Assembly (NCBI RefSeq): GCF_900105185.1
Contig: NZ_FNTJ01000001.1
Location: forward strand, 4,422,501 to 4,486,500
DNA from: Pseudomonas saponiphila
Lineage (GTDB): Bacteria > Pseudomonadota > Gammaproteobacteria > Pseudomonadales > Pseudomonadaceae
Reading direction: 5' to 3'
Length of the DNA stretch: 64,000 bases
The translations under genes and the position numbers were made by a program. Position 1 is the stretch's first letter. Each line of letters begins with the position of its first letter. Under the pieces are notes generated by a model that worked only from the letters and a program-made list of their open reading frames with translations, searched no databases and had not been told where the DNA came from. Below, piece by piece: positions 1-64,000 of the stretch.

Positions 1-196
1 TATGAGTATCCAGCACCCGGGGCGGCCCCAGGAGTTCGGCACTGCCTTCGTCATCCGGCAGGTTGGACAGACTTCGATCAAGACGGAACTTCAACTTCCC
101 CTTGCCGCCGCGCATACGTCGCCAGCCATCAAAAAGAATACCGGCGATAACAATAATGCCGATGACGATCAGCCACTCGCGCAGACCGATTTCCAT
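1..196 (-). CDS. zipA: Cell division protein ZipA, N-terminal part (runs off the window)
   Basis: The reverse strand opens with ATG at 196 and reads [19 protein letters not shown], a single N-terminal membrane anchor, followed by a basic stretch ([14 protein letters not shown]) and the start of the acidic linker; 65 residues are visible before the window ends. ZipA anchors FtsZ to the inner membrane at the division septum. It lies downstream of smc on the same strand, the usual Pseudomonas smc-zipA order. The C-terminal FtsZ-binding domain is outside the window, so the identification rests on the anchor sequence and synteny. Confidence 0.88.
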
Positions 197-452
197 GTAA
201 TCCCGTGCCTCTATGAAAAATGCTGAAAAATAAGGGGCTTACAATCTGCAAACCGCTTTAAAACGTGGCGCCAACTCTATGTTCTGAATGGCGTTTTGCC
301 CACGCATAGGAAAAATTGACATTAAACTAGCACGACCAAAGGCAACTTTACACCGTCTGTCGCAACGGTTACGGCCAATATGCCGGCTGGCCAGGTTGGC
401 AATAGGGAAAATTCCCCGACTTGCCCCCAACTAGCGCCTCAGTCGCACGGAC

Positions 453-3400
453 TCAAGCGTCCACCATCGCCATCGCCTCCTCGACATCCACGGCTACCAG
501 GCGCGAACATCCGGGTTCGTGCATCGTCACGCCCATTAACTGATCAGCCATTTCCATAGCGATCTTGTTGTGGGTGATATAGATGAACTGCACTGTCTGC
601 GACATCTCTTTAACCAATTTTGCATAGCGTCCAACGTTAGCGTCATCCAGCGGGGCGTCAACTTCGTCGAGCATGCAGAACGGCGCCGGATTCAACTTGA
701 AGATGGCAAATACCAGGGCCAATGCAGTCAGCGCCTTTTCACCACCCGAGAGCAAATGAATGGTGCTGTTCTTCTTCCCTGGAGGACGAGCCATGATCGT
801 CACCCCTGTATCGAGTAGATCTTCGCCCGTCAGTTCCAAATAAGCGCTGCCGCCACCGAAAACCTTTGGAAAGAGTGCCTGCAAACCACCGTTGATCTGA
901 TCAAAGGTATCTTTGAAGCGATTACGGGTTTCCTTGTCGATCTTGCGGATCACGTTCTCCAGGGTTTCCAGGGCTTCCACCAGGTCGGCGTCCTGGGCGT
1001 CCAGATAACGCTTGCGCTCGGACTGCTGCTGATACTCATCGATAGCCGCGAGGTTGATCGCGCCCAGGCGCTGGATCCGCGCGGCAATCCGCTCCAGCTC
1101 CTCTTCGGCGGCCTGCTCGCAGGCTTCGGCGGTCAGGGTCGCCAGCACGCCATCCAGGTCGTAGCCATCGGCCAGTAGCTGCTCCTGCAAGGTCTTGCGG
1201 CGCACGGTCAGGGCTTGCCATTCCATGCGCTGCTGTTCCAGCTGGCCGCGAATCAGCTGCGATTGCTGCTCGGCCTGGTTGCGGCGCTTCTCGGCATCAC
1301 GCAGTTCGCGGTCGGCATCCTCCAGGGCGATCTGCGCGGTCTTGAGCTCGACATCCACGGTCATGCGCTTTTCCAGCAGCTCTTCGAGCTTCAGGCGCAA
1401 CTCTTCCAGCGGCGCTTCGCCCTCCTCCAGATTGAGGCTGAGCTGCTCGCGCTTCTCGGTCAGACGCTCGGATTGCAGCTCCAGGCGCTCCAGGGCCTGA
1501 CGAGTGGAATCGTGCTGAGCCTTGAGGGAGCCCATGCGCACTGCCAGTTGATGAGCGTGATCCTTGTGCTGGCGCGCCTCCTGGCGCACCCGATCAAGGC
1601 GCTCGCGCAGGCTGTCACGCTGGGCCAGCAGCAGCTCGCGCTGCTCGGTATCCAGGGCCATGCTGTCCAGAGCTTCCTGCAACTGTAGACGCGCCTCGCC
1701 GACCTGTTCGTGCTCCAGCTCACGCTGCTCGCCCAGCTCGACCAATTCTTCATCAAGACGGGTGCGGCGCAGGTTCAGCTGTTCGGCCTTGGCTTTGCCC
1801 GCGGACAACTTGGCTTTCAACTCACCCTGCTGGCGGGCTTCGTCCTGCAACAAGCGGCGCAAATGTTCGCGACCGTTCTCCTGCTGACGCTGCTGGGCCC
1901 GCAGGTTGAGCAACTGGCTTTCCAGGGCCTCGACGCTGGCTTCGCGCTCATCGCGCTCCAGGGTCAGTTGCTGGATTTCCTGGCCCCGAGCCAATACGCC
2001 ACTTTCCGCTTCGCTGGCGCGACGCACCCGCAGGAAATGCCGGCCAACCCAGTAGCCATCACGGCTGATCAGGCTCTGCCCGGCACTCAGTTGCCCGCGC
2101 AAGGCCAGGGCCTGCTCCAGGCTGTCCACCGGCTTGACCTGAGCCAGCCAGGGCGCCAAATCGACCTGGGATTCAACCTTGTCCAGCAGGCTGCCAGGCA
2201 TGCGCGAAACATCCCCTTGCAGGCTCAGCAGACGCAGATCGCCCTGTTGAAAACCGGCCAGATCGATGCCGGAGAAATCGTCCACCAACACCGCTTGCAG
2301 ATCGGCGCCCAGCACGGTTTCCACCGCCAGCTCCCAACCCGGCTCCACGTGCATGCCATCGGCCAGGCGCGGACGCTCGGCCAGTTGCTGTTCACGCAAC
2401 CATTGCGCGGTACCGGTGCCCGGGTCGAGCGCCGCTTGCTGCAAGGCCTCCAGGGAAGCCAGCCGACCATTGAGCCGTTGCAGTTCACCCTGGGCCTGCT
2501 GCTGAGCCTGAGTGGCCTGCTGCAATTGCTGACGCAGCTGTTCCAGGCGCTCGACCTGGGACTCTTCGCTGGCCTGCAGGTCTTCCAGGGTCGCTTCGCT
2601 GGCGGCCAGTTGTTCGTTGAGTTCAAGAATCGCCGCATCTTCCGGATCCGCCGAGAGCAGCTCGCGCTCCTCGGCCAGACGCCGCTGACGCTCAGACAGG
2701 CGCTCCATGCTGCCTTCGAGCTGCTGGATGCGCGACTGCTGCACTTCCGCCTGGCGTCGCGGCTCGGCGGAACTCAGGTTGAAGGCGTCCCATTGCTCCT
2801 GCCAGCCGTGCATGGTGGCTTCGGCTTCTTCCAGGGTCGCGGCAGCCTCCTCGGCCGCGGCGGCGGTGACTTCCTGCTCGGGTTCGAGCATGGCCAGCTC
2901 TTCCCCCAGGGTCGCCAGCAAGGTGCGATCGTGGCCCAGATGGGACTCGGTCTCCAGGCGTGCGCGCTCAGCCTCCTTGAGGTCGTCCTGCAACTGCCGC
3001 AGACGCTGCTGCCCATGCTGGATGCTCTGCTCGACCCGGGCGATATCGCCGCCCACCGAATAGAAGCGCCCCTGCACCAGATTGAAGCGTTCGGACAATT
3101 CGTGGTGCCCGTCGCGAAAGCGTTCGATGGCGGCATCGGCGTTGCGCTGCTCGGCCACCAACGCCTCGAAGCTGACCTCCTGACTGCCGATCACCGACTC
3201 GCGCTGGCCCACCTGTTCATTCAATGCCTGCCAGCGCAGGGCCGACAATTGCGCCTTGAGCTGACGCTCCTCGGCCTTGTATTCCTGGTACTTCTCGGCA
3301 GCCTGGGCCTGGCGATGCAAGCGTTCGAGCTGGCGCTCCAGCTCTTCGCGCAGGTCCGTCAGGCGGGCAAGGTTCTCGTGAGTGCGGCGGATACGGTTTT

Positions 3401-3941
3401 CCGTTTCGCGCCGGCGCTCCTTGTACTTGGAGATGCCTGCGGCCTCTTCGATGAAGTTGCGCAGGTCCTCGGGCTTGGCCTCGATCAGCTTGGAGATCAT
3501 GCCCTGCTCGATGATCGAGTAGCTGCGTGGCCCCAGGCCGGTGCCAAGGAAGATATCGGTGATATCGCGCCGACGGCACTTGGCGCCGTTGAGGAAGTAA
3601 CTGTTCTGGCTGTCGCGGGTCACTTTGCGGCGGATGGAAATTTCCGCATAGGCCGCGTACTCCCCCACCAGGGTGCCGTCGGAGTTGTCGAACACCAGCT
3701 CGATGCTGGCCTGGCTCACCGGCTTGCGGCTGGTGGAGCCGTTGAAGATGACGTCGGTCATCGACTCGCCGCGCAGGTTCTTCGCCGAACTCTCGCCCAT
3801 CACCCAGCGCACGGCGTCGATGATGTTCGACTTGCCGCAGCCATTGGGCCCGACCACCGCCGCCATATTACTGGGGAAGTTCACCGTGGTCGGATCGACG
3901 AAGGACTTGAATCCCGCCAGCTTGATGCACTTGAGTCGCAC
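453..3941 (-). CDS. smc: Chromosome partition protein SMC
   Basis: 1162 residues, the full length expected for bacterial SMC. The Walker A motif GPNGCGKS is at about residues 31-38. Two long Gln/Glu/Arg-rich coiled coils flank a hinge around residues 510-680. The C-terminal head carries the ABC signature LSGGEKALTAL (about residue 1060) and the Walker B segment CMLDEVDAPLDD. SMC dimers entrap DNA and organise and segregate the chromosome with ScpA and ScpB. The start codon lies 2 bases after the stop of the upstream GntR-family gene, so the two are probably co-transcribed; zipA follows after about 256 bases. Confidence 0.97.
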   Translation of the reverse strand: MRLKCIKLAGFKSFVDPTTVNFPSNMAAVVGPNGCGKSNIIDAVRWVMGESSAKNLRGESMTDVIFNGSTSRKPVSQASIELVFDNSDGTLVGEYAAYAEISIRRKVTRDSQNSYFLNGAKCRRRDITDIFLGTGLGPRSYSIIEQGMISKLIEAKPEDLRNFIEEAAGISKYKERRRETENRIRRTHENLARLTDLREELERQLERLHRQAQAAEKYQEYKAEERQLKAQLSALRWQALNEQVGQRESVIGSQEVSFEALVAEQRNADAAIERFRDGHHELSERFNLVQGRFYSVGGDIARVEQSIQHGQQRLRQLQDDLKEAERARLETESHLGHDRTLLATLGEELAMLEPEQEVTAAAAEEAAATLEEAEATMHGWQEQWDAFNLSSAEPRRQAEVQQSRIQQLEGSMERLSERQRRLAEERELLSADPEDAAILELNEQLAASEATLEDLQASEESQVERLEQLRQQLQQATQAQQQAQGELQRLNGRLASLEALQQAALDPGTGTAQWLREQQLAERPRLADGMHVEPGWELAVETVLGADLQAVLVDDFSGIDLAGFQQGDLRLLSLQGDVSRMPGSLLDKVESQVDLAPWLAQVKPVDSLEQALALRGQLSAGQSLISRDGYWVGRHFLRVRRASEAESGVLARGQEIQQLTLERDEREASVEALESQLLNLRAQQRQQENGREHLRRLLQDEARQQGELKAKLSAGKAKAEQLNLRRTRLDEELVELGEQRELEHEQVGEARLQLQEALDSMALDTEQRELLLAQRDSLRERLDRVRQEARQHKDHAHQLAVRMGSLKAQHDSTRQALERLELQSERLTEKREQLSLNLEEGEAPLEELRLKLEELLEKRMTVDVELKTAQIALEDADRELRDAEKRRNQAEQQSQLIRGQLEQQRMEWQALTVRRKTLQEQLLADGYDLDGVLATLTAEACEQAAEEELERIAARIQRLGAINLAAIDEYQQQSERKRYLDAQDADLVEALETLENVIRKIDKETRNRFKDTFDQINGGLQALFPKVFGGGSAYLELTGEDLLDTGVTIMARPPGKKNSTIHLLSGGEKALTALALVFAIFKLNPAPFCMLDEVDAPLDDANVGRYAKLVKEMSQTVQFIYITHNKIAMEMADQLMGVTMHEPGCSRLVAVDVEEAMAMVDA

Positions 3942-3943
3942 GT

Positions 3944-4603
3944 TTACGCATCCGCCAACGCAGACACCACCAGATCGCTGCTGCGCTGGGCGTAGGCCGT
4001 CAACACCTGGCGGATCTCCTGCAGATCACGAGCCAGTACCGCAGCCAGCAACTGCTCGAACAGCGCCAGGTACTCGCTCATCGAGGCCTTGCGCTGATCC
4101 AGTGCCAGGTAATAGGCCCGGCTCATCGCCGGCTGCAGGTTCTCGACGGTTTCCTGCAGGTACGGATTGTTGGCAAAGGGATAGGCCGCCCGCATCACGC
4201 TGAAGCTGTCTTCGACGAAAGCGCGGATGTCCTGGCGCTCGTAGGCACTCTCCAGACGCTGCTGGATCTGCAGGAACGGCGCCATGTCGCTCTGCTGCAC
4301 CCAGCCGCTGGCCACGGAATTGCCCAGCAGGATGTACAGCTCGCTCATCAGGGTGCACAGACTGCGGACCTTGTGCTCGGTGAGCTCGGTCACATGGGCG
4401 CCACGACGCGGCAGGATGGCGATCAGATGGCGACGCTCGAGAATCAGCAAGGCCTCGCGGACCGAACCACGGCTGACATTGAGGGCCAAGGTGACCTTCT
4501 GTTCCTGGATACGCTCCCCAGGCTTGAGATCCCCGCGAATGATACGTTCGGCGAGGTGGTGAGCAATCTGCTCGGCGAGGCTGTCCGGCGCCTTGAACGT
4601 CAT
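3944..4603 (-). CDS. GntR-family transcriptional regulator (FCD subfamily)
   Basis: 219 residues. The N-terminal winged helix-turn-helix (about residues 8-75) contains SRGSVREALLILERRHLI, and the rest is an all-helical FCD effector domain. It is divergent from xdhA across a 266-base gap that holds two TGAC-N6-GTCA sites, so it is a good candidate regulator of the purine-catabolic xdh operon; that link is inference. It also sits 2 bases upstream of smc on the same strand, which places smc behind its promoter. The ligand is unknown. Confidence 0.85.
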   Translation of the reverse strand: MTFKAPDSLAEQIAHHLAERIIRGDLKPGERIQEQKVTLALNVSRGSVREALLILERRHLIAILPRRGAHVTELTEHKVRSLCTLMSELYILLGNSVASGWVQQSDMAPFLQIQQRLESAYERQDIRAFVEDSFSVMRAAYPFANNPYLQETVENLQPAMSRAYYLALDQRKASMSEYLALFEQLLAAVLARDLQEIRQVLTAYAQRSSDLVVSALADA

Positions 4604-4869
4604 GGTTTTCCTTCAAAATCTTTAATCGGCACAAGCGGCGAAGTGTAGCGCAATTGCTACATCATCGCGGAGTGCCTCGACAGGGGAATTTGGCATGAAA
4701 CAAGCAGAAGGATGCCAATCAAGGGGTTTCTCAAATGCCGTTCATACTTGGAATGTTGAGCATGGAAAATTCCTGACCTGAAAGTCAGAAAATCATTGAC
4801 CGAAAAGTCAGACATGACTAAATTCGGCTCAGTTCGCTTAACAACAATAAAGAGTCTGCGAGGCCTTCC
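4604..4869. promoter_or_regulatory. Divergent promoter region GntR / xdhA with two TGAC-N6-GTCA sites
   Basis: The 266-base gap between the divergent GntR and xdhA genes is A/T-rich towards xdhA. It contains CTGACctgaaaGTCAG at 4773-4788 and TTGACcgaaaaGTCAG at 4796-4811, centred about 23 bases apart, close to two helical turns, which suits cooperative binding on one face. They lie 60-97 bases upstream of the xdhA GTG. No confident sigma-70 or sigma-54 element was found. Confidence 0.5.
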
Positions 4870-6324
4870 GTGATCCAGTTTTTATTCAACCAGGAACTCC
4901 GTAGCGAGCACGCCCTGGACCCGAACCTCACCGTGCTCAACTACCTGCGCGAGCACCTGGGCAAATCCGGCACCAAGGAAGGCTGCGCCAGCGGCGACTG
5001 CGGCGCCTGCACCGTGGTGGTGGGCGAGTTGCAGACGGATGCGCAAGGCCGCGAAAGCATTCGCTATCGCAGCCTCAACTCGTGCCTGACCTTCGTCTCC
5101 GCCCTGCACGGCAAGCAACTGATCAGCGTCGAGGGTCTCAAGCACCAGGGGCAACTGCACAGCGTGCAGCAGGCCATGGTCGACTGCCATGGCTCGCAAT
5201 GCGGCTTCTGCACCCCGGGCTTCGTCATGTCGCTGTTCGCCCTGCAAAAAAACAGCAGCCAGCCCGACGCCCACAAGGCCCATGAAGCCCTGGCCGGCAA
5301 CCTGTGCCGCTGCACCGGCTACCGGCCAATCCTCGCTGCCGCCGAGCAGGCCTGCGGCGCCGGGCAGAGCGACCAGTTCGACGCGCGCCAGGCCGAAACC
5401 ATCAGCCGCCTCAAGGCCATCACCCCCAAGGACACCGGCGAGCTCAACAGCGGCGACAAACGCTGCCTGGTGCCATTGACCGTGGCCGACCTGGCCGACC
5501 TCTACGACGCCTACCCACAAGCCCGGCTGCTGGCCGGCGGCACCGACCTGGCCCTGGAAGTGACCCAGTTCCATCGCACCCTGCCGGTGATGATCTACGT
5601 CGGCAACATTGCCGAGATGAAGCGCATCGAACGCTTCGACGATCGCCTGGAAATCGGTGCCGCCACCGCCCTTACCGACTGCTACGACGCCCTGCGCGCC
5701 GAATACCCGGACTTCGGCGAATTGCTGCAACGCTTCGCTTCGCTGCAGATCCGCAACCAGGGCACCCTGGGCGGCAACATCGGCAACGCCTCGCCCATCG
5801 GCGACTCGCCGCCGCTGCTGATTGCCCTCGGCGCGCAGATCGTTCTGTGCAAGGGCGAAGTGCGGCGCACCCTGGCCCTGGAAGACTATTTCATCGACTA
5901 CCGGGTCACCGCCCGCCAGGAAAGCGAGTTCATCGAGAAGATCATCGTGCCCCGGGCCAGCGCCGAGCGACTGTTCCGCGCCTACAAGGTGTCCAAGCGC
6001 CTGGACGATGATATTTCCGCGGTCTGCGCCGCCTTCAACCTGCGCATCGACAACGGCGTGGTCAGCGATGTGCGCATCGCCTTCGGCGGCATGGCGGCCA
6101 TTCCCAAGCGCGCCCGAAGCTGTGAAGCCGCACTGCTGGGCGCCCCCTGGAACCAGGCCACGGTCGAACGTGCCTGTGCCGCGCTGGCGCAAGACTTCAC
6201 ACCGCTTTCGGACTTTCGCGCGAGCAAGGAATACCGCCTGTTGAGCGCACAGAACCTGCTGCGCAAATACTTCGTCGAACTGCAAACACCGCACATCGAA
6301 ACCCGGGTGACCGCTTATGTCTAA
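4870..6324 (+). CDS. xdhA: Xanthine dehydrogenase small subunit (2Fe-2S and FAD domains)
   Basis: 484 residues, GTG start. The plant-type ferredoxin domain carries the first cluster motif CASGDCGAC (about residues 39-47); the second [2Fe-2S] domain carries CGFCTPGF and CRCTGYR. An FAD-binding middle domain follows (LLAGGTDLALE; GTLGGNIGNASP) and then the CO dehydrogenase flavoprotein C-terminal domain. It passes electrons from the molybdenum subunit to NAD+ during oxidation of hypoxanthine and xanthine to urate. Its stop overlaps the xdhB start (ATGTCTAA), indicating translational coupling. Confidence 0.96.
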   Translation: MIQFLFNQELRSEHALDPNLTVLNYLREHLGKSGTKEGCASGDCGACTVVVGELQTDAQGRESIRYRSLNSCLTFVSALHGKQLISVEGLKHQGQLHSVQQAMVDCHGSQCGFCTPGFVMSLFALQKNSSQPDAHKAHEALAGNLCRCTGYRPILAAAEQACGAGQSDQFDARQAETISRLKAITPKDTGELNSGDKRCLVPLTVADLADLYDAYPQARLLAGGTDLALEVTQFHRTLPVMIYVGNIAEMKRIERFDDRLEIGAATALTDCYDALRAEYPDFGELLQRFASLQIRNQGTLGGNIGNASPIGDSPPLLIALGAQIVLCKGEVRRTLALEDYFIDYRVTARQESEFIEKIIVPRASAERLFRAYKVSKRLDDDISAVCAAFNLRIDNGVVSDVRIAFGGMAAIPKRARSCEAALLGAPWNQATVERACAALAQDFTPLSDFRASKEYRLLSAQNLLRKYFVELQTPHIETRVTAYV

Positions 6325-8716
6325 TCATCACAAGGTCGAGCAGACTCAAGCCGAACTGAGCGCCCTGTTTCAACAGGACCTAAGCACCGGCGTTGGCCGC
6401 AGCGTCAAACACGACAGCGCCGACAAGCACGTGTCCGGTGAAGCCGTGTACATCGATGACCGCCTGGAATTCCCCAATCAGTTGCACGTCTACGCGCGGC
6501 TGTCGGACCGGGCCCACGCCAAGGTCATCAGCATCGATACCGCCCCCTGTTACGCCTTCGAGGGCGTGCGCATCGCCATTACCCATGAAGACATTCCCGG
6601 CCTCAAGGACATCGGCCCGCTGCTGCCCGGCGACCCGCTGCTGGCCATCGATACCGTGCAGTTCGTCGGTCAGCCGGTGCTGGCGGTAGCCGCCCGCGAC
6701 CTGGAAACCGCGCGCAAGGCGGCCATGGCCGCGATCATCGAATATGAAGACCTGGAGCCGGTACTGGATGTGGTCGAAGCCCTGCGCAAGCGCCACTTCG
6801 TGCTGGACAGCCACACCCATCAACGCGGCGACTCGGCCGGCGCCCTGGCCAGCGCCGAACACCGTATCCAGGGCACCCTGCATATCGGCGGCCAGGAACA
6901 CTTCTACCTAGAAACCCAGATTTCCTCGGTGATGCCCACCGAAGACGGCGGCATGATCGTCTACTGCTCGACCCAGAACCCCACCGAAGTACAGAAGCTG
7001 GTGGCGGAAGTGCTCGACGTGTCGATGAACAAGATCGTGGTCGACATGCGGCGCATGGGCGGCGGTTTTGGCGGCAAGGAAACCCAGGCCGCCAGCCCCG
7101 CCTGCCTGTGCGCAGTGATCGCCCGCCTCACCGGCCAGCCCACCAAGATGCGCCTGCCGCGGGTCGAAGACATGCTGATGACCGGCAAGCGCCATCCCTT
7201 CTACATCGAATACGACGTGGGTTTTGACAGCAACGGGCGCCTGCACGGCATCCAGCTGGAACTGGCCGGCAACTGCGGCTGCTCGCCGGACCTCTCGGCG
7301 TCCATTGTCGACCGGGCGATGTTTCACGCCGACAACGCCTACTACCTGGGCGACGCCACCATCAACGGCCATCGCTGCAAGACCAACACCGCGTCGAACA
7401 CCGCCTACCGCGGCTTCGGCGGCCCGCAAGGCATGGTCGCCATCGAAGAGGTGATGGACGCCATTGCCCGCCACCTGCACCTGGACCCGCTGGCAGTGCG
7501 CAAGGCCAACTATTACGGCAAGACCGAGCGCAACGTCACCCACTACTACCAGACCGTCGAGCACAACATGCTCGAGGAAATGACCGCCGAACTGGAAGCC
7601 AGCAGCCGGTACGCTGAACGCCGCGAAGCCATCCGCCTGTACAACGCCAACAGCCCGATCCTGAAAAAGGGCCTGGCGCTGACCCCGGTGAAATTCGGCA
7701 TCTCCTTCACCGCCAGCTTCCTCAATCAGGCCGGCGCGCTGATCCACGTCTACACCGACGGCAGCATCCACCTGAACCACGGCGGCACGGAAATGGGCCA
7801 GGGTCTGAACACCAAGGTGGCGCAAGTGGTGGCCGAGGTGTTCCAGGTGGACATCGGGCGGGTACAGATCACCGCCACCAACACCGACAAGGTGCCCAAC
7901 ACCTCGCCCACCGCCGCTTCCAGTGGCGCCGATCTCAACGGCAAGGCCGCGCAGAATGCCGCGCAGACCATCAAGAACCGCCTGGTGGAATTCGCCGCGC
8001 GCAAGTATCAGGTCAGCGAGGAAGACGTAGAGTTCCACAACGGCCACGTGCGGGTCCGCGAGCATATCCTGACCTTCGAGGAGCTGATCCAGCAGGCCTA
8101 CTTCGCCCAGGTGTCGCTGTCCAGCACCGGCTTCTACAAGACTCCGAAGATCTACTACGATCGCGCCCAGGCCCGGGGCCGGCCGTTCTACTACTACGCC
8201 TTCGGCGCGGCCTGTGCCGAAGTGATAGTCGACACCCTGACCGGCGAGTACAAGATGCTGCGCACCGACATCCTGCATGACGTCGGCGCCTCGCTAAACC
8301 CGGCCATCGACATCGGCCAGGTGGAAGGCGGCTACATCCAGGGCATGGGCTGGCTGACCACCGAGGAGCTGGTGTGGAACGCCAAGGGCAAGCTGATGAC
8401 CTGTGGCCCGGCCAGCTACAAGATCCCGGCGGTGGCGGACATGCCAGCGGACCTGCGGGTCAAGCTGGTGGAAAATCGCAAGAACCCGGAAGACACGGTG
8501 TTCCACTCCAAGGCCGTGGGCGAACCGCCGTTCATGCTTGGCATCGCCGCCTGGTGCGCGATCAAGGACGCGGTGGCCAGCCTCGGCGACTACCGTCACC
8601 AGCCCCAGATCGATGCACCGGCGACTCCGGAACGGGTGTTGTGGGGCTGCGAGCAGATGCGCCGCTTGCAGGCAACCAGCGCCGCGGAGCAGCCAGCCGA
8701 ACTGGCACCGCTGTAA
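6317..8716 (+). CDS. xdhB: Xanthine dehydrogenase molybdopterin-binding subunit
   Basis: 799 residues, overlapping xdhA by 8 bases. Molybdenum-cofactor motifs include MGGGFGGKE, AYRGFGGPQG and the C-terminal GEPPFMLG, whose glutamate is the catalytic base in the xanthine oxidase family. It hydroxylates hypoxanthine and xanthine. A 15-bp inverted repeat of the species-wide intergenic type separates it from xdhC. Confidence 0.96.
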   Translation: MSNHHKVEQTQAELSALFQQDLSTGVGRSVKHDSADKHVSGEAVYIDDRLEFPNQLHVYARLSDRAHAKVISIDTAPCYAFEGVRIAITHEDIPGLKDIGPLLPGDPLLAIDTVQFVGQPVLAVAARDLETARKAAMAAIIEYEDLEPVLDVVEALRKRHFVLDSHTHQRGDSAGALASAEHRIQGTLHIGGQEHFYLETQISSVMPTEDGGMIVYCSTQNPTEVQKLVAEVLDVSMNKIVVDMRRMGGGFGGKETQAASPACLCAVIARLTGQPTKMRLPRVEDMLMTGKRHPFYIEYDVGFDSNGRLHGIQLELAGNCGCSPDLSASIVDRAMFHADNAYYLGDATINGHRCKTNTASNTAYRGFGGPQGMVAIEEVMDAIARHLHLDPLAVRKANYYGKTERNVTHYYQTVEHNMLEEMTAELEASSRYAERREAIRLYNANSPILKKGLALTPVKFGISFTASFLNQAGALIHVYTDGSIHLNHGGTEMGQGLNTKVAQVVAEVFQVDIGRVQITATNTDKVPNTSPTAASSGADLNGKAAQNAAQTIKNRLVEFAARKYQVSEEDVEFHNGHVRVREHILTFEELIQQAYFAQVSLSSTGFYKTPKIYYDRAQARGRPFYYYAFGAACAEVIVDTLTGEYKMLRTDILHDVGASLNPAIDIGQVEGGYIQGMGWLTTEELVWNAKGKLMTCGPASYKIPAVADMPADLRVKLVENRKNPEDTVFHSKAVGEPPFMLGIAAWCAIKDAVASLGDYRHQPQIDAPATPERVLWGCEQMRRLQATSAAEQPAELAPL

Positions 8717-8720
8717 TGGC

Positions 8721-8775
8721 CTTCGCGGGCAAGCCTGCTCCTGCAACAGCCTTGGGGGCGGGCTTGCCCGCGAAG
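8721..8775. repeat. REP-like inverted repeat between xdhB and xdhC
   Basis: Arm CTTCGCGGGCAAGCC at 8721-8735 is exactly complementary to 8761-8775, with about 25 bases between. It belongs to the intergenic palindrome family seen elsewhere in this window. It sits inside the xdh operon, where it may stabilise or separate the upstream message. Confidence 0.8.
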
Positions 8776-8807
8776 ACCCGGACAGACACCAAGATGTCGA
8801 GGTGAAC

Positions 8808-9650
8808 ATGTACAACTGGATCAGCGCCCTCGCCGACCTGCAGACCCTGGGAGAACCCTGCGTGCTGGTGACCATCATCGAAGAGCTCGGTTCGACGCCG
8901 CGCAATGCCGGCTCGAAGATGGTCGTCAGCGCCACCCGGGCCTTCGACACCATCGGCGGCGGCCACCTGGAATACAAAGCCATGCAGATCGCCCGGGAGA
9001 TGCTCGCCGCCGGCAAGCAGGCCACCCACCTGGAGCGCTTCAGCCTCGGCGCCAGCCTCGGCCAATGCTGCGGCGGCGCCACGGTGCTGCTGTTCGAACC
9101 CATGGGCCAGGTACAGGCGCAGATCGCCGTGTTCGGCGCTGGACACGTCGGCCGCGCCCTGGTGCCGCTACTGGCCAGCCTGCCCTGCCGGGTGCGCTGG
9201 ATCGATTCCCGGGAACAGGAGTTCCCGGAACAGATTCCCCAAGGCGTGCACAAGATCGTCAGTGAAGAGCCGGTGGAAGAAATCGACAACCTGCCTCCGG
9301 GCAGCTACTGCATCGTCATGACCCATAATCACCAACTGGACCTGGAGCTGACCGCCGCCCTGCTCAAGCGCAACGACTTTGCCTATTTCGGCCTGATCGG
9401 CTCGAAGACCAAACGGGTCAAGTTCGAGCATCGCCTGCGCGACCGCGGTTTTGACGCCGCCACCCTGCAACGCATGCGCTGCCCGATGGGCCTGGGTGAG
9501 GTCAAAGGCAAGTTGCCCGTGGAAATCGCCATCTCCATCGCCGGTGAGATCATCGCCACCTATAACGCCCATTTCGGCCAGCCCAGCGCCAGCGCCGAAC
9601 CCATTGCCAAACTGCTGCCGGCTTCGCGCCGCAGTCAGGCCTCGAACTGA
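8808..9650 (+). CDS. xdhC: Xanthine dehydrogenase accessory protein XdhC
   Basis: 280 residues from ATG 8808, preceded by GAGGTGAAC. The N-terminal XdhC/CoxI domain includes EELGSTPRNAGSKM and QCCGGA; a Rossmann-like C-terminal domain follows (AVFGAGHVGRALVPLL). XdhC binds molybdenum cofactor, promotes its sulfuration and inserts it into XdhB. It is the third gene of the xdhABC-guaD operon. An in-frame upstream extension overlapping xdhB exists but lacks family similarity. Confidence 0.94.
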   Translation: MYNWISALADLQTLGEPCVLVTIIEELGSTPRNAGSKMVVSATRAFDTIGGGHLEYKAMQIAREMLAAGKQATHLERFSLGASLGQCCGGATVLLFEPMGQVQAQIAVFGAGHVGRALVPLLASLPCRVRWIDSREQEFPEQIPQGVHKIVSEEPVEEIDNLPPGSYCIVMTHNHQLDLELTAALLKRNDFAYFGLIGSKTKRVKFEHRLRDRGFDAATLQRMRCPMGLGEVKGKLPVEIAISIAGEIIATYNAHFGQPSASAEPIAKLLPASRRSQASN

Positions 9651-9673
9651 AACGCCACACACCGAGAATCCCC

Positions 9674-10978
9674 ATGCCTTTAACGCGCAAAGCCTACCGA
9701 GCCGCCATCCTGCACAGCATCGCCGACCCGGCCGAAGTCGGCATCGAAGCCTCCTACGAGTATTTCGAAGACGGCCTGCTGGTGGTCGAGGACGGCCGGA
9801 TCAGTGCCCTCGGCCACGCCAGCGAACTGCTGGCCACGTTGCCCGCCCAGGTGCAGGTCGAGCACTACCCGGATGCCCTGATCACTCCTGGCTTCATCGA
9901 CACCCACATCCACCTGCCCCAAACCGGCATGGTCGGTGCCTACGGCGAGCAATTGCTGGACTGGCTGAACACCTACACCTTCCCCTGCGAAAGCCAGTTC
10001 GCCGACCAGGCCCACGCCGATGAAGTGGCGGAGATTTTCATCAAGGAGCTGCTGCGCAACGGCACCACCACCGCCCTGGTGTTTGGCAGCGTGCACCCGC
10101 AGTCGGTCAACGCGTTTTTCGAAGCCGCCGAGAAACTCGACCTGCGGATGATCGCCGGCAAGGTGATGATGGACCGCAACGCCCCGGACTACCTGACCGA
10201 CACCGCCGAATCCAGCTATCAGGAAAGCAAGGCACTGATCGAGCGTTGGCACGGCAAGGGCCGCCTGCACTACGCCGTCACTCCGCGCTTCGCGCCGACC
10301 AGTACCCCGGAGCAACTGACCCTGGCCGGCCAGTTGCTGACCGAGTACCCCGACCTCTACATGCAGACCCACATCAGTGAAAACCTGCAGGAAATCGAAT
10401 GGGTCAAGGCACTGTTCCCGGAGCGCAAGGGCTACCTCGACGTCTACGACCACTACCAGTTGCTGGGTGAGCGCTCGGTGTTCGCCCACGGCGTGCACCT
10501 GTGCGACGAGGAATGCGCGCGCCTGGCGCAGACCGGCTCGGCCGTGGCCTTCTGCCCGACCTCGAACTTCTTCCTCGGCAGCGGCCTGTTCAACCTGCCG
10601 ATGGCGGAAAAGCACAAGCTCAACGTCGGCCTGGGCACCGACGTCGGTGGCGGCACCAGCTTCTCGCTGCTGCAGACCCTCAACGAAGCCTACAAGGTCA
10701 TGCAACTGCAAGGCGCCCGCCTGAGCCCGTTCAAATCGCTGTACCTGGCAACCCTGGGCGGCGCTCGGGCGTTGCGCCTGGAGGACAGGATCGGCACCTT
10801 GCACCCTGGCACCGACGCCGACTTCGTGGTCCTCGATTACCACGCCACGCCGCTGCTCAGCTACCGCCTGAAGCAGACCAACAACATCGCCGAAACCCTG
10901 TTCGTGCTGATGACCCTGGGGGATGACCGCACGGTGCTGCAGACCTACGCCGCCGGTCGGCAAGTCCACCAACGCTAA
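9674..10978 (+). CDS. guaD: Guanine deaminase
   Basis: 434 residues, amidohydrolase fold. Metal-binding residues are visible in DTHIHLPQTG (about residue 75), in QTHISENLQE, in the FAHGVHL segment and in GTDVGGGTSFS. It deaminates guanine to xanthine, the substrate of the upstream xanthine dehydrogenase, so the four genes form a guanine-to-urate pathway. It starts 23 bases after xdhC. Confidence 0.95.
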   Translation: MPLTRKAYRAAILHSIADPAEVGIEASYEYFEDGLLVVEDGRISALGHASELLATLPAQVQVEHYPDALITPGFIDTHIHLPQTGMVGAYGEQLLDWLNTYTFPCESQFADQAHADEVAEIFIKELLRNGTTTALVFGSVHPQSVNAFFEAAEKLDLRMIAGKVMMDRNAPDYLTDTAESSYQESKALIERWHGKGRLHYAVTPRFAPTSTPEQLTLAGQLLTEYPDLYMQTHISENLQEIEWVKALFPERKGYLDVYDHYQLLGERSVFAHGVHLCDEECARLAQTGSAVAFCPTSNFFLGSGLFNLPMAEKHKLNVGLGTDVGGGTSFSLLQTLNEAYKVMQLQGARLSPFKSLYLATLGGARALRLEDRIGTLHPGTDADFVVLDYHATPLLSYRLKQTNNIAETLFVLMTLGDDRTVLQTYAAGRQVHQR

Positions 10979-10988
10979 GCCCGTGCAC

Positions 10989-11029
10989 AAAAAATCCCCC
11001 GCTCGCCAATCCGCGAACGGGGGATTTTT
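10989..11029. terminator. Bidirectional terminator after guaD
   Basis: AAAAAATCCCCCGC and the complementary GGGGGATTTTT flank a short loop, giving an A-tract, GC stem and T-tract readable from both strands. It lies between the convergent guaD and Tsx-like genes. Confidence 0.88.
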
Positions 11030-11060
11030 CATGCCTGGCCGAACCGCGATGCAGCGTCGG

Positions 11061-11894
11061 CTAGAAGGTCACTTCCATGTTCAGGGTCGGCGCGCTGGTG
11101 CGCGTCCCCCGTCCGCCGTCCACCCCGAACTTGTTGTGCCAGTACTCGTACCCGACGCCCAGATAGAGGTTGGGCTTGACGCTCTTGCCCGGCAGCACGG
11201 CGACCATCAGCGAACTGCGCAGCAGGGTTTCCGGAGCGGTATCGCGGTAGTTGTAGTCGTGGCCCTTTTCCCCGGTGTAGTTGATGAAACCCTGGAACTT
11301 GGCCGCGTGACTGCCGACTTCGAAAGGTCGCATCCAGGCCAGGTTCAGCAGGTAGGTGTCATCGAAGGTGTGGTCCGGATCCTTGGCACCGGGGATGCCG
11401 GAATGGTTGCTTTCCTTGTAGTACAGCAAGCTCAGGTCAAGCACGCCGACGGTGTTGAACTTGAGGGTCGGACCGAAGACCAGGGCGCGCTTCTTCGCCG
11501 ATCCCAGGTTGTTGTTGCGGCTGGCGTCAAAGCCCAGGGTCAGCGCGTAGTCCTTGATCAGGCCGGTGCCCAGGGGCGTATCCAGGACCCGGGAGGCAAA
11601 GAGCTGGTGGCGGTAGACGCCGTAGACTTCGCTGCTGCCCTTGTTGGTGCCCTTGCGCGGATCGTCGCTATCGGAGAGCAGCACGTCCAGGTGCAGGTAG
11701 TTGCTGCCGTACTGGTAACCGCTGGCGTGGGTGAAGCTGTAGATGCGCTTGCTGATGTAGTGCGGGTTGTTCGGGTTGGTGAACTCCTTGCCGTACCGAA
11801 AGCCGACGCTGTTGTTCATCCACTCCAGGGCGGCCGCTTCCCCTGCTCCAATCAATGTCATCAGCAGGGTTGCGCCTTGTAATGCCTTTTTCAT
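11061..11894 (-). CDS. Tsx-like nucleoside-specific outer membrane channel
   Basis: 277 residues with a signal peptide (MKKALQGATLLMTLIGAGEA, then A). The mature part starts LEWMNNSVGFRYGKEF and shows alternating aromatic and hydrophobic beta-strands ending in a C-terminal phenylalanine (LNMEVTF), typical of outer-membrane barrels. The pattern fits the OmpK/Tsx family of nucleoside channels. Its position beside the guanine-to-urate operon fits purine uptake; the substrate itself is inferred. Confidence 0.8.
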   Translation of the reverse strand: MKKALQGATLLMTLIGAGEAAALEWMNNSVGFRYGKEFTNPNNPHYISKRIYSFTHASGYQYGSNYLHLDVLLSDSDDPRKGTNKGSSEVYGVYRHQLFASRVLDTPLGTGLIKDYALTLGFDASRNNNLGSAKKRALVFGPTLKFNTVGVLDLSLLYYKESNHSGIPGAKDPDHTFDDTYLLNLAWMRPFEVGSHAAKFQGFINYTGEKGHDYNYRDTAPETLLRSSLMVAVLPGKSVKPNLYLGVGYEYWHNKFGVDGGRGTRTSAPTLNMEVTF

Positions 11895-12041
11895 TTTTAT
11901 TATGTCCTGTGGCGGTGTGGCGTTAGGCAGCTTCGCTGGCTGCCGACCGCACGCAGTATCGGCACAAGCGCCACAGGGCCCAAAGAACAGAATATCGACC
12001 AGGGCGCTGCCAAAACGGCAACAGCACCTGTAACCATGGAC

Positions 12042-12992
12042 TCAGAGCACCGGCTGGCCAAAGACCCGCTCGGCCCGTTCGCGAATGGCGATCTCTTCGC
12101 TGAGCAGATGAGCCAGTGCCTCCACCGCGCTGGGCAGTTCGCGCCCGCTGCGGGCGTAGAGTCCCAGGTCGCTGTAGATCCCGCCCTGATCGCTCAGGGG
12201 GATGTGCACCAGTTCGCCCTTGCCCAGGTCGGCCTCGACCCCGACCCGGGTCTGGAACGCCACGCCCATGTTGTGCCGGGCCATCTGCCGCGCCAGCTCC
12301 ATGGAGTTGCTCTGCAACGGCGGCTTGTCCAGCAGCCCCAGGCGCTTGTGCAGCGGCGCCAGCAGGTGATGGATCGACAGCTCGCTCTTGGCCAGGATCA
12401 GCCCGTGCTCGGCACAGGTAGCGAAGTTGACGCTACCCCGCTCCGCCAGGGGATGGTCGGGACTGACCAGGGCCCCGAGACGAAAATGCCCGACACTCAA
12501 CTGGCGAATCTCCGGTGCGCGGGGCAAGGCAAAGGCCAGTCCCAGGTCGGCACGACTGTTGATCAAGGCCAGGGGTATCGATTGCGACCCCTGCACCGTG
12601 ACGCCGATGGTCACCTGCGGATAGTGCTCGCGCATGCGCTTGAGCACCGAGGGCAGCAAGTCCACGGTGGCGCCCTCCACGGTGGCGATCTCGACGTGCC
12701 CGCTGCGCAAGCCACGCAGGGCATCGAACTCCAGGCGCACTCGCTCCAGATCCTGCAACACCAGATTGACGTGGCGACTGAGGATCTCTCCGGCCAGGGT
12801 CAGGCGCAGGCCACCGGGCAACCGCTCGAACAGCGGCGCCCCGATTTCATCCTCGATCTTCAGAATCTGCCGGTTCACCGCCGAAGACGCGACATTCAGA
12901 CGCCGGGCCGCCTCGCGAATCGAATGGCAGCGCCGCACCATGTCGAAGTAATGGATGGCGGAGGAATGAATACGTAGCGTTCTGCCGCTCAT
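12042..12992 (-). CDS. LysR-family transcriptional regulator
   Basis: 316 residues from the ATG at 12992, chosen because AAGGAG lies 8 bases upstream; an in-frame extension to 13079 lacks family character. The N-terminal helix-turn-helix reads SIREAARRLNVASSAVNRQI (about residues 21-40). The C-terminal domain is the periplasmic-binding-protein-like effector fold. It follows the GntR gene on the same strand with a terminator between. The target is unknown; the Tsx-like gene and the BenE-family transporter are the nearest candidates. Confidence 0.88.
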   Translation of the reverse strand: MSGRTLRIHSSAIHYFDMVRRCHSIREAARRLNVASSAVNRQILKIEDEIGAPLFERLPGGLRLTLAGEILSRHVNLVLQDLERVRLEFDALRGLRSGHVEIATVEGATVDLLPSVLKRMREHYPQVTIGVTVQGSQSIPLALINSRADLGLAFALPRAPEIRQLSVGHFRLGALVSPDHPLAERGSVNFATCAEHGLILAKSELSIHHLLAPLHKRLGLLDKPPLQSNSMELARQMARHNMGVAFQTRVGVEADLGKGELVHIPLSDQGGIYSDLGLYARSGRELPSAVEALAHLLSEEIAIRERAERVFGQPVL

Positions 12993-13058
12993 GCCGCAGG
13001 CTCCTTGCGCAGGACCAGAGGCGCACGGGCTCGCCTGCCATGCGCATTGAAGCAGGCA

Positions 13059-13068
13059 CTGTATACAA
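13059..13068. promoter_or_regulatory. CTGTATACAA half-palindrome upstream of the LysR gene
   Basis: The 10-mer differs by one base from the perfect TTGTATACAA found upstream of the NCS1 transporter (62150-62163). It lies about 70 bases upstream of the LysR start. A GntR/FCD operator is possible; weak evidence. Confidence 0.3.
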
Positions 13069-13125
13069 TACTTTAGCAAAGTTAAAACAATCTGCCGAAT
13101 CCACCGGCAAACCCGAGGCCAAACA

Positions 13126-13164
13126 AAAATCCCCCGCTGCGCGAGCCGCGCAGCGGGGGATTTT
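13126..13164. terminator. Terminator downstream of the GntR gene
   Basis: AAAAATCCCCCGCTGCGCG and its complement CGCAGCGGGGGATTTT form a long GC stem with flanking A and T tracts, just beyond the GntR stop at 13180. It separates the GntR and LysR transcription units. Confidence 0.88.
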
Positions 13165-13179
13165 CAGAGCGGATCCAGG

Positions 13180-13944
13180 CTACAGCTTGGCGCTTGGACG
13201 TCCCGGCTTCTTGGTCTGCAGCAGGTGCGAAAACACCGCGTGCAAGTCGTCCGAGGCACTTTCCTCGTCGAGATTGAGCTTGCTGTCGATGTGATCCATG
13301 TGATGCATCATCAGGTTCACCGCCAGCTCGCCATCCCGGGCTTCGATGGCGTCGATCAGTTGCGTGTGCTCATCGTAGGAACAATGGGAGCGGTTGCCGC
13401 TTTCATACTGGGCGATGATCAGCGAGGTCTGGGACACCAGGCTGCGCTGGAAGCTGATCAGCGGTGCATTCTTCGCCGCCTCGGCCAGCTTCAGGTGGAA
13501 CTCCCCGGACAGGCGGATGCCGGCGCCACGATCACCCCGGGAAAAGCTGTCGCGCTCCTCGTTGACCATCTGCCGCAACTCCAGCAGTTGCTCGGCGGTG
13601 GCGTGCTGCACCGCCAGCTCGGTGATGGCCCGCTCCACCAGGCGCCGGGCGAGAAACACCTGACGGGCTTCCTCGACACTCGGGCTGGCTACCACCGCGC
13701 CACGATTGGGCCGCAGCAGCACCACGCCTTCGTGGGCCAGGCGCGACAGGGCGCGACGGATGATGGTCCGACTGACTCCGAATATTTCTCCCAACGCCTC
13801 CTCGCTCAACTTGGTGCCGGGCGCCAGGCGCTGCTCGAGGATGGCCTCAAAGATGTGCGCGTAGACAATATCGTCCTGGGTTCCGCTGCGACCGGCTTTG
13901 CCTGCTCGCGGTTGTTTCTTGAGAGGTTGCAACTGTTCGTTCAT
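13180..13944 (-). CDS. GntR-family transcriptional regulator (FCD subfamily)
   Basis: 254 residues from ATG 13944 (MNEQLQPLKKQPRAG); a GTG at 13998 would add 18 residues and cannot be excluded. The winged helix contains EEALGEIFGVSRTIIRRALS; the FCD domain retains the D/H metal-binding pattern (GEFHLKLAEAA; YDEHTQLIDAI). It is divergent from a BenE-family transporter, and the gap contains a TTGT-N2-ACAA site, so it probably regulates that transporter. This fits a purine- or related-nucleobase regulator, but the ligand is not readable from sequence. Confidence 0.85.
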   Translation of the reverse strand: MNEQLQPLKKQPRAGKAGRSGTQDDIVYAHIFEAILEQRLAPGTKLSEEALGEIFGVSRTIIRRALSRLAHEGVVLLRPNRGAVVASPSVEEARQVFLARRLVERAITELAVQHATAEQLLELRQMVNEERDSFSRGDRGAGIRLSGEFHLKLAEAAKNAPLISFQRSLVSQTSLIIAQYESGNRSHCSYDEHTQLIDAIEARDGELAVNLMMHHMDHIDSKLNLDEESASDDLHAVFSHLLQTKKPGRPSAKL

Positions 13945-14262
13945 GGGCACTCGGGTCGGGAGGACTGCGGCGATTTCGGCGTGACTGTAATACGCCACGG
14001 TGGGTCGCTGGCAAGTATCGCGTTAAAACAGGGGCACATTGTACACAACCACTGGGGATCATTAATAAAAAGTGTTAAGGATCCCCGCACTCTTTCAGCG
14101 ACTGTACGGCTATTTGTAGTCACGGCTGTATTGCAATGCAAAGTTGCTTTTAAGTTTAGGCTTGAACCCTGAACCCCTTCACTGGCCCATTGCTCGCGCA
14201 TGATTCGAGCGATGTTCGCTGGACGTGGGTTTTGTGTCTTTCAAGAACAAGGAATAGCAGTA
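13945..14262. promoter_or_regulatory. Divergent promoter region GntR / BenE-family transporter
   Basis: 318 bases without a confident gene. It holds TTGTACACAA at 14039-14048, matching the TTGT-N2-ACAA pattern of GntR/FCD operators, and an inverted repeat GGGGATC / GATCCCC at 14054-14086 enclosing an A/T-rich segment. The region from 14050 to 14160 is markedly A/T-richer than the neighbouring genes, as expected of promoters. No clear -35/-10 pair was assigned. Confidence 0.5.
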
Positions 14263-15453
14263 ATGTCCGACGCCACCCCCGCGCAATTACGCCCCCTGGC
14301 GGACACTTCGCCCTCAGCCATCGTGGCCGGTTTCATCGCCATGATGACCGGCTACACCAGTTCGCTGGTGCTGATGTTCCAGGCCGGACAAGCCGCCGGC
14401 CTGACCAGCGGTCAGATTTCTTCGTGGATCTGGGCCATTTCCATTGGCATGGCGATCTGCAGCATCGGCCTGTCACTGCGCTATCGCACCCCGATCACCA
14501 TTGCCTGGTCGACACCGGGCGCCGCCCTGCTGATCACCAGCCTGTCCGGCGTCACCTACGGCGAAGCCGCCGGCGCCTACATCACCTGCGCCGTGCTGGT
14601 GACCCTGTGCGGGCTCACCGGCAGCTTCGAGCGCCTGGTGAAAAGGATCCCCGCCTCCCTGGCGGCCGCACTGTTGGCGGGGATCCTGTTCAAGATCGGC
14701 AGCGAGATCTTCGTCGCCGCCCAGCATCGCACTGGTCTGGTCCTGGGGATGTTCTTCACCTACCTAGTGGTCAAGCGCCTGTCGCCACGCTACGCGGTAC
14801 TGGCGGCGCTGCTGATCGGCACGGCCCTGTCGGGCGCCATGGGCTTGCTGGACTTCAGCGGCTTTCATCTGGAAGTGGCGACCCCGGTCTGGACCACGCC
14901 GCACTTTTCCCTGGCCGCTACCATCAGCATCGGCATCCCACTGTTCGTAGTGGCCATGACCTCGCAGAACATGCCCGGGATCGCCGTGCTGCGGGCCGAC
15001 GGCTATCAGGTTCCGGCCTCACCGCTGATCACCGCCACCGGCCTTGCCTCGCTGCTACTGGCGCCATTCGGCTCCCACGGCATCAACCTGGCGGCCATCA
15101 GCGCCGCCATCTGCACCGGGCCCCATGCCCATGAAGATCACGCCAAGCGCTACACCGCGGCAGTGTGGTGCGGGGTTTTCTACGGCATTGCCGGGGTCTT
15201 CGGCGCGACCCTGGCCGCGCTGTTCGCGGCCCTGCCCAAGGAGCTGGTGCTGTCCATCGCCGCCCTGGCCCTGTTCGGCTCGATCATCAACGGTTTGAGC
15301 ATTGCCATGAGTGAAGTCAAGGAGCGCGAGGCGGCGCTGATCACCTTCATGGTCACGGCCTCGGGGCTGACGCTGTTTTCCATTGGCTCGGCGTTCTGGG
15401 GGATTGTCGCCGGGGTGATCACCTTGATGATTCTGAATTGGCGCAGTGCCTGA
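14263..15453 (+). CDS. BenE-family (benzoate/H+ symporter-like) membrane transporter
   Basis: 396 residues from ATG 14263, preceded by AAGGAATAGC; an in-frame start at 14200 is less likely. About twelve hydrophobic segments are present, with family-like motifs IAWSTPGAALL (about residue 80), VVAMTSQNMPGIAVLRADGY and SHGINLAAISAAICTGP. BenE proteins import benzoate by proton symport, but the family also has members of unknown substrate. The purine-catabolic neighbourhood leaves a nucleobase or aromatic substrate open. Confidence 0.85.
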   Translation: MSDATPAQLRPLADTSPSAIVAGFIAMMTGYTSSLVLMFQAGQAAGLTSGQISSWIWAISIGMAICSIGLSLRYRTPITIAWSTPGAALLITSLSGVTYGEAAGAYITCAVLVTLCGLTGSFERLVKRIPASLAAALLAGILFKIGSEIFVAAQHRTGLVLGMFFTYLVVKRLSPRYAVLAALLIGTALSGAMGLLDFSGFHLEVATPVWTTPHFSLAATISIGIPLFVVAMTSQNMPGIAVLRADGYQVPASPLITATGLASLLLAPFGSHGINLAAISAAICTGPHAHEDHAKRYTAAVWCGVFYGIAGVFGATLAALFAALPKELVLSIAALALFGSIINGLSIAMSEVKEREAALITFMVTASGLTLFSIGSAFWGIVAGVITLMILNWRSA

Positions 15454-15596
15454 AGGGCTTCACCGGCCAATAGCGCCCACGACAAAACCCGGGGCTGGCC
15501 CGTGGCAGAGGCAAGAAACACAAGGGAAAATTCGACAGGCCGCCCAGGCAGGACAGCAACGCATGAGCGGCCCGGACGGGCCGCTCATGCATGACA

Positions 15597-15941
15597 TCAC
15601 GCGACTGGGTTGATCGCGTTGTCCGGGTACCAGACGTCCAGCAGCGGGCTGACTTCAACGTTGGTCAGCTCGGTGCGTGCCTTGAGCCAGGCTTCAACGG
15701 TGGCGCGCTGCTCTTCGCTCACGGAACCACGCTTGCTCAGGCAAACCAGACCGAAGTCGTCGCCGCCTACATAGCCCAGGCCGTTGGCTTCCATCGCTTC
15801 TTTGAGGAATGCGTCGAGGAAAGCGTCAATAGCTTCGTCAGCCAGATCTTCTTTGAAATCCAGGTTCAGCTCAAAACCCAGCTCCTGAAATTCATCTACG
15901 CAGAGTTTTTTGCGCAGACGGCGGGAACGGTTAGTGGCCAT
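15597..15941 (-). CDS. yggL: YggL family protein (DUF469), ribosome-associated
   Basis: 114 residues from ATG 15941, with a TGAGGATTG ribosome-binding site upstream. The sequence starts MATNRSRRLRKKLCVDEFQE and continues with an acidic helix (DEAIDAFLDAFLKEAMEA) and GLGYVGGDDFGLVCL, characteristic of YggL. E. coli YggL has been linked to the 50S ribosomal subunit; its role is poorly understood. Single gene, divergent from dacB. Confidence 0.85.
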   Translation of the reverse strand: MATNRSRRLRKKLCVDEFQELGFELNLDFKEDLADEAIDAFLDAFLKEAMEANGLGYVGGDDFGLVCLSKRGSVSEEQRATVEAWLKARTELTNVEVSPLLDVWYPDNAINPVA

Positions 15942-16175
15942 GGAACAATCCTCATAAGTAATAACGGGCGGCACTTTACCAGTTTAGGCGGGCGATTGCC
16001 TGACTCTATGAGGACGCGGTCGTGCCATTGGTAAAAAAAATACCGCCCCGGCGGCCCGTGGCACGGCACAAGCCGCTATACCTTGGGGCATAATGCCGAC
16101 ACTTTCATGACCACTGAGGGATTTTATCTGCATGCCCTCGCCTTTTTTCCCCTCGACTGCAGGGTTCCATTTCAC

Positions 16176-17636
16176 ATGATCAAATCGTTGCGTCCTCTTC
16201 TGCTGGCCAGTGTTTTCCTCCCCCTGGCCTTCCCTGCCTCCGCGGCTCCGGTCAATACCACCCTGACACCCAAGGTCCAACAAGCACTCAAAGCCAGCAA
16301 ACTCCCGGACAACGCCCTGTCGCTGGTGATGATTCCCCTGAACGGCCCGGGCACCCCGACGATTTTCAACGCCGATGTGTCAGTCAACCCGGCCTCCACC
16401 ATGAAGCTGGTCACCACCTACGCGGCCCTGGAAATGCTCGGCCCGACCCACCAGTGGAAGACCGAGTTCTACACCGACGGCACCCTCAGCGGCGGCATCC
16501 TCAATGGCAACCTGTACCTCAAGGGCGGCGGCGACCCCAAGCTGAACATGGAAAAGCTCTGGCTGCTGATGCGCGACCTGCGAGCCAATGGCGTGCAGCA
16601 AGTCACCGGCGACCTGGTGCTGGATCGCAACTACTTCGTGCAACCGCAACTGCCGGAATTCAATGACGACGGCAACGACGAGAACAAACCGTTCCTGGTC
16701 AAGCCCGATGCGCTGATGGTCAACCTCAAGGCCCTGCGCTTCGTTGCCCGCAACGATTCCGGGCGGGTGCTGGTATCGGTGGAGCCGCCGATCGCCAAGA
16801 TTCGCATCGACAATCAGGTCAAGGCGGTCAACACCAAGCAATGCACCGGTGACGTGCGCTACAACCCGGTGACCCAGGCCGATGGCAGCGTGATCGTCAC
16901 CGTCGGCGGTCAGTTGGGCGATGGCTGCAGCTCGCAGACCTACCTGTCGCTGCTGGACCACGCCACCTACACCGCCGGCGCGGTGCGGGCGATCTGGAGC
17001 GAACTGGGCGGCAGCATCCAGGGCCAGGACCGCCTGGCGGTGGTGCCCAAGGACGCCAAGGTGCTGGCCCGGGCCTTTTCTCCGGACCTGGCGGAAATCA
17101 TCCGCGACATCAACAAGTACAGTAACAACACCATGGCCCAGCAGTTGTTCCTGAGCCTGGGCGCCAAGTACCGCAATGAAGCCGATGGCGATGACGCCAA
17201 GGCTGCCCAGCGCGTAGTGCGCCAGTGGCTGGCGAAGAAAGGCATCACCGCGCCGCACCTGGTGATGGAGAACGGCTCCGGCCTGTCCCGCGCCGAGCGG
17301 GTCAGCGCCCGGGAAATGGCCGGCCTGCTGCAAGCCGCGTGGAAGAGTCCCTACGCCGCCGAATTCATCAGTTCGATGCCGATTGCCGGCATGGACGGCA
17401 CCATGCGCAAGCGCCTCAAGCGCACCGCCATGTCCGGTGAAGCCCACATCAAGACCGGCACCCTGAACACCGTCCGCGCCATTGCCGGCTACAGCCGCGA
17501 TGACAACGGCAACACCTGGGCGGTGGTTGCCATCCTCAATGATCCACGGCCGTTCGGTGCCTCTTCGGTGCTGGATCAGGTACTGCTGGATCTGTATCGC
17601 CAACCAAAACTGGCCACCAGCGCTTCGCCGCTGTAA
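16176..17636 (+). CDS. dacB: D-alanyl-D-alanine carboxypeptidase/endopeptidase (PBP4 type)
   Basis: 486 residues from ATG 16176, the start that gives a clean signal peptide (MIKSLRPLLLASVFLPLAF, then PASAAP). Penicillin-binding motifs are in order: SxxK as STMK (about residue 73), SxN as SNN in KYSNNTMAQQ, and KTG in HIKTGTL. Class C low-molecular-weight PBPs trim D-Ala from pentapeptides and cut cross-links in the periplasm. In Pseudomonas, loss of DacB induces AmpC through AmpR. Confidence 0.93.
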   Translation: MIKSLRPLLLASVFLPLAFPASAAPVNTTLTPKVQQALKASKLPDNALSLVMIPLNGPGTPTIFNADVSVNPASTMKLVTTYAALEMLGPTHQWKTEFYTDGTLSGGILNGNLYLKGGGDPKLNMEKLWLLMRDLRANGVQQVTGDLVLDRNYFVQPQLPEFNDDGNDENKPFLVKPDALMVNLKALRFVARNDSGRVLVSVEPPIAKIRIDNQVKAVNTKQCTGDVRYNPVTQADGSVIVTVGGQLGDGCSSQTYLSLLDHATYTAGAVRAIWSELGGSIQGQDRLAVVPKDAKVLARAFSPDLAEIIRDINKYSNNTMAQQLFLSLGAKYRNEADGDDAKAAQRVVRQWLAKKGITAPHLVMENGSGLSRAERVSAREMAGLLQAAWKSPYAAEFISSMPIAGMDGTMRKRLKRTAMSGEAHIKTGTLNTVRAIAGYSRDDNGNTWAVVAILNDPRPFGASSVLDQVLLDLYRQPKLATSASPL

Positions 17637-17678
17637 CGCCCCGGGCCGACGGCGGCTGCCCCGCGCCGCCGTCGCCGT

Positions 17679-20078
17679 TCAGGGCAACTCGGCCTGAACC
17701 CGGTCGCGACCGGCCTGCTTGGCGGCGTAGACCCCGGAGTCGGCCCGCAACAGCAGGCCATCCGCGCCCTCGCCCTCGCGCCAGCTGGCAACACCGAAAC
17801 TGGCGGTGACCCTGCCCACCGGCGCGATCGGCGAACTGCGCAAGCCCTGCCACAGTTCCTCGGCCAGGACCAGCGCCTGTCGGGCGTTGGTGTCCCGACA
17901 CAGAACCATGAACTCCTCGCCCCCCAGACGGCAGAACACATCGGTGCGTCGCAGCCGCCGGCCAATGCGCTCGCACAGCCCGCGCAGCACCTGATCGCCG
18001 ACGCCGTGACCGTACTGGTCGTTGATCCGCTTGAAGTGATCGACATCCAGCATGATCACCGCCATTTCGCCCCCGCCGCGCTCCAGGCGCTGCATTTCGT
18101 TCTGCAACTGCTCCTGGAAATAGCGCCGGTTGTGAATCCCGGTCAGCGAGTCGGTGACCGACAAGGCCCGCAGTTCCTCCTCGACCCGCTTGAGATCGGA
18201 GATGTCCGAGATATAGCCGTGCCACAGAACCCCGCCGCCACTCAGGCTTTCCGGGGTCGCCGCCCCGCGCATCCAGCGCAGCCCGCGTTGCGGCAGGCAG
18301 ACTCGGTATTCCTCGCGCCAGGGACTCAACTGCTGGGCGGAAATCCGGATCGACTCGCGTACCCGCTGCACATCCTCGGGATGGATCCGCTCAAACACCG
18401 CTGCGGCATTCTCCTGCAGCACCTGCGGCTCGATCTCGTAGATCTCGCGAATGCCATCGCTGGCGTAGGTAAAGCTGGCATGGCCATCGGCATCCAGCTT
18501 GAACTGGTAGATGCCACCGGGAACATGGGCACTGAGCTTTTTCAACAACCGGTCCCTGGCCGCCAGGGCTTCATGCACCCGCTTACGCTCGGTGATGTCG
18601 ATGCAGATGGCCAGATGGCCAATCCACAGCCCCTGGTCATCCAGCACCGGAGTCGCCAGCATGTTCACTTGCAGGTGGCTGCCGTCGCGTCGCACCAGGG
18701 TCCATTCCCGGGCCTCATGCCCACCGGCCATGCCCTCTTCCACCAGCATCGCCCGGGACACCTCGATGGGCTTGCCATAGCGCTGACTGAGGCTATGGGC
18801 CCACGCTTCCAGCTCCTGAGGCAGGTGCAGGCTTTCCAGGGTCAGGTGGCCCACCGCTTCGCTGCTGCGGTAACCCAGCATCTGCTCGGCGCCAGCATTG
18901 AAGGTGCTGATGACCCCGCGCAGGTCGGTGGCGATGATCGCCACCTGGGTAGCGGCATTGAGCACGCTGCGCAACTGGCTGTGGGTTCCGCGCAGCTCCT
19001 GCTCGCGACTGCGCAACTCCCGGGTGCGCTGTTCGACCAGGGCCAAGGCCCGTTGCCGTTGACTCACCAGCACGTAGAGCAAGGCGCTGAGCAGCAGGCT
19101 GAGCAAGCTGCCGAGGATCACCAGACTGGTCAGTGAAGAATGATTGGCATGCAGGAACGCCGCGCTGGGGCGGATTTCCACTTGATAATCCCGGTCTGCC
19201 AGACGCAGCAGACGGCTGGCACCCAGGTGACTGGTGACCGGCAGGTTGTTCGATTCATACAGCACCTCATGCTGGCCCTCGGTGGACAGATCGAGAATCC
19301 GCACCGACAGGTTGTCACTGGCCGAGGCCGGCAAGCCGTCCGCCACCAGCTGCCGCAGGCTGATCACCGCCAGCACAAAACCATAGGGCCTGGCCTGGGG
19401 CGAAGGGTCATCCTGGGCGCGCCTGACCGGCGCCGCCAGCAGCACCCCGCGGGCATAGGCCGGATCCACCGCCACCAGATGCATGGGCGGCGAAACCGCC
19501 AGGCCATTGAGTACCCGGGCACGCTCCAGCGTGGCCCGACGCAGCGGCTGGGCCAGCAGGTCATACCCCAGGGGCGAGCCCAACGGGCTCTGGGTCTGGC
19601 TATAGAGCACCGGCGCGTAGTCATCCTGATCACCGGCCGGCTCCATCTGCCCCGCCGCATTGAGCTGCACGATGGCGAATCCGGGCTGCCCCTCACGGCG
19701 CACCGCCTGCTCGAAATCCGCCCGCTGGGCACGACTGACCAGCGGCGCAAAAGCATAGGCCTGAGTCCGACGCAGCAGAGGCTTGGCGTACCCCTCGAAG
19801 TCGTAGCGAGTTACATGATCGGAATTGACAAAGAAACGCCGCAAGCCGTCCAGGCGTTGCTCCTGGTCTTGAAAGCGCTCTTCGATGCGGCTGTAGCGTT
19901 CGCTGGCCAGCAACTGAAAGCGCTGGCGCAACTGCTGCTGGTTCAGGTTGTAGGTGGACCAGGCCAAGAGCCCGGTGAGAATGCTGCCCGCGAGCAACAC
20001 CAGCACCGCCACCAACCAGGCCGAAACATCTTCACTAATGAAACCCAGGATTTTCGGGCGTACCACATGCAACGGCAT
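17679..20078 (-). CDS. Membrane diguanylate cyclase with CHASE and PAS domains
   Basis: 799 residues. A transmembrane helix at about 18-45 and another at about 318-345 bracket a periplasmic CHASE-like sensor domain. Cytoplasmic PAS/PAC segments follow (VAIIATDLRGVISTFNAGAE; ICIDITERKRV). The C-terminal GGDEF domain has an intact active site GGEEF (about residue 720) and an inhibitory I-site RRTD exactly five residues before it, so cyclic di-GMP synthesis with product inhibition is expected. No EAL domain is present. The ligand of the CHASE domain is unknown. It lies convergent with dacB. Confidence 0.9.
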   Translation of the reverse strand: MPLHVVRPKILGFISEDVSAWLVAVLVLLAGSILTGLLAWSTYNLNQQQLRQRFQLLASERYSRIEERFQDQEQRLDGLRRFFVNSDHVTRYDFEGYAKPLLRRTQAYAFAPLVSRAQRADFEQAVRREGQPGFAIVQLNAAGQMEPAGDQDDYAPVLYSQTQSPLGSPLGYDLLAQPLRRATLERARVLNGLAVSPPMHLVAVDPAYARGVLLAAPVRRAQDDPSPQARPYGFVLAVISLRQLVADGLPASASDNLSVRILDLSTEGQHEVLYESNNLPVTSHLGASRLLRLADRDYQVEIRPSAAFLHANHSSLTSLVILGSLLSLLLSALLYVLVSQRQRALALVEQRTRELRSREQELRGTHSQLRSVLNAATQVAIIATDLRGVISTFNAGAEQMLGYRSSEAVGHLTLESLHLPQELEAWAHSLSQRYGKPIEVSRAMLVEEGMAGGHEAREWTLVRRDGSHLQVNMLATPVLDDQGLWIGHLAICIDITERKRVHEALAARDRLLKKLSAHVPGGIYQFKLDADGHASFTYASDGIREIYEIEPQVLQENAAAVFERIHPEDVQRVRESIRISAQQLSPWREEYRVCLPQRGLRWMRGAATPESLSGGGVLWHGYISDISDLKRVEEELRALSVTDSLTGIHNRRYFQEQLQNEMQRLERGGGEMAVIMLDVDHFKRINDQYGHGVGDQVLRGLCERIGRRLRRTDVFCRLGGEEFMVLCRDTNARQALVLAEELWQGLRSSPIAPVGRVTASFGVASWREGEGADGLLLRADSGVYAAKQAGRDRVQAELP

Positions 20079-20170
20079 AAGTAGAACTCATCACGCCAGC
20101 GAGTTTGGGTGTCATCCGGATCAAGTGAGAGTTATAGCCATTAGCCATTAATTTGACCAGCGCTAAACAG

Positions 20171-20202
20171 CCCCCTAAGCCCGAAAAATCGGGCCTTGGG
20201 GG
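20171..20202 (-). terminator. Hairpin downstream of rlmKL
   Basis: CCCCCTAAGCCCG and CGGGCCTTGGGGG pair around an AAAAAT loop with internal mismatches, 14 bases beyond the rlmKL stop. It lacks a clean T-tract, so the terminator call is moderate. Confidence 0.45.
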
Positions 20203-20215
20203 ACTTATCCGGCCA

Positions 20216-22474
20216 TCAGCGGGCGGTGACTTTCCAGGCCCGGTGAATCTTGCTGTTACGGGCAAAATCCGGGTCGATGGTTTTTGCCGTGATCTCTTCG
20301 ACCTGATAACGGGTCGCGAGGTTCTCATCCAGCTGGAACTTGCGGAAGTTGTTGGAGAAATACAGCACACCGCCCGGGGCCAGGCGCGCCATGGCCAGGT
20401 CCAGCAACTGCACCTGATCACGCTGTACGTCGAACACCCCTTCCATGCGCTTGGAATTGGAGAAGGTCGGCGGGTCGATGAAGATCAGGTCGAACTCGTC
20501 GCGGCAACTCTCCAGCCAGGCCATCACGTCGCCCTGCTCCAGGCGGTTTTTGTCGGAGAAACCGTTGAGGGAGAAGTTGCGTCGCGCCCAGTCCAGATAG
20601 GTTTTCGACAGGTCGACACTGGTGGTGCTGCGCGCCCCGCCCTTGGCCGCATGCACGCTGGCCGTGGCGGTGTAGCAGAACAGGTTGAGGAAGCGCTTGC
20701 CGGCGGCTTCTTGCTGAATCCGCATGCGCATGGGCCGATGATCGAGGAACAGCCCGGTATCCAGGTAGTCGGTCAGGTTCACCAGCAGCTTGACCCCGCC
20801 TTCGCGGACTTCGGTGAACTGGCCCTGAGCACTCTGGCGCTCGTACTGCTTGGTGCCGCTCTGACGCTCGCGACGCTTGATCACCACCCGGCTCTTGTCC
20901 ACGTTCAGCGCCTGGGGAATCGCCGCCAGGGCGTCGAACAGACGAGCCTGGGCCTTCTCCGGGTCCACCGACTTGGGCGCCGCGTACTCCTGCACGTGCA
21001 CCCAGTCCTGATACAGATCGATGGCCAGGGAGTATTCCGGCATGTCGGCATCGTAGACCCGGTAGCACTCGACGCCTTCGCGCTTGGCCCATTTGCCCAG
21101 TTGCTTGAGGTTCTTCTGCAGGCGGTTGGCGAACATCTGCCCGCCTTCGCTCAGGCGTGCCTGCTCGACCACCGGGGCCGGAGCCGGCTTGATCGGATTG
21201 CCATTCTTGTTGAACTGGCGCACTGGCGCCTCGTCCGCCGCGGCCTGGGCCTGCTCGCGTTCCACCTGGCGCTGCTCGGCGGTACGCCGCTCGCCGGTGA
21301 CGAACTGATCCGGCAGGACCTTGATCAGCAGCAGCTTGCACGGCAAGGCGCCGTTCCAGAACGAGTACTGCTTGTGGCTGCGGATGCCCATGCGCTTGCC
21401 CAGGTCCGGGGCGCCGGTGAACACCGCCGCCTCCCAGTTGAGACAGGCCTGACGCAGGCGCTCACCGAGGTTCTGGTAGAGGTACAGCAGGCTGGCTTCA
21501 TCACCCAGGCGCTCGCCGTAAGGCGGGTTGCAGATCACCAGGCCTTTCTGGTTCTGGTCCGGACGCGGCTCGAAGGTGCCGACTTCGCCCTGATAGATCT
21601 TGATCCAATCGCTCAGGCCGGCACGCTCGACGTTGTTGCGCCCCGGCTGGATCAGGCGCGGATCGGCCTCGTAGCCACGGATCCACAGCGGTGGCTTGGC
21701 CAGGCCGGCCTGGGCCCGGGCCAGCGCTTCATCATGCAGCTTGCGCCACAGCGCCGGCACATGACCAAGCCAGGCGGTGAAACCCCACTGCTCGCGCTTG
21801 AGGTTGGGCGCGATGTCGGCGGCGATCATCGCCGCTTCCACCAGGAAGGTGCCGACACCGCACATCGGGTCGGCCAGGGCGCCGCCCTGGGCGGCAATAC
21901 GTGGCCAACCGGCACGGATCAGGATCGCCGCCGCCAGGTTTTCCTTGAGTGGCGCGGCGCCTTGCTGCAAACGGTAGCCGCGCTGGTGCAGGCTATGGCC
22001 AGACAGGTCCAGGGAGAGAATGGCTTCGCCACGATCCAGGCGCAGGTGGATGCGCAGGTCCGGGTTGAGCTTGTCCACCGAAGGACGCTCGCCGGTCGGG
22101 GTGCGCAGTTTGTCGACGATGGCGTCCTTGACCTTCAAGGCGCCGAAGTGGGTGTTGTCGATCCCCGAACCATGGCCGCTGAATTCCACCGCCAGAGTGC
22201 CGTCAGCCAACATATGGTCCTGCCAGTCGACATCCAGCACGCCGTGATAGAGGTCCTCGGCATCCTTCATCGGGAAGCGCTTGAGCACCAGCAGCACCCG
22301 GTTGGCCAGGCGCGACCACAGGCACAGACGATAGGCCGTCTCCATGTCGGCCATGCCGCGCACGGCAGAAGTGTGCTCACGCGCTTGCTCAAGGCCAAGC
22401 CCGACGGCTTCCTCGATCAGCAGGCCTTCAAGGCCTTTGGGGCAGGTGAGGAAGAGTTCGTAACGATCCGACAT
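20216..22474 (-). CDS. rlmL: Bifunctional 23S rRNA methyltransferase RlmKL
   Basis: 752 residues, the full length of the fused enzyme. The N-terminal half (RlmL) has a THUMP domain and the N6-/N2-amino methyltransferase motif NPPYGERLGD, and makes m2G2445. The C-terminal half (RlmK) contains the Rossmann segment FLNLFCYTATASVHAAKGG and IFIDPPTFSNS, and makes m7G2069. It acts on the peptidyl-transferase region of 23S rRNA during 50S assembly. A 545-base gap separates it from the divergent rmf. Confidence 0.95.
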   Translation of the reverse strand: MSDRYELFLTCPKGLEGLLIEEAVGLGLEQAREHTSAVRGMADMETAYRLCLWSRLANRVLLVLKRFPMKDAEDLYHGVLDVDWQDHMLADGTLAVEFSGHGSGIDNTHFGALKVKDAIVDKLRTPTGERPSVDKLNPDLRIHLRLDRGEAILSLDLSGHSLHQRGYRLQQGAAPLKENLAAAILIRAGWPRIAAQGGALADPMCGVGTFLVEAAMIAADIAPNLKREQWGFTAWLGHVPALWRKLHDEALARAQAGLAKPPLWIRGYEADPRLIQPGRNNVERAGLSDWIKIYQGEVGTFEPRPDQNQKGLVICNPPYGERLGDEASLLYLYQNLGERLRQACLNWEAAVFTGAPDLGKRMGIRSHKQYSFWNGALPCKLLLIKVLPDQFVTGERRTAEQRQVEREQAQAAADEAPVRQFNKNGNPIKPAPAPVVEQARLSEGGQMFANRLQKNLKQLGKWAKREGVECYRVYDADMPEYSLAIDLYQDWVHVQEYAAPKSVDPEKAQARLFDALAAIPQALNVDKSRVVIKRRERQSGTKQYERQSAQGQFTEVREGGVKLLVNLTDYLDTGLFLDHRPMRMRIQQEAAGKRFLNLFCYTATASVHAAKGGARSTTSVDLSKTYLDWARRNFSLNGFSDKNRLEQGDVMAWLESCRDEFDLIFIDPPTFSNSKRMEGVFDVQRDQVQLLDLAMARLAPGGVLYFSNNFRKFQLDENLATRYQVEEITAKTIDPDFARNSKIHRAWKVTAR

Positions 22475-22887
22475 GGGAGTACCAGAGCCTTTGGCAATAA
22501 GTGAACGGGCAACGCATCGCCCGCTCGGTTTTCAATCAAGCGCTTTTCTTCAAGAGCGCTCGTGTGGCACGAATCTGTGCCGTCCCACCCCAGCAGGCAG
22601 GCTTTCTTGCAGGGCAAAAGAGCTTTGAGGCCGGGACAGATAAAAAGTCAGGGCAACAAAATGACATAAGTCGACCCTTCGTCGAATAGTAGTTGAGTGC
22701 AACCGTTCGACATTCTCACTAAAGCATTAACCTCATCATCTAGTCAGAGGCTGATCACAGCGGGCTTTGCCTGACAAACAGGATACAAAACCACCCTCGG
22801 CTTATGGCCTGGACAGCAATATCGTTACGTCCTTATGACAAAACGATCATTCACTTGCTGTGACCTATTGGTTAGAACTCAACACAG
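22475..22887. other. Intergenic region rlmKL-rmf, upstream half
   Basis: No convincing reading frame, tRNA or operator seen. It must contain both divergent promoters. The stretch 22660-22860 is A/T-richer than the flanking genes. Confidence 0.5.
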
Positions 22888-22980
22888 GTTGGCGCCGCAA
22901 TGGCGCCAACATCAAGGCTCGCCACGCCGGCAGCGAGCACCAACGGCAGAGACATTCTGCCCGACCTCAGAAGAAGGTCG
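22888..22980 (+). ncRNA. Structured leader of rmf: four successive hairpins
   Basis: Four stems follow each other with short gaps: GTTGGCGCC/GGCGCCAAC (22888-22910, 9 bp, 5-base loop), GCTCGC/GCGAGC (22917-22938), GGCAGA/TCTGCC (22945-22961, 5-base loop) and CGACCT/AGGTCG (22962-22980). They end 39 bases before the rmf ATG. No T-tract follows, so they do not look like terminators. They could be an mRNA stability or translation-control element, or part of a small RNA. Confidence 0.5.
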
Positions 22981-23019
22981 ACGGGACATAAAGCAGTCAA
23001 CAAGTGAGGGAAACACCCT

Positions 23020-23235
23020 ATGAGAAGACTAAAGCGTGATCCGTTGGAAAGAGCGTTTTTACGCGGATATCAATATGGCGTTAATGGCAAGTCCCGTGAG
23101 CTTTGCCCATTTACTCTACCGTCAGTACGCCAAGCCTGGATCAACGGCTGGCGCGAAGGACGCGGCGACAACTGGGACGGTATGACAGGCACTGCGGGCA
23201 TCCACAGACTCAACGAACTTCGCGCTGTCGGCTGA
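23020..23235 (+). CDS. rmf: Ribosome modulation factor
   Basis: 71 residues. The sequence MRRLKRDPLERAFLRGYQYG and the RQAWINGWREGRGDNWDGM segment are diagnostic of RMF, a small basic protein that dimerises 70S ribosomes into inactive 100S particles in stationary phase. A GTGAGGGAAACACCCT stretch gives a GAGGG ribosome-binding site. Single gene with a strongly structured leader. Confidence 0.95.
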   Translation: MRRLKRDPLERAFLRGYQYGVNGKSRELCPFTLPSVRQAWINGWREGRGDNWDGMTGTAGIHRLNELRAVG

Positions 23236-23318
23236 TCAGGGCACATTCCGACACCTACAACTTGAATAGATGACGACTTAACCACGCACGCCCCATCCGG
23301 GCGGCGGGCTTCGGCCCA

Positions 23319-23345
23319 GGGGTTCCTTCGAGGAGCCCTTTTTTA
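23319..23345. terminator. Terminator between convergent rmf and pyrD
   Basis: GGGTTCCT and AGGAGCCC pair around a TCG loop (one G-U pair) and are followed by six T residues on the plus strand, giving a good rmf terminator. Confidence 0.85.
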
Positions 23346-23365
23346 TGCCTGCCGTCCTTCCCCTC

Positions 23366-24385
23366 TCAGCCCATGGCCGCGATCGCGTCCACCGACTCGC
23401 GAATCAACGCCGGGCCCTTGTAGATGAAACCCGAATACAGCTGCACCAGGCTCGCGCCCGCGGCGATTTTCTCAGCCGCGTGCTTGCCCTCGGTGATGCC
23501 GCCCACGGCAATGATCGGCAAACGGCCGGCCAGTTCGGCGGCCAGCACCTTGACCGTGTGGGTGCTCTTGTCGCGCACTGGCGCGCCGGACAGACCGCCC
23601 GCCTCGTCACCGTGCTCCAGGCCTTCGACGCCTTCGCGACTCAGGGTGGTGTTGGTGGCGATCACCGCATCCATGCCGGTTTCCAGCAAGGCACGGGCCA
23701 CTTCCACGGTTTCCTCGTCGCTCATGTCCGGAGCGATCTTGATCGCCAGCGGCACCCGCTTGCCGTGGATAACCGCCAGTTCCTGCTGGCGCTGGCTCAG
23801 GGCCGACAAAAGCTGCTTGAGCGACTCGCCAAATTGCAGGCTGCGCAGGCCCGGCGTGTTGGGTGAACTGACGTTGACCGTGACATAGCTGGCATGGGCG
23901 TAGACCTTGTCCAGGCAGATCAGGTAGTCGTCCACCGCCCGCTCCACCGGAGTATCGAAGTTCTTGCCGATATTGATCCCCAGCACGCCCTTGTATGACG
24001 CGGCGGCAACCCGCGCCAGCAGGTTGTCGACCCCCAGGTTGTTGAAGCCCATGCGATTGATGATGGCTTCGGCCTGGGGCAAGCGGAAGATCCGCGGCTT
24101 GGGGTTGCCCGGTTGCGGACGCGGAGTGACGGTGCCGATCTCGACAAAACCGAAGCCCAGCTGGGCAAAGCCGTCGATGGCCGCACCATTCTTGTCCAGG
24201 CCAGCGGCCAGACCCACCGGGTTGGCAAACTCCAGGCCCATGACCTTGACCGGCAACTGGGCCGGCGCCTTGCACAGCAGGCCGTTAAGCCCCAAACGCC
24301 CGCCCGCACCGATCAGGTCCAGGGACAGATCGTGGGAGGTTTCCGGGGAGAGTTTGAACAGCAGCTGGCGGGCCAGGGTATACAT
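23366..24385 (-). CDS. pyrD: Dihydroorotate dehydrogenase (quinone), class 2
   Basis: 339 residues from ATG 24385 ([20 protein letters not shown]), the usual family start; upstream in-frame ATG codons give an unrelated extension. FMN- and substrate-binding motifs include [39 protein letters not shown] and the catalytic-serine segment [12 protein letters not shown]. The N-terminal helices mark the membrane-associated quinone-linked class. It oxidises dihydroorotate to orotate in pyrimidine synthesis. It is divergent from nasS. Confidence 0.96.
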
Positions 24386-24478
24386 GGGCGGGATGAACTC
24401 GGTTGGCGGCGAAATTGGCCGCCGATTATAGCCGCGCCCGGGGCTTGCAGGCGAGGCGCAGAAGCAAATCCCCGGCAA

Positions 24479-24494
24479 TGGCATATGCCTTGCA
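24479..24494 (+). promoter_or_regulatory. Sigma-54 promoter of nasST
   Basis: TGGCATATGCCTTGCA matches the -24/-12 consensus TGGCAC-N5-TTGCW with one difference. Transcription would start near 24505, just before the leader hairpins. Nitrogen-regulated sigma-54 (NtrC) control is expected for nitrate assimilation; no NtrC site was identified. Confidence 0.75.
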
Positions 24495-24509
24495 CCCCTT
24501 TGAGCATCA

Positions 24510-24597
24510 AACCCGAGCCAATGGCGGTCCGGGTTCAAGGACAACGGCGTCGTCACCTGCGCGGGCTAGGCCCGGCCTGCGGGTACGACGCTTTTTT
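24510..24597 (+). ncRNA. Candidate NasT (ANTAR) antitermination leader of nasST
   Basis: Hairpin P1 (24510-24535) has the loop AATGGC on the stem CCCGAGCC/GGTCCGGG, extended by two A-T pairs, with one mismatch. P2 (24540-24551) has the loop AACGGC closed by GAC/GTC, only 3 bp. Both loops have A at position 1 and G at position 4, the ANTAR-target signature. The terminator starts inside P2: GCGTCGT at 24547-24553 pairs with ACGACGC at 24585-24591, with further internal pairing, then six T. P2 and the terminator are therefore mutually exclusive, 18 bases upstream of the nasS ATG. This predicts autoregulation of nasST. Confidence 0.72.
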
Positions 24598-24614
24598 ATG
24601 CAAGGTGCCCCGTC

Positions 24615-25826
24615 ATGACTGAACGCCCCAACACCCCGCTGGCCTGGGTCAATGGCAGCGATGCCCCGGAAAAGTCCGCCATCGACCTGGGCTTCATGGC
24701 CCTCACCGATTGCGCCTCGGTGGTGGTCGCCGCCACCCAGGGCTTTGCCCAGCCCTACGGACTGACCCTGAACCTCAAGCGCCAGAGCTCCTGGGCCAGC
24801 CTGCGGGACAAGCTGGTGAGCGGTGAACTGGATGCCGCCCACAGCCTGTACGGCCTGATCTACGCGGTGCACCTGGGCATCGGCGGCACCAGCCCTTGCG
24901 ACATGGCGGTGCTCATGGGCCTGAACCAGAATGGCCAGAGCATCAACCTGTCCCGCGAACTGCAGGCGCTCAAGGTGACCAGCCCTGAAGCACTCGACCG
25001 CCACGTGCACCAAAGCCGGGCGCGCCTGACCTTCGCCCAGACCTTCCCCACCGGCACCCACGCCATGTGGCTGTACTATTGGCTGGCCAGCCAGGGCATT
25101 CATCCATTGCTGGACGTCGACAGCGTGGTGGTACCGCCGCCGCAGATGGTGGCCCACCTGCAGGCCGGGCGCATCGACGGTTTCTGCGTCGGTGAACCCT
25201 GGAGCGCCAGCGCGGTGCAGCAGGACCTGGGCTTCACCCTGGCCACCAGCCAGGCGATCTGGCCCGACCACCCGGAAAAGGTCCTCGGCTGCACCCGCGC
25301 CTTCGTCGAGCAATACCCCAACACCGCCCGCGCCCTGGTGATGGCGATCCTCGAAGCCAGCCGCTTCATCGAGCAAAGTCCGGAAAACCGCCGCAGCACC
25401 GCCCAGCTGCTGAGCGCCGCCGACTACCTGAATGCCCCGTTGGCCTGCATCGAACCGCGACTGCTGGGGGACTACGCCGACGGGCTGGGCAATCGCTGGC
25501 AGGACCCTCATGCCCTGCGCTTTCACCAAAACGGCGCGGTCAACCTGCCCTACCTGTCCGACGGCATGTGGTTCATGACCCAGTTCCGCCGCTGGGGCCT
25601 GCTGCGCGAGGACCCGGACTACCTCGGCGTCGCGCGCCAGGTGCAACAACTGCAGCTGTACCGCGAAGCCGCCAGCGCGCTGGGCATCGCCGCCCGGAAC
25701 CAGGACATGCGCAGTAGCCAACTGATCGACGGCAAGGTCTGGGACGGCTCACAGCCTGCCGCCTATGCCCGCAGCTTCCGCCTGCACGCTCTCAACGACT
25801 CACCTTGCCTTGTCGCCCAGCGCTGA
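24615..25826 (+). CDS. nasS: Cytoplasmic nitrate/nitrite sensor NasS
   Basis: 403 residues, similar to NrtA/CmpA-type nitrate-binding proteins (DLGFMALTDCASVVVAATQGF; DGFCVGEPWSASAVQQDLG; PTGTHAMWLYYWLASQGI). It has no signal peptide or lipobox, unlike transport-associated homologues, which marks it as the sensor NasS. In Azotobacter, Paracoccus and Bradyrhizobium, NasS binds and inhibits NasT until nitrate or nitrite releases it. It is followed 15 bases later by nasT. Confidence 0.9.
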   Translation: MTERPNTPLAWVNGSDAPEKSAIDLGFMALTDCASVVVAATQGFAQPYGLTLNLKRQSSWASLRDKLVSGELDAAHSLYGLIYAVHLGIGGTSPCDMAVLMGLNQNGQSINLSRELQALKVTSPEALDRHVHQSRARLTFAQTFPTGTHAMWLYYWLASQGIHPLLDVDSVVVPPPQMVAHLQAGRIDGFCVGEPWSASAVQQDLGFTLATSQAIWPDHPEKVLGCTRAFVEQYPNTARALVMAILEASRFIEQSPENRRSTAQLLSAADYLNAPLACIEPRLLGDYADGLGNRWQDPHALRFHQNGAVNLPYLSDGMWFMTQFRRWGLLREDPDYLGVARQVQQLQLYREAASALGIAARNQDMRSSQLIDGKVWDGSQPAAYARSFRLHALNDSPCLVAQR

Positions 25827-25841
25827 CCGGAGCCCGCCACC

Positions 25842-26417
25842 ATGCTGCGTATCCTGCTGATCAACGACACCGCGAAGAAAGTCGGCCGGCTCAAGGCCGC
25901 ACTCAGCGAGGCCGGCTTCGAGGTGATCGACGAATCCGGCCTGACCATCGATCTGCCCGGACGCGTCGAAACGCTGCGTCCGGACGTGGTCCTGATCGAT
26001 ACCGAGTCACCCAGCCGCGACGTCATGGAGCAAGTGGTGCTGGTCAGCCGCGACCAGCCCCGGCCCATCGTGATGTTCACCGACGAACACGATCCGGGGG
26101 TCATGCGCCAGGCGATCAAGTCCGGGGTCAGTGCCTACATCGTCGAAGGCATCCAGGTCCAGCGCCTGCAACCCATCCTCGACGTGGCCATGGCGCGCTT
26201 TGAAAGCGACCAGGCCCTGCGCGCGCAGCTCCAGGCCCGGGAGCAGCAACTGGCCGAACGCAAGCGCATCGAACTGGCCAAGGGTCTGCTGATGAAAATG
26301 AAGGACTGCGACGAAGAACAGGCCTATACCCTGATGCGCCGCCAGGCCATGAGCAGACAGCAGAAACTGATCCAGGTGGCGGAACAGATCATCGCCATGC
26401 AGGAACTCCTCGGCTGA
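25842..26417 (+). CDS. nasT: ANTAR-domain antiterminator NasT
   Basis: 191 residues. The N-terminal receiver-like domain (1-120) keeps Asp53 (LIDTES), but the usual conserved lysine after the fourth strand is absent (SAYIVEGI), so ordinary phosphorelay control is doubtful. A linking helix leads to a C-terminal ANTAR domain (about 128-188: ERKRIELAKGLLMKMK, then EEQAYTLMRRQAMSRQQKL). ANTAR proteins bind tandem hexaloop hairpins in nascent RNA and prevent termination. Three such leaders occur within 6 kb (24510-24597, 26562-26648, 29962-30052), including its own. Confidence 0.93.
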   Translation: MLRILLINDTAKKVGRLKAALSEAGFEVIDESGLTIDLPGRVETLRPDVVLIDTESPSRDVMEQVVLVSRDQPRPIVMFTDEHDPGVMRQAIKSGVSAYIVEGIQVQRLQPILDVAMARFESDQALRAQLQAREQQLAERKRIELAKGLLMKMKDCDEEQAYTLMRRQAMSRQQKLIQVAEQIIAMQELLG

Positions 26418-26427
26418 GCCTCCTCCC

Positions 26428-26509
26428 GTAGGAGCCGGCTTGCCGGCGAATGGGCCGCTGAACCTTGCGCCAGTCTTGAGGGGGCCTTCGCTGGCAAGCC
26501 AGCTCCTAC
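26428..26509. repeat. REP-like inverted repeat downstream of nasT
   Basis: GTAGGAGCCGGCTTGCCGGC at 26428 pairs with GCTGGCAAGCCAGCTCCTAC ending at 26509, around about 36 bases. It is a copy of the intergenic palindrome family of this chromosome, placed between nasT and the sigma-54 promoter of the transporter gene. Confidence 0.85.
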
Positions 26510-26531
26510 AGCCTGCTCCTGCGACAGGGGT

Positions 26532-26547
26532 TGGCGCGGCTCTTGCT
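26532..26547 (+). promoter_or_regulatory. Sigma-54 promoter of the nitrate transporter operon
   Basis: TGGCGCGGCTCTTGCT matches TGGCAC-N5-TTGCW with a single difference. The predicted start near 26558 places the first leader hairpin at the very 5-prime end of the RNA. Confidence 0.75.
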
Positions 26548-26561
26548 ACCAGATCCACACC

Positions 26562-26648
26562 GGTAACCAACGGCGGTTGCCCACCTACGACAAAGACGTC
26601 GCGCGCCCTGCTCGCCCACCGCGAGCCGGGCGCCGACGTCTTTGTCGT
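26562..26648 (+). ncRNA. Candidate NasT (ANTAR) antitermination leader of the transporter gene
   Basis: P1 (26562-26581) has a 7-bp stem GGTAACC/GGTTGCC and loop AACGGC. P2 (26588-26601) is CGAC/GTCG with loop AAAGAC. Both loops fit A-N-N-G-N-N. The whole of P2 is the 5-prime arm of a much larger hairpin: 26587-26601 pairs perfectly over 15 bases with 26634-26648, and inner pairings (GCGCCC/GGGCGC; GCTCGC/GCGAGC) continue to a CCACC loop. T residues lie in and just after the 3-prime arm, a weaker U-tract than at the other two leaders. The transporter ATG is 97 bases downstream. Confidence 0.72.
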
Positions 26649-26744
26649 TCTGGCCCCACTGAACGGGGCCGGTGGCGCGGCCACACGGCGCTCCACCTGC
26701 AGGCTCATGACGGCTCCAACGACCCCTATCAGCTGAGGTGCGCG

Positions 26745-27956
26745 ATGAATTCAAGCTTCTGGAAATCCGGCCATACCCCGACCCTGTTTGCAGCCTTCCT
26801 GTATTTCGACCTGAGTTTCATGGTCTGGTACCTGCTGGGCCCCCTGGCGGTGCAGATCGCCGCCGATCTGCACCTGAGCACCCAGCAACGCGGCCTGATG
26901 GTGGCCACGCCCATCCTCGCCGGCGCGCTGCTGCGCTTCATCATGGGCCTGCTGGCCGACCGCCTGTCACCGAAAACCGCCGGCCTGATCGGCCAGGTGA
27001 TTGTCATCGGCGCCCTGTTCGTGGCCTGGAAACTGGGCATCCACAGCTATGAACAAGCCTTGTTGCTCGGGGTGTTCCTCGGCATGGCCGGGGCCTCCTT
27101 CGCGGTGGCCCTGCCCCTGGCCTCACAATGGTATCCGCCGCAACACCAGGGCAAGGCCATGGGCATCGCCGGGGCCGGCAACTCCGGCACCGTGTTCGCC
27201 GCCCTGATCGCCCCGCTGCTGGCGGCGGCTTTCGGCTGGAGCAATGTCTTCGGCTTTGCCCTGATCCCGCTGATCCTGACCCTGGCGCTGTTCGCCTGGC
27301 TGGCGCGCAACGCTCCAGAGCGACCTCGCGCCAAGTCCATGGGCGACTACTTCAAGGCCCTGGGCGACCGCGATAGCTGGTGGTTCATGTTCTTCTACAG
27401 CGTGACCTTCGGCGGCTTCATCGGCCTGGCCAGCGCCCTGCCCGGCTACTTCAACGACCAGTACGGCCTGAGCCCGGTGACCGCCGGCTACTACACCGCC
27501 GCCTGCGTCTTCGGCGGCAGCCTGATGCGCCCCCTGGGCGGTGCCCTGGCCGACCGTTTTGGCGGCATCCGTACCTTGCTGGCGATGTACGGCGTGGCCG
27601 TGGTGTGCATCGCCGCCGTCGGCTTCAACCTGCCCAATTCCTACGCCGCCCTGGCCTTGTTCGTCTGCACCATGCTCGGCCTGGGCGCGGGCAATGGCGC
27701 GGTGTTCCAGCTGGTGCCGCAGCGCTTTCGCCGGGAAATCGGGGTCATGACCGGGCTGATCGGCATGGCCGGGGGCATCGGCGGCTTCGCCCTGGCCGCA
27801 GGCATGGGCGCCATCAAGCAGAGCAGCGGCAGCTATCAGCTGGCCCTGTGGCTGTTCGCCAGCCTCGGGGTCCTGGCCTGGTTCGGCCTGCATGGGGTCA
27901 AGCGCCGCTGGAGAACCACCTGGGGCGCCGCCGCTATCACCGCAGCGCGGGTCTGA
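26745..27956 (+). CDS. nasA: NarK/NasA-type nitrate/nitrite MFS transporter
   Basis: 403 residues from ATG 26745, with GAGGTG upstream. About twelve transmembrane helices of the major facilitator superfamily. Both nitrate-signature motifs of the NNP family are present: GAGNSGTVFAALIAP (about residue 143) and GLGAGNGAVFQL (about residue 310). It imports nitrate, and possibly nitrite, for assimilation. It is first gene of a unit with the PP2C-kinase. The symbol follows P. aeruginosa usage; nasA is used for the reductase in other genera. Confidence 0.92.
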   Translation: MNSSFWKSGHTPTLFAAFLYFDLSFMVWYLLGPLAVQIAADLHLSTQQRGLMVATPILAGALLRFIMGLLADRLSPKTAGLIGQVIVIGALFVAWKLGIHSYEQALLLGVFLGMAGASFAVALPLASQWYPPQHQGKAMGIAGAGNSGTVFAALIAPLLAAAFGWSNVFGFALIPLILTLALFAWLARNAPERPRAKSMGDYFKALGDRDSWWFMFFYSVTFGGFIGLASALPGYFNDQYGLSPVTAGYYTAACVFGGSLMRPLGGALADRFGGIRTLLAMYGVAVVCIAAVGFNLPNSYAALALFVCTMLGLGAGNGAVFQLVPQRFRREIGVMTGLIGMAGGIGGFALAAGMGAIKQSSGSYQLALWLFASLGVLAWFGLHGVKRRWRTTWGAAAITAARV

Positions 27957-27963
27957 GCACGCC

Positions 27964-29634
27964 ATGGGCTTGCAACTGAGCCACGCCGAGGCCAGCGCCA
28001 GCGGCCCGCGAGCGGAAAACCAGGACGCCCTGCGCCGGGTCACCCCGGTGCCGGAGCTGGCCGCCAGCAAAGGGCTGCTGTTCGCCATCGCCGATGGCGT
28101 CAGCCAATGTGCCGATGGCGGCCTCGCCGCGCGTTCCAGCCTGCAGGCCCTGGCCCTGGACTACTACGCCACCCCGCAGACCTGGGCCGTGGCCGAAGCC
28201 CTGGAACGCCTGCTGAGCGCGCAGAATCGCTGGCTCCAGGCCAATGGCGGCGGCCAGCCGCTGCTCACCACCCTCAGCGCCCTGGTGTTGCGGGGGCAGC
28301 ACTTCACCCTGGCCCATGTCGGCGACTGCCGGGTCTATCGCTGGCATCAGCAGCAACTGCAACGCATCACCCAGGACCATGTCTGGGAACAGTCGGGCAT
28401 GCGGCATGTGCTCAAACGCGCCCTGGGCCTGGACCAGCACCTGGTGGTGGACTTTCTCGATGGCGAACTGCGCCAGGGCGAAAGCTTCCTGATGCTCAGC
28501 GACGGGGTCTGGGCCACCCTCGGCGACAGCGCCATCGCCGCCATCCTGCGCGACCAACCGGACCTGGACAGCGCGGTCGCGACCCTGGTCAGCGCCGCGC
28601 ACCTGGCCGGCAGCCAGGACAACGCCAGCGCACTGCTGGTACGGGTCGACGCGCTGGGTGAACCCAGCATCGGCGATGCCCTGCTGCACCTGCGGCAATG
28701 GCCCCTGCCACCGCCGCTGAAACCGGGGCAGCTGTTCGAGGGCTGGCAGGTCGAGGCGCTGCTCAGCCAGAGCCAGCAATCGCTGCTATACCGCGTGCGT
28801 GACGAACAGCAACAGGCCTGGCTGCTGAAAACCCTGCCGGCGGCCCTGCACAACGACCGGGCGGCCTGCCAGGGGCTGCTGTCCGAAGAGTGGTTGCTGC
28901 GCCGCGTGGCCGGGCGGCACTTTCCCCAAGTGCACGGCGGCACGTCGCGCCAGTACCTGTATTACCTGATGCGCGAGTACCCCGGGCGCACCCTGCAACA
29001 GCTGTTTCGCCACAACGGCCCCCTGCCCCTGGACCAGTGGCAGTCCCTGGCCGAGCGCCTGCTGCGGGCCGTTGGCCTGCTGCATCGCCGGCAGATCCTG
29101 CACCGCGACATCAAGCCGGACAACCTGCTGCTGGGGGACGACGGCGAACTGCGGATTCTGGATTTCGGCCTGGCTTACTGCCCGGGCTTGTCGGCGGACC
29201 CGGCGCACCTGCTACCCGGTACTCCGGGCTATATCGCCCCGGAAGCCTTCACCGGCGCCCAGCCGAGCCCGCAACAGGACCTCTATGCGGTGGGTGTGAG
29301 CCTGTATTACCTGCTGACCGGGCACTATCCCCATGGCGAGATCGAAGCCTTCCAGCGCCCGCGCTTCGGCGCTGCGGTGCCTCCCGGTCGCTACCGCCCG
29401 GACCTGCCGCACTGGCTGGAGCAAAGCCTGGAGCGCGGCGTCTGTGCCGACCCGGCCCAGCGCTATGAAACGGCGGAAGAATGGCTGCTGGCGCTGGAAC
29501 AGGGTGAGCGCCGCAGCCTGAGCCCCCGCCCGCGGCCCTTGCTGGAGCGGGAGCCGCTGAAGGTCTGGCGCGGCATTGCCCTGCTCGCCCTGCTGCTGAA
29601 CCTGATGTTGCTGCTGGCACTGCTGCATCGCTGA
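27964..29634 (+). CDS. Fused PP2C-type phosphatase and Ser/Thr protein kinase, membrane-anchored
   Basis: 556 residues from ATG 27964, 7 bases after the transporter. Residues 1-235 form a PP2C phosphatase with metal-ligand motifs ENQDA, AIADGVSQCADGG, HVGDCRVYRW, MLSDGV and GSQDNASALLV. Residues about 260-525 form a Hanks-type kinase with HRDIKPDNLLL (about 379), DFGLAYC (about 399) and the APEAF segment. A C-terminal helix (GIALLALLLNLMLLLALL) anchors it to the membrane with no outside sensor domain. P. aeruginosa has the same gene in the same place. Placement suggests reversible phosphorylation of the nitrate transporter or reductase; the substrate is unknown. Confidence 0.92.
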   Translation: MGLQLSHAEASASGPRAENQDALRRVTPVPELAASKGLLFAIADGVSQCADGGLAARSSLQALALDYYATPQTWAVAEALERLLSAQNRWLQANGGGQPLLTTLSALVLRGQHFTLAHVGDCRVYRWHQQQLQRITQDHVWEQSGMRHVLKRALGLDQHLVVDFLDGELRQGESFLMLSDGVWATLGDSAIAAILRDQPDLDSAVATLVSAAHLAGSQDNASALLVRVDALGEPSIGDALLHLRQWPLPPPLKPGQLFEGWQVEALLSQSQQSLLYRVRDEQQQAWLLKTLPAALHNDRAACQGLLSEEWLLRRVAGRHFPQVHGGTSRQYLYYLMREYPGRTLQQLFRHNGPLPLDQWQSLAERLLRAVGLLHRRQILHRDIKPDNLLLGDDGELRILDFGLAYCPGLSADPAHLLPGTPGYIAPEAFTGAQPSPQQDLYAVGVSLYYLLTGHYPHGEIEAFQRPRFGAAVPPGRYRPDLPHWLEQSLERGVCADPAQRYETAEEWLLALEQGERRSLSPRPRPLLEREPLKVWRGIALLALLLNLMLLLALLHR

Positions 29635-29660
29635 AGCCAGCAGATATCTCAGTCTCCCTG

Positions 29661-29782
29661 GCGCCTTCTGCGCAGCGGTTCGCAGCCTGCGACAACGGCT
29701 ATGCAACCCTCGGCCTGCAGACCTGTAGCTGCTGTCGAGTCACGGCGAGGCTGCGCAAGGGTCCGCAGGACCCTGCGGCGAT
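29661..29782. repeat. Second intergenic repeat type upstream of nirB
   Basis: A stretch with CGCAGCGGTTCGCAGCCTGCG near one end, CTGTAGCTGCTGTCGAG in the middle and the hairpin GGGTCCGCAGGACCC near the other. The wording resembles a second palindromic intergenic element I associate with fluorescent pseudomonads. No reading frame here looks coding. Confidence 0.45.
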
Positions 29783-29920
29783 CCCCCAGGCCGTTCATCG
29801 CCCCCAGCAGCGCCCGCAAAGAGCCGAAAGCGGGCACGACGCCTTGATTCGGTGCAACAGCCGGACTCGGCCGGAACAGAAACGCCACCAGGGCCCGATA
29901 AAACCGCGCCCCGGACAACC

Positions 29921-29936
29921 TGGCACAAGCGCTGCA
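29921..29936 (+). promoter_or_regulatory. Sigma-54 promoter of the nirBD operon
   Basis: TGGCACAAGCGCTGCA gives a perfect -24 TGGCAC and, at the correct spacing, the -12 element CTGCA (consensus TTGCW). The predicted start is near 29946. Confidence 0.78.
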
Positions 29937-29961
29937 TGAGATCAGGCAACAGACATCAAGC

Positions 29962-30052
29962 CTGGCCTTCAACGACGAAGGCCGGCTTCCCGAGAGAACG
30001 GGATCGGACAAAGGCGTCCTCGTCAGGCCACTGACGGGACGCCTTTTTTGTT
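29962..30052 (+). ncRNA. Candidate NasT (ANTAR) antitermination leader of nirBD, three hexaloops
   Basis: Three hairpins with A-N-N-G-N-N loops follow one another. The first is GGCCTTC/GAAGGCC with loop AACGAC (29964-29983, extendable to 29962-29985). The second, P1, is TCCCG/CGGGA with loop AGAGAA (29988-30003). The third, P2, is GGAC/GTCC with loop AAAGGC (30006-30019). P2 overlaps the 5-prime arm of a strong terminator: AAAGGCGTCC (30010-30019) pairs with GGACGCCTTT (30037-30046), CGTCAG with CTGACG, ending in a T-rich tail. P2 and terminator cannot coexist. nirB starts 57 bases beyond. Confidence 0.8.
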
Positions 30053-30109
30053 TGCGCGCAATTTGTCGAGCCAGGCCGCACTGACCCTGCCTGAGCTCCG
30101 GAGAAGCCC

Positions 30110-32563
30110 ATGAAAAAACTCAAACTGGTGATGATCGGCAACGGCATGGCTGGGGTCCGCACCCTGGAAGAGTTGCTCAAGCTGAGCGACGAGCTGTACG
30201 ACATCACCGTGTTCGGCGCCGAGCCCCACACCAATTACAACCGCATCCTGCTGTCGCCGGTGCTGGCTGGCGAACAGACGTTCGAAGACATCGTCCTCAA
30301 CGACCTGGACTGGTACCTGGAGCACGACATCAAGCTGCTGCTCAATCGCAAGGTGGTGGAAATCGACCGGATCAAACGCCGGGTGATCGCCGACGACGGC
30401 AGCCAAGCCGAGTACGACCGGCTGCTGATCGCCACCGGCTCCACCCCCTTTATCCTGCCGATCCCCGGCAAGGACCTGCAGGGTGTGATCGGCTACCGCG
30501 ATATCGCCGACACCCAGGCCATGATCGACGCCGCCAGGACCCACCAGCACGCGGTGGTGATCGGCGGCGGCCTGCTGGGCCTGGAAGCCGCCAACGGCCT
30601 CAAGCTGCGGGGCATGGACGTGACCGTGGTGCACATTGGCCAGTGGCTGCTGGAGCGACAACTGGACCAGACCAGCGGCCAGTTGCTGCAGAGCGCCCTG
30701 GAAAGCCGCGGCCTGAAATTCCGCCTCAGCGAGCAGACCCAGGCGCTGATCGATGCCGGCGACGGCCGGGTCGGTTCGGTGCAGTTCAATAATGGCGAGA
30801 TCATCCCCGCCGACCTGGTGGTGATGGCTGCCGGCATCCGCCCCAACACCGAGCTGGCGGAACGGGCCGGCCTGCCCTGCAACCGCGGGATCCTGGTCAA
30901 CGACACCCTGCAAACCTTCGACCCGCGCATCTACGCCCTTGGCGAGTGCGCCAGTCACCGGGGCATCGCCTACGGCCTGGTGGCGCCGCTGTTCGAACAG
31001 GCCAAGGTCTGCGCCAATCACCTGGCCCAGCTGGGCTTCGCCCGCTACCAGGGCTCGGTGACCTCGACCAAGTTGAAGGTCACCGGTATCGATCTGTTTT
31101 CCGCCGGGGATTTCATGGGCGGCGACGGCACCGAAACCATCACCCTCGCCGACCCCATTGGCGGGGTCTACAAGAAGCTGGTGATCAAGGACGACGTGCT
31201 GGTGGGCGCCTGCCTGTACGGCGACACCGCGGACGGCGGTTGGTACTTCCGGCAGATCCGCGAGCAGCAGGCCATCGACGCCATTCGCGACCACCTGATG
31301 TTCGGCGAGAACGCTCTTGGCGACGTCGGCCACCAGGGCCAGGACAAGGCCATGAGCATGGCCGACAGCGCCGAAGTCTGCGGCTGCAACGGGGTGTGCA
31401 AGGGCAGCATCGTCAAGGCCATCCAGGAGCACGGGCTGTTCAGCGTCGACGAGGTCAAGAAACACACCAAGGCCGCCAGCTCCTGCGGCTCCTGCACCGG
31501 CCTGGTGGAGCAGATCCTGATCAATACCGTGGGTGGTGCGGCGGACGTCAAGCCGAAAAGCGAAACAGCCATCTGCGCCTGCAGCGACCTGAACCACGGC
31601 CAGATCCGCCAGGCGATCCGCGAACAACACCTGCTGACTGTCGCCGGCACCATGAGCTACCTCAATTGGCGCACTGCCAACGGCTGCGCCACTTGCCGCC
31701 CGGCGCTGAACTACTACCTGATTTCCACCTGGCCGGGAGAGGCCCGGGACGATCCGCAATCGCGGCTGATCAACGAGCGGGCCCACGCCAATATCCAGAA
31801 GGACGGCAGCTATTCGGTGGTGCCACGGATGTGGGGCGGGGTGACCAATCCCTCCGAACTGCGGCGCATCGCCGACGTCGCCGACAAGTACCAGGTGCCC
31901 ATGGTCAAGGTCACCGGCGGCCAGCGCATCGACCTGCTGGGCATTCGCAAGGAGGACTTGCCCGGGGTCTGGAAGGACCTGGACATGCCCTCCGGCCACG
32001 CCTACGGCAAGTCCATCCGCACCGTGAAGACCTGCGTCGGCAGCGAGTTCTGCCGCTTCGGCACGCAGAACTCCACCCAGCTGGGCATCGAGCTGGAACA
32101 CGACCTGTTCAACATGTGGTCGCCGCACAAGGTCAAGCTGGCGGTGTCCGGCTGCCCGCGCAACTGCTCGGAAGCCGGGATCAAGGATGTCGGGATCATC
32201 GGCGTCGATTCCGGCTGGGAGATGTACATCGGCGGCAACGGCGGGATCAAGACCGAGGTGGCGCAGTTTTTCGTCAAGCTCAAGACCGCCGAAGAAGTGC
32301 GCGAGTACAACGGCGCGTTCCTCCAGCTGTACCGTGAAGAGGCCTTCTACCTCGAACGCACCGTGCACTACCTGCAACGGGTCGGCATGGAGCACGTGAA
32401 AAAGGCCGTGCTGGAAGACCCCGAACGGCGCAAGGCGCTGAACCAGCGCTTGCAGTTCGCCCTGTCCTTCGAGCAAGACCCGTGGCAACAGCGCCTGGCC
32501 GAGCCGCAGCTGAAAAAAGAGTACGAATCGATCCCCCTGAAACACCTGGAGGTGCCGGCATGA
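30110..32563 (+). CDS. nirB: Assimilatory nitrite reductase NAD(P)H large subunit
   Basis: 817 residues. The N-terminal FAD/NAD(P)H module begins with a Rossmann motif (VMIGNGMAGVRTLEELL; VVIGGGLLGLEAANGL). A BFD-like [2Fe-2S] domain has CGCNGVC and SSCGSCTGLVE. The siroheme and [4Fe-4S] domains carry CVGSEFC (about residue 641) and CPRNC (about residue 682). It reduces nitrite to ammonium with six electrons in the cytoplasm. It overlaps nirD by 4 bases. Confidence 0.97.
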   Translation: MKKLKLVMIGNGMAGVRTLEELLKLSDELYDITVFGAEPHTNYNRILLSPVLAGEQTFEDIVLNDLDWYLEHDIKLLLNRKVVEIDRIKRRVIADDGSQAEYDRLLIATGSTPFILPIPGKDLQGVIGYRDIADTQAMIDAARTHQHAVVIGGGLLGLEAANGLKLRGMDVTVVHIGQWLLERQLDQTSGQLLQSALESRGLKFRLSEQTQALIDAGDGRVGSVQFNNGEIIPADLVVMAAGIRPNTELAERAGLPCNRGILVNDTLQTFDPRIYALGECASHRGIAYGLVAPLFEQAKVCANHLAQLGFARYQGSVTSTKLKVTGIDLFSAGDFMGGDGTETITLADPIGGVYKKLVIKDDVLVGACLYGDTADGGWYFRQIREQQAIDAIRDHLMFGENALGDVGHQGQDKAMSMADSAEVCGCNGVCKGSIVKAIQEHGLFSVDEVKKHTKAASSCGSCTGLVEQILINTVGGAADVKPKSETAICACSDLNHGQIRQAIREQHLLTVAGTMSYLNWRTANGCATCRPALNYYLISTWPGEARDDPQSRLINERAHANIQKDGSYSVVPRMWGGVTNPSELRRIADVADKYQVPMVKVTGGQRIDLLGIRKEDLPGVWKDLDMPSGHAYGKSIRTVKTCVGSEFCRFGTQNSTQLGIELEHDLFNMWSPHKVKLAVSGCPRNCSEAGIKDVGIIGVDSGWEMYIGGNGGIKTEVAQFFVKLKTAEEVREYNGAFLQLYREEAFYLERTVHYLQRVGMEHVKKAVLEDPERRKALNQRLQFALSFEQDPWQQRLAEPQLKKEYESIPLKHLEVPA

Positions 32564-32877
32564 ACTGGCTGGATATCTGCGCCCTGGAAGAGATCAACGC
32601 CCTGGGTTCGCGCGTCATCAAGGGGCCCCGGGGCGATATCGCGATTTTTCGTACCGGCGACGATCAGGTCTTCGCCCTGGACGATCGCTGTCCGCACAAG
32701 GGCGGCCCGCTGTCCCAGGGGCTGATCTACGGCAGGCGCGTGGCCTGCCCCTTGCACAACTGGCAGATCGACCTGGAATCCGGCGAGGCCCAGGCGCCGG
32801 ACGTCGGCTGTGCCCACCGGCATCAGGCCAGGGTGCTAGCGGGCCGGGTGCAACTGATCTTGCGGGATGCCGGGTGA
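32560..32877 (+). CDS. nirD: Nitrite reductase small subunit (Rieske-like)
   Basis: 105 residues, beginning in the ATGA overlap with the nirB stop. Unlike many NirD proteins it keeps Rieske ligand motifs CPHKGG and CPLHNW, so it may hold a [2Fe-2S] cluster. It partners NirB. It ends in TGATG shared with the nitrate reductase start. Confidence 0.94.
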   Translation: MNWLDICALEEINALGSRVIKGPRGDIAIFRTGDDQVFALDDRCPHKGGPLSQGLIYGRRVACPLHNWQIDLESGEAQAPDVGCAHRHQARVLAGRVQLILRDAG

Positions 32878-35594
32878 TGCCGCGCCAGAGCACGGCCTCG
32901 ACCTGTTGCTACTGCGGGGTTGGCTGCGGCGTGCTGATCGAGCATGACGACAGGCAGATCCTCGGGGTCAGTGGCGATCCGGCGCACCCGGCCAACTTCG
33001 GCAAGTTGTGCAGCAAGGGCGCCAGCCTGCACCTGACCGGCGACCCCGGTGCCCGCGCCCTGTACCCGGAGCTGCGCCTGGGCAAGGATCTGCCCCGCAG
33101 CCGCTGCGACTGGGACAGCGCCCTGGAACACGCCGCTGGGATATTTGCCCAAACCATTGCCGAGCACGGCCCGGACAGCGTGGCGTTCTATATCTCCGGG
33201 CAATTGCTGACCGAGGACTACTACGCCTTCAACAAGCTGGCCCGGGCCCTGGTGGGCACCAACAACATCGACAGCAATTCGCGGCTGTGCATGTCCTCGG
33301 CGGTGGTGGGCTACAAGCGCAGCCTGGGGGCCGATGCGCCGCCCTGCAGCTATGAGGACCTGGAGCTGAGCGATTGCGTGATGATCGTCGGCAGCAACAT
33401 GGTCTACGCCCATCCGGTGCTGTTCCGGCGCCTGGAACAGGCCAAAAGCCAGCGTCCGCAGATGAAAGTGCTGGTGATCGACCCGCGTCGCACCGATACC
33501 TGCGATCTGGCCGACCTGCACCTGGCGATCCTGCCCGGGACCGACGTGGCCCTGTTCCACGGCATCCTCCATTTACTGCTGTGGGAAGACTGGATCGACC
33601 GAGACTTCATCCGCGAACACACCGAGGGCCTGGCCGAGTTGAAAGCCCTGGTCCGCGACTACACCCCGCCGATGGTGGCGCAGTTGTGCGGGATCAGCGT
33701 CGAGTACTTGCAGCAATGCGCGCAATGGATCGGCAACGCGGCGAGTTTTCTGTCCCTGTGGTGCATGGGGTTGAATCAGTCCAGCGCCGGTAGCGCAAAA
33801 AACAGCGCGCTGATCAATCTGCACCTGGCCACCGGGCAGATCGGCCGCCCCGGCGCCGGCCCCTTCTCGCTCACCGGCCAGCCCAATGCCATGGGCGGGC
33901 GCGAAACCGGCAGCCTGAGCAACCTGCTCCCCGGGCACCGGGAGGCCGCCGATCCCGAGCATCGCGCAGAGGTCGCCGCCTACTGGGGCGTGGAGCAGTT
34001 GCCCGCCCACCCCGGATTGAGCGCCATCGAGCTGTTTGAACAGTTGCCCAGCGGCCGGATCAAGGCCCTGTGGATCGCCTGCACCAACCCGGCACAATCG
34101 CTGCCGGACCAGAATACGGTGCGGGCGGCGCTACAGGCCTGCCCTTTCGTGGTCCTGCAGGAAGCCTTCGCCACCACGGAAACCGCAGCCTTTGCCGACC
34201 TGCTGCTACCCGCCGCCAGTTGGGGGGAGAAAGAAGGCACGGTGACCAACTCGGAACGCCGGGTTTCTCACGTGCGCCAGGCGGTGCCCGCGCCCGGCGA
34301 GGCGCGGCCTGACTGGGCCATTACCCTGGACTTCGCCCAACGCCTGGAGCGCCGCCTGCGTCCCGGCCTGCCGAGCCTGTTTGACTTCACTTGCGCCGCC
34401 CAGCTGTTCGATGAGTACAAAGGCCTGACCCAGGGCCGCGATCTGGATCTGTCCGGCCTCAGTCACCAGCTGATCGACCGCCTCGGCCCGCAGCAATGGC
34501 CCTTCCCCAACGGTGTGACACAAGGCACGCCACGCTTGTATGGCAACGGTGTATTTCCCACTGCCTCTGGCCGTGCACGCTTTATCGCCGATCCCTATGT
34601 GGCCGCCAAGGAACAGCGAGACGCGCGTTTTCCTCTGACCCTGATCACCGGTCGGCTGCGTGACCAGTGGCACGGCATGAGCCGCACCGGCACTGCGGCG
34701 CAGCTGTTTGGTCACGTCAGCGAGGCGCTGTTGAGCCTGCATCCGGACGAGTTGCGCCGGCAACGCTTGCGCGAGGGCGATCTGGTGAGCCTGAAAAGCC
34801 GGCGTGGCAGCGTGATTGTCGCCGTCGCCCGTGATGACGGCGTGCGCCCCGGCCAGGCGTTCCTGCCCATGCACTGGGGCGATCGCTTCCTCAAGGGCGG
34901 GGTCAACGCCGTGACTCAATCGGCCTTCGATCCCCTGTCCAAACAGCCGGAGCTCAAGCACAGCGGCGTGCGCCTGGAACCGGTGCAACTGCCCTGGCAG
35001 TTGTTCGCCCTGATCGAAGGCGAGGTACAGGCCCACTTCAAGGTTCTGCGTCCGCTGTGCGAAGCCTTTGCCTATGTCAGTTTCAGCCTGAGCGGTCGTG
35101 AGCGCCCGGCCCTGGTGATCCGCGCCGCCCACCAGGAAGCGCCGCTGCCGGCATTGCTCAAGCTGATCGACCAGCAGTTGGGGCTGGAAGGTGGGCCGGT
35201 CCTGGCCTACGACGATCCGCGCCGGGCCATCGGCAAGCGCGTGCGTATCGAACAAGGACGGATCACCGCGATCCGACTGGCCGGGGAAACCCTGGCCCAG
35301 CACTGGTTGCAGCAGTTGTGGCTCGAAGGCCGCGCCGATGAGCAACTGCGCCGCTGGCTGCTGGCGCCGATGAGCGCCCCGCCGCAGGCCAGCGGCCTGG
35401 GCGGAACACGGCAACGAACCCTGTGCAACTGCAAGAACGTCAGCTATCAGGCGGTAGGGGCCGGTATCGCTGAAGGCCTGGACCTTGAACAACTGCAACA
35501 GCAATTGGGCTGCGGTAGCCAATGTGGCTCCTGCGTGCCGGAGATCAAGCGTCTGCTGGCGGCGGCAGTGCAACCTGCCAGCCTCCCTGTGTGA
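32877..35594 (+). CDS. nasC: Assimilatory nitrate reductase catalytic subunit
   Basis: 905 residues from ATG 32877; a GTG at 32874 is an alternative. The N-terminal [4Fe-4S] site is TCCYCGVGCGV with the fourth cysteine in KLCSKG. The bis-molybdopterin guanine dinucleotide domains follow (GTNNIDSNSRLCMSSAVVG; HWGDRFL). The C-terminal BFD-like [2Fe-2S] domain (about 845-895) has CNCKNVSY and CGSQCGSC, which can accept electrons from a separate reductase. No signal peptide, so cytoplasmic. Together with nirBD it converts nitrate to ammonium. Gene names for this enzyme vary between genera. Confidence 0.95.
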   Translation: MPRQSTASTCCYCGVGCGVLIEHDDRQILGVSGDPAHPANFGKLCSKGASLHLTGDPGARALYPELRLGKDLPRSRCDWDSALEHAAGIFAQTIAEHGPDSVAFYISGQLLTEDYYAFNKLARALVGTNNIDSNSRLCMSSAVVGYKRSLGADAPPCSYEDLELSDCVMIVGSNMVYAHPVLFRRLEQAKSQRPQMKVLVIDPRRTDTCDLADLHLAILPGTDVALFHGILHLLLWEDWIDRDFIREHTEGLAELKALVRDYTPPMVAQLCGISVEYLQQCAQWIGNAASFLSLWCMGLNQSSAGSAKNSALINLHLATGQIGRPGAGPFSLTGQPNAMGGRETGSLSNLLPGHREAADPEHRAEVAAYWGVEQLPAHPGLSAIELFEQLPSGRIKALWIACTNPAQSLPDQNTVRAALQACPFVVLQEAFATTETAAFADLLLPAASWGEKEGTVTNSERRVSHVRQAVPAPGEARPDWAITLDFAQRLERRLRPGLPSLFDFTCAAQLFDEYKGLTQGRDLDLSGLSHQLIDRLGPQQWPFPNGVTQGTPRLYGNGVFPTASGRARFIADPYVAAKEQRDARFPLTLITGRLRDQWHGMSRTGTAAQLFGHVSEALLSLHPDELRRQRLREGDLVSLKSRRGSVIVAVARDDGVRPGQAFLPMHWGDRFLKGGVNAVTQSAFDPLSKQPELKHSGVRLEPVQLPWQLFALIEGEVQAHFKVLRPLCEAFAYVSFSLSGRERPALVIRAAHQEAPLPALLKLIDQQLGLEGGPVLAYDDPRRAIGKRVRIEQGRITAIRLAGETLAQHWLQQLWLEGRADEQLRRWLLAPMSAPPQASGLGGTRQRTLCNCKNVSYQAVGAGIAEGLDLEQLQQQLGCGSQCGSCVPEIKRLLAAAVQPASLPV

Positions 35595-35603
35595 GGAATG
35601 AAT

Positions 35604-36344
35604 ATGAGTGCAAAAGTCTGGCTGGTTGGCGCAGGGCCGGGGGATCCGGAGCTGTTGACCCTCAAGGCGGTGCGTGCCCTTGGCGAGGCCGAGGTGGTGC
35701 TGATCGATGATCTGGTGAACCACGCCGTGCTGGCGCACTGCCCTGGGGCACGGGTCATTGCAGTCGGCAAACGAGGAGGATGCCGTTCTACGCCCCAAGC
35801 CTTCATTCATCGCCTGATGCTGCGCTATGCCCGTCAGGGCCGCTGCGTGGTGCGCCTCAAGGGCGGCGATCCGTGCATCTTTGGTCGCGGCGGCGAAGAA
35901 GCCCAGTGGCTGAAGGAACGGGGCATCGAGGTGGAACTGGTCAACGGCATCACGGCTGGGCTGGCGGGCGCCACGCGCTGCGAGATTCCCCTGACCCTGC
36001 GCGGCGTCGCCCGGGGGGTGACCCTGGTCACCGCGCACACTCAGGATGACAGCCGCCTGAACTGGCAGGCCTTGGCGCAAAGCGGCACGACCCTGGTGAT
36101 CTACATGGGCGTGGCGAAGCTGGCGGAGATTGCCGGGCAATTGCGTGAAGGCGGCCTGGCGGCCGATACGCCGGTGGCGATGATTGAAAACGCTTCGCTG
36201 CCTGAACAGCGGGAATGTCGCAGCGATCTGGCGGGGATGGAACGGGATGCCCAGCGCTTTGCGCTCAAGAGCCCGGCGATCCTGGTGATTGGGGCCGTGG
36301 CAGCCACGGCGTCCGCCCTTGAAGCCTGCGTCGGCCAAGCCTGA
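35604..36344 (+). CDS. cobA: Uroporphyrinogen-III C-methyltransferase (SUMT)
   Basis: 246 residues from ATG 35604, chosen because GAGGA lies 6 bases upstream; ATG 35598 directly abuts that site. Family motifs are VGAGPGDPELLTLKAV, KGGDPCIFGRGGEE and VNGITAGLAGA. It methylates uroporphyrinogen III to precorrin-2, the siroheme and cobalamin precursor. As last gene of the nirBD operon it presumably supplies siroheme for NirB. Confidence 0.95.
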   Translation: MSAKVWLVGAGPGDPELLTLKAVRALGEAEVVLIDDLVNHAVLAHCPGARVIAVGKRGGCRSTPQAFIHRLMLRYARQGRCVVRLKGGDPCIFGRGGEEAQWLKERGIEVELVNGITAGLAGATRCEIPLTLRGVARGVTLVTAHTQDDSRLNWQALAQSGTTLVIYMGVAKLAEIAGQLREGGLAADTPVAMIENASLPEQRECRSDLAGMERDAQRFALKSPAILVIGAVAATASALEACVGQA

Positions 36345-36378
36345 GTCGAGGCTCTGGCCGGACAAATCGCAGGCAAAG

Positions 36379-36404
36379 AAAAACCCGGCCTAGGCCGGGT
36401 TTTT
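36379..36404. terminator. Bidirectional terminator between cobA and oprF
   Basis: AAAAACCCGGCC and GGCCGGGTTTTT pair perfectly around TA, with A and T tracts on both sides. It serves both convergent genes. Confidence 0.92.
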
Positions 36405-36421
36405 CCAAGCTACAAGGCTAA

Positions 36422-37402
36422 TTACTTAGCTTGAGCTTCAACCGAGGCTTCTACGCGACGGTTGATAGCGCGACCAGCTTCAGTTGCGTTGTCGGCAACT
36501 GGGCGGGACTCACCGTAACCAACGGATTGAACGCGGTTAGCGCCAACGCCGTACTGGTTGACCAGAACTTGTTTAACGGCGTTTGCACGACGCTCAGACA
36601 GCTTCTGGTTGTAAGCGTCAGGACCGACGGAGTCAGTGTGACCTTCAACAACGGTGGTGGTCTGTGGGTACTGCTTCATGAAGTCAGCGAGGTTCTTGAT
36701 GTCAGCGTAGCTGTTAGGCTTAACGACCGACTTGTCGAAGTCGAACTTCACGTCCAGCTCAACACGAACAACTTCAGCAACTGGAGCTTCTGGAGCTGGT
36801 TCTGGAGCTGGAGCCGGTACTGGAGCCGGTGCTGGAGCAACTTTGCCGCCGCTGCCACCGAAGTTCACACCCAGACCGATAGTAGGAGCGTAGTCCCACT
36901 TGCCGTTGTCCAGCTTGTAGTCAGCTTCAACGCCGGCACGGGCGAACAGGTTGTCGGTGAAGTAGTACTTAACACCAGCGCCTGCAGTCAGGAAAGTCGA
37001 CTGGTCGCGGCCGCTGTGACCGTCAGCGATCACGTTGGTCATGCTCTTGTGAGCAACACCGCCGGAAACGTATGGACGCAGAGCGTCACCCACAGAACCA
37101 AAGTGGTACTGAGCGTTCAGGCCGAAGTTGTCGCCTTTGATCTTCTGGTTACCAGTACCGTCGTTAGAACGGGTGTGGTTGGTCTTGTCGTAGGTAGCGT
37201 TCAACGACAGGTCGTCGGTCAGGAAGTAACCGATCGATGCGCCTGGGTTGAAGCCGTCTTCAACGTGATTAACGCTGTCGTTGTACTGTTTTTTGTAAAA
37301 CAGTTCACCCTCGACCGCGCCTTGGCCTTGCGCCAGAACGCCGAACGAAGTCACGGCAACAATAGAACCAATGGCAATGCCCAAGGTGTTTTTCAGTTTC
37401 AT
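36422..37402 (-). CDS. oprF: Major outer membrane porin OprF (OmpA family)
   Basis: 326 residues. A signal peptide (MKLKNTLGIAIGSIVAVTSF) is followed by an eight-stranded beta-barrel domain (to about residue 185), a Pro/Ala hinge (APAPVPAPAPEPAPEAP) and a C-terminal OmpA peptidoglycan-binding domain with VEGHTDSVGPDAYNQKLSERR. It is a structural and porin protein. Its base composition is less GC-rich than the neighbours, as usual for a very highly expressed gene. sigX lies immediately upstream and is known in Pseudomonas to drive part of oprF transcription. Confidence 0.97.
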   Translation of the reverse strand: MKLKNTLGIAIGSIVAVTSFGVLAQGQGAVEGELFYKKQYNDSVNHVEDGFNPGASIGYFLTDDLSLNATYDKTNHTRSNDGTGNQKIKGDNFGLNAQYHFGSVGDALRPYVSGGVAHKSMTNVIADGHSGRDQSTFLTAGAGVKYYFTDNLFARAGVEADYKLDNGKWDYAPTIGLGVNFGGSGGKVAPAPAPVPAPAPEPAPEAPVAEVVRVELDVKFDFDKSVVKPNSYADIKNLADFMKQYPQTTTVVEGHTDSVGPDAYNQKLSERRANAVKQVLVNQYGVGANRVQSVGYGESRPVADNATEAGRAINRRVEASVEAQAK

Positions 37403-37509
37403 CCGTTAAATCCCCATCTGGTGATTGTAAAGCAGTCCCACATACCGGGGGACAACTCGGCGGTAAGTCTATCAGAACTCACCTAGACGTAAGAGATATT
37501 TGCGCCGAA

Positions 37510-38100
37510 CTAAGTTTCAGCAATGCCTGCAAATTTCTCACGCAATTTATCAAGAGCACGTTTGTAACGCATTTTCGTAGCACTCAACCCCATGTGCATG
37601 ATGTCTGCGATCTCCTGGAACTCCAGCTCTGCGACAAATCGTAGCACCAGAATTTCCCGGTCAATCGGGTTCACATGCACCAACCAGCGGTCAAGTCCGC
37701 CCTTTTCCTCTGGTTTTGGTGCCTTCTCTTCAGAGGCCTCCTCGAGGGGGTCAAGACTTAAAGCGTCCATCAACCGACGCTTGCGCCGCTCCTTGCGATA
37801 CTGCGTGATGCACTCGTTGTACGTGATGCTATATAGCCACGTCTTGAACTTCGATTTACCCTCAAAGTTCTTAAGGCCATACAGCACCTTCAACATCACT
37901 TCCTGACAGACATCATCCGCATCCCGATCGTTCCCTAGATAACGTGCGCAAACATTAAATAGGGTCCTCTGATAGCGTCGCATCAACTCTTCATAGGCGC
38001 GTGTTACGTGAAACAGCTCCGTATGTGAGCGCGCAACCAACTCCTCATCAGAGAGCTCACGGGGGTCATAGCGCGTGGATAACGATTGGGTTTTATTCAA
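37510..38100 (-). CDS. sigX: ECF sigma factor SigX
   Basis: 196 residues. Region 2 (RRYQRTLFNVCARYLGNDRD, then ADDVCQEVMLKVL) and region 4 (NPIDREILVLRFVAELEFQE) are intact. SigX controls envelope, fatty-acid and membrane-fluidity genes in Pseudomonas. It lies between cmpX and oprF as in P. aeruginosa. No classical anti-sigma gene is adjacent; CmpX is a candidate for input. The gene is A/T-richer than the surrounding sequence. Confidence 0.95.
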   Translation of the reverse strand: MNKTQSLSTRYDPRELSDEELVARSHTELFHVTRAYEELMRRYQRTLFNVCARYLGNDRDADDVCQEVMLKVLYGLKNFEGKSKFKTWLYSITYNECITQYRKERRKRRLMDALSLDPLEEASEEKAPKPEEKGGLDRWLVHVNPIDREILVLRFVAELEFQEIADIMHMGLSATKMRYKRALDKLREKFAGIAET

Positions 38101-38187
38101 AACGAGTCGTGCCGACAGTCAGGTCAATGTCCGCCGCTGCCCGGTGAGGGCATTTTGCGGCGGCATACATTAGCAGGGTTTGCCGGG

Positions 38188-39018
38188 TTAGCGGCTACTT
38201 ACATGCTGCTCCAGCAGGATCCGATTGGACAGAGAGACTAGCTCACCCTCCTCGGTCAGCAATGTAGTTTTAACCGTGCCGATCTCTTCGATCTGGCCTT
38301 CGACCTCACCAACACGTACTTGTTGCCCAACCTGGTACAACTCACGCACATAGATTCCCGCAAGAATCTGCCCGGCAATTTCCCGGCTTCCCAAACCCAT
38401 GGCTAGCGCAACGGCCAGACCAACGGTAATCAATACGATCACGATCACATGGTTGAGCAGGTCGGTTTTGACCTCCAACTGACTGATCGCCACGGAAATA
38501 CTAATGATGATCACCAGCCCCTGGGCAATGCGCCCCAGGCCACTGGCGTAATCCAGGCCCACGCCTTCAGCCGCTCCACGCACCAGGCCATTGGCCAGTT
38601 GCGCCAGCAGAACCCCCACCAACAGCACCAGCGCAGCACCAAAAACCTTCGGCAAATACAGCGCAAGCATGTCGAGCGTAGCTGACACTCGCTCAAGACC
38701 CAGGGATTCAGCAGCAGAAACCAGAAATATAAGCAGGACAAACCAGTAGACAATCTTGCCGATCAAGGTCGAGATCGGCACTTGCAGGCCCGCGCGGGAC
38801 AGCAACTTGGTCAAGCCAGTACCGCCCATCAGACGGTCAAGGCCCAGCTTGGCCAGCAATTTCGACAACAGGGTGTCCAGCAGCTTGGCCACCACGAAGC
38901 CCAGCAACAGCACCACCAGCGCGCCGAACAGGTTCGGAATGAAGTTCGCCACCTTGGTCCACAAGGCTGTCATTGCCGTGACGAGGCTCTGCGTCCAGAG
39001 ATCAAGTTCCATATTCAA
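38188..39018 (-). CDS. cmpX: CmpX, MscS-like mechanosensitive channel family protein
   Basis: 276 residues with four to five hydrophobic helices (NLFGALVVLLLGFVVAKLLD; IVYWFVLLIFLVSAAESLGL). A conserved C-terminal beta domain follows (VGQQVRVGEVEGQIEEIGTV), resembling the MscS beta domain. It lies in the conserved sigX-cmpX-crfX-cmaX cluster and overlaps crfX by 4 bases. In P. aeruginosa its loss alters SigX activity. Confidence 0.9.
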   Translation of the reverse strand: MNMELDLWTQSLVTAMTALWTKVANFIPNLFGALVVLLLGFVVAKLLDTLLSKLLAKLGLDRLMGGTGLTKLLSRAGLQVPISTLIGKIVYWFVLLIFLVSAAESLGLERVSATLDMLALYLPKVFGAALVLLVGVLLAQLANGLVRGAAEGVGLDYASGLGRIAQGLVIIISISVAISQLEVKTDLLNHVIVIVLITVGLAVALAMGLGSREIAGQILAGIYVRELYQVGQQVRVGEVEGQIEEIGTVKTTLLTEEGELVSLSNRILLEQHVSSR

Positions 39019-39260
39019 TCAGCCTTATCAGCAGTGCGAGCAGAAGATTTACGACGGGATACCGGCGCGATATGGGCCGATCCATTATTCAAGGCGATCA
39101 TCAGCGCCGGCAGCCAGCGGCCCAGCAGGCTGAACAGATCTCCCGCCCCAACCTGGCGGTTGGCGGTTTTCAGTACGCGGCCCAGGCAGGCGTCATCATC
39201 GCGGCTCGATGGCGAGGCTTTGAGCATGTCACGCAAAGACTGTTCAAACGGATCGTGCAT
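39015..39260 (-). CDS. crfX: CrfX, small conserved protein of the sigX cluster
   Basis: 81 residues from ATG 39260 (MHDPFEQSLRDMLKASPSSR), with AGAGG a few bases upstream. It has a hydrophobic central segment (LFSLLGRWLPALMIALNN) and a basic tail. Function is not known; name and identity rest on size, opening sequence and position between cmpX and cmaX. Confidence 0.85.
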   Translation of the reverse strand: MHDPFEQSLRDMLKASPSSRDDDACLGRVLKTANRQVGAGDLFSLLGRWLPALMIALNNGSAHIAPVSRRKSSARTADKAD

Positions 39261-39323
39261 ACGCACCTCTGGTGATGTCTGGAAAAGACGCGGTCAGATT
39301 TATTCGGGTCACATGACGCATCA

Positions 39324-40319
39324 TCACACCCAGCGCAAACGGCGGAACAACCACCATTGCCCGAGGGCCACCGCCACCAGCAGCAGGCAGGCGATGATGA
39401 ATCCGTAGGGGCTCGCGGAGAATGGAATCCCGCCGACGTTGATCCCCAGAAGACCGGTGAGAAAACTCATGGGCAGGAAGATCCCGGTGATGATCCCGAA
39501 GCGATACATGGTGCGGTTCATGCGCACGCTCAAGCGGCGGTCTTCGGCCTCCAGCACAAGCCCCACGCGCTCTCGGGCCAGTTCCAGCTCTTCCAGGTAA
39601 CGGGTCAGGCTGTTGTGCAACTCATTCCAGTAGTCGCCATCGTCGACGGCGAACCAGGGCAGCTTTATACGACTCAACTGGGCAAAAATATCCCGTTGTG
39701 GAGCCAGGAACCGCTTCAACCCGGCAGCCCGACGGCGGATCTGCAAAATGCTCCCGTGCTCCGGGGTATACCGTTCGTCGGCATCCAGTTTTTCTTCTTC
39801 GATATCGACCACTTCAGACAGGTCACTGACCAGATGCTGCACCTTATGCGTCAGATACTCGGCCATATAAAGAAGCAGTTCGGCAGCGGTTTTCGGCCCC
39901 TTGCCTTCAGTCAGTTGCAGCAAAAGCTCATCAGTGGCGCGCAAAGGCCGCAGACGCAGGGAAATCACCCGCTGGGAAGACGCGAAGATCCGCACCGACA
40001 CCATATCCTCAGGCTCGGCCCCCGGATTGAGGTTGATGCCACGCAAAAACAGCAGCAGCTCCGAATCCGGCAAGGACAGCAGGCGCGGCCGGGTATTTTC
40101 CTCCAGCAGCAGATCACAGCTGAACTCGCTCAGGCCGCTGGAACGGCGCAGCCAGGTCTGGGTTTGCGGATGACTGCGATCCCAGTGCAGCCACAGGCTT
40201 TCATGGGCCTGCAGCTGCAGATCGTCGAGCTCAGTCCGGGCTATCGAACGCGCACCACCTTGACCATCCAGCACCAGGGCATGCACCAGCCCCCATTGCG
40301 CGTTGTCTTCCTCGAACAT
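39324..40319 (-). CDS. cmaX: CmaX, CorA/ZntB-family metal transporter
   Basis: 331 residues from ATG 40319, which has AAGGG six bases upstream; ATG 40325 adds two residues. A long helical cytoplasmic domain is followed by two C-terminal transmembrane helices. The family pore signature is GIN (LLGINVGGIP) instead of the CorA-type GMN, pointing to the ZntB-like zinc-transporting branch. It belongs to the sigX-cmpX-crfX-cmaX block. Confidence 0.9.
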   Translation of the reverse strand: MFEEDNAQWGLVHALVLDGQGGARSIARTELDDLQLQAHESLWLHWDRSHPQTQTWLRRSSGLSEFSCDLLLEENTRPRLLSLPDSELLLFLRGINLNPGAEPEDMVSVRIFASSQRVISLRLRPLRATDELLLQLTEGKGPKTAAELLLYMAEYLTHKVQHLVSDLSEVVDIEEEKLDADERYTPEHGSILQIRRRAAGLKRFLAPQRDIFAQLSRIKLPWFAVDDGDYWNELHNSLTRYLEELELARERVGLVLEAEDRRLSVRMNRTMYRFGIITGIFLPMSFLTGLLGINVGGIPFSASPYGFIIACLLLVAVALGQWWLFRRLRWV

Positions 40320-40344
40320 CCTCATCCCTTGTCAGGCCAATGGC

Positions 40345-40836
40345 TTATTCAGGCATCTTCAGTGGGCTTGGCGACACGATGACGCCATTGTTGTCGGCAT
40401 AGACATATTCACCCGGGCGGAAAGTCACACCGGCAAAGGTCACTGCCACATTGAGATCGCCGATGCCGCGCTTGTCGGTCTTCATCGGATGACTGGCCAG
40501 GGCCTGAACCCCGAGATCGGTCTGGGCGATGACATCCACATCACGGATGCAGCCGTAGATCACCAGGCCTTCCCAGCCATTTTTCGCTGCCTTCTCGGCC
40601 AGCATGTCCCCCAGTAGCGCACGGCGCAGAGAGCCGCCGCCGTCGACCACCAGCACCTTGCCGTGTCCCTTGAGCTCCACTTGCTCCTTGACCAGCGAGT
40701 TGTCCTCGAAGCACTTGATGGTGACGATTTCACCACCAAAGGAGTCGCGACCGCCGAAGTTGCTGAACATGGGTTCAACCACCTGCACCAGGTCCGGATA
40801 GGCATCGCACAGGTCGGGAGTGAGGTAATGGTTCAT
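40345..40836 (-). CDS. rraA: RraA family, regulator of RNase E activity
   Basis: 163 residues, start [18 protein letters not shown]. Diagnostic segments are [38 protein letters not shown] and [11 protein letters not shown]. coli RraA binds and inhibits RNase E; some homologues are aldolases for 4-hydroxy-4-methyl-2-oxoglutarate, so the role in this organism is less certain than the family. Confidence 0.93.
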
Positions 40837-41088
40837 CGAGAAACTCCTGTAGCAGAAAGAACACGATCGAAGGTATCGGCCATTTCAGGGGCCATTCTGG
40901 GCATACGAGTCTGGCAGGCCGAGGTTTAACCTGCTCCTCCAAGGAGCAGATCGGCCTGACGCGCATCTGCAGCCATGCCACCTGAACGGAAAGTCGACTC
41001 AATAACCGAATGTGACCAGAACAGCGCAACGCGTCATATCTTAGCCGCAAGCGCTATCCAACGAAATGCCCTTGTCAGAGCCCTCGCC

Positions 41089-42078
41089 TCAAACCTCAGC
41101 CACCTGCTCGGCAGCGGAAGCCAGCAACGGCGTGTGCTGATCCTGGAGCCAGCGCGCCACCAGTGGCCAGACCTCGGCTTGCGCCGGCTTGCTCACCAGC
41201 ATCTCGACATGGCCAAAATTGCTGCTGAACCCTAGCTCACGCCCCAGGCAGACAAATTGTTTCTGCTCACTGGCCAGTTGATCGAACAGCTTGCGACAGG
41301 CCCAGGTCGGATCCTGATGATCCCCCGCGGCGCTGACCGCCAGTACCGGCACCCTGACTTCCGCCAGCCCGGCCCACCAGTCCTTGTCGGCATCGCCAAA
41401 GCGGCCGAACAGGCCATGCCAGCGCATGCTTTCCAGGGCCAGGCCAATGGGCTCGTCCTCCGGGCCGCGCTTGAGCCGCGAACCGGACAACTGGGCAAAG
41501 CGCTTGATGAGCAGGCGCCCGCCCCATTCCACCATGGGGATTTTCAACGGCCAGTAGGTACGGCTGATCTGGGTTCCAAAAAACGCCGCCGAAGCTACCC
41601 CGGCCTCCCCCAGGTACTGCCCGCCCAGCGCCGCCGCCAAGGTCGTTCCCCCCAGGGAATGACCGATCCAGTGAGGAATCTGAGCGCTTTGCTCACGGAC
41701 AAAGGCGGCAATCGCCGGCAGATCATAGCGCGCGTAGTCGGCCACCCGGTTCTTGCGGTAGTCGGCATTGCGGCGCGACAAGCCATGGCCGCGCATCTCG
41801 GGAATCCATACATCGAAACCGGCACGAGCCAGGTAGGCACCAAGGCCCACGCCCTTGGGCGAATACCAGAAGCGCCGGTTGGAAAAGCTGCCGTGGAGCA
41901 GAACCACAGGCACGCCCCGGGCTTCTGGCTCATCGGCCAACCCCAGGCGAGTCACGGCCAGTTCGACCGAAGGGTCCGGACTGTTGCCGGGTTTCAAGCG
42001 ATAGACATCTTCGCTGAGGTCGCCTCGACGCTCGGCACTGATCAAGGCGACGGGAAATAGGTTGCTGCTGCTTTGCAT
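41089..42078 (-). CDS. Alpha/beta hydrolase (esterase/lipase-like)
   Basis: 329 residues from ATG 42078 (MQSSSNLFPVALISAERRGD). The oxyanion-hole segment VVLLHGSFSNRRFWYSPKG, the nucleophile elbow GHSLGGTT (Ser about residue 145), an acid in AAGDHQDP and a late histidine in FGHVEML make a complete catalytic triad. It lacks a signal peptide. It lies between rraA and ppsA as in P. aeruginosa. Substrate unknown. Confidence 0.85.
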   Translation of the reverse strand: MQSSSNLFPVALISAERRGDLSEDVYRLKPGNSPDPSVELAVTRLGLADEPEARGVPVVLLHGSFSNRRFWYSPKGVGLGAYLARAGFDVWIPEMRGHGLSRRNADYRKNRVADYARYDLPAIAAFVREQSAQIPHWIGHSLGGTTLAAALGGQYLGEAGVASAAFFGTQISRTYWPLKIPMVEWGGRLLIKRFAQLSGSRLKRGPEDEPIGLALESMRWHGLFGRFGDADKDWWAGLAEVRVPVLAVSAAGDHQDPTWACRKLFDQLASEQKQFVCLGRELGFSSNFGHVEMLVSKPAQAEVWPLVARWLQDQHTPLLASAAEQVAEV

Positions 42079-42136
42079 ATTCTTCTTGCACAAAAAAGGG
42101 CGGCATCCAGAAGAAGCACGCCCTGCTTGAATCTTC

Positions 42137-42169
42137 AAGAGCCGGTCCGCCCAGGCGCAACCGGCTCTT
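42137..42169 (-). terminator. Hairpin downstream of ppsA
   Basis: AAGAGCCGGT and ACCGGCTCTT form a perfect 10-bp stem 11 bases after the ppsA stop. The T-tract is weak on the minus strand, so attenuator or terminator is a moderate call. Confidence 0.5.
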
Positions 42170-42179
42170 CGTTCACCGA

Positions 42180-44555
42180 TTACACCGCGCCCTGACCTTC
42201 GGCCAGGAAGAACCAGGTTTCCAGCACCGAGTCCGGATTCAACGAGACGCTTTCAATGCCCTGCTCCATCAGCCACTTGGCCAGGTCCGGGTGGTCCGAA
42301 GGGCCCTGGCCACAGATACCGATGTACTTGCCGGCCTTGTTGCAGGCGGCGATGGCATTGGCCAGCAGCTTCTTGACCGCAGGATTACGCTCGTCGAACA
42401 GGTGGGCGATGATCCCCGAGTCACGGTCCAGGCCCAGGGTCAGCTGGGTCAGGTCGTTGGAGCCGATGGAGAAACCATCGAAGTACTCGAGGAACTCCTC
42501 AGCCAGGATGGCGTTGGAAGGCAGTTCGCACATCATGATCACGCGCAGACCGTTTTCGCCGCGCTTGAGGCCATTTTCAGCCAGCAGATCAACCACTTGG
42601 CTGGCTTCGCCCAAGGTACGCACGAACGGCACCATGATTTCGACGTTGGTCAGGCCCATCTCGTTGCGCACGCGTTTCAGCGCACGGCATTCGAGCTCGA
42701 AGCAGTCACGGAAGGATTCGCTGATGTAGCGCGAGGCGCCACGGAAGCCCAGCATCGGGTTCTCTTCTTCCGGCTCGTAGAGCTTGCCGCCGATCAGGTT
42801 GGCGTATTCGTTGGACTTGAAGTCCGACAGACGTACGATGACCTTCTTCGGCGTGAACGCCGCGGCCAGGGTGCTGATGCCTTCAACCAGCTTGTCGACG
42901 TAGAAATCCACAGGATCGTGGTAGCCGGCAATACGCTTGTCGACGCTGTCCTTGATCTCTTGCGGCAGCCCGGCGTAGTTCAGCAGCGCCTTGGGGTGCA
43001 CGCCGATCATGCGGTTGATGATGAATTCCAGGCGGGCCAGGCCCACGCCGGCGTTCGGCAGTTGAGCGAAGTCGAAGGCGCGGTCCGGGTTGCCGACGTT
43101 CATCATGATCTTGAACGGCAGTTCCGGCATGGCGTCTACCGAGTTCTGCTTGACGTCGAAGCCCAACTCGCCTTCGAAGATCAGACCGGTGTCGCCTTCG
43201 GCGCAGGAAACGGTCACACCCTGGCCATCCTTCAACAGCTCGGTGGCGTTGCCGCAACCCACTACCGCCGGAATCCCCAATTCACGAGCGATGATCGCCG
43301 CGTGGCAGGTACGACCGCCACGGTTGGTGACGATGGCGCTGGCGCGCTTCATCACTGGTTCCCAGTCCGGGTCGGTCATGTCGGAAACCAGCACGTCACC
43401 GGCCTGGACCTTGTCCATCTCGGACACGTCCTTGATGATCCGCACCTTGCCGGCGCCGATGCGCTGGCCGATGGCGCGACCTTCCACCAGCACGGTGCCG
43501 GTTTCCTTGAGCAGGTAACGCTCCATGACGTTGGCCTGGGTACGGCTCTTCACGGTTTCCGGACGGGCCTGGACGATGTACAGCTTGCCGTCGTCGCCAT
43601 CCTTGGCCCACTCGATGTCCATCGGGCACTGGTAGTGCTTCTCGATGATCATCGCCTGCTTGGCCAGCTCGCTGACTTCGGCGTCGGTGAGGCAGAAACG
43701 TGCGCGATCGGCCGCGTCCACGTCCACGGTCTTCACCGAGCGACCGGCCTTGGCCTCGTCGCCGTAGATCATCTTGATCGCCTTGCTGCCCAGGTTGCGG
43801 CGCAGGATGGCCGGGCGGCCGGCTTCAAGGGTGTTCTTGTGGACGTAGAATTCGTCCGGGTTGACCGCGCCCTGGACCACGGTCTCACCCAGGCCGTAGG
43901 CACCGGTAATGAAGACCACGTCACGGAAGCCCGATTCGGTGTCGAGGGTGAACATCACGCCGGCGGTGCCGGTTTCCGAGCGCACCATGCGCTGCACACC
44001 GGCAGACAGGGCCACCAGCTTGTGGTCGAAACCCTGGTGTACGCGGTAGGAAATGGCGCGATCGTTGAACAGCGAGGCAAACACTTCCTTGGCCGCGCGG
44101 ATCACGTTGTCCACGCCACGGATGTTGAGGAAGGTTTCCTGCTGGCCGGCAAAGGAGGCATCCGGCAAGTCTTCGGCGGTGGCCGAGGAACGCACGGCTA
44201 CGGCGATGTCCGGGTTGCCTGCCGACAAGGCGGCGAATGCGCTGCGGATCTCGGTGTTGAGGCGCTCGGGGAACTCGGCCTCCATGATCCATTGACGGAT
44301 CTGCGCGCCGGTCTTGGCCAGGGCGTTGACATCATCGACATCCAGCGCATCGAGTGCCGCGTGGATCTGGTCGTTCAGGCCACTCAACTCAAGAAAATCA
44401 CGATAAGCCTGAGCTGTCGTGGCGAAGCCACCAGGGACCGATACGCCCGCACCTGCGAGGTTGCTGATCATCTCGCCCAGGGATGCGTTCTTGCCCCCCA
44501 CATGCTCAACATCGTGTTTGCCGAGCTTATCGAGGGAAACTACGTACTCTACCAA
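42180..44555 (-). CDS. ppsA: Phosphoenolpyruvate synthase
   Basis: 791 residues. An N-terminal ATP-grasp-like nucleotide domain ([20 protein letters not shown]) is followed by the swivelling phosphohistidine domain [20 protein letters not shown] (His about residue 415) and the C-terminal PEP/pyruvate barrel with [17 protein letters not shown]. It converts pyruvate and ATP to PEP, AMP and phosphate for gluconeogenesis. It is divergent from ppsR, which encodes its regulator. Confidence 0.97.
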
Positions 44556-44729
44556 GGTGATCTCTCCACTAACTGTGTTGGAAAAGCTCAGAAGCCGGCT
44601 GCTCGGGGGAGCGATTGCCCGCTATATGGCCTGGACCTGGAAAATAAGTGAGAATGCGGGCCATTCCCGGCCGACAAATCGCGCCTATCATATCCAAGAA
44701 TCGTCACTAGCTTAAGGCCCAAGCCGCAA

Positions 44730-45548
44730 ATGAAACGATCTGCTTTCTTTATTTCCGATGGTACCGGTATCACAGCGGAAACCCTCGGCCAGAGCCTGTT
44801 GGCGCAGTTCGAAAACATTACCTTCAGCAAAATCACGCGGCCGTACATCGACAGCATGGAAAAAGCGCGGGCCATGGTACAGCAAATCAATATGGCCGCC
44901 GAAAAAGACGGCTATCGCCCGATCATTTTCGACACCATCGTCAATCAGGATATTCGTGAGATTCTCGCCACCTCCAATGGTTTCATGATCGACATCTTCT
45001 CGACCTTCCTCGCGCCCCTGGAACAGGAACTCAGCGAGCATTCTTCCTACTCCGTCGGCAAATCCCACTCCATTGGCCACAACTCCAACTACATGGAGCG
45101 GATCGAGGCGGTGAACTTCGCCCTGGACAACGACGACGGCGCCCGCACCCACTACTACGACAAGGCCGACCTGATCCTGGTGGGCGTGTCGCGCTGCGGC
45201 AAGACCCCGACCTGCCTGTACATGGCCATGCAATTCGGCATCCGCGCGGCCAACTACCCGTTGACCGAAGAAGACATGGAACGCCTGCAACTGCCCAATG
45301 CCCTGCGCGCCCACAAGCACAAGCTGTTCGGCCTGACCATCGACCCCGACCGCCTCACCGCGATCCGCAACGAGCGCAAGCCCAACAGCCGCTACTCCAG
45401 CTACGCCCAGTGCGAATTCGAAGTGCGCGAAGTGGAAAACCTGTTCCGCCGCGAGAACATTCCCCATATCAATTCCACGCATTTCTCGGTGGAAGAGATC
45501 TCGGCCAAGATCCTCGTGGAAAAAGGCGTGGAGCGCCGCTTCAAGTAG
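44730..45548 (+). CDS. ppsR: PEP synthase regulatory protein (kinase/pyrophosphorylase)
   Basis: 272 residues of the DUF299 family. The opening [20 protein letters not shown] and the P-loop [11 protein letters not shown] (about residue 152) are diagnostic. It inactivates PpsA by ADP-dependent phosphorylation of an active-site threonine and reactivates it by phosphate-dependent dephosphorylation. Divergent from ppsA across a 174-base promoter region. Confidence 0.96.
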
Positions 45549-45575
45549 GCCGCGCCACAACTTCAAGCAGCCCGA

Positions 45576-45601
45576 CGTGGCAAGGAGTCATCCCTGCCAC
45601 G
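45576..45601. terminator. Hairpin between ppsR and the MocR pseudogene
   Basis: CGTGGCA and TGCCACG pair around about 12 bases, between two convergent genes. No T-tract; weak support. Confidence 0.3.
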
Positions 45602-45622
45602 AGGCTTGCCCTCATCACCCCG

Positions 45623-47018
45623 TCACCATCCCGGCAATCCGCGCTCCTGGCGCAACGCCGTGGCCAGGGCAGCAAAGCCCTCGGTCAGCTTCCGATCATC
45701 GGCCGTGGTGTTGCAGACACTGGCACGAATGAACTGCGGCACCGCCGCCTGGCCCACGGCAAAGGTCTCGGCAGTGGCCACCAGGTAGTGCTGTTGCTTC
45801 AAGTGCACCTCGATCTCCGAGGCCCGCCAGGGTTCGGGAACACGGATCCAGAAATGCGGGCAAGTCTCTGGACTGCGCCACTGCAACCCTTGCAATAGAC
45901 CCGCCACCAGCCCCTTGCGCCGGGTGATCTCGAGCATTTGCTGCTGACGCAGGCGTTCGGCAATACCGTTGTCGATCCAACCGGCAGCCAATTCCAGGGT
46001 TAACGGCGTGGCCATCCAGCAGGTCGCCCGCAGCGCTGCGGCCAATCGCCCCACCAGCGCTGGCGGCCCGCACAGGAAGCCGACCCGCAACCCCGCCGCC
46101 ACGGCCTTGCTCAGGCTGCTGATCAGCACCGTGCGCTCAGGGGCAAAATGCGCCAACGGCGCCGGCCGCCGGGCCATCAGCACCGCGTGGGTTTCATCTT
46201 CCAGAATCAACAGGTTGTGCCGCCGACAGACCTCAGCGATCGCCTCCCGGCGCGCCACGGACTGCACCGCAGTGCTGGGGTTCTGCAAGGTCGGCGTGCA
46301 ATACAGGGCCGCCAGCCGGTGGTGCCGGCACGCCTCCTCCAGCGCTTCGGGCAGCAGCCCCTGCTCATCCATGGGCAGGCCCAGCAACTTGATTCCCTGC
46401 ATACGGGCGGTACTGATCAGGCCCGGATAGGTCAGGTGCTCGGTGGCCAGGGTATCCCCGGCCTTGAGCAGCGCCAGCAGGGCAACATGCAAGCCGTGCT
46501 GGGCGCCGTTGACGCAAATCACCTGCGAGGCATCGACCTGCAACCCTTCCTGGGTCAACCAGCGCGCACCGGCCTCGCGATAGCGCGCCAGCCCGGCCTC
46601 CGGGCTGTAGCGCGCCACCTCCAGCAACCCCTCGGGATCGTCCGCCAGCGCCCGTAGGCCCTGAGCGATGAAACGGCTCTCCGGCCCGGGGATATGCGTA
46701 TTGCGGCTCATGTCGAACATCGCGGGCGACTCTTCCCCGACGTGGCGAAACCCCACGTCGCGCGGGCGCTGCAAATCATCCTGACGCACGTAGGTGCCAT
46801 CACCGACCCGCGCCACCACCTGCCCCACGCGCTCCAGCTCGGCATAGGCGCGACTGATGGTGCCAATGGGGAAACAGCTTGCTGCCAGGGGCCAGCAGCC
46901 CTTGCTCAATGCCCTGATCCAGTGCGTCGGCCAGGCGCTTGTACTTGGGCCCCGCCCCTTCGCGCAAGGCGGAATGCAACATTGACACCATGCCAATACT
47001 TACTTTGACAGCCATCAT
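45623..47018 (-). pseudogene. MocR-family regulator (GntR wHTH + aminotransferase), frameshifted
   Basis: The N-terminus reads correctly from ATG 47018 (SMLHSALREGAGPKYKRLAD, then ALDQGIEQGLLAPGSKL) and then loses sense. The family sequence resumes in another frame from about 46867 (IGTISRAYAELERVGQVVAR) and continues through a complete PLP-dependent aminotransferase-like domain (VNGAQHGLHVALLALLKAGD; SSLSKAVAAGLRVGF) to 45623. Only seven bases (46868-46874) separate SKL from IGTIS, where relatives have about 13 residues of the winged helix, so some 32 bases appear deleted. No intact DNA-binding domain can be made. It is divergent from an EamA exporter, the usual partner. A sequencing error cannot explain the missing residues by itself. 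Confidence 0.82.
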
Positions 47019-47108
47019 TTACCCCAATAACGTGCTTTACAGGTTCAATAACCGGAAATGACTCGCTCAATATAGGGGTCAATTACCGATCACGAAAGGA
47101 GTGTCAGC

Positions 47109-48071
47109 GTGACCACAAGCACCACGGCAGCACCTATCACCCAAGCGCCTTCGCGCCCCTGGCTCGCCACGCTGGTGACCTGCACCCTGTTCCTGATTGT
47201 CTGCCTGAGCTGGGGCACCACCTGGCTGGGGATCAAGGTCGCCGTGGCCAGCACGCCGCCCCTGACCGCAGCCGGACTGCGCTTTTTGATCGCCTTTCCG
47301 CTGTTTGCCTGCTTCGCCTGGCTGCGCCGCGAACCGCTGATGTTTCCCAAGGGCAGCCGCGGTTTCCTGCTGTTCGTCACCCTGTGCTACTTCAGCCTGC
47401 CCTATACCTTGCTCAACTACGGTGAGGTGCACGTGTCCTCGGGGCTGACCGCCCTGCTGTTCAGCTGCATGCCGGTGTTCATCCTGATCTTTTCCGCCCT
47501 GCTGCTGCGGGAAAAAATCCACCTGGCACAGATACTCGGCATCGCCGTCGGTTTTGCCAGCCTGTTCCAGATCATTCGCGGCCAGGGCCTGCTCAACGAT
47601 CACAACGAACTCTCGGGAGTGCTGGCGATTCTCGGCGCGGCGCTGCTGCATGCCTTGTGCTACGTCGTCACCAAGAAACACGGGAATGCCATTAGCGTCA
47701 TCACCTACAACGCCCTGCCGATCGGCATCGCCGGCCTGCTGCTGTGCCTGGCCGGCCTGTGGATGGAAACCCCGGATTTCTCGGCCATCAGCCCGCGCTC
47801 CTGGGGCGCCCTGCTGTACCTGGGGCTGGTCGCCTCGGTGGGCGGTTTTATCGTCTACTTCTTCCTGCTCAAGCGCCTGAATCCGGTGATCCTGTCCTTC
47901 GTCTTCATCATCTTCCCGGTGTTCGCGGTGATCATCGGTGCCTGGTACGAAGGCCTGAGCCTGTCCAGCGACCTGCTGCTGTATGCCTCGACCCTGCTCG
48001 GCGGCTTCGCCATCACCAAATTGCCGCTGGATAAATGGCTGTCCAGAAAGACGGGTAAAGAAATTCTGTAG
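47109..48071 (+). CDS. EamA/DMT-family transporter
   Basis: 320 residues from GTG 47109, preceded by AAAGGAGTG. Ten hydrophobic helices in two EamA repeats; the first contains LSWGTTWLGIKVAV and the second VLAILGAALLHALCYVVTKK. Members export amino acids or metabolites or take up unknown compounds. The divergent MocR regulator would normally control it; here that regulator is broken, so expression may be altered. Confidence 0.9.
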   Translation: MTTSTTAAPITQAPSRPWLATLVTCTLFLIVCLSWGTTWLGIKVAVASTPPLTAAGLRFLIAFPLFACFAWLRREPLMFPKGSRGFLLFVTLCYFSLPYTLLNYGEVHVSSGLTALLFSCMPVFILIFSALLLREKIHLAQILGIAVGFASLFQIIRGQGLLNDHNELSGVLAILGAALLHALCYVVTKKHGNAISVITYNALPIGIAGLLLCLAGLWMETPDFSAISPRSWGALLYLGLVASVGGFIVYFFLLKRLNPVILSFVFIIFPVFAVIIGAWYEGLSLSSDLLLYASTLLGGFAITKLPLDKWLSRKTGKEIL

Positions 48072-48149
48072 GAGCGAGCTTGCTCGCGAAGGCTCTAAGG
48101 ATGCCGCACCTGATCAGCGAGTCCGCGTTGAGATTCATCGCGAGCAAGG
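48068..48149. repeat. REP-like repeat between EamA and prpF
   Basis: GTAGGAGCGAGCTTGCTCGC at 48068 with a degenerate opposite arm TCGCGAGCAAGG near 48139. It lies between convergent genes. Confidence 0.75.
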
Positions 48150-48224
48150 GGCGTTGCTCAGCGATTGGATGACAAGGTCACGCCGGCGGTGGTGGAGAGC
48201 CCTACCACCGCCAGCGCTTGCTGC

Positions 48225-49415
48225 TTAGAAGCAGTCGCCGGGCACGCGCACCCAGCCTTCCATCAGCACCCGCGCACTGCGGCTCATGATGGCCTTGACC
48301 ACGGTCCAGTCACCGTCGCTTTGAGTGGCTTCGGCGCCGACGCGCAAGGTGCCCGATGGGTGACCAAAACGCACCGCGCTGCGCGCACCGCCGCCGGCCG
48401 CCAGGTTGACCAGGGTCCCGGGAATCGCCGCCGCGGTGCCGATGGCGACCGCCGCGGTGCCCATCATCGCGTGGTGCAGCTTGCCCATGGACAGAGCGCG
48501 CACCAGCAGGTCGACATCCCCGGCCTTGATCGTCTTGCCACTGGAAGCCTGGTAATCCGCAGGGGGCGCGACAAAGGCCACTTTCGGCGTGTGCTGGCGC
48601 TGGGCGGCTTGGTCCAGGTGCTGGATCAGGCCCATGCGCAGAGCACCGTGGGCGCGGATGGTTTCGAACATCGCCAGGGCCTTGGGGTCGCCATTGATGT
48701 CGCCCTGCAGCTCGGTGCCGCGATAACCGATGTCCGCCGCGTTGATGAAGATGGTGGGAATCCCGGCATTGATCAGGGTCGCCTTGAAGGTCCCGACACC
48801 GGGCACTTGCAGATCGTCCACCAGGTTGCCGGTGGGGAACATCGAACCGCCGGCGCCCTCTTCCTCGGCCGCCGGATCGAGGAACTCCAGCTGCACTTCG
48901 GCCGCCGGGAAGGTCACGCCGTCCAGCTCGAAATCACCGGTTTCCTGAACCTCGCCGTTGGTGATCGGCACGTGGGCGATGATGCTCTTGCCGATATTGG
49001 CCTGCCAGATACGCACCACCGCCACGCCGTTCTGCGGAATGCGCGCCGGGTCCACCAGGCCGCTGCTGATGGCAAACGAGCCGACCGCCGCCGAGAGGTT
49101 GCCGCAGTTGCCGCTCCAGTCGACGAAGGCCTTGTCGATGGCCACCTGACCGAACAGGTAGTCGACGTCGTGATCGGCCTTGATGCTCTTGGACAGGATC
49201 ACCGTCTTGCTGGTGCTGGAGGTGGCGCCGCCCATGCCGTCGATCTGCTTGTCATAGGGATCGGGGCTGCCGATCACCCGCAACAGCAGGGCATCGCGGG
49301 CCGCGCCCGGCAGCTGCGCGGCCTCGGGCAGGTCCTTGAGGTTGAAGAACACACCCTTGCTGGTGCCGCCACGCATGTAGGTGGCGGGAATCTTGATTTG
49401 CGCTACGAATGCCAT
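48225..49415 (-). CDS. prpF: 2-methylaconitate cis-trans isomerase PrpF
   Basis: 396 residues. The diaminopimelate-epimerase-like fold is recognisable from PATYMRGGTSKGVFFNLKDL, GSPDPYDKQIDGMGGATSST and the SGNCGNLSAAVG segment. PrpF isomerises trans-2-methylaconitate made by AcnD into the cis form. It lies directly downstream of acnD as the last gene of the prp cluster. Confidence 0.95.
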   Translation of the reverse strand: MAFVAQIKIPATYMRGGTSKGVFFNLKDLPEAAQLPGAARDALLLRVIGSPDPYDKQIDGMGGATSSTSKTVILSKSIKADHDVDYLFGQVAIDKAFVDWSGNCGNLSAAVGSFAISSGLVDPARIPQNGVAVVRIWQANIGKSIIAHVPITNGEVQETGDFELDGVTFPAAEVQLEFLDPAAEEEGAGGSMFPTGNLVDDLQVPGVGTFKATLINAGIPTIFINAADIGYRGTELQGDINGDPKALAMFETIRAHGALRMGLIQHLDQAAQRQHTPKVAFVAPPADYQASSGKTIKAGDVDLLVRALSMGKLHHAMMGTAAVAIGTAAAIPGTLVNLAAGGGARSAVRFGHPSGTLRVGAEATQSDGDWTVVKAIMSRSARVLMEGWVRVPGDCF

Positions 49416-49476
49416 GAATTTCAGGTCCCGATAATGACCGGGGGCGGTGCCTTGCGGCCCGCCCCCGGTACGTTGC

Positions 49477-52071
49477 TTAGCTGGCTACGGCCGATTCCAG
49501 GAAGTCCTGGGCGAAGCGTTGCAGCACCCCGCCCGCCTCGTAGATCGACACTTCTTCGGCGGTGTCGAGGCGACAGGTCACTGGCACCTCCAACCGCTCG
49601 CCGTCACGGCGATGGATCACCAGGGTCAACTGCGCCCGTGGCGTGCGTTCGCCGATCACGTCGTAGGTTTCAGTGCCGTCGATGCCCAGGGTCTTGCGGT
49701 CGGTGCCGGCAAGGAACTCCAGCGGCAGCACGCCCATGCCCACCAGGTTGGTACGGTGGATGCGCTCGAAGCCTTCGGCGACGATCGCTTCCACACCCGC
49801 CAGGCGCACGCCCTTGGCTGCCCAGTCGCGGGACGAGCCCTGGCCATAGTCGGCGCCGGCAATGATGATCAGCGGCTGTTTGCGCTGCATGTAGGTTTCG
49901 ATGGCTTCCCACATCCGCGTGACTTTGCCTTCCGGCTCGATCCGCGCCAGGGAGCCCTGCTTGACCTTGCCGTTCTCCTGGACCATTTCGTTGAACAGTT
50001 TCGGGTTGGCGAAGGTCGCGCGCTGGGCGGTCAGGTGGTCGCCACGGTGGGTCGCGTAGGAGTTGAAGTCCTCTTCCGGCAGGCCCATTTTTGCCAGGTA
50101 CTCGCCGGCCGCGCTGTCCAGCATGATGGCGTTGGACGGCGACAGGTGGTCGGTGGTGATGTTGTCCGGCAGCACCGCCAGCGGGCGCATGCCCTTGAGG
50201 CTGCGCTCCCCGGCCAAGGCCCCTTCCCAGTAAGGCGGACGGCGGATGTAGGTGCTCTGCGGACGCCAGTCGTACAGCGGCTCGACTTTCGGCCCGGTGT
50301 CTTCGTGGATGGCGAACATCGGGATGTAGACCTTGCGGAACTGCTCGGGCTTCACCGCGGCCTTGACCACGGCGTCGATCTCTTCGTCGCTCGGCCAGAT
50401 GTCCTTGAGGCGGATTTCCCGGCCGTTGGCGTCCAGGCCCAGCACGTCCTTCTCGATATCGAAACGGATGGTGCCGGCAATCGCGTAGGCCACCACCAGC
50501 GGCGGCGAAGCCAGGAAGGCCTGCTTGGCATAAGGGTGGATGCGCCCGTCGAAGTTGCGGTTGCCCGAGAGCACGGCGGTGGCGTACAGGTCGCGGTCGA
50601 TGATCTCTTTCTGGATCACCGGGTCCAGCGCGCCGGACATGCCGTTGCAGGTGGTGCAGGCAAAGGCCACCACGCCAAAGCCCAGTTGCTCCAGCTCATG
50701 GCCCAGGCCGGCTTCTTCCAGGTACATGGCCACGGTTTTCGAACCCGGGGCCAGGGACGACTTGACCCACGGCTTGCGGGTCAGCCCCAGCTTGTTGGCG
50801 TTGCGCGCCAGCAGGCCGGCGGCGATCACGTTGCGCGGGTTGCTGGTGTTGGTGCAGCTGGTGATGGCGGCGATGATCACCGCGCCGTCGGGCATCTGCC
50901 CCGGCACTTCGGACCACTGCCCGGCAATGCCCTTGGCCGCCAGGTCGCTGGTGGCGACCCGGGCGTGGGGGTTGCTCGGCCCGGCCATGTTGCGCACCAC
51001 CGACGACAGGTCGAACTGCAAGCCGCGCTCGTAGCGCGCGCTCTTCAGGCTGTCGGCCCACAGGCCGGTGTGCCTGGCGTAGCTTTCGACCAGACGCACC
51101 TGCTGGTCTTCACGACCGGTGAGCTTGAGGTAGTCGATGGTCTGCTGGTCGATGTAGAACATCGCCGCGGTGGCGCCGTATTCAGGGGCCATGTTGGAGA
51201 TGGTGGCGCGGTCGCCCAGGGTCAGTGCCGCGGCGCCTGCGCCGAAGAACTCCAGCCAGGCCCCTACCACTTTCTGCTTGCGCAGGAACTCGGTCAGCGC
51301 CAGCACCATGTCGGTGGCGGTGATCCCGGGTTGCAGCTTGCCGGTGAGCTCGACGCCGATGATTTCCGGCAGGCGCATCCACGAAGCGCGGCCGAGCATG
51401 ACGTTCTCGGCTTCCAGGCCGCCGACGCCGATGGCGATCACCCCCAGGGCATCGACGTGCGGGGTGTGGCTGTCGGTGCCGACGCAGGTATCGGGGAAAG
51501 CCACACCGTCGCGCACCTGGATCACCGGGGACATTTTCTCCAGGTTGATCTGGTGCATGATGCCGTTGCCCGGCGGAATCACGTCGACGTTCTTGAAGGC
51601 CTTCTTGGTCCAGTTGATGAAGTGGAAACGGTCTTCGTTGCGCCGGTCTTCGATGGCGCGGTTCTTGTCGAAGGCGTCCGGGTCGAAGCCGCCGCACTCC
51701 ACGGCCAGGGAGTGGTCGACGATCAGTTGGGTCGGCACCACCGGGTTGACCAGGGCCGGGTCACCGCCCTGGTCGGCGATGGCGTCGCGCAGGCCGGCCA
51801 GGTCCACCAGCGCGGTCTGGCCGAGGATGTCGTGGCACACCACGCGGGCCGGGAACCAAGGAAAGTCCAGGTCGTCGCGGCGTTCGATCAGTTGCCCGAG
51901 GGAGGCGTTGAGGGTCGCCGGATCACAGCGCCGCACCAGGTTTTCCGCCAGTACGCGGGAGGTGTAGGGCAGGCTGTCGTAGGCACCGGGTTGCAGCGCA
52001 TCGACCGCCGCGCGGGCGTCGAAATAGTCCAGCTGGCTGCCGGGCAGCGTCTTGCGAAATTCAGTGTTCAT
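49477..52071 (-). CDS. acnD: 2-methylcitrate dehydratase, Fe-S dependent (AcnD)
   Basis: 864 residues. Aconitase-family cluster cysteines lie in the ITSCTNTSNPRN and ACTTCNGMSG segments; DSHTPHVDALG and the C-terminal swivel domain (DYGQGSSRDWAAKG) are present. AcnD with PrpF replaces PrpD in the methylcitrate cycle, dehydrating 2-methylcitrate. A REP-like palindrome separates it from prpC. Confidence 0.96.
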   Translation of the reverse strand: MNTEFRKTLPGSQLDYFDARAAVDALQPGAYDSLPYTSRVLAENLVRRCDPATLNASLGQLIERRDDLDFPWFPARVVCHDILGQTALVDLAGLRDAIADQGGDPALVNPVVPTQLIVDHSLAVECGGFDPDAFDKNRAIEDRRNEDRFHFINWTKKAFKNVDVIPPGNGIMHQINLEKMSPVIQVRDGVAFPDTCVGTDSHTPHVDALGVIAIGVGGLEAENVMLGRASWMRLPEIIGVELTGKLQPGITATDMVLALTEFLRKQKVVGAWLEFFGAGAAALTLGDRATISNMAPEYGATAAMFYIDQQTIDYLKLTGREDQQVRLVESYARHTGLWADSLKSARYERGLQFDLSSVVRNMAGPSNPHARVATSDLAAKGIAGQWSEVPGQMPDGAVIIAAITSCTNTSNPRNVIAAGLLARNANKLGLTRKPWVKSSLAPGSKTVAMYLEEAGLGHELEQLGFGVVAFACTTCNGMSGALDPVIQKEIIDRDLYATAVLSGNRNFDGRIHPYAKQAFLASPPLVVAYAIAGTIRFDIEKDVLGLDANGREIRLKDIWPSDEEIDAVVKAAVKPEQFRKVYIPMFAIHEDTGPKVEPLYDWRPQSTYIRRPPYWEGALAGERSLKGMRPLAVLPDNITTDHLSPSNAIMLDSAAGEYLAKMGLPEEDFNSYATHRGDHLTAQRATFANPKLFNEMVQENGKVKQGSLARIEPEGKVTRMWEAIETYMQRKQPLIIIAGADYGQGSSRDWAAKGVRLAGVEAIVAEGFERIHRTNLVGMGVLPLEFLAGTDRKTLGIDGTETYDVIGERTPRAQLTLVIHRRDGERLEVPVTCRLDTAEEVSIYEAGGVLQRFAQDFLESAVAS

Positions 52072-52143
52072 GGTCAGGGGACTCGATCACGGTAGTTTCA
52101 AAGGGAGCGTCCGGCTCCGGGTTGAATGGGCACCTGCCCTGGT

Positions 52144-52229
52144 TGGAGCGAGCTTGCTCGCGAAGACTGAAGCCGATCGGGCATCGCCGTCGGCTGGTCC
52201 ATCGCGATCGCGAGCAAGCTCGCTCCTAC
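52144..52229. repeat. REP-like inverted repeat between prpC and acnD
   Basis: GGAGCGAGCTTGCTCGCGA at 52145-52163 pairs perfectly with 52208-52226. It sits inside the prp operon on the acnD-proximal side. Confidence 0.88.
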
Positions 52230-52272
52230 AGGTTCGTGGTGCATTCAAGCCGCGGTGCCGGCGCCCTCCCGG

Positions 52273-53400
52273 TCAGCGGCGTTCGATTGGCACGAACTTG
52301 CGCTGTTCAACGCCGATGTACTCGGCGCTTGGACGGATGATGCGGTTGTTGCCGCGCTGCTCGAACACGTGGGCGGCCCAGCCGGTCAGGCGCGAGCAGA
52401 CGAAGATCGGGGTGAACAGCTTGGTCGGGATGCCCATGAAGTGGTAAGCCGAGGCATGGTAGAAGTCGGCGTTGGGGAACAGCTTCTTCTGCTCCCACAT
52501 GGTCTTGTCGATGGCTTCGGAAACCGGGAACAGCACCTTGTCACCGACTTCGTCGGCCAGCTTCTTCGACCAGCCCTTGATCACCTCGTTGCGCGGGTCG
52601 CTGTCTTTGTAGATCGCATGGCCAAAGCCCATGATCTTGTCCTTGCGCTCCAGCATCCGCAGCAACTCGGCGGTCGCCTCTTCAGGGCTGTGGAAGCGCT
52701 CGATCAGTTCCATGGCCGCCTCGTTGGCGCCACCGTGCAGCGGCCCGCGCAGCGAGCCGATGGCCGCGGTGACACACGAATACAGGTCCGACAGGGTCGA
52801 GGCGCAGACCCGGGCGGTGAAGGTCGAAGCGTTGAATTCGTGCTCGGCGTAGAGAATCAGCGAGACGTTCATCACCTTGACGTGCAAGTCGCTGGGCTTC
52901 TTGCCATGCAGCAGGTGCAGGAAGTGACCACCGATGGTCTGCTCGTCGCTGACGCAGTTGATGCGCACGCCTTCATGGCTGAAGCGGTACCAGTAACACA
53001 TGATCGCCGGGAAGGCCGCCAGCAGGCGGTCGGTGACGTCGTGCTGCTGGGAGAAATCCTGCTCCGGCTCGATGTTGCCGAGGAACGAGCAGCCGGTACG
53101 CATCACATCCATCGGATGGGCCTGGGCCGGAATCCGCTCCAGCACTTCCTTCAGGGCCTGGGGCAGGTCACGCAGCTTGCTCAGCTTGGCGCTGTAGGCG
53201 GCCAGTTGTTCCTTGGTCGGCAGGTCGCCGTACAGCAGCAGGTAGGCGACTTCCTCGAACTGTGCATCGGCCGCCAGTTCGCGCACGTCATAGCCACGGT
53301 AGGTCAATCCGGCACCGGCCTGGCCCACGGTGGATAGCGCGGTTTGCCCGGCGACCTGACCGCGCAGACCTGCACCACTCAATACTTTTGCTTCGGCCAT
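52273..53400 (-). CDS. prpC: 2-methylcitrate synthase
   Basis: 375 residues from ATG 53400, with GGAGAG upstream. Citrate-synthase catalytic residues lie in GALRGPLHGGANEAA-like LRGPLHGGANEAAM and GFGHAIYKDSDPRNEVIK. It condenses propionyl-CoA and oxaloacetate. The context prpB-prpC-acnD-prpF distinguishes it from the housekeeping citrate synthase. Confidence 0.95.
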   Translation of the reverse strand: MAEAKVLSGAGLRGQVAGQTALSTVGQAGAGLTYRGYDVRELAADAQFEEVAYLLLYGDLPTKEQLAAYSAKLSKLRDLPQALKEVLERIPAQAHPMDVMRTGCSFLGNIEPEQDFSQQHDVTDRLLAAFPAIMCYWYRFSHEGVRINCVSDEQTIGGHFLHLLHGKKPSDLHVKVMNVSLILYAEHEFNASTFTARVCASTLSDLYSCVTAAIGSLRGPLHGGANEAAMELIERFHSPEEATAELLRMLERKDKIMGFGHAIYKDSDPRNEVIKGWSKKLADEVGDKVLFPVSEAIDKTMWEQKKLFPNADFYHASAYHFMGIPTKLFTPIFVCSRLTGWAAHVFEQRGNNRIIRPSAEYIGVEQRKFVPIERR

Positions 53401-53467
53401 TGCTCTCTCCAATCTTGAATTTGTTAGGGACTTGGCAACTTCATTGGTCGGGACTCACCCCGCCACT

Positions 53468-53541
53468 GTAGGAGCGAGCTTGCTCGCGATCCAGGCTCGC
53501 CCATTAGCGTCGACGGCCATCGCGAGCAAGCTCGCTCCCAC
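53468..53541. repeat. REP-like inverted repeat between prpB and prpC
   Basis: GTAGGAGCGAGCTTGCTCGC at 53468 pairs with GCGAGCAAGCTCGCTCCCAC ending at 53541. Second copy within the prp operon. Confidence 0.88.
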
Positions 53542-53551
53542 AAGGATTGAT

Positions 53552-54445
53552 TCAGCCTTTCTTCTGCGCGAACAGTGCGTCGAGCTTCTGCTCGAAGCTG
53601 TGGTAGTCGATGCGCTCGTAGAGCTCCATGCGGGTCTGCATGGTGTCGATCACGTTCTGCTGGGTGCCGTCGCGACGGATCGCGGTGTAGACGTTTTCCG
53701 CCGCCTTGTTCATGGCACGGAACGCCGACAGCGGGTACAGCACCAGGGAAACATCCGCGGATTTCAACTGTTCGGTGGTGTACAGCGGGGTCGCGCCGAA
53801 TTCGGTGATGTTGGCCAGGATCGGCGCCTTCACCCGATCGGCGAAGATCTTGTACATCTCAAGCTCGGTGATGGCTTCCGGAAACACCATGTCGGCGCCG
53901 GCCTCGATGCACGCCGCGGCGCGTTCCAGGGCCGACTCCAGGCCTTCCACCGCCAGGGCATCGGTGCGCGCCATGATCACGAAGCTGTCGTCGGTACGGG
54001 CATCCACCGCGGCCTTGATGCGGTCGACCATTTCCTGCTGGGAGACGATCTCTTTATTGGGGCGGTGACCGCAGCGCTTGGCGCCGACCTGGTCTTCGAT
54101 ATGAATCGCCGCGGCGCCGAACTTGATCATCGACTTGACGGTGCGCGCCACGTTGAAGGCCGAGGATCCGAAACCGGTGTCCACGTCCACCAGCAGCGGC
54201 AGGTCGCAGACATCGGTGATGCGGCGCACGTCGGTGAGGACGTCATCGAGGCCGGTGATGCCCAGGTCCGGCACGCCGAGGGAGCCTGCGGCGACCCCGC
54301 CACCGGACAGGTAAATGGCCTTGAAACCGGCGCGCTTGGCCAGCAGGGCGTGGTTGGCATTGATCGCGCCGACCACTTGCAACGGCTGTTCGCTGGCGAC
54401 CGCATCGCGGAAACGCTGGCCTGGAGTGCTCTTGTTGGAACTCAT
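53552..54445 (-). CDS. prpB: 2-methylisocitrate lyase
   Basis: 297 residues. The isocitrate-lyase-family motif is KRCGHRPN (about residue 121), with [13 protein letters not shown] upstream and [10 protein letters not shown]. It cleaves 2-methylisocitrate to pyruvate and succinate. Its ATG overlaps the prpR stop in ATGA. Confidence 0.95.
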
Positions 54446-55164
54446 GACTCACCTCGTGGAGTGGCTGTCTGATGGGCGCTGTCCTGGTAGTGACGCGCAA
54501 TATTGCGTTTCGAGGCGCCAATGTGGCGGCGCATCAACAACTCGGCCAGTTCGCCGTCGCGATCGGCAATGGCATCGAGAATCCGGTGGTGTTCGGCAAA
54601 GGCCTGGTGCGGGCGATTGGGGGTCGCGGAAAACTGGATGCGGTACATGCGCACCAGTTGATACAGCTCGCCGCAGAGCATCTGTGTCAGGGTGCGGTTG
54701 CCCGCGCCCTGGATGATCCGGTAATGGAAGTCGAAATCCCCTTCCTGCTGGTAATAGCCGACCCCGGCCTGGAACGCCGCATCGCGCTCGTGGGTATCGA
54801 GCACCCGGCGCAGTTCGTCGATCTCCTCGGTGGTCATGCGCTCCGCCGCCAGGCGACAGGCCATGCCCTCCAGGGATTCGCGGATTTCATAGAGTTCGAT
54901 CAGCTCGGCGTGACTCAGGGACACCACCCGGGCGCCGACATGGGGCACCCGCACCAGCAGGCGCTGGCCTTCCAGACGGTGAATGGCCTCGCGCAACGGG
55001 CCACGGCTGATGCCGTAGGTGCGCGCCAGCTCAGGCTCGGAGATCTTGCTGCCCGGGGCGATCTCGCCCTTGACGATGGCCGCCTGGATACGCCGGAAGA
55101 CGTTTTCGGACAGGGTTTCAGAATCGTCCTGCGCTGGTATCGGGTGTTCGAGTTGCTCCAGCAT
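54442..55164 (-). CDS. prpR: GntR-family regulator of the prp operon
   Basis: 240 residues from ATG 55164 ([20 protein letters not shown]); a longer in-frame extension runs through the promoter and is not credible. The winged helix contains [20 protein letters not shown], followed by an FCD domain. It overlaps prpB by 4 bases and heads the operon. ATTGTCGACAAT palindromes cover its own ribosome-binding site and lie 73 bases further upstream, supporting autoregulation. Enterobacterial PrpR is an unrelated sigma-54 activator. Confidence 0.88.
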
Positions 55165-55249
55165 ATTGTCGACACCTTTAAAATCATTGAGGCAAAAACT
55201 AGCCAATACGGCGAGATCAGTCAAAGGAAAAATAGAGATTGTCGACAAT
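55165..55249. promoter_or_regulatory. Putative PrpR operators (ATTGTCGACAAT)
   Basis: A perfect 12-bp palindrome ATTGTCGACAAT is at 55238-55249. A 10/12 copy (ATTGTCGACACC) is at 55165-55176, directly against the prpR start codon and covering its ribosome-binding site. Centres are 73 bases apart, close to seven helical turns. Confidence 0.7.
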
Positions 55250-55431
55250 CGTCTAATAACCCCTTGCACCAAAACGAGACAAAAGGCCCCGCCCCGGCGC
55301 TGGCGCCATAAAACCAGCATGCTAGAATGCCGCCCGCATTGGCCTGTCATCTTTTTATGGCACGCACACGAGGGAGCTTGCGCAGCAATGCCGGTCGCCT
55401 TGAATTGAAGAACCCATGCCCATCAGGATCT

Positions 55432-55968
55432 ATGAGACTCAAGGCCCTCCCCCTCCTCCTCTGCCTGTTAGCCCTGCCGGGCATCAGCGCCGCCGCTGGC
55501 AAGACTGTCTACGGTTTGAATGAATATGCACGCTTGTCGGACATTGACCTGGAAGTCGCGGCCAAGCTCGACACCGGCGCCAAGACCGCGTCCCTGAGTG
55601 CTCGCGACATCAAGCGCTTCAAGCGCAACGGCGAGTCCTGGGTACGCTTCTACCTGGCCATCGACACCGCCCACAGCCACCCCATCGAGCGGCCTCTGGC
55701 CCGGGTCAGCAAGATCAAGCGCCGCGCCGGCGACTATGACCCCGATGAAGACAAGAACTACACCGCCCGGCCGGTCATCGCCCTGGCGGTGTGCATGGGC
55801 AGCGCCTTGCGCAGCATCGAAGTGAACTTGACCGACCGCAGCACCTTCCAATACCCGCTGCTGATTGGCTCCGAAGCCCTGAAACGCTTCGATGCGCTGG
55901 TCGACCCCAGTCTTAAATACGCTGCTGGCAAACCCGCCTGCGCCACCGACGCTCATACCGCAGAGTAA
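55432..55968 (+). CDS. Retropepsin-like aspartic protease (RimK/LysX-linked, DUF-type Zn_protease family)
   Basis: 178 residues from ATG 55432, with AGGA upstream. The signal peptide is MRLKALPLLLCLLALPGIS. The mature protein has the aspartic-protease-like motif LDTGAKTASLSA (Asp about residue 46) and a second strand set ending LIGSEALKRFDALVDP. The family is annotated as ATP-dependent zinc protease but has the retropepsin DTG motif. It is exported, and is followed 5 bases later by the 7TM gene. Confidence 0.85.
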   Translation: MRLKALPLLLCLLALPGISAAAGKTVYGLNEYARLSDIDLEVAAKLDTGAKTASLSARDIKRFKRNGESWVRFYLAIDTAHSHPIERPLARVSKIKRRAGDYDPDEDKNYTARPVIALAVCMGSALRSIEVNLTDRSTFQYPLLIGSEALKRFDALVDPSLKYAAGKPACATDAHTAE

Positions 55969-55973
55969 TTCCA

Positions 55974-57506
55974 ATGCGCTCTCTTACCCTTCATCTGAAA
56001 GTCCTGATCGCCATCCTGGTGGTGCTGGGCATTTCGATCACGGCCTATCAGATCTTCGTGCTGGGCATTCCGGTGACCGAAGACGCCACCGACGATCTGT
56101 GGAACATCGATGCCAAGGTCGAATTCGTCGCCAACGGCAAGGACCCGATCAAGATCCAGATGTTCGTGCCACCCCTGAGCCGCGACTACGTGAGCCTCAA
56201 CGAGAGCTTCATTTCCAACAACTACGGCGTGGCGGTGAACCGCGTCGACGGCAACCGCAAGGTCACCTGGTCGGCGCGCCGGGCCAAGGGCAACCAGACC
56301 CTGTACTACCGCCTGGTGCTGACCAAGCGCTACAGCGCCGAGAAATCCAAGGTCAAGGGCCCGACCTTCCGCGACAGCATGGCCGTGGAAGGCCCGGAAA
56401 AAATCGCCGCCGACGCCTTGCTGGCGCCGATCCGCCAGCATTCGGCGGACGTCGAGACCTTCATCAGCGAGGCCATCAAGCGCGTCAACAACGCCAATGA
56501 CGACAACGCCAAGCTGCTGCTGGCCGGCGACTCGTCCAGCGCCAACAAGGCCAAGATCGTCGAGCTGCTGCTGTCCATCGCCCACGTGCCGATGGAGAAG
56601 GTCCACACCATCCGCCTGGTGGCCGACCAGCCGCAGACCCCGGAGCTCTGGCTGCGCAGCTTCAACGGCACCGACTGGCTGTACTTCAACCCGGAAACCG
56701 GCGAGCAGGGCATGCCCAGCGACCGCCTGCTGTGGTGGACCGGTGACGACAACCTGATCACCGTCGATGGCGGCAAGAAAGCCAACGTCACCTTCAGCAT
56801 GAACAACAGCGAGATGAACGCCATTCGCCTGGCCAAGCTGACCGACGAGAACACCGACGCCAACTTCCTCGAATACTCGCTCTACGGCCTGCCGCTGCAG
56901 ACCCAGCAGACCTTCATGATCATGGTGATGATCCCCATCGGCGTGCTGGTGATCCTGGTACTGCGCAACCTGATCGGCCTGCAGACCCTGGGCACCTTCA
57001 CCCCGGTACTGATCGCCCTGGCCTTCCGCGAAACCCAGCTGGGCTTCGGCATCGTGCTGTTCACGGTGATCACCGCGCTCGGGCTGTCGCTGCGCTCCTA
57101 CCTGGAACACCTGAAGCTGCAGATGCTGCCGCGGCTGTCGGTGGTGCTGACCTTCGTCGTGGTGCTGATCGCCACCATCAGCCTGTTCAGCCACAAGCTG
57201 GGCCTGGAACGCGGCCTGTCGGTGGCGCTGTTCCCGATGGTGATCCTGACCATGACCATCGAACGCCTGTCCATCACCTGGGAGGAGCGTGGCGGCGGCC
57301 ATGCGATGAAAGTCGCCATCGGCACCCTGTTCGCCGCCTCCCTGGCGCACCTGATCATGAGCGTGCCGGAGCTGACGTACTTCGTCTTCACCTTCCCGGC
57401 GATGCTGCTGATCCTGGTGGGCTTCATGCTGGCGATGGGACGCTATCGCGGCTACCGCCTGACCGAGCTGGTGCGTTTCAAAGCCTTCGTCAAGGCCGAC
57501 TCCTGA
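55974..57506 (+). CDS. Inactive transglutaminase-like protein fused to seven-transmembrane domain
   Basis: 510 residues. An N-terminal transmembrane helix (LKVLIAILVVLGISITAYQI) is followed by a large periplasmic transglutaminase-like domain (about 40-300) and about seven membrane helices (FMIMVMIPIGVLVILVLRNL onward). I see no convincing catalytic cysteine in the periplasmic part, consistent with the inactive family. It overlaps the downstream ligase-like gene by one base (TGATG). Substrate binding rather than cross-linking is likely. Confidence 0.88.
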   Translation: MRSLTLHLKVLIAILVVLGISITAYQIFVLGIPVTEDATDDLWNIDAKVEFVANGKDPIKIQMFVPPLSRDYVSLNESFISNNYGVAVNRVDGNRKVTWSARRAKGNQTLYYRLVLTKRYSAEKSKVKGPTFRDSMAVEGPEKIAADALLAPIRQHSADVETFISEAIKRVNNANDDNAKLLLAGDSSSANKAKIVELLLSIAHVPMEKVHTIRLVADQPQTPELWLRSFNGTDWLYFNPETGEQGMPSDRLLWWTGDDNLITVDGGKKANVTFSMNNSEMNAIRLAKLTDENTDANFLEYSLYGLPLQTQQTFMIMVMIPIGVLVILVLRNLIGLQTLGTFTPVLIALAFRETQLGFGIVLFTVITALGLSLRSYLEHLKLQMLPRLSVVLTFVVVLIATISLFSHKLGLERGLSVALFPMVILTMTIERLSITWEERGGGHAMKVAIGTLFAASLAHLIMSVPELTYFVFTFPAMLLILVGFMLAMGRYRGYRLTELVRFKAFVKADS

Positions 57507-58492
57507 TGTTCGGCCTGTGGAAGACCTGGAAAGCCCTGGAAGCGCGGGGAATCATGGGCATCAACCGGCGTAACGCCGACTACGTGCTCAAGTACAACAA
57601 GCGCAGCCTGTACCCCATCGTCGATGACAAGATCATCACCAAGGAACGGGCGATCAAGGCCGGCATCCATGTGCCGGAACTGTATGGGGTGATTTCCACC
57701 GAGAAGGAAATCGACAAGCTCGACGCGATCATCGGCGAGCGCAACGACTTCGTGATCAAGCCGGCCCAGGGCGCCGGCGGTGACGGCATCATCGTCATCG
57801 CCGACCGCTTCGAGGGCCGCTATCGCACGGTGTCGGGCAAGATCATCAGCCACGAGGAACTCGAGCACCATATTTCCAGCATCCTCACCGGCCTGTACTC
57901 CCTGGGCGGCCACCGCGACCGGGCGCTGATCGAGTACCGGGTGACCCCGGACCAGATCTTCAAGAGCATCAGCTACGAAGGCGTGCCGGACATCCGCATC
58001 ATCGTGCTCATGGGCTACCCGGTGATGGCCATGCTGCGCCTGCCGACTCGCCAGTCCGGGGGCAAGGCCAACCTGCACCAGGGCGCCATCGGCGTCGGCG
58101 TCGACCTGGCCACCGGCCTGACCCTGCGCGGCACCTGGCTGAACAACATCATCGCCAAGCACCCGGACACCACCAACGCCGTGGATGGCGTGCAACTGCC
58201 CTACTGGGACGGTTTCATGAAGCTGGCGGCCGGCTGCCACGAGCTCTGCGGCCTGGGCTACATCGGCGTGGACATGGTCCTGGACCAGGACAAGGGCCCG
58301 CTGATTCTCGAACTCAACGCCCGGCCCGGATTGAACATCCAGATCGCCAACGACTGCGGCCTGACCCAGCGCACCCACGCCATTGAAGCCCACCTTGAGA
58401 CACTCAAGGCCCGGGGCATCGTGGAAAGCGTCGAAGAGCGGGTACGCTTCGCCCAGGAGCTGTTCGGTCACATCCCCCCGGTGGAAGGCTGA
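57506..58492 (+). CDS. Alpha-L-glutamate ligase-like protein (ATP-grasp, RimK-related)
   Basis: 328 residues. ATP-grasp motifs include KPAQGAGGDGIIVI (about residue 83) and the metal-binding LELNARPGLNIQIAN (about residue 270). RimK-related enzymes add glutamate to carboxyl termini. It is translationally coupled to the 7TM gene, and the three genes form an exported protease, membrane receptor-like and cytoplasmic ligase set. The substrate is unknown. Confidence 0.88.
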   Translation: MFGLWKTWKALEARGIMGINRRNADYVLKYNKRSLYPIVDDKIITKERAIKAGIHVPELYGVISTEKEIDKLDAIIGERNDFVIKPAQGAGGDGIIVIADRFEGRYRTVSGKIISHEELEHHISSILTGLYSLGGHRDRALIEYRVTPDQIFKSISYEGVPDIRIIVLMGYPVMAMLRLPTRQSGGKANLHQGAIGVGVDLATGLTLRGTWLNNIIAKHPDTTNAVDGVQLPYWDGFMKLAAGCHELCGLGYIGVDMVLDQDKGPLILELNARPGLNIQIANDCGLTQRTHAIEAHLETLKARGIVESVEERVRFAQELFGHIPPVEG

Positions 58493-58683
58493 TAGCGATT
58501 GCCGCCAGACAGGCGGATCCGCGCGACCTGCGCGCGGATCCGCCCCGACTGAAAGCACTGCGGAGTTTTTCGCCGCCTGCGCCAGCGGCTACCGGTCGCT
58601 GAATGCGCCGTGAATCGGGCAATCGCCGACATCCCCTCTAGGAGCAACTCCTGCACAGGCATACAATCGCCAACCGCGCTCCG

Positions 58684-60045
58684 ATGGCTGATCTGCCCCG
58701 CATGTTGACCTGTTCCGTACACCCGCTCCCCTATCGCGCCAACCCCGCCGAGTATTTCGCGGCAATCGAACACGCCCCCGGCGCCGTGCTACTGGACAGC
58801 GGCCGGCCCACTGCCGAGCGCGGTCGCTACGACCTGCTCAGCGCCTGGCCGCTGGCCGAGCTGACAGTGGCCGCCGAGGAAAGCGGCGGCGACTTCCTCC
58901 AGCGTCTGCGGCACAACCTGCAGCAACTGGGCCCGGCCCAGGTCCCGGCGCCCCATGAGCTGCCCTTCGCCGGCGGTCTGATCGGCTACCTCAGCTACGA
59001 TTTCGGCCGCCATCTGGAGCGCCTGCCGAGCCTGGCCCGGGATGACCTGCACCTGCCGGAGGCGCGCTTTGGCCTGTACGCCTGGGCGCTGATCAATGAC
59101 CACCAGGCGGGCACCAGCCAGCTGCTGTTCCACCCCAGCCTGGAAGAGGCAGAGCGGCGGCGCCTGATCCTGCTGTTCAGCCAACCACCTGCCATGGCAG
59201 CAGGCTCGTTCAAACTCAGCCGGCCCATGCAGGCCGACCTGAGTGCCGAGGATTACCGCCAGGCATTCCAGCGTATCCAGCAGTACATCCAGGCCGGCGA
59301 CTGCTACCAGGTGAACTTCGCCCAGCGCTTTCGCGGCCAGTACCAGGGCGATCCCTGGATCGCCTACTGCGCGTTGCGCGCGGCGTGTCCAACGCCCTTC
59401 TCCGGCTTTCAGCGCCTGCCGGACGGCGCTGCGGTGCTCAGCCTGTCCCCGGAGCGCTTCGTCCACGTCAGCCAGGGCCGAGTGGAAACCCGGCCGATCA
59501 AGGGCACCCGCCCTCGCGATCGGGACGCGACCACAGACGCGGCCAACGCCGCCGAGCTGCTGTCCAGCCCCAAGGACCGCGCGGAAAACCTGATGATCGT
59601 CGACCTGCTGCGCAACGACCTGGGGCGCACCTGCCGCACCGGCTCAGTGCGCGTGCCGGAGCTGTTCAGCCTGGAAAGCTACCCCAACGTGCATCACCTG
59701 GTGAGCAGCGTCACCGGCGAACTGGCCCCCGGCAAGGACGCCCTGGACCTGATTGCCGGCAGCTTCCCTGGTGGCTCGATCACCGGCGCGCCAAAGATTC
59801 GCTCGATGCAGATCATCGACGAACTGGAGCCCACACGCCGGGCGCTCTACTGCGGCTCGCTGCTGTACCTGGACGTGCGCGGGGAAATGGACAGCTCGAT
59901 CGCCATCCGCAGCCTGCTGGCCAAGGACGGACAGATCTGTTGCTGGGGCGGCGGCGGGATAGTCGCGGATTCGGACTGGCAGGCGGAGTACCAGGAATCC
60001 ATCACCAAGGTGCGGGTGTTGCTGGAGACGTTGCAGGGGCTTTAG
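58684..60045 (+). CDS. pabB: Aminodeoxychorismate synthase component I
   Basis: 453 residues from ATG 58684; ATG 58702 is an alternative, and neither has a strong ribosome-binding site. Chorismate-binding motifs are CYQVNFAQRFRG, RPIKGTRPRDRD, LMIVDLLRNDLGR and GGSITGAPKIRSMQIIDELE. It forms 4-amino-4-deoxychorismate for folate synthesis with the PabA amidotransferase. The order pabB-thrH-cysH is conserved in Pseudomonas. Confidence 0.94.
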   Translation: MADLPRMLTCSVHPLPYRANPAEYFAAIEHAPGAVLLDSGRPTAERGRYDLLSAWPLAELTVAAEESGGDFLQRLRHNLQQLGPAQVPAPHELPFAGGLIGYLSYDFGRHLERLPSLARDDLHLPEARFGLYAWALINDHQAGTSQLLFHPSLEEAERRRLILLFSQPPAMAAGSFKLSRPMQADLSAEDYRQAFQRIQQYIQAGDCYQVNFAQRFRGQYQGDPWIAYCALRAACPTPFSGFQRLPDGAAVLSLSPERFVHVSQGRVETRPIKGTRPRDRDATTDAANAAELLSSPKDRAENLMIVDLLRNDLGRTCRTGSVRVPELFSLESYPNVHHLVSSVTGELAPGKDALDLIAGSFPGGSITGAPKIRSMQIIDELEPTRRALYCGSLLYLDVRGEMDSSIAIRSLLAKDGQICCWGGGGIVADSDWQAEYQESITKVRVLLETLQGL

Positions 60046-60262
60046 GGCGTCTTCGCCGGCAAGCGTACGTCGTTCTCTCACCCGTAGGAGCTGGCTTGCC
60101 AGCGAAGGCGTCGACAGGATTTGTGAAAAATCCAAGGGCCCCTTCGCCGGCAAGCCGGCTCCTACAAGTGCACGTCGCTCTCCCCCCGTAGGAGCTGGCT
60201 TGCCAGCGAAGGCGTCGACAGGATTTGCGCAAAATCCAAAGACCCCCTTCGCCGGCGAACCG
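60046..60262. repeat. Tandemly duplicated REP-like block between pabB and thrH
   Basis: A unit of about 120 bases is present twice: CGTAGGAGCTGGCTTGCCAG, then CGAAGGCGTCGACAGGATTT, then CCCCTTCGCCGGCAAG-type arm. Copy starts are near 60083 and 60187, with the same GTCGACAGGATTTG core at 60108 and 60212. Small differences (GTGAAAAATCC versus GCGCAAAATCC) show that the duplication has since drifted. It is a local amplification of the intergenic palindrome family. Confidence 0.8.
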
Positions 60263-60264
60263 CT

Positions 60265-60882
60265 TTACAGGCTCAGGGTGCGGTTGGAAGCCTTGATGAA
60301 TTCCTGCTTCAGCTCGGCGAAGCTGTGCACCGCGGGGAACTGCGGGAACTCGCGGATCACGTTGTCCGGGGCATGGAACAGAATGCCGGCATCAGCCTCG
60401 CCGAGCATGGTCGTGTCGTTGTAGGAATCTCCCGCGGCGATCACCCGGTAGTACAGGCTCTTGAAGGCCAGCACCGACTGGCGCTTGGGGTCTTTCTGAC
60501 GCAGTTGATAACCGGTGACCCGACCGCCGTCATCGGTGATCAGGCGGTGACACAGCAGCGTCGGGAAGCCCAGCTGGCGCATCAGCGGCTGGGAAAACTC
60601 ATAGAAGGTGTCGGACAGGATCACCACCTGGAAGCGCTCGCGCAGCCACTCGACGAACTCCACCGCGCCGTCCAGGGGCTTGAGGGTGGCGATCACTTCC
60701 TGGATGTCCGACAGCTTCAGGCCGTGCTCGTCGAGAATCCGCAGGCGCTGCTTCATCAATACGTCGTAGTCGGGAATATCCCGGGTGGTTGCCTTGAGGG
60801 ATTCAATCCCGGTTTTTTCGGCAAAGGCGATCCAGATTTCCGGGACCAGCACACCTTCCAGATCGAGACAGGCAATTTCCAC
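60265..60882 (-). CDS. thrH: Phosphoserine phosphatase / homoserine phosphotransferase ThrH
   Basis: 205 residues from GTG 60882, with GGAGTG upstream; this equals the known ThrH length. HAD-family motifs are LDLEGVLVPE (motif I, with the D-L-E substitution typical of ThrH), LSDTFYEFS (motif II) and AAGDSYNDTTML (motif III). P. aeruginosa ThrH transfers phosphate from phosphoserine to homoserine and can bypass thrB. Divergent from cysH. Confidence 0.94.
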   Translation of the reverse strand: MEIACLDLEGVLVPEIWIAFAEKTGIESLKATTRDIPDYDVLMKQRLRILDEHGLKLSDIQEVIATLKPLDGAVEFVEWLRERFQVVILSDTFYEFSQPLMRQLGFPTLLCHRLITDDGGRVTGYQLRQKDPKRQSVLAFKSLYYRVIAAGDSYNDTTMLGEADAGILFHAPDNVIREFPQFPAVHSFAELKQEFIKASNRTLSL

Positions 60883-61057
60883 AAGACACTCCCATTGGTT
60901 CTGATTATTGACGTTGAGCAAGCAAAAGGACTGCCGAACTCTAGCGACTCGTCCCGGCAGGCGCAACGCAGAGGAGCGCGCCAGGGCCGGGCGGATTTTG
61001 TTAAGATCGCACCCCTACAGAGCGCACAGCGCCACCGACCTGCAGGAAACCGCCCTG

Positions 61058-61792
61058 ATGAACCCATCGTTCGACGTCGCTGAACTCGCCGCGACCTATG
61101 CCAACAAATCCGCCCAGGACATTCTCAAGCTGGCCTTCGCCCAGTTCGGTGATGACCTGTGGATCTCCTTCAGCGGCGCCGAGGATGTGGTGCTGGTGGA
61201 CATGGCCTGGAAGCTGAACAAGAACGTCAAGGTGTTCAGCCTCGACACCGGGCGCCTGCACCCGGAAACCTACCGCTTCATCGATCAGGTGCGTGAGCAC
61301 TACAAGATCGCCATCGAACTGATCTCGCCGGACCACAGCAAGCTCGAACCCTTCGTCAAGGAAAAGGGCCTGTTCAGCTTCTACAAGGACGGCCACGGCG
61401 AATGCTGCGGCATCCGCAAGATCGAGCCGCTGCGCCGTAAACTGTCCACCGTCAGCGCCTGGGCCACCGGCCAGCGCCGCGACCAGAGCCCGGGCACCCG
61501 CAGCCAGGTGGCGGTGCTGGAAATCGACAGCGCCTTCTCCACCCCGGAGCGCCCCCTGTACAAGTTCAACCCGCTGGCACAGATGAGCAGCGAGGAGATC
61601 TGGGGCTACATCCGCATGCTCGAACTGCCGTACAACAGCCTGCATGAGCGCGGTTTCATCAGCATCGGCTGCGAGCCTTGCACCCGTCCGGTACTGCCCA
61701 ACCAGCACGAGCGCGAAGGCCGCTGGTGGTGGGAAGAAGCCACCCAGAAGGAATGCGGCCTGCACGCCGGCAACATCATCAGCAAAGCCTGA
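61058..61792 (+). CDS. cysH: Adenylylsulfate (APS) reductase
   Basis: 244 residues from ATG 61058. The [4Fe-4S] cysteines lie in GECCGIRK and GCEPCTRP, the CC...CxxC pattern that distinguishes APS reductases from cluster-free PAPS reductases. [15 protein letters not shown] and [12 protein letters not shown] form the nucleotide site. The catalytic cysteine is in the C-terminal KECGLHAG. It makes sulfite for cysteine synthesis. Confidence 0.95.
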
Positions 61793-61806
61793 CCCCTCCC
61801 TTCTTC

Positions 61807-61868
61807 CGTAGGAGCCAGCTTGCCGGCGAATGAGCCCTCGCCCCCGAGGACGCCTTCGCCGGCAAACG
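61807..61868. repeat. REP-like repeat downstream of cysH
   Basis: CGTAGGAGCCAGCTTGCCGG followed about 30 bases later by CGCCTTCGCCGGCAAACGGAG, a degenerate copy of the same family. Possible transcript 3-prime end for cysH. Confidence 0.75.
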
Positions 61869-62149
61869 GAGCGCCACCCGCACCGCATAACTTGTACACA
61901 CGAATGTCACTAACGGTGCCATTTTTGTGTGCACTTTAATCGCCTTTCGCCCCAAAAAGTGACAGCCCTTTCTGCGGTCAATATTCATGCGGCAGCCGAT
62001 TGCGCGCGCCGAAAAATAAATACCTGTTCAATCGGTCAATTTTTAATCCCGCTGTTTCATACAGTTAGGGACAACTCATAACAAAACGAAATCAGCAGCC
62101 AATTTCATAGCTCCGGAATTGGCACAGAAGTGGCTTTAGTCGATCTAAG

Positions 62150-62163
62150 TTTTGTATACAAAA
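62150..62163. promoter_or_regulatory. Perfect palindrome TTTTGTATACAAAA upstream of the NCS1 gene
   Basis: A 14-bp perfect palindrome about 153 bases upstream of the transporter ATG, in an A/T-rich region. The core TTGTATACAA is a common FadR/GntR-type operator shape; the regulator is presumably encoded beyond the window. Confidence 0.6.
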
Positions 62164-62315
62164 ATATCAAAACATACATACACTAACCGTCCGCACGCCT
62201 GATCCATGACTCAAGCTGCAGATGCCCCGAACCCAGTGATTCCTCCCCTGCGACGAAGATTGTCGAGCCTGCGCTCAAGCACAGTCATCCGGGGCCGGAA
62301 TCAGGAGCCGCCGGA

Positions 62316-63863
62316 ATGCACACCAGCCCTTCCAACAACATCGCACTGGATCTGCCCTCCTCGCCGCACTCGCACAACCTGCAGCAGCCCATCACCGCAA
62401 CCGATCCGGAGCGCATCCTCCTCAGCCCACGCCTGCACAACCGGGATCTGGCCCCGACCAAGGTCGAAGGCCGCCGCTGGGGCGGCTACAGCATCTTCGC
62501 CCTGTGGACCAACGATGTGCACAACATCGCCAACTACTCCTTCGCCATCGGCCTCTACGCCCTGGGCCTGGGCGGCTGGCAGATCCTCTTATCCCTGGGA
62601 ATCGGCGCGGCGCTGGTGTATTTCTTCATGAACCTGTCCGGCTACATGGGGCAGAAGACCGGGGTGCCGTTCCCAGTGATCAGCCGTATCAGCTTCGGCA
62701 TCCACGGCGCGCAGATACCGGCGCTGATCCGCGCGGTGATCGCCATCGCCTGGTTCGGCATCCAGACCTACCTGGCCTCGGTGGTATTTCGCGTACTGCT
62801 CACGGCCATTCATCCGGGGTTTGCCGACTACGACCACGACTCGATCCTCGGCCTGTCGAGCCTGGGCTGGGCCTGTTTCGTGGTGATCTGGCTGGTGCAA
62901 TTGGTCATCCTCGCCTACGGCATGGAGATGATCCGCCGCTACGAAGCCTTCGCCGGGCCGATCATTCTGCTGACCGTGGCCTGCCTCGCCGGGTGGATGT
63001 ACACCCAGGCCGACGGGCAGATTGCCTGGTCGATCCGCGAACCTTTGACCGGCGGCGAAATGTGGCGGCAGATCTTCGCCGGCGGCGCATTGTGGCTGGC
63101 GATCTACGGCACGCTGATTCTCAACTTCTGCGACTTCGCCCGCTCCTCGCCGTGCCGCAAGACCATCAAGGTCGGCAACTTCTGGGGCCTGCCGGTGAAC
63201 ATCCTGGTGTTCGCCAGCATCACCGTGCTGCTGTGCGGCGCGCAGTTCCAGATCAACGGCCAGGTCATCGAAAGCCCGACCCAGATCATCGCTTCGATCC
63301 CCAACACGCTGTTCCTGGTGCTGGGCTGCCTGGCATTCCTGATCGTCACCGTGGCGGTGAACATCATGGCCAACTTCGTCGCCCCGGCCTTCGTCCTCAG
63401 CAACCTGGCGCCCAAGTACCTGACCTTCCGCCGCGCCGGGCTGATCAGTGCGGCGCTGGCGGTGCTGATCCTGCCGTGGAACCTGTACAACAGCCCGCTG
63501 GTGATCGTGTACTTCCTCTCCGGCCTCGGCGCCCTGCTCGGCCCGCTGTACGGGGTGATCATGGTGGACTACTGGATCCTGCGCAAAGCCCGGATCCATG
63601 TACCGCAGCTGTACAGCGAAGACCCGCAAGGCGCGTACTTCTACAGCCGCGGAGTCAATCTGCGCGCGCTGGCGGCCTTCGTGCCGGCGGCGCTGATCGC
63701 CATCGTGCTGGCCCTGGTGCCGGGTTTTGCCAGCGTCTCGCCGTTTTCCTGGCTGATCGGCGCCGGTATCGCCGGCTTGCTGTACCTGATCATCGCCAAG
63801 CGCCAGCCCGAATACGCCGACGTCAGCGGCGAATCCATCGCCGTGGACAACGCCAGTCATTGA
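62316..63863 (+). CDS. NCS1-family nucleobase/hydantoin/allantoin permease
   Basis: 515 residues from ATG 62316, with GGAG eight bases upstream. Twelve hydrophobic helices. NCS1 motifs include RLHNRDLAPTKVEGRRWGGY, LWTNDVHNIANYSFAIGLYA, GVPFPVISRISFGIHGAQIP and NFCDFARSSP. The sequence is of the PucI/Mhp1 type transporting allantoin or hydantoins by cation symport. A hydantoin racemase-family gene follows, so hydantoin or allantoin uptake is likely. Confidence 0.9.
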   Translation: MHTSPSNNIALDLPSSPHSHNLQQPITATDPERILLSPRLHNRDLAPTKVEGRRWGGYSIFALWTNDVHNIANYSFAIGLYALGLGGWQILLSLGIGAALVYFFMNLSGYMGQKTGVPFPVISRISFGIHGAQIPALIRAVIAIAWFGIQTYLASVVFRVLLTAIHPGFADYDHDSILGLSSLGWACFVVIWLVQLVILAYGMEMIRRYEAFAGPIILLTVACLAGWMYTQADGQIAWSIREPLTGGEMWRQIFAGGALWLAIYGTLILNFCDFARSSPCRKTIKVGNFWGLPVNILVFASITVLLCGAQFQINGQVIESPTQIIASIPNTLFLVLGCLAFLIVTVAVNIMANFVAPAFVLSNLAPKYLTFRRAGLISAALAVLILPWNLYNSPLVIVYFLSGLGALLGPLYGVIMVDYWILRKARIHVPQLYSEDPQGAYFYSRGVNLRALAAFVPAALIAIVLALVPGFASVSPFSWLIGAGIAGLLYLIIAKRQPEYADVSGESIAVDNASH

Positions 63864-63918
63864 ACCTGAACGGCCCGGTGCGCCGGGCCTTGAACTGCCC
63901 AACCTGCAAGGAACCCCC

Positions 63919-64000
63919 ATGCGTATTCTCGTGGTCAACGTCAACACCACCGACTCCATCACCCAGGCCATCGCCCGCCAGGCGCAAAGCGTGGCGGCGC
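63919..64000 (+). CDS. Asp/Glu/hydantoin racemase family protein, N-terminus (runs off the window)
   Basis: The start MRILVVNVNTTDSITQAIAR (27 residues visible) matches the opening of hydantoin/allantoin racemases, with the early N-x-N-T-T segment. AAGGAA lies 8 bases upstream. It follows the NCS1 gene by 55 bases. Racemisation of hydantoins or allantoin is likely; the catalytic cysteines are outside the window. Confidence 0.8.
   Translation, partial: MRILVVNVNTTDSITQAIARQAQSVAA

Follow-up and report, generated by a model that had tools for sequence, protein, structure and literature searches.

Three nas transcription units of Pseudomonas saponiphila, including nasST itself, begin with a putative sigma-54 promoter and a probable NasT-responsive terminator leader

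In other Pseudomonas, NasT is recorded as binding the NalA/nirB leader and causing antitermination, according to the available part of a review (PMC12830290), and NasS-NasT release is known from the literature on relatives. In the accessible accounts, NalA of P. protegens Cab57 occupies the same intergenic place as the nirB leader considered below, has sigma-54 boxes and a terminator, and is required for expression of the operon. For NasR, SELEX pointed to a terminal C:G pair with A at loop position 1 and G at position 4 (A1 and G4; available text of PMC7496416). In the accessible portions of PMC3369931 and PMC7496416, the targets of EutV, NasR and AmiR have two hairpins (P1 and P2) with A1/G4 hexaloops and C:G closure, P2 overlapping a terminator. 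The leaders analysed here share this design. In contrast to those targets, however, the two sites of the nirB leader are separated by an additional conserved helix, and the nasS leader stands upstream of the regulator's own operon. From the available descriptions, the locus also resembles the NasST regulons of Bradyrhizobium diazoefficiens, where NasT is accompanied by predicted hairpins in several leaders, and of Paracoccus denitrificans, where a leader with a hairpin precedes nasA and nasTS is controlled by NtrC. An ANTAR leader before nasST itself is not described for either regulon in these parts of the literature.

We analysed a 64,000-nucleotide stretch of the P. saponiphila genome (the window, to which all positions refer). 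The genes of the locus are:

24615..25826, + strand: nasS, NMT1-like nitrate/nitrite sensor protein (Pfam PF13379)
25842..26417, + strand: nasT, receiver-like domain plus ANTAR domain (Pfam PF03861, 61.3 bits, residues 134-184)
26745..27956, + strand: narK-type MFS nitrate/nitrite transporter (Pfam PF07690)
27964..29634, + strand: PP2C phosphatase-Ser/Thr kinase fusion, in the unit of narK (Pfam PF13672 and PF00069)
30110..32563, + strand: nirB, nitrite reductase large subunit (Pfam)
32874..35594, + strand: assimilatory nitrate reductase, a molybdopterin oxidoreductase (Pfam)
35598..36344, + strand: cobA-type tetrapyrrole methylase (Pfam PF00590)

As the original prediction had it, NasT is encoded in the locus and carries an ANTAR domain; no second ANTAR match was found in the genome. 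Its receiver domain scored 29.5 bits, slightly below the cut-off. The NCBIfam matches of the reductase (formate dehydrogenase alpha, NasA/NasC models) were all below cut-off. An ARAGORN tRNA-Ala overlapping the narK/kinase coding sequence was taken as a false positive.

The original prediction further held that nasST, the narK unit and the nirB unit each start with the same ordered module. The corresponding elements are:

24479..24494, + strand: sigma-54 type promoter element of nasST, TGGC-N7-TTGCA, GG at 24480-24481 and GC at 24492-24493 (sequence)
24510..24535, + strand: nasS leader hairpin P1, loop AATGGC at 24520-24525 (fold; covariation in 62 sequences)
24540..24551, + strand: nasS leader hairpin P2, 3 bp GAC/GTC, loop AACGGC at 24543-24548 (sequence; folds)
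24546..24597, + strand: nasS leader intrinsic terminator, 5' arm from 24546, T-tract 24592-24597 (fold)
26532..26547, + strand: sigma-54 type promoter element of the narK unit, GG at 26533-26534 and GC at 26545-26546 (sequence)
26562..26581, + strand: narK leader P1, loop AACGGC at 26569-26574 (fold; Rfam RF03032)
26588..26601, + strand: narK leader P2, 4 bp, loop AAAGAC at 26592-26597 (growing-transcript and truncated-leader folds)
26587..26649, + strand: narK leader terminator hairpin, interrupted T-tract 26639-26649 (fold, 15-bp lower stem; relatives)
29921..29936, + strand: sigma-54 type promoter element of the nirB unit, GG at 29922-29923 and GC at 29934-29935, inside the P11 match
29959..29987, + strand: nirB leader hairpin 1, loop AACGAC at 29971-29976, probable ANTAR P1 (fold; the nasS model places P1 there)
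29988..30003, + strand: nirB leader middle hairpin, loop AGAGAA at 29993-29998, G:C-closed, probable spacer helix
30006..30019, + strand: nirB leader hairpin 3, GGAC/GTCC, loop AAAGGC at 30010-30015, probable ANTAR P2 (growing-transcript folds)
30010..30049, + strand: nirB leader terminator, 5' arm overlapping hairpin 3, T-tract 30044-30049 (fold; sequence)

A strict scan for tandem, C:G-closed A1/G4 hexaloops, where the 5' arm of a terminator had to begin within the second loop or its 3' strand, gave three matches on the + strand of the window and 0 on the - strand. These were the nasS, narK and nirB leaders only, whether or not a promoter was required. Reversed loci and ten Markov windows gave 0 matches. 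The claim of a shared module at exactly these three places therefore holds. Among 80 related loci, the best 80 of 481 by NasT similarity (1.598 Mb, both strands), the scan found 69 nasS, 79 narK and 66 nirB leaders and 1 at cobA, with no matches elsewhere in these loci. Allowing the nirB middle hairpin as second loop returned the same three window places, and two more when the promoter requirement was lifted; the related loci and the reversed loci each gave 2 strays of this looser scan, and the ten Markov windows gave 1.

All seven window loops have A1 and G4 at the places originally given. Closure by C:G was found in 6/7 hairpins, the exception being the nirB middle hairpin, and the stems have at least 3 bp, nasS P2 having exactly 3. 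The predicted folds (-45, -68.2 and -56.8 kcal/mol for nasS, narK and nirB; z of -2.4, -9.9 and -6.4 against shuffles) agree with the expected overlap of terminator and hairpin, since in all three the last hexaloop hairpin shares sequence with the 5' arm of the terminator. In folds of the growing transcript, P1 and P2 are predicted to appear, P2 being displaced once the terminator is complete. Finally, a covariance model built on nasS leaders alone recovered, as its next-best matches in the window, the nirB leader (29.8 bits, E 1.2e-7) and the narK leader (26.7 bits, E 1.2e-6).

From motif comparison, modelled folds, covariation, conservation and co-occurrence, we consider it very probable that the three nas units each combine a sigma-54 promoter with an ANTAR-gated terminator leader, that NasT is the likely binder and that nasST is under autogenous control. 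A sigma-54 promoter, of the nitrogen-limitation kind, would drive each transcription unit, and the short leader RNA would terminate at the intrinsic terminator unless an ANTAR protein binds the two upstream hexaloop hairpins, the second of which would have bases in common with the terminator 5' arm. NasS presumably restrains NasT until nitrate or nitrite is present. With a sigma-54 promoter followed by NasT-gated read-through, two signals would therefore be required for expression, nitrogen shortage acting at the promoter and nitrate on read-through. Because NasT's own operon carries a leader, NasST would also be autogenously antiterminated. We infer promoter activity at this locus, action of NasT on the nasST and narK leaders, judged from sequence, and positive feedback. 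The putative promoters share a GG-N10-GC sigma-54 core at three of three leaders; loose NtrC matches in the window numbered 70, as compared to 56 ± 8 expected, and no NtrC site stood out above chance.

The nasST leader was studied in an alignment of the window with 61 of 74 distinct relatives, four leaderless loci being left out. Over P1 and the terminator, 94.8% of cells were paired (33-56% in slid controls), the terminator arms being paired in 100% of cells. Changes on both sides of a pair were seen in 79 cells, 77 of them within P1, as compared to 27 on average after shuffling. A weaker measure gave 7 pairs changed on both sides as compared to 5.3 after shuffling, 28/500 shuffles reaching 7. 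The test as a whole does not correct for relatedness. The anticipated covariation of stems across relatives was thus found for nasS P1. Together with the recovery of the other leaders by the nasS model and the single ANTAR match in the genome, it supports the ANTAR-leader interpretation. A1 and G4 of loop 1 were present in 62/62 sequences; in loop 2, A1 was present in 61/62 and G4 in 62/62. The P2 stem is invariant and thus uninformative for covariation. The spacing of the hexaloops was 23-24 in 71/76 nasS leaders. With a filter of three contiguous closing pairs, the nasS hairpins had seemed lost in most relatives; this reading was dropped because inspection and alignment showed the third stem pair to be often a mismatch.

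The nasST leader appears to be a further, uncatalogued member of the NasT-type leaders, and we found no earlier report of it in the literature searched, mostly open-access papers. At least 76 of 106 genomes of the genus have a nasS-type leader upstream of nasT (these omit one, G051, of the 107 genomes with an ANTAR match; for a few, the best match falls within a long open frame and is perhaps not NasT). Full nasST leaders, their status read by eye, also occur in six other genera. Among the matches listed, the leader went undetected in 30 of the 106 genomes and is therefore dispensable. It was lost, with the promoter kept, in 4/80 related loci, and the nasS sigma-54 element was present in 80/80; where the leader is missing, this element is usually still close to nasS.

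Such losses would suit another reading, in which NasT switches only the nirB and narK leaders, the nasST leader being in decay, a relic with a terminator that merely sets a low, fixed NasST level. So would the 3-bp P2, which is weak in folds and formed in 3/15 growing-transcript folds. At two lengths P1 was also missing from the predicted fold, and the truncated-leader fold was similar. However, loop positions 1 and 4 are near-invariant, the terminator arms are fully paired and the complete leader recurs in other genera; P1 covaries, which would not be expected of a relic. We therefore regard decay as unlikely, though the most serious of the alternatives. Autogenous antitermination of nasST is the reading that we retain. 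Slightly more likely than not is its extension, that the own-operon leader is old and provides a nitrate-gated positive feedback making the nas regulon switch-like, that several lineages were converted to simple nitrogen control by losing P1, P2 and terminator while keeping the sigma-54 promoter, and that an entire helix can be inserted between the sites of a two-site ANTAR target while the loops stay effectively about 23-26 nt apart. The strains with promoter kept and leader lost offer a natural series for the value of autogenous antitermination, and the comparison adds to known systems a leader upstream of the regulator's own operon.

The original prediction was correct in that the three leaders are real but was silent on two of them being catalogued RNAs. 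The nirB leader is Rfam P11 (RF00625; match 29909-30043, 114.8 bits, gathering score 70). P11 is probably NalA, as judged from the matching place and description; the accessible accounts of NalA do not use the name P11. Nothing essential differs from NalA/P11, and what is added here is the promoter within the Rfam match and the probable spacer helix. All seven loops had been taken as ANTAR signatures. AGAGAA is doubtful as an ANTAR site, its hairpin being closed by G:C in 66/66 relatives. For this reason the ANTAR pair probably consists of hairpins 1 and 3, and the middle hairpin, which the nasS model handles as an insertion, probably serves as a spacer helix. P11 is classed by Rfam as an sRNA gene, and the predicted terminators are strong and placed before start codons, as if the leaders were mainly terminated small RNAs with mRNA read-through secondary. 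This is improbable: nas genes pointing the same way are found no more than 300 nt from the motif in the relatives scanned, the tandem ANTAR architecture resembles attenuation systems, and the available accounts describe NalA as a leader that the operon needs.

The narK leader is the catalogued Rfam narK RNA (RF03032; match 26533-26602, 73.9 bits, gathering score 43.2), and we read it as a sigma-54 promoter followed by a NasT leader. Both Rfam matches include a putative promoter, apparently untranscribed; the first ~14 positions of the RF03032 match correspond to it. The RF03032 model also covers leaders of a reductase away from nasT and, under its cut-off of 43.2, the nasS leader (33.1 bits, E 4.9e-4). 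The whole of narK P2 is contained in the terminator 5' arm, and the hexaloop spacing was 23-24 in 80/80 narK leaders. The T-tract is interrupted in the window (TCTTTGTCGTT), so that the terminator may be weak; the compared relatives mostly have an unbroken run of at least 4 T. Antisense model matches at this terminator were explained by its palindrome. We found no paper in the literature searched that assigns a function to RF03032, and the present reading proposes one. Control of the narK RNA by another factor, a small-molecule riboswitch or other protein, is very unlikely: Rfam types it as Cis-reg with no ligand or protein named there, and the motif occurs in genome G086, which lacks an ANTAR match, but the narK leader is found by the nasS model, G086 is the only one of 12 ANTAR-less genomes with the motif, and its copy looks like a relic, since it lies upstream of a reductase reading frame matching only residues 2-117 of NasA.

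Model matches were found in 99/107 genomes of the genus with an ANTAR match as compared to 2/12 without, a comparison confounded by loss of the whole locus. In the genome studied here, a weak match on contig 2 (22.1 bits) was considered as a fourth leader and rejected by alignment: 20 nt replace part of the P1 loop, and the candidate ends in CUAUUUC, with no T-tract. In relatives, further leaders were found at other genes. The motif offers a simple criterion, based on sequence, by which NasT targets in Pseudomonas genomes can be listed, several of them away from nasT.

The best relatives of the window's NasT are 97% identical to it and two among them are named P. protegens, so that, judged from sequence, the locus belongs to a Pseudomonas within the P. 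protegens group. Its genes run nasS-nasT, narK-kinase and nirB-nasA-cobA; the gap at 32564-32873 between nirB and nasA is presumably filled by nirD, as is usual in this family. One leader precedes each unit (3/3); in it a GG-N10-GC element is followed by hexaloop hairpins, the last of which is overlapped by the 5′ arm of a terminator. Two further features were annotated, the related loci being the best 80 of 481 relatives by NasT:

27964-29634, fusion of a PP2C phosphatase and a Ser/Thr kinase, directly after narK, with a homologue in 80/80 related loci
22868-23001, match to the rmf RNA (RF01755), 124.3 bits

A strict scan asked for a pair of C:G-closed A..G.. hexaloop hairpins of which the second overlaps a terminator. 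In the window it returned the three leaders and nothing further, with or without a promoter requirement. In the 80 related loci it recovered 69/80 nasS, 79/80 narK and 66/66 nirB leaders and, beyond these, a single match before cobA. No match was obtained in reversed loci or in ten Markov windows. An earlier, less strict scan returned identical counts along with 2 stray matches in the loci, its controls yielding 2 matches in reversed loci and 1 in the Markov windows. Looser patterns detected the nasS pair in 76/80 loci, the narK pair in 80/80 and all three nirB hairpins in 66/66. The three leaders of one ordered module claimed by the original prediction are real, and its interpretation is correct in the main. 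The match before cobA lies at about 13861 of locus L061, immediately upstream of the gene; no nirB was matched in that locus.

The leaders also resemble each other as RNAs. A covariance model trained on nasS leaders alone (62 sequences) matched, in the window, the nasS leader best (83.1 bits), then the nirB (29.8) and narK (26.7) leaders. In the reverse direction, the Rfam narK model (RF03032) matched the nasS leader with 33.1 bits (E 4.9e-4), under its cut-off. Covariation was examined in the alignment of the 62 nasS leaders on a structure of 16 pairs, consisting of the first hexaloop hairpin (P1) and the terminator. In this structure 94.8% of cells are paired, as compared to 33-56% for slid versions. 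Two-sided changes were observed in 79 cells as compared to a mean of 27 after shuffling, which leaves relatedness in place; 77 of them are in P1, a stem that covaries. The number of pairs with double changes is less striking (7 vs 5.3 shuffled, reached by 28/500 shuffles). The loop signature proved near-invariant, with A at position 1 in 62/62 (loop 1) and 61/62 (loop 2) leaders and G at position 4 in 62/62 for both loops. In predicted folds of the growing transcript, P1 and the second hairpin (P2) form and P2 yields once the terminator is complete. This exchange is clearly seen in the narK and nirB folds and is marginal in those of nasS, where P2 (3 bp) is present at 3/15 lengths.

Seven ANTAR-type loops had been proposed. 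All indeed carry A1 and G4; the middle loop of the three-hairpin nirB leader, AGAGAA, is doubtful as an ANTAR site, since it is closed by a G:C pair in 66/66 relatives and is skipped by the nasS model, which aligns hairpins 1 and 3 to P1 and P2 and treats the middle one as an insertion. SELEX with NasR is reported to have yielded a target with a terminal C:G pair (PMC7496416), whereas the pair here is G:C. The strict scan likewise pairs hairpins 1 and 3. Spacing between loops 1 and 2 is 23-24 in 71/76 nasS and 80/80 narK leaders; between nirB loops 1 and 3 it is 39-42, or 23-26 after subtraction of the 16-nt middle hairpin. We infer that this hairpin is a spacer helix. Five nasS leaders (L033, L055, L061, L077, L081) have an extra 14-15 nt linker and a loop spacing of 37-38 vs 23; this longer linker is reminiscent of the additional helix in the leader of nirB.

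Searches of the window's genome with the Rfam narK and nasS models found no leader beyond the three. In relatives, nasS-model matches precede a NasS-like gene (31-65% identical) in 7/20 fetched loci; this gene presumably codes for the binding protein of a nitrate transporter of the ABC type. Another 20 narK-RNA matches were picked for distance from nasT. Of these, 19 stand immediately upstream of a NasA-like reductase (40-43% identical), the copy in genome G086 being broken; the single reductase tested, that of L173, carries a flavodoxin domain at its C terminus. The other match (L191, 1242-1360) precedes a porin-like gene, after which a PilJ-domain protein is encoded, and a similar leader before a porin-like gene occurs in L133 (6420-6545). 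The porin-like gene is possibly an outer-membrane regulon member in other lineages.

NasT is the sole ANTAR match in the window's genome. Among 119 genus genomes, nasS-model matches occurred in 99/107 with an ANTAR match vs 2/12 without (Fisher p 2.4e-8), a co-occurrence that is confounded because the 12 ANTAR-less genomes also seem to be without a nirB orthologue. Both matches in the latter were weak, and P11 (RF00625, the nirB leader) and narK RNA were found in 0/12 and 1/12. No nirB match in these 12 genomes spanned most of the protein; the best-scoring one covered residues 5-283 of 817 at 37% identity. The one exception among the 12, G086 (L178), has no ANTAR match but keeps a narK-type leader before a reductase frame matching residues 2-117 only; a leader kept before a cut-short frame may be what remains of a lost regulon.

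In at least 76/106 genus genomes, the nasS model has a match at a distance of 1.7-2.0 kb upstream from the ANTAR domain. Inspection by eye of 20 of the 30 remaining genomes revealed the hairpin-terminator unit in none; a TGGC-N7-[TC]TGC element stands 45-92 nt before nasS in 15, and 5 are off-pattern. In a family-wide sample of 20 loci, 18 with nasS, also judged by eye, the full leader was present in 11/18, in six genera besides that of the window (L123 with loop GCTGCA). One leader was degenerate (L130), 3 loci had a sigma-54-like element only and 3/18 had neither near nasS. The simplest history suggested by these comparisons would be an old nasS leader, lost several times, with the promoter mostly left behind.

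The nirB leader is already known. For P. protegens Cab57, PMC3973561 describes a NalA homologue that lies in the nirBD intergenic region and has sigma-54 boxes and a terminator, and NasT binding and antitermination are reported in PMC12830290, which cites Nie 2024 and also lists Romeo 2012. NasT-type hairpins are reported at several Bradyrhizobium operons (PMC6759348) and a 2025 survey predicts sigma-54 promoters before nasT-type genes (PMC12316311). The narK leader is catalogued, with no description of its function found; no paper discussing the Rfam family appeared among the papers listed, which for one query were 20 of 67. Both Rfam matches (P11 and narK RNA) start at or before the -24 element; therefore, provided that the sigma-54 reading holds, what they include at the 5′ end is promoter and not RNA. 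No report of a NasT-type nasST leader was found in the literature searched, mostly open-access papers, which is weak evidence of its novelty. This putatively autogenous leader is the part deserving experiment.

At the window's narK terminator (26639-26649), the T-tract is interrupted (TCTTTGTCGTT) and the lower stem has 15 bp; most of the relatives inspected have at least four consecutive T. An inverted repeat, GGCCCC...GGGGCC, sits between terminator and narK (26651-26685) and was seen by eye upstream of narK in many related loci, being absent in some, e.g. L040. Another, REP-like, repeat (GTAGGAGC...GCTCCTAC) was noticed by eye at 26425-26510, between nasT and narK.
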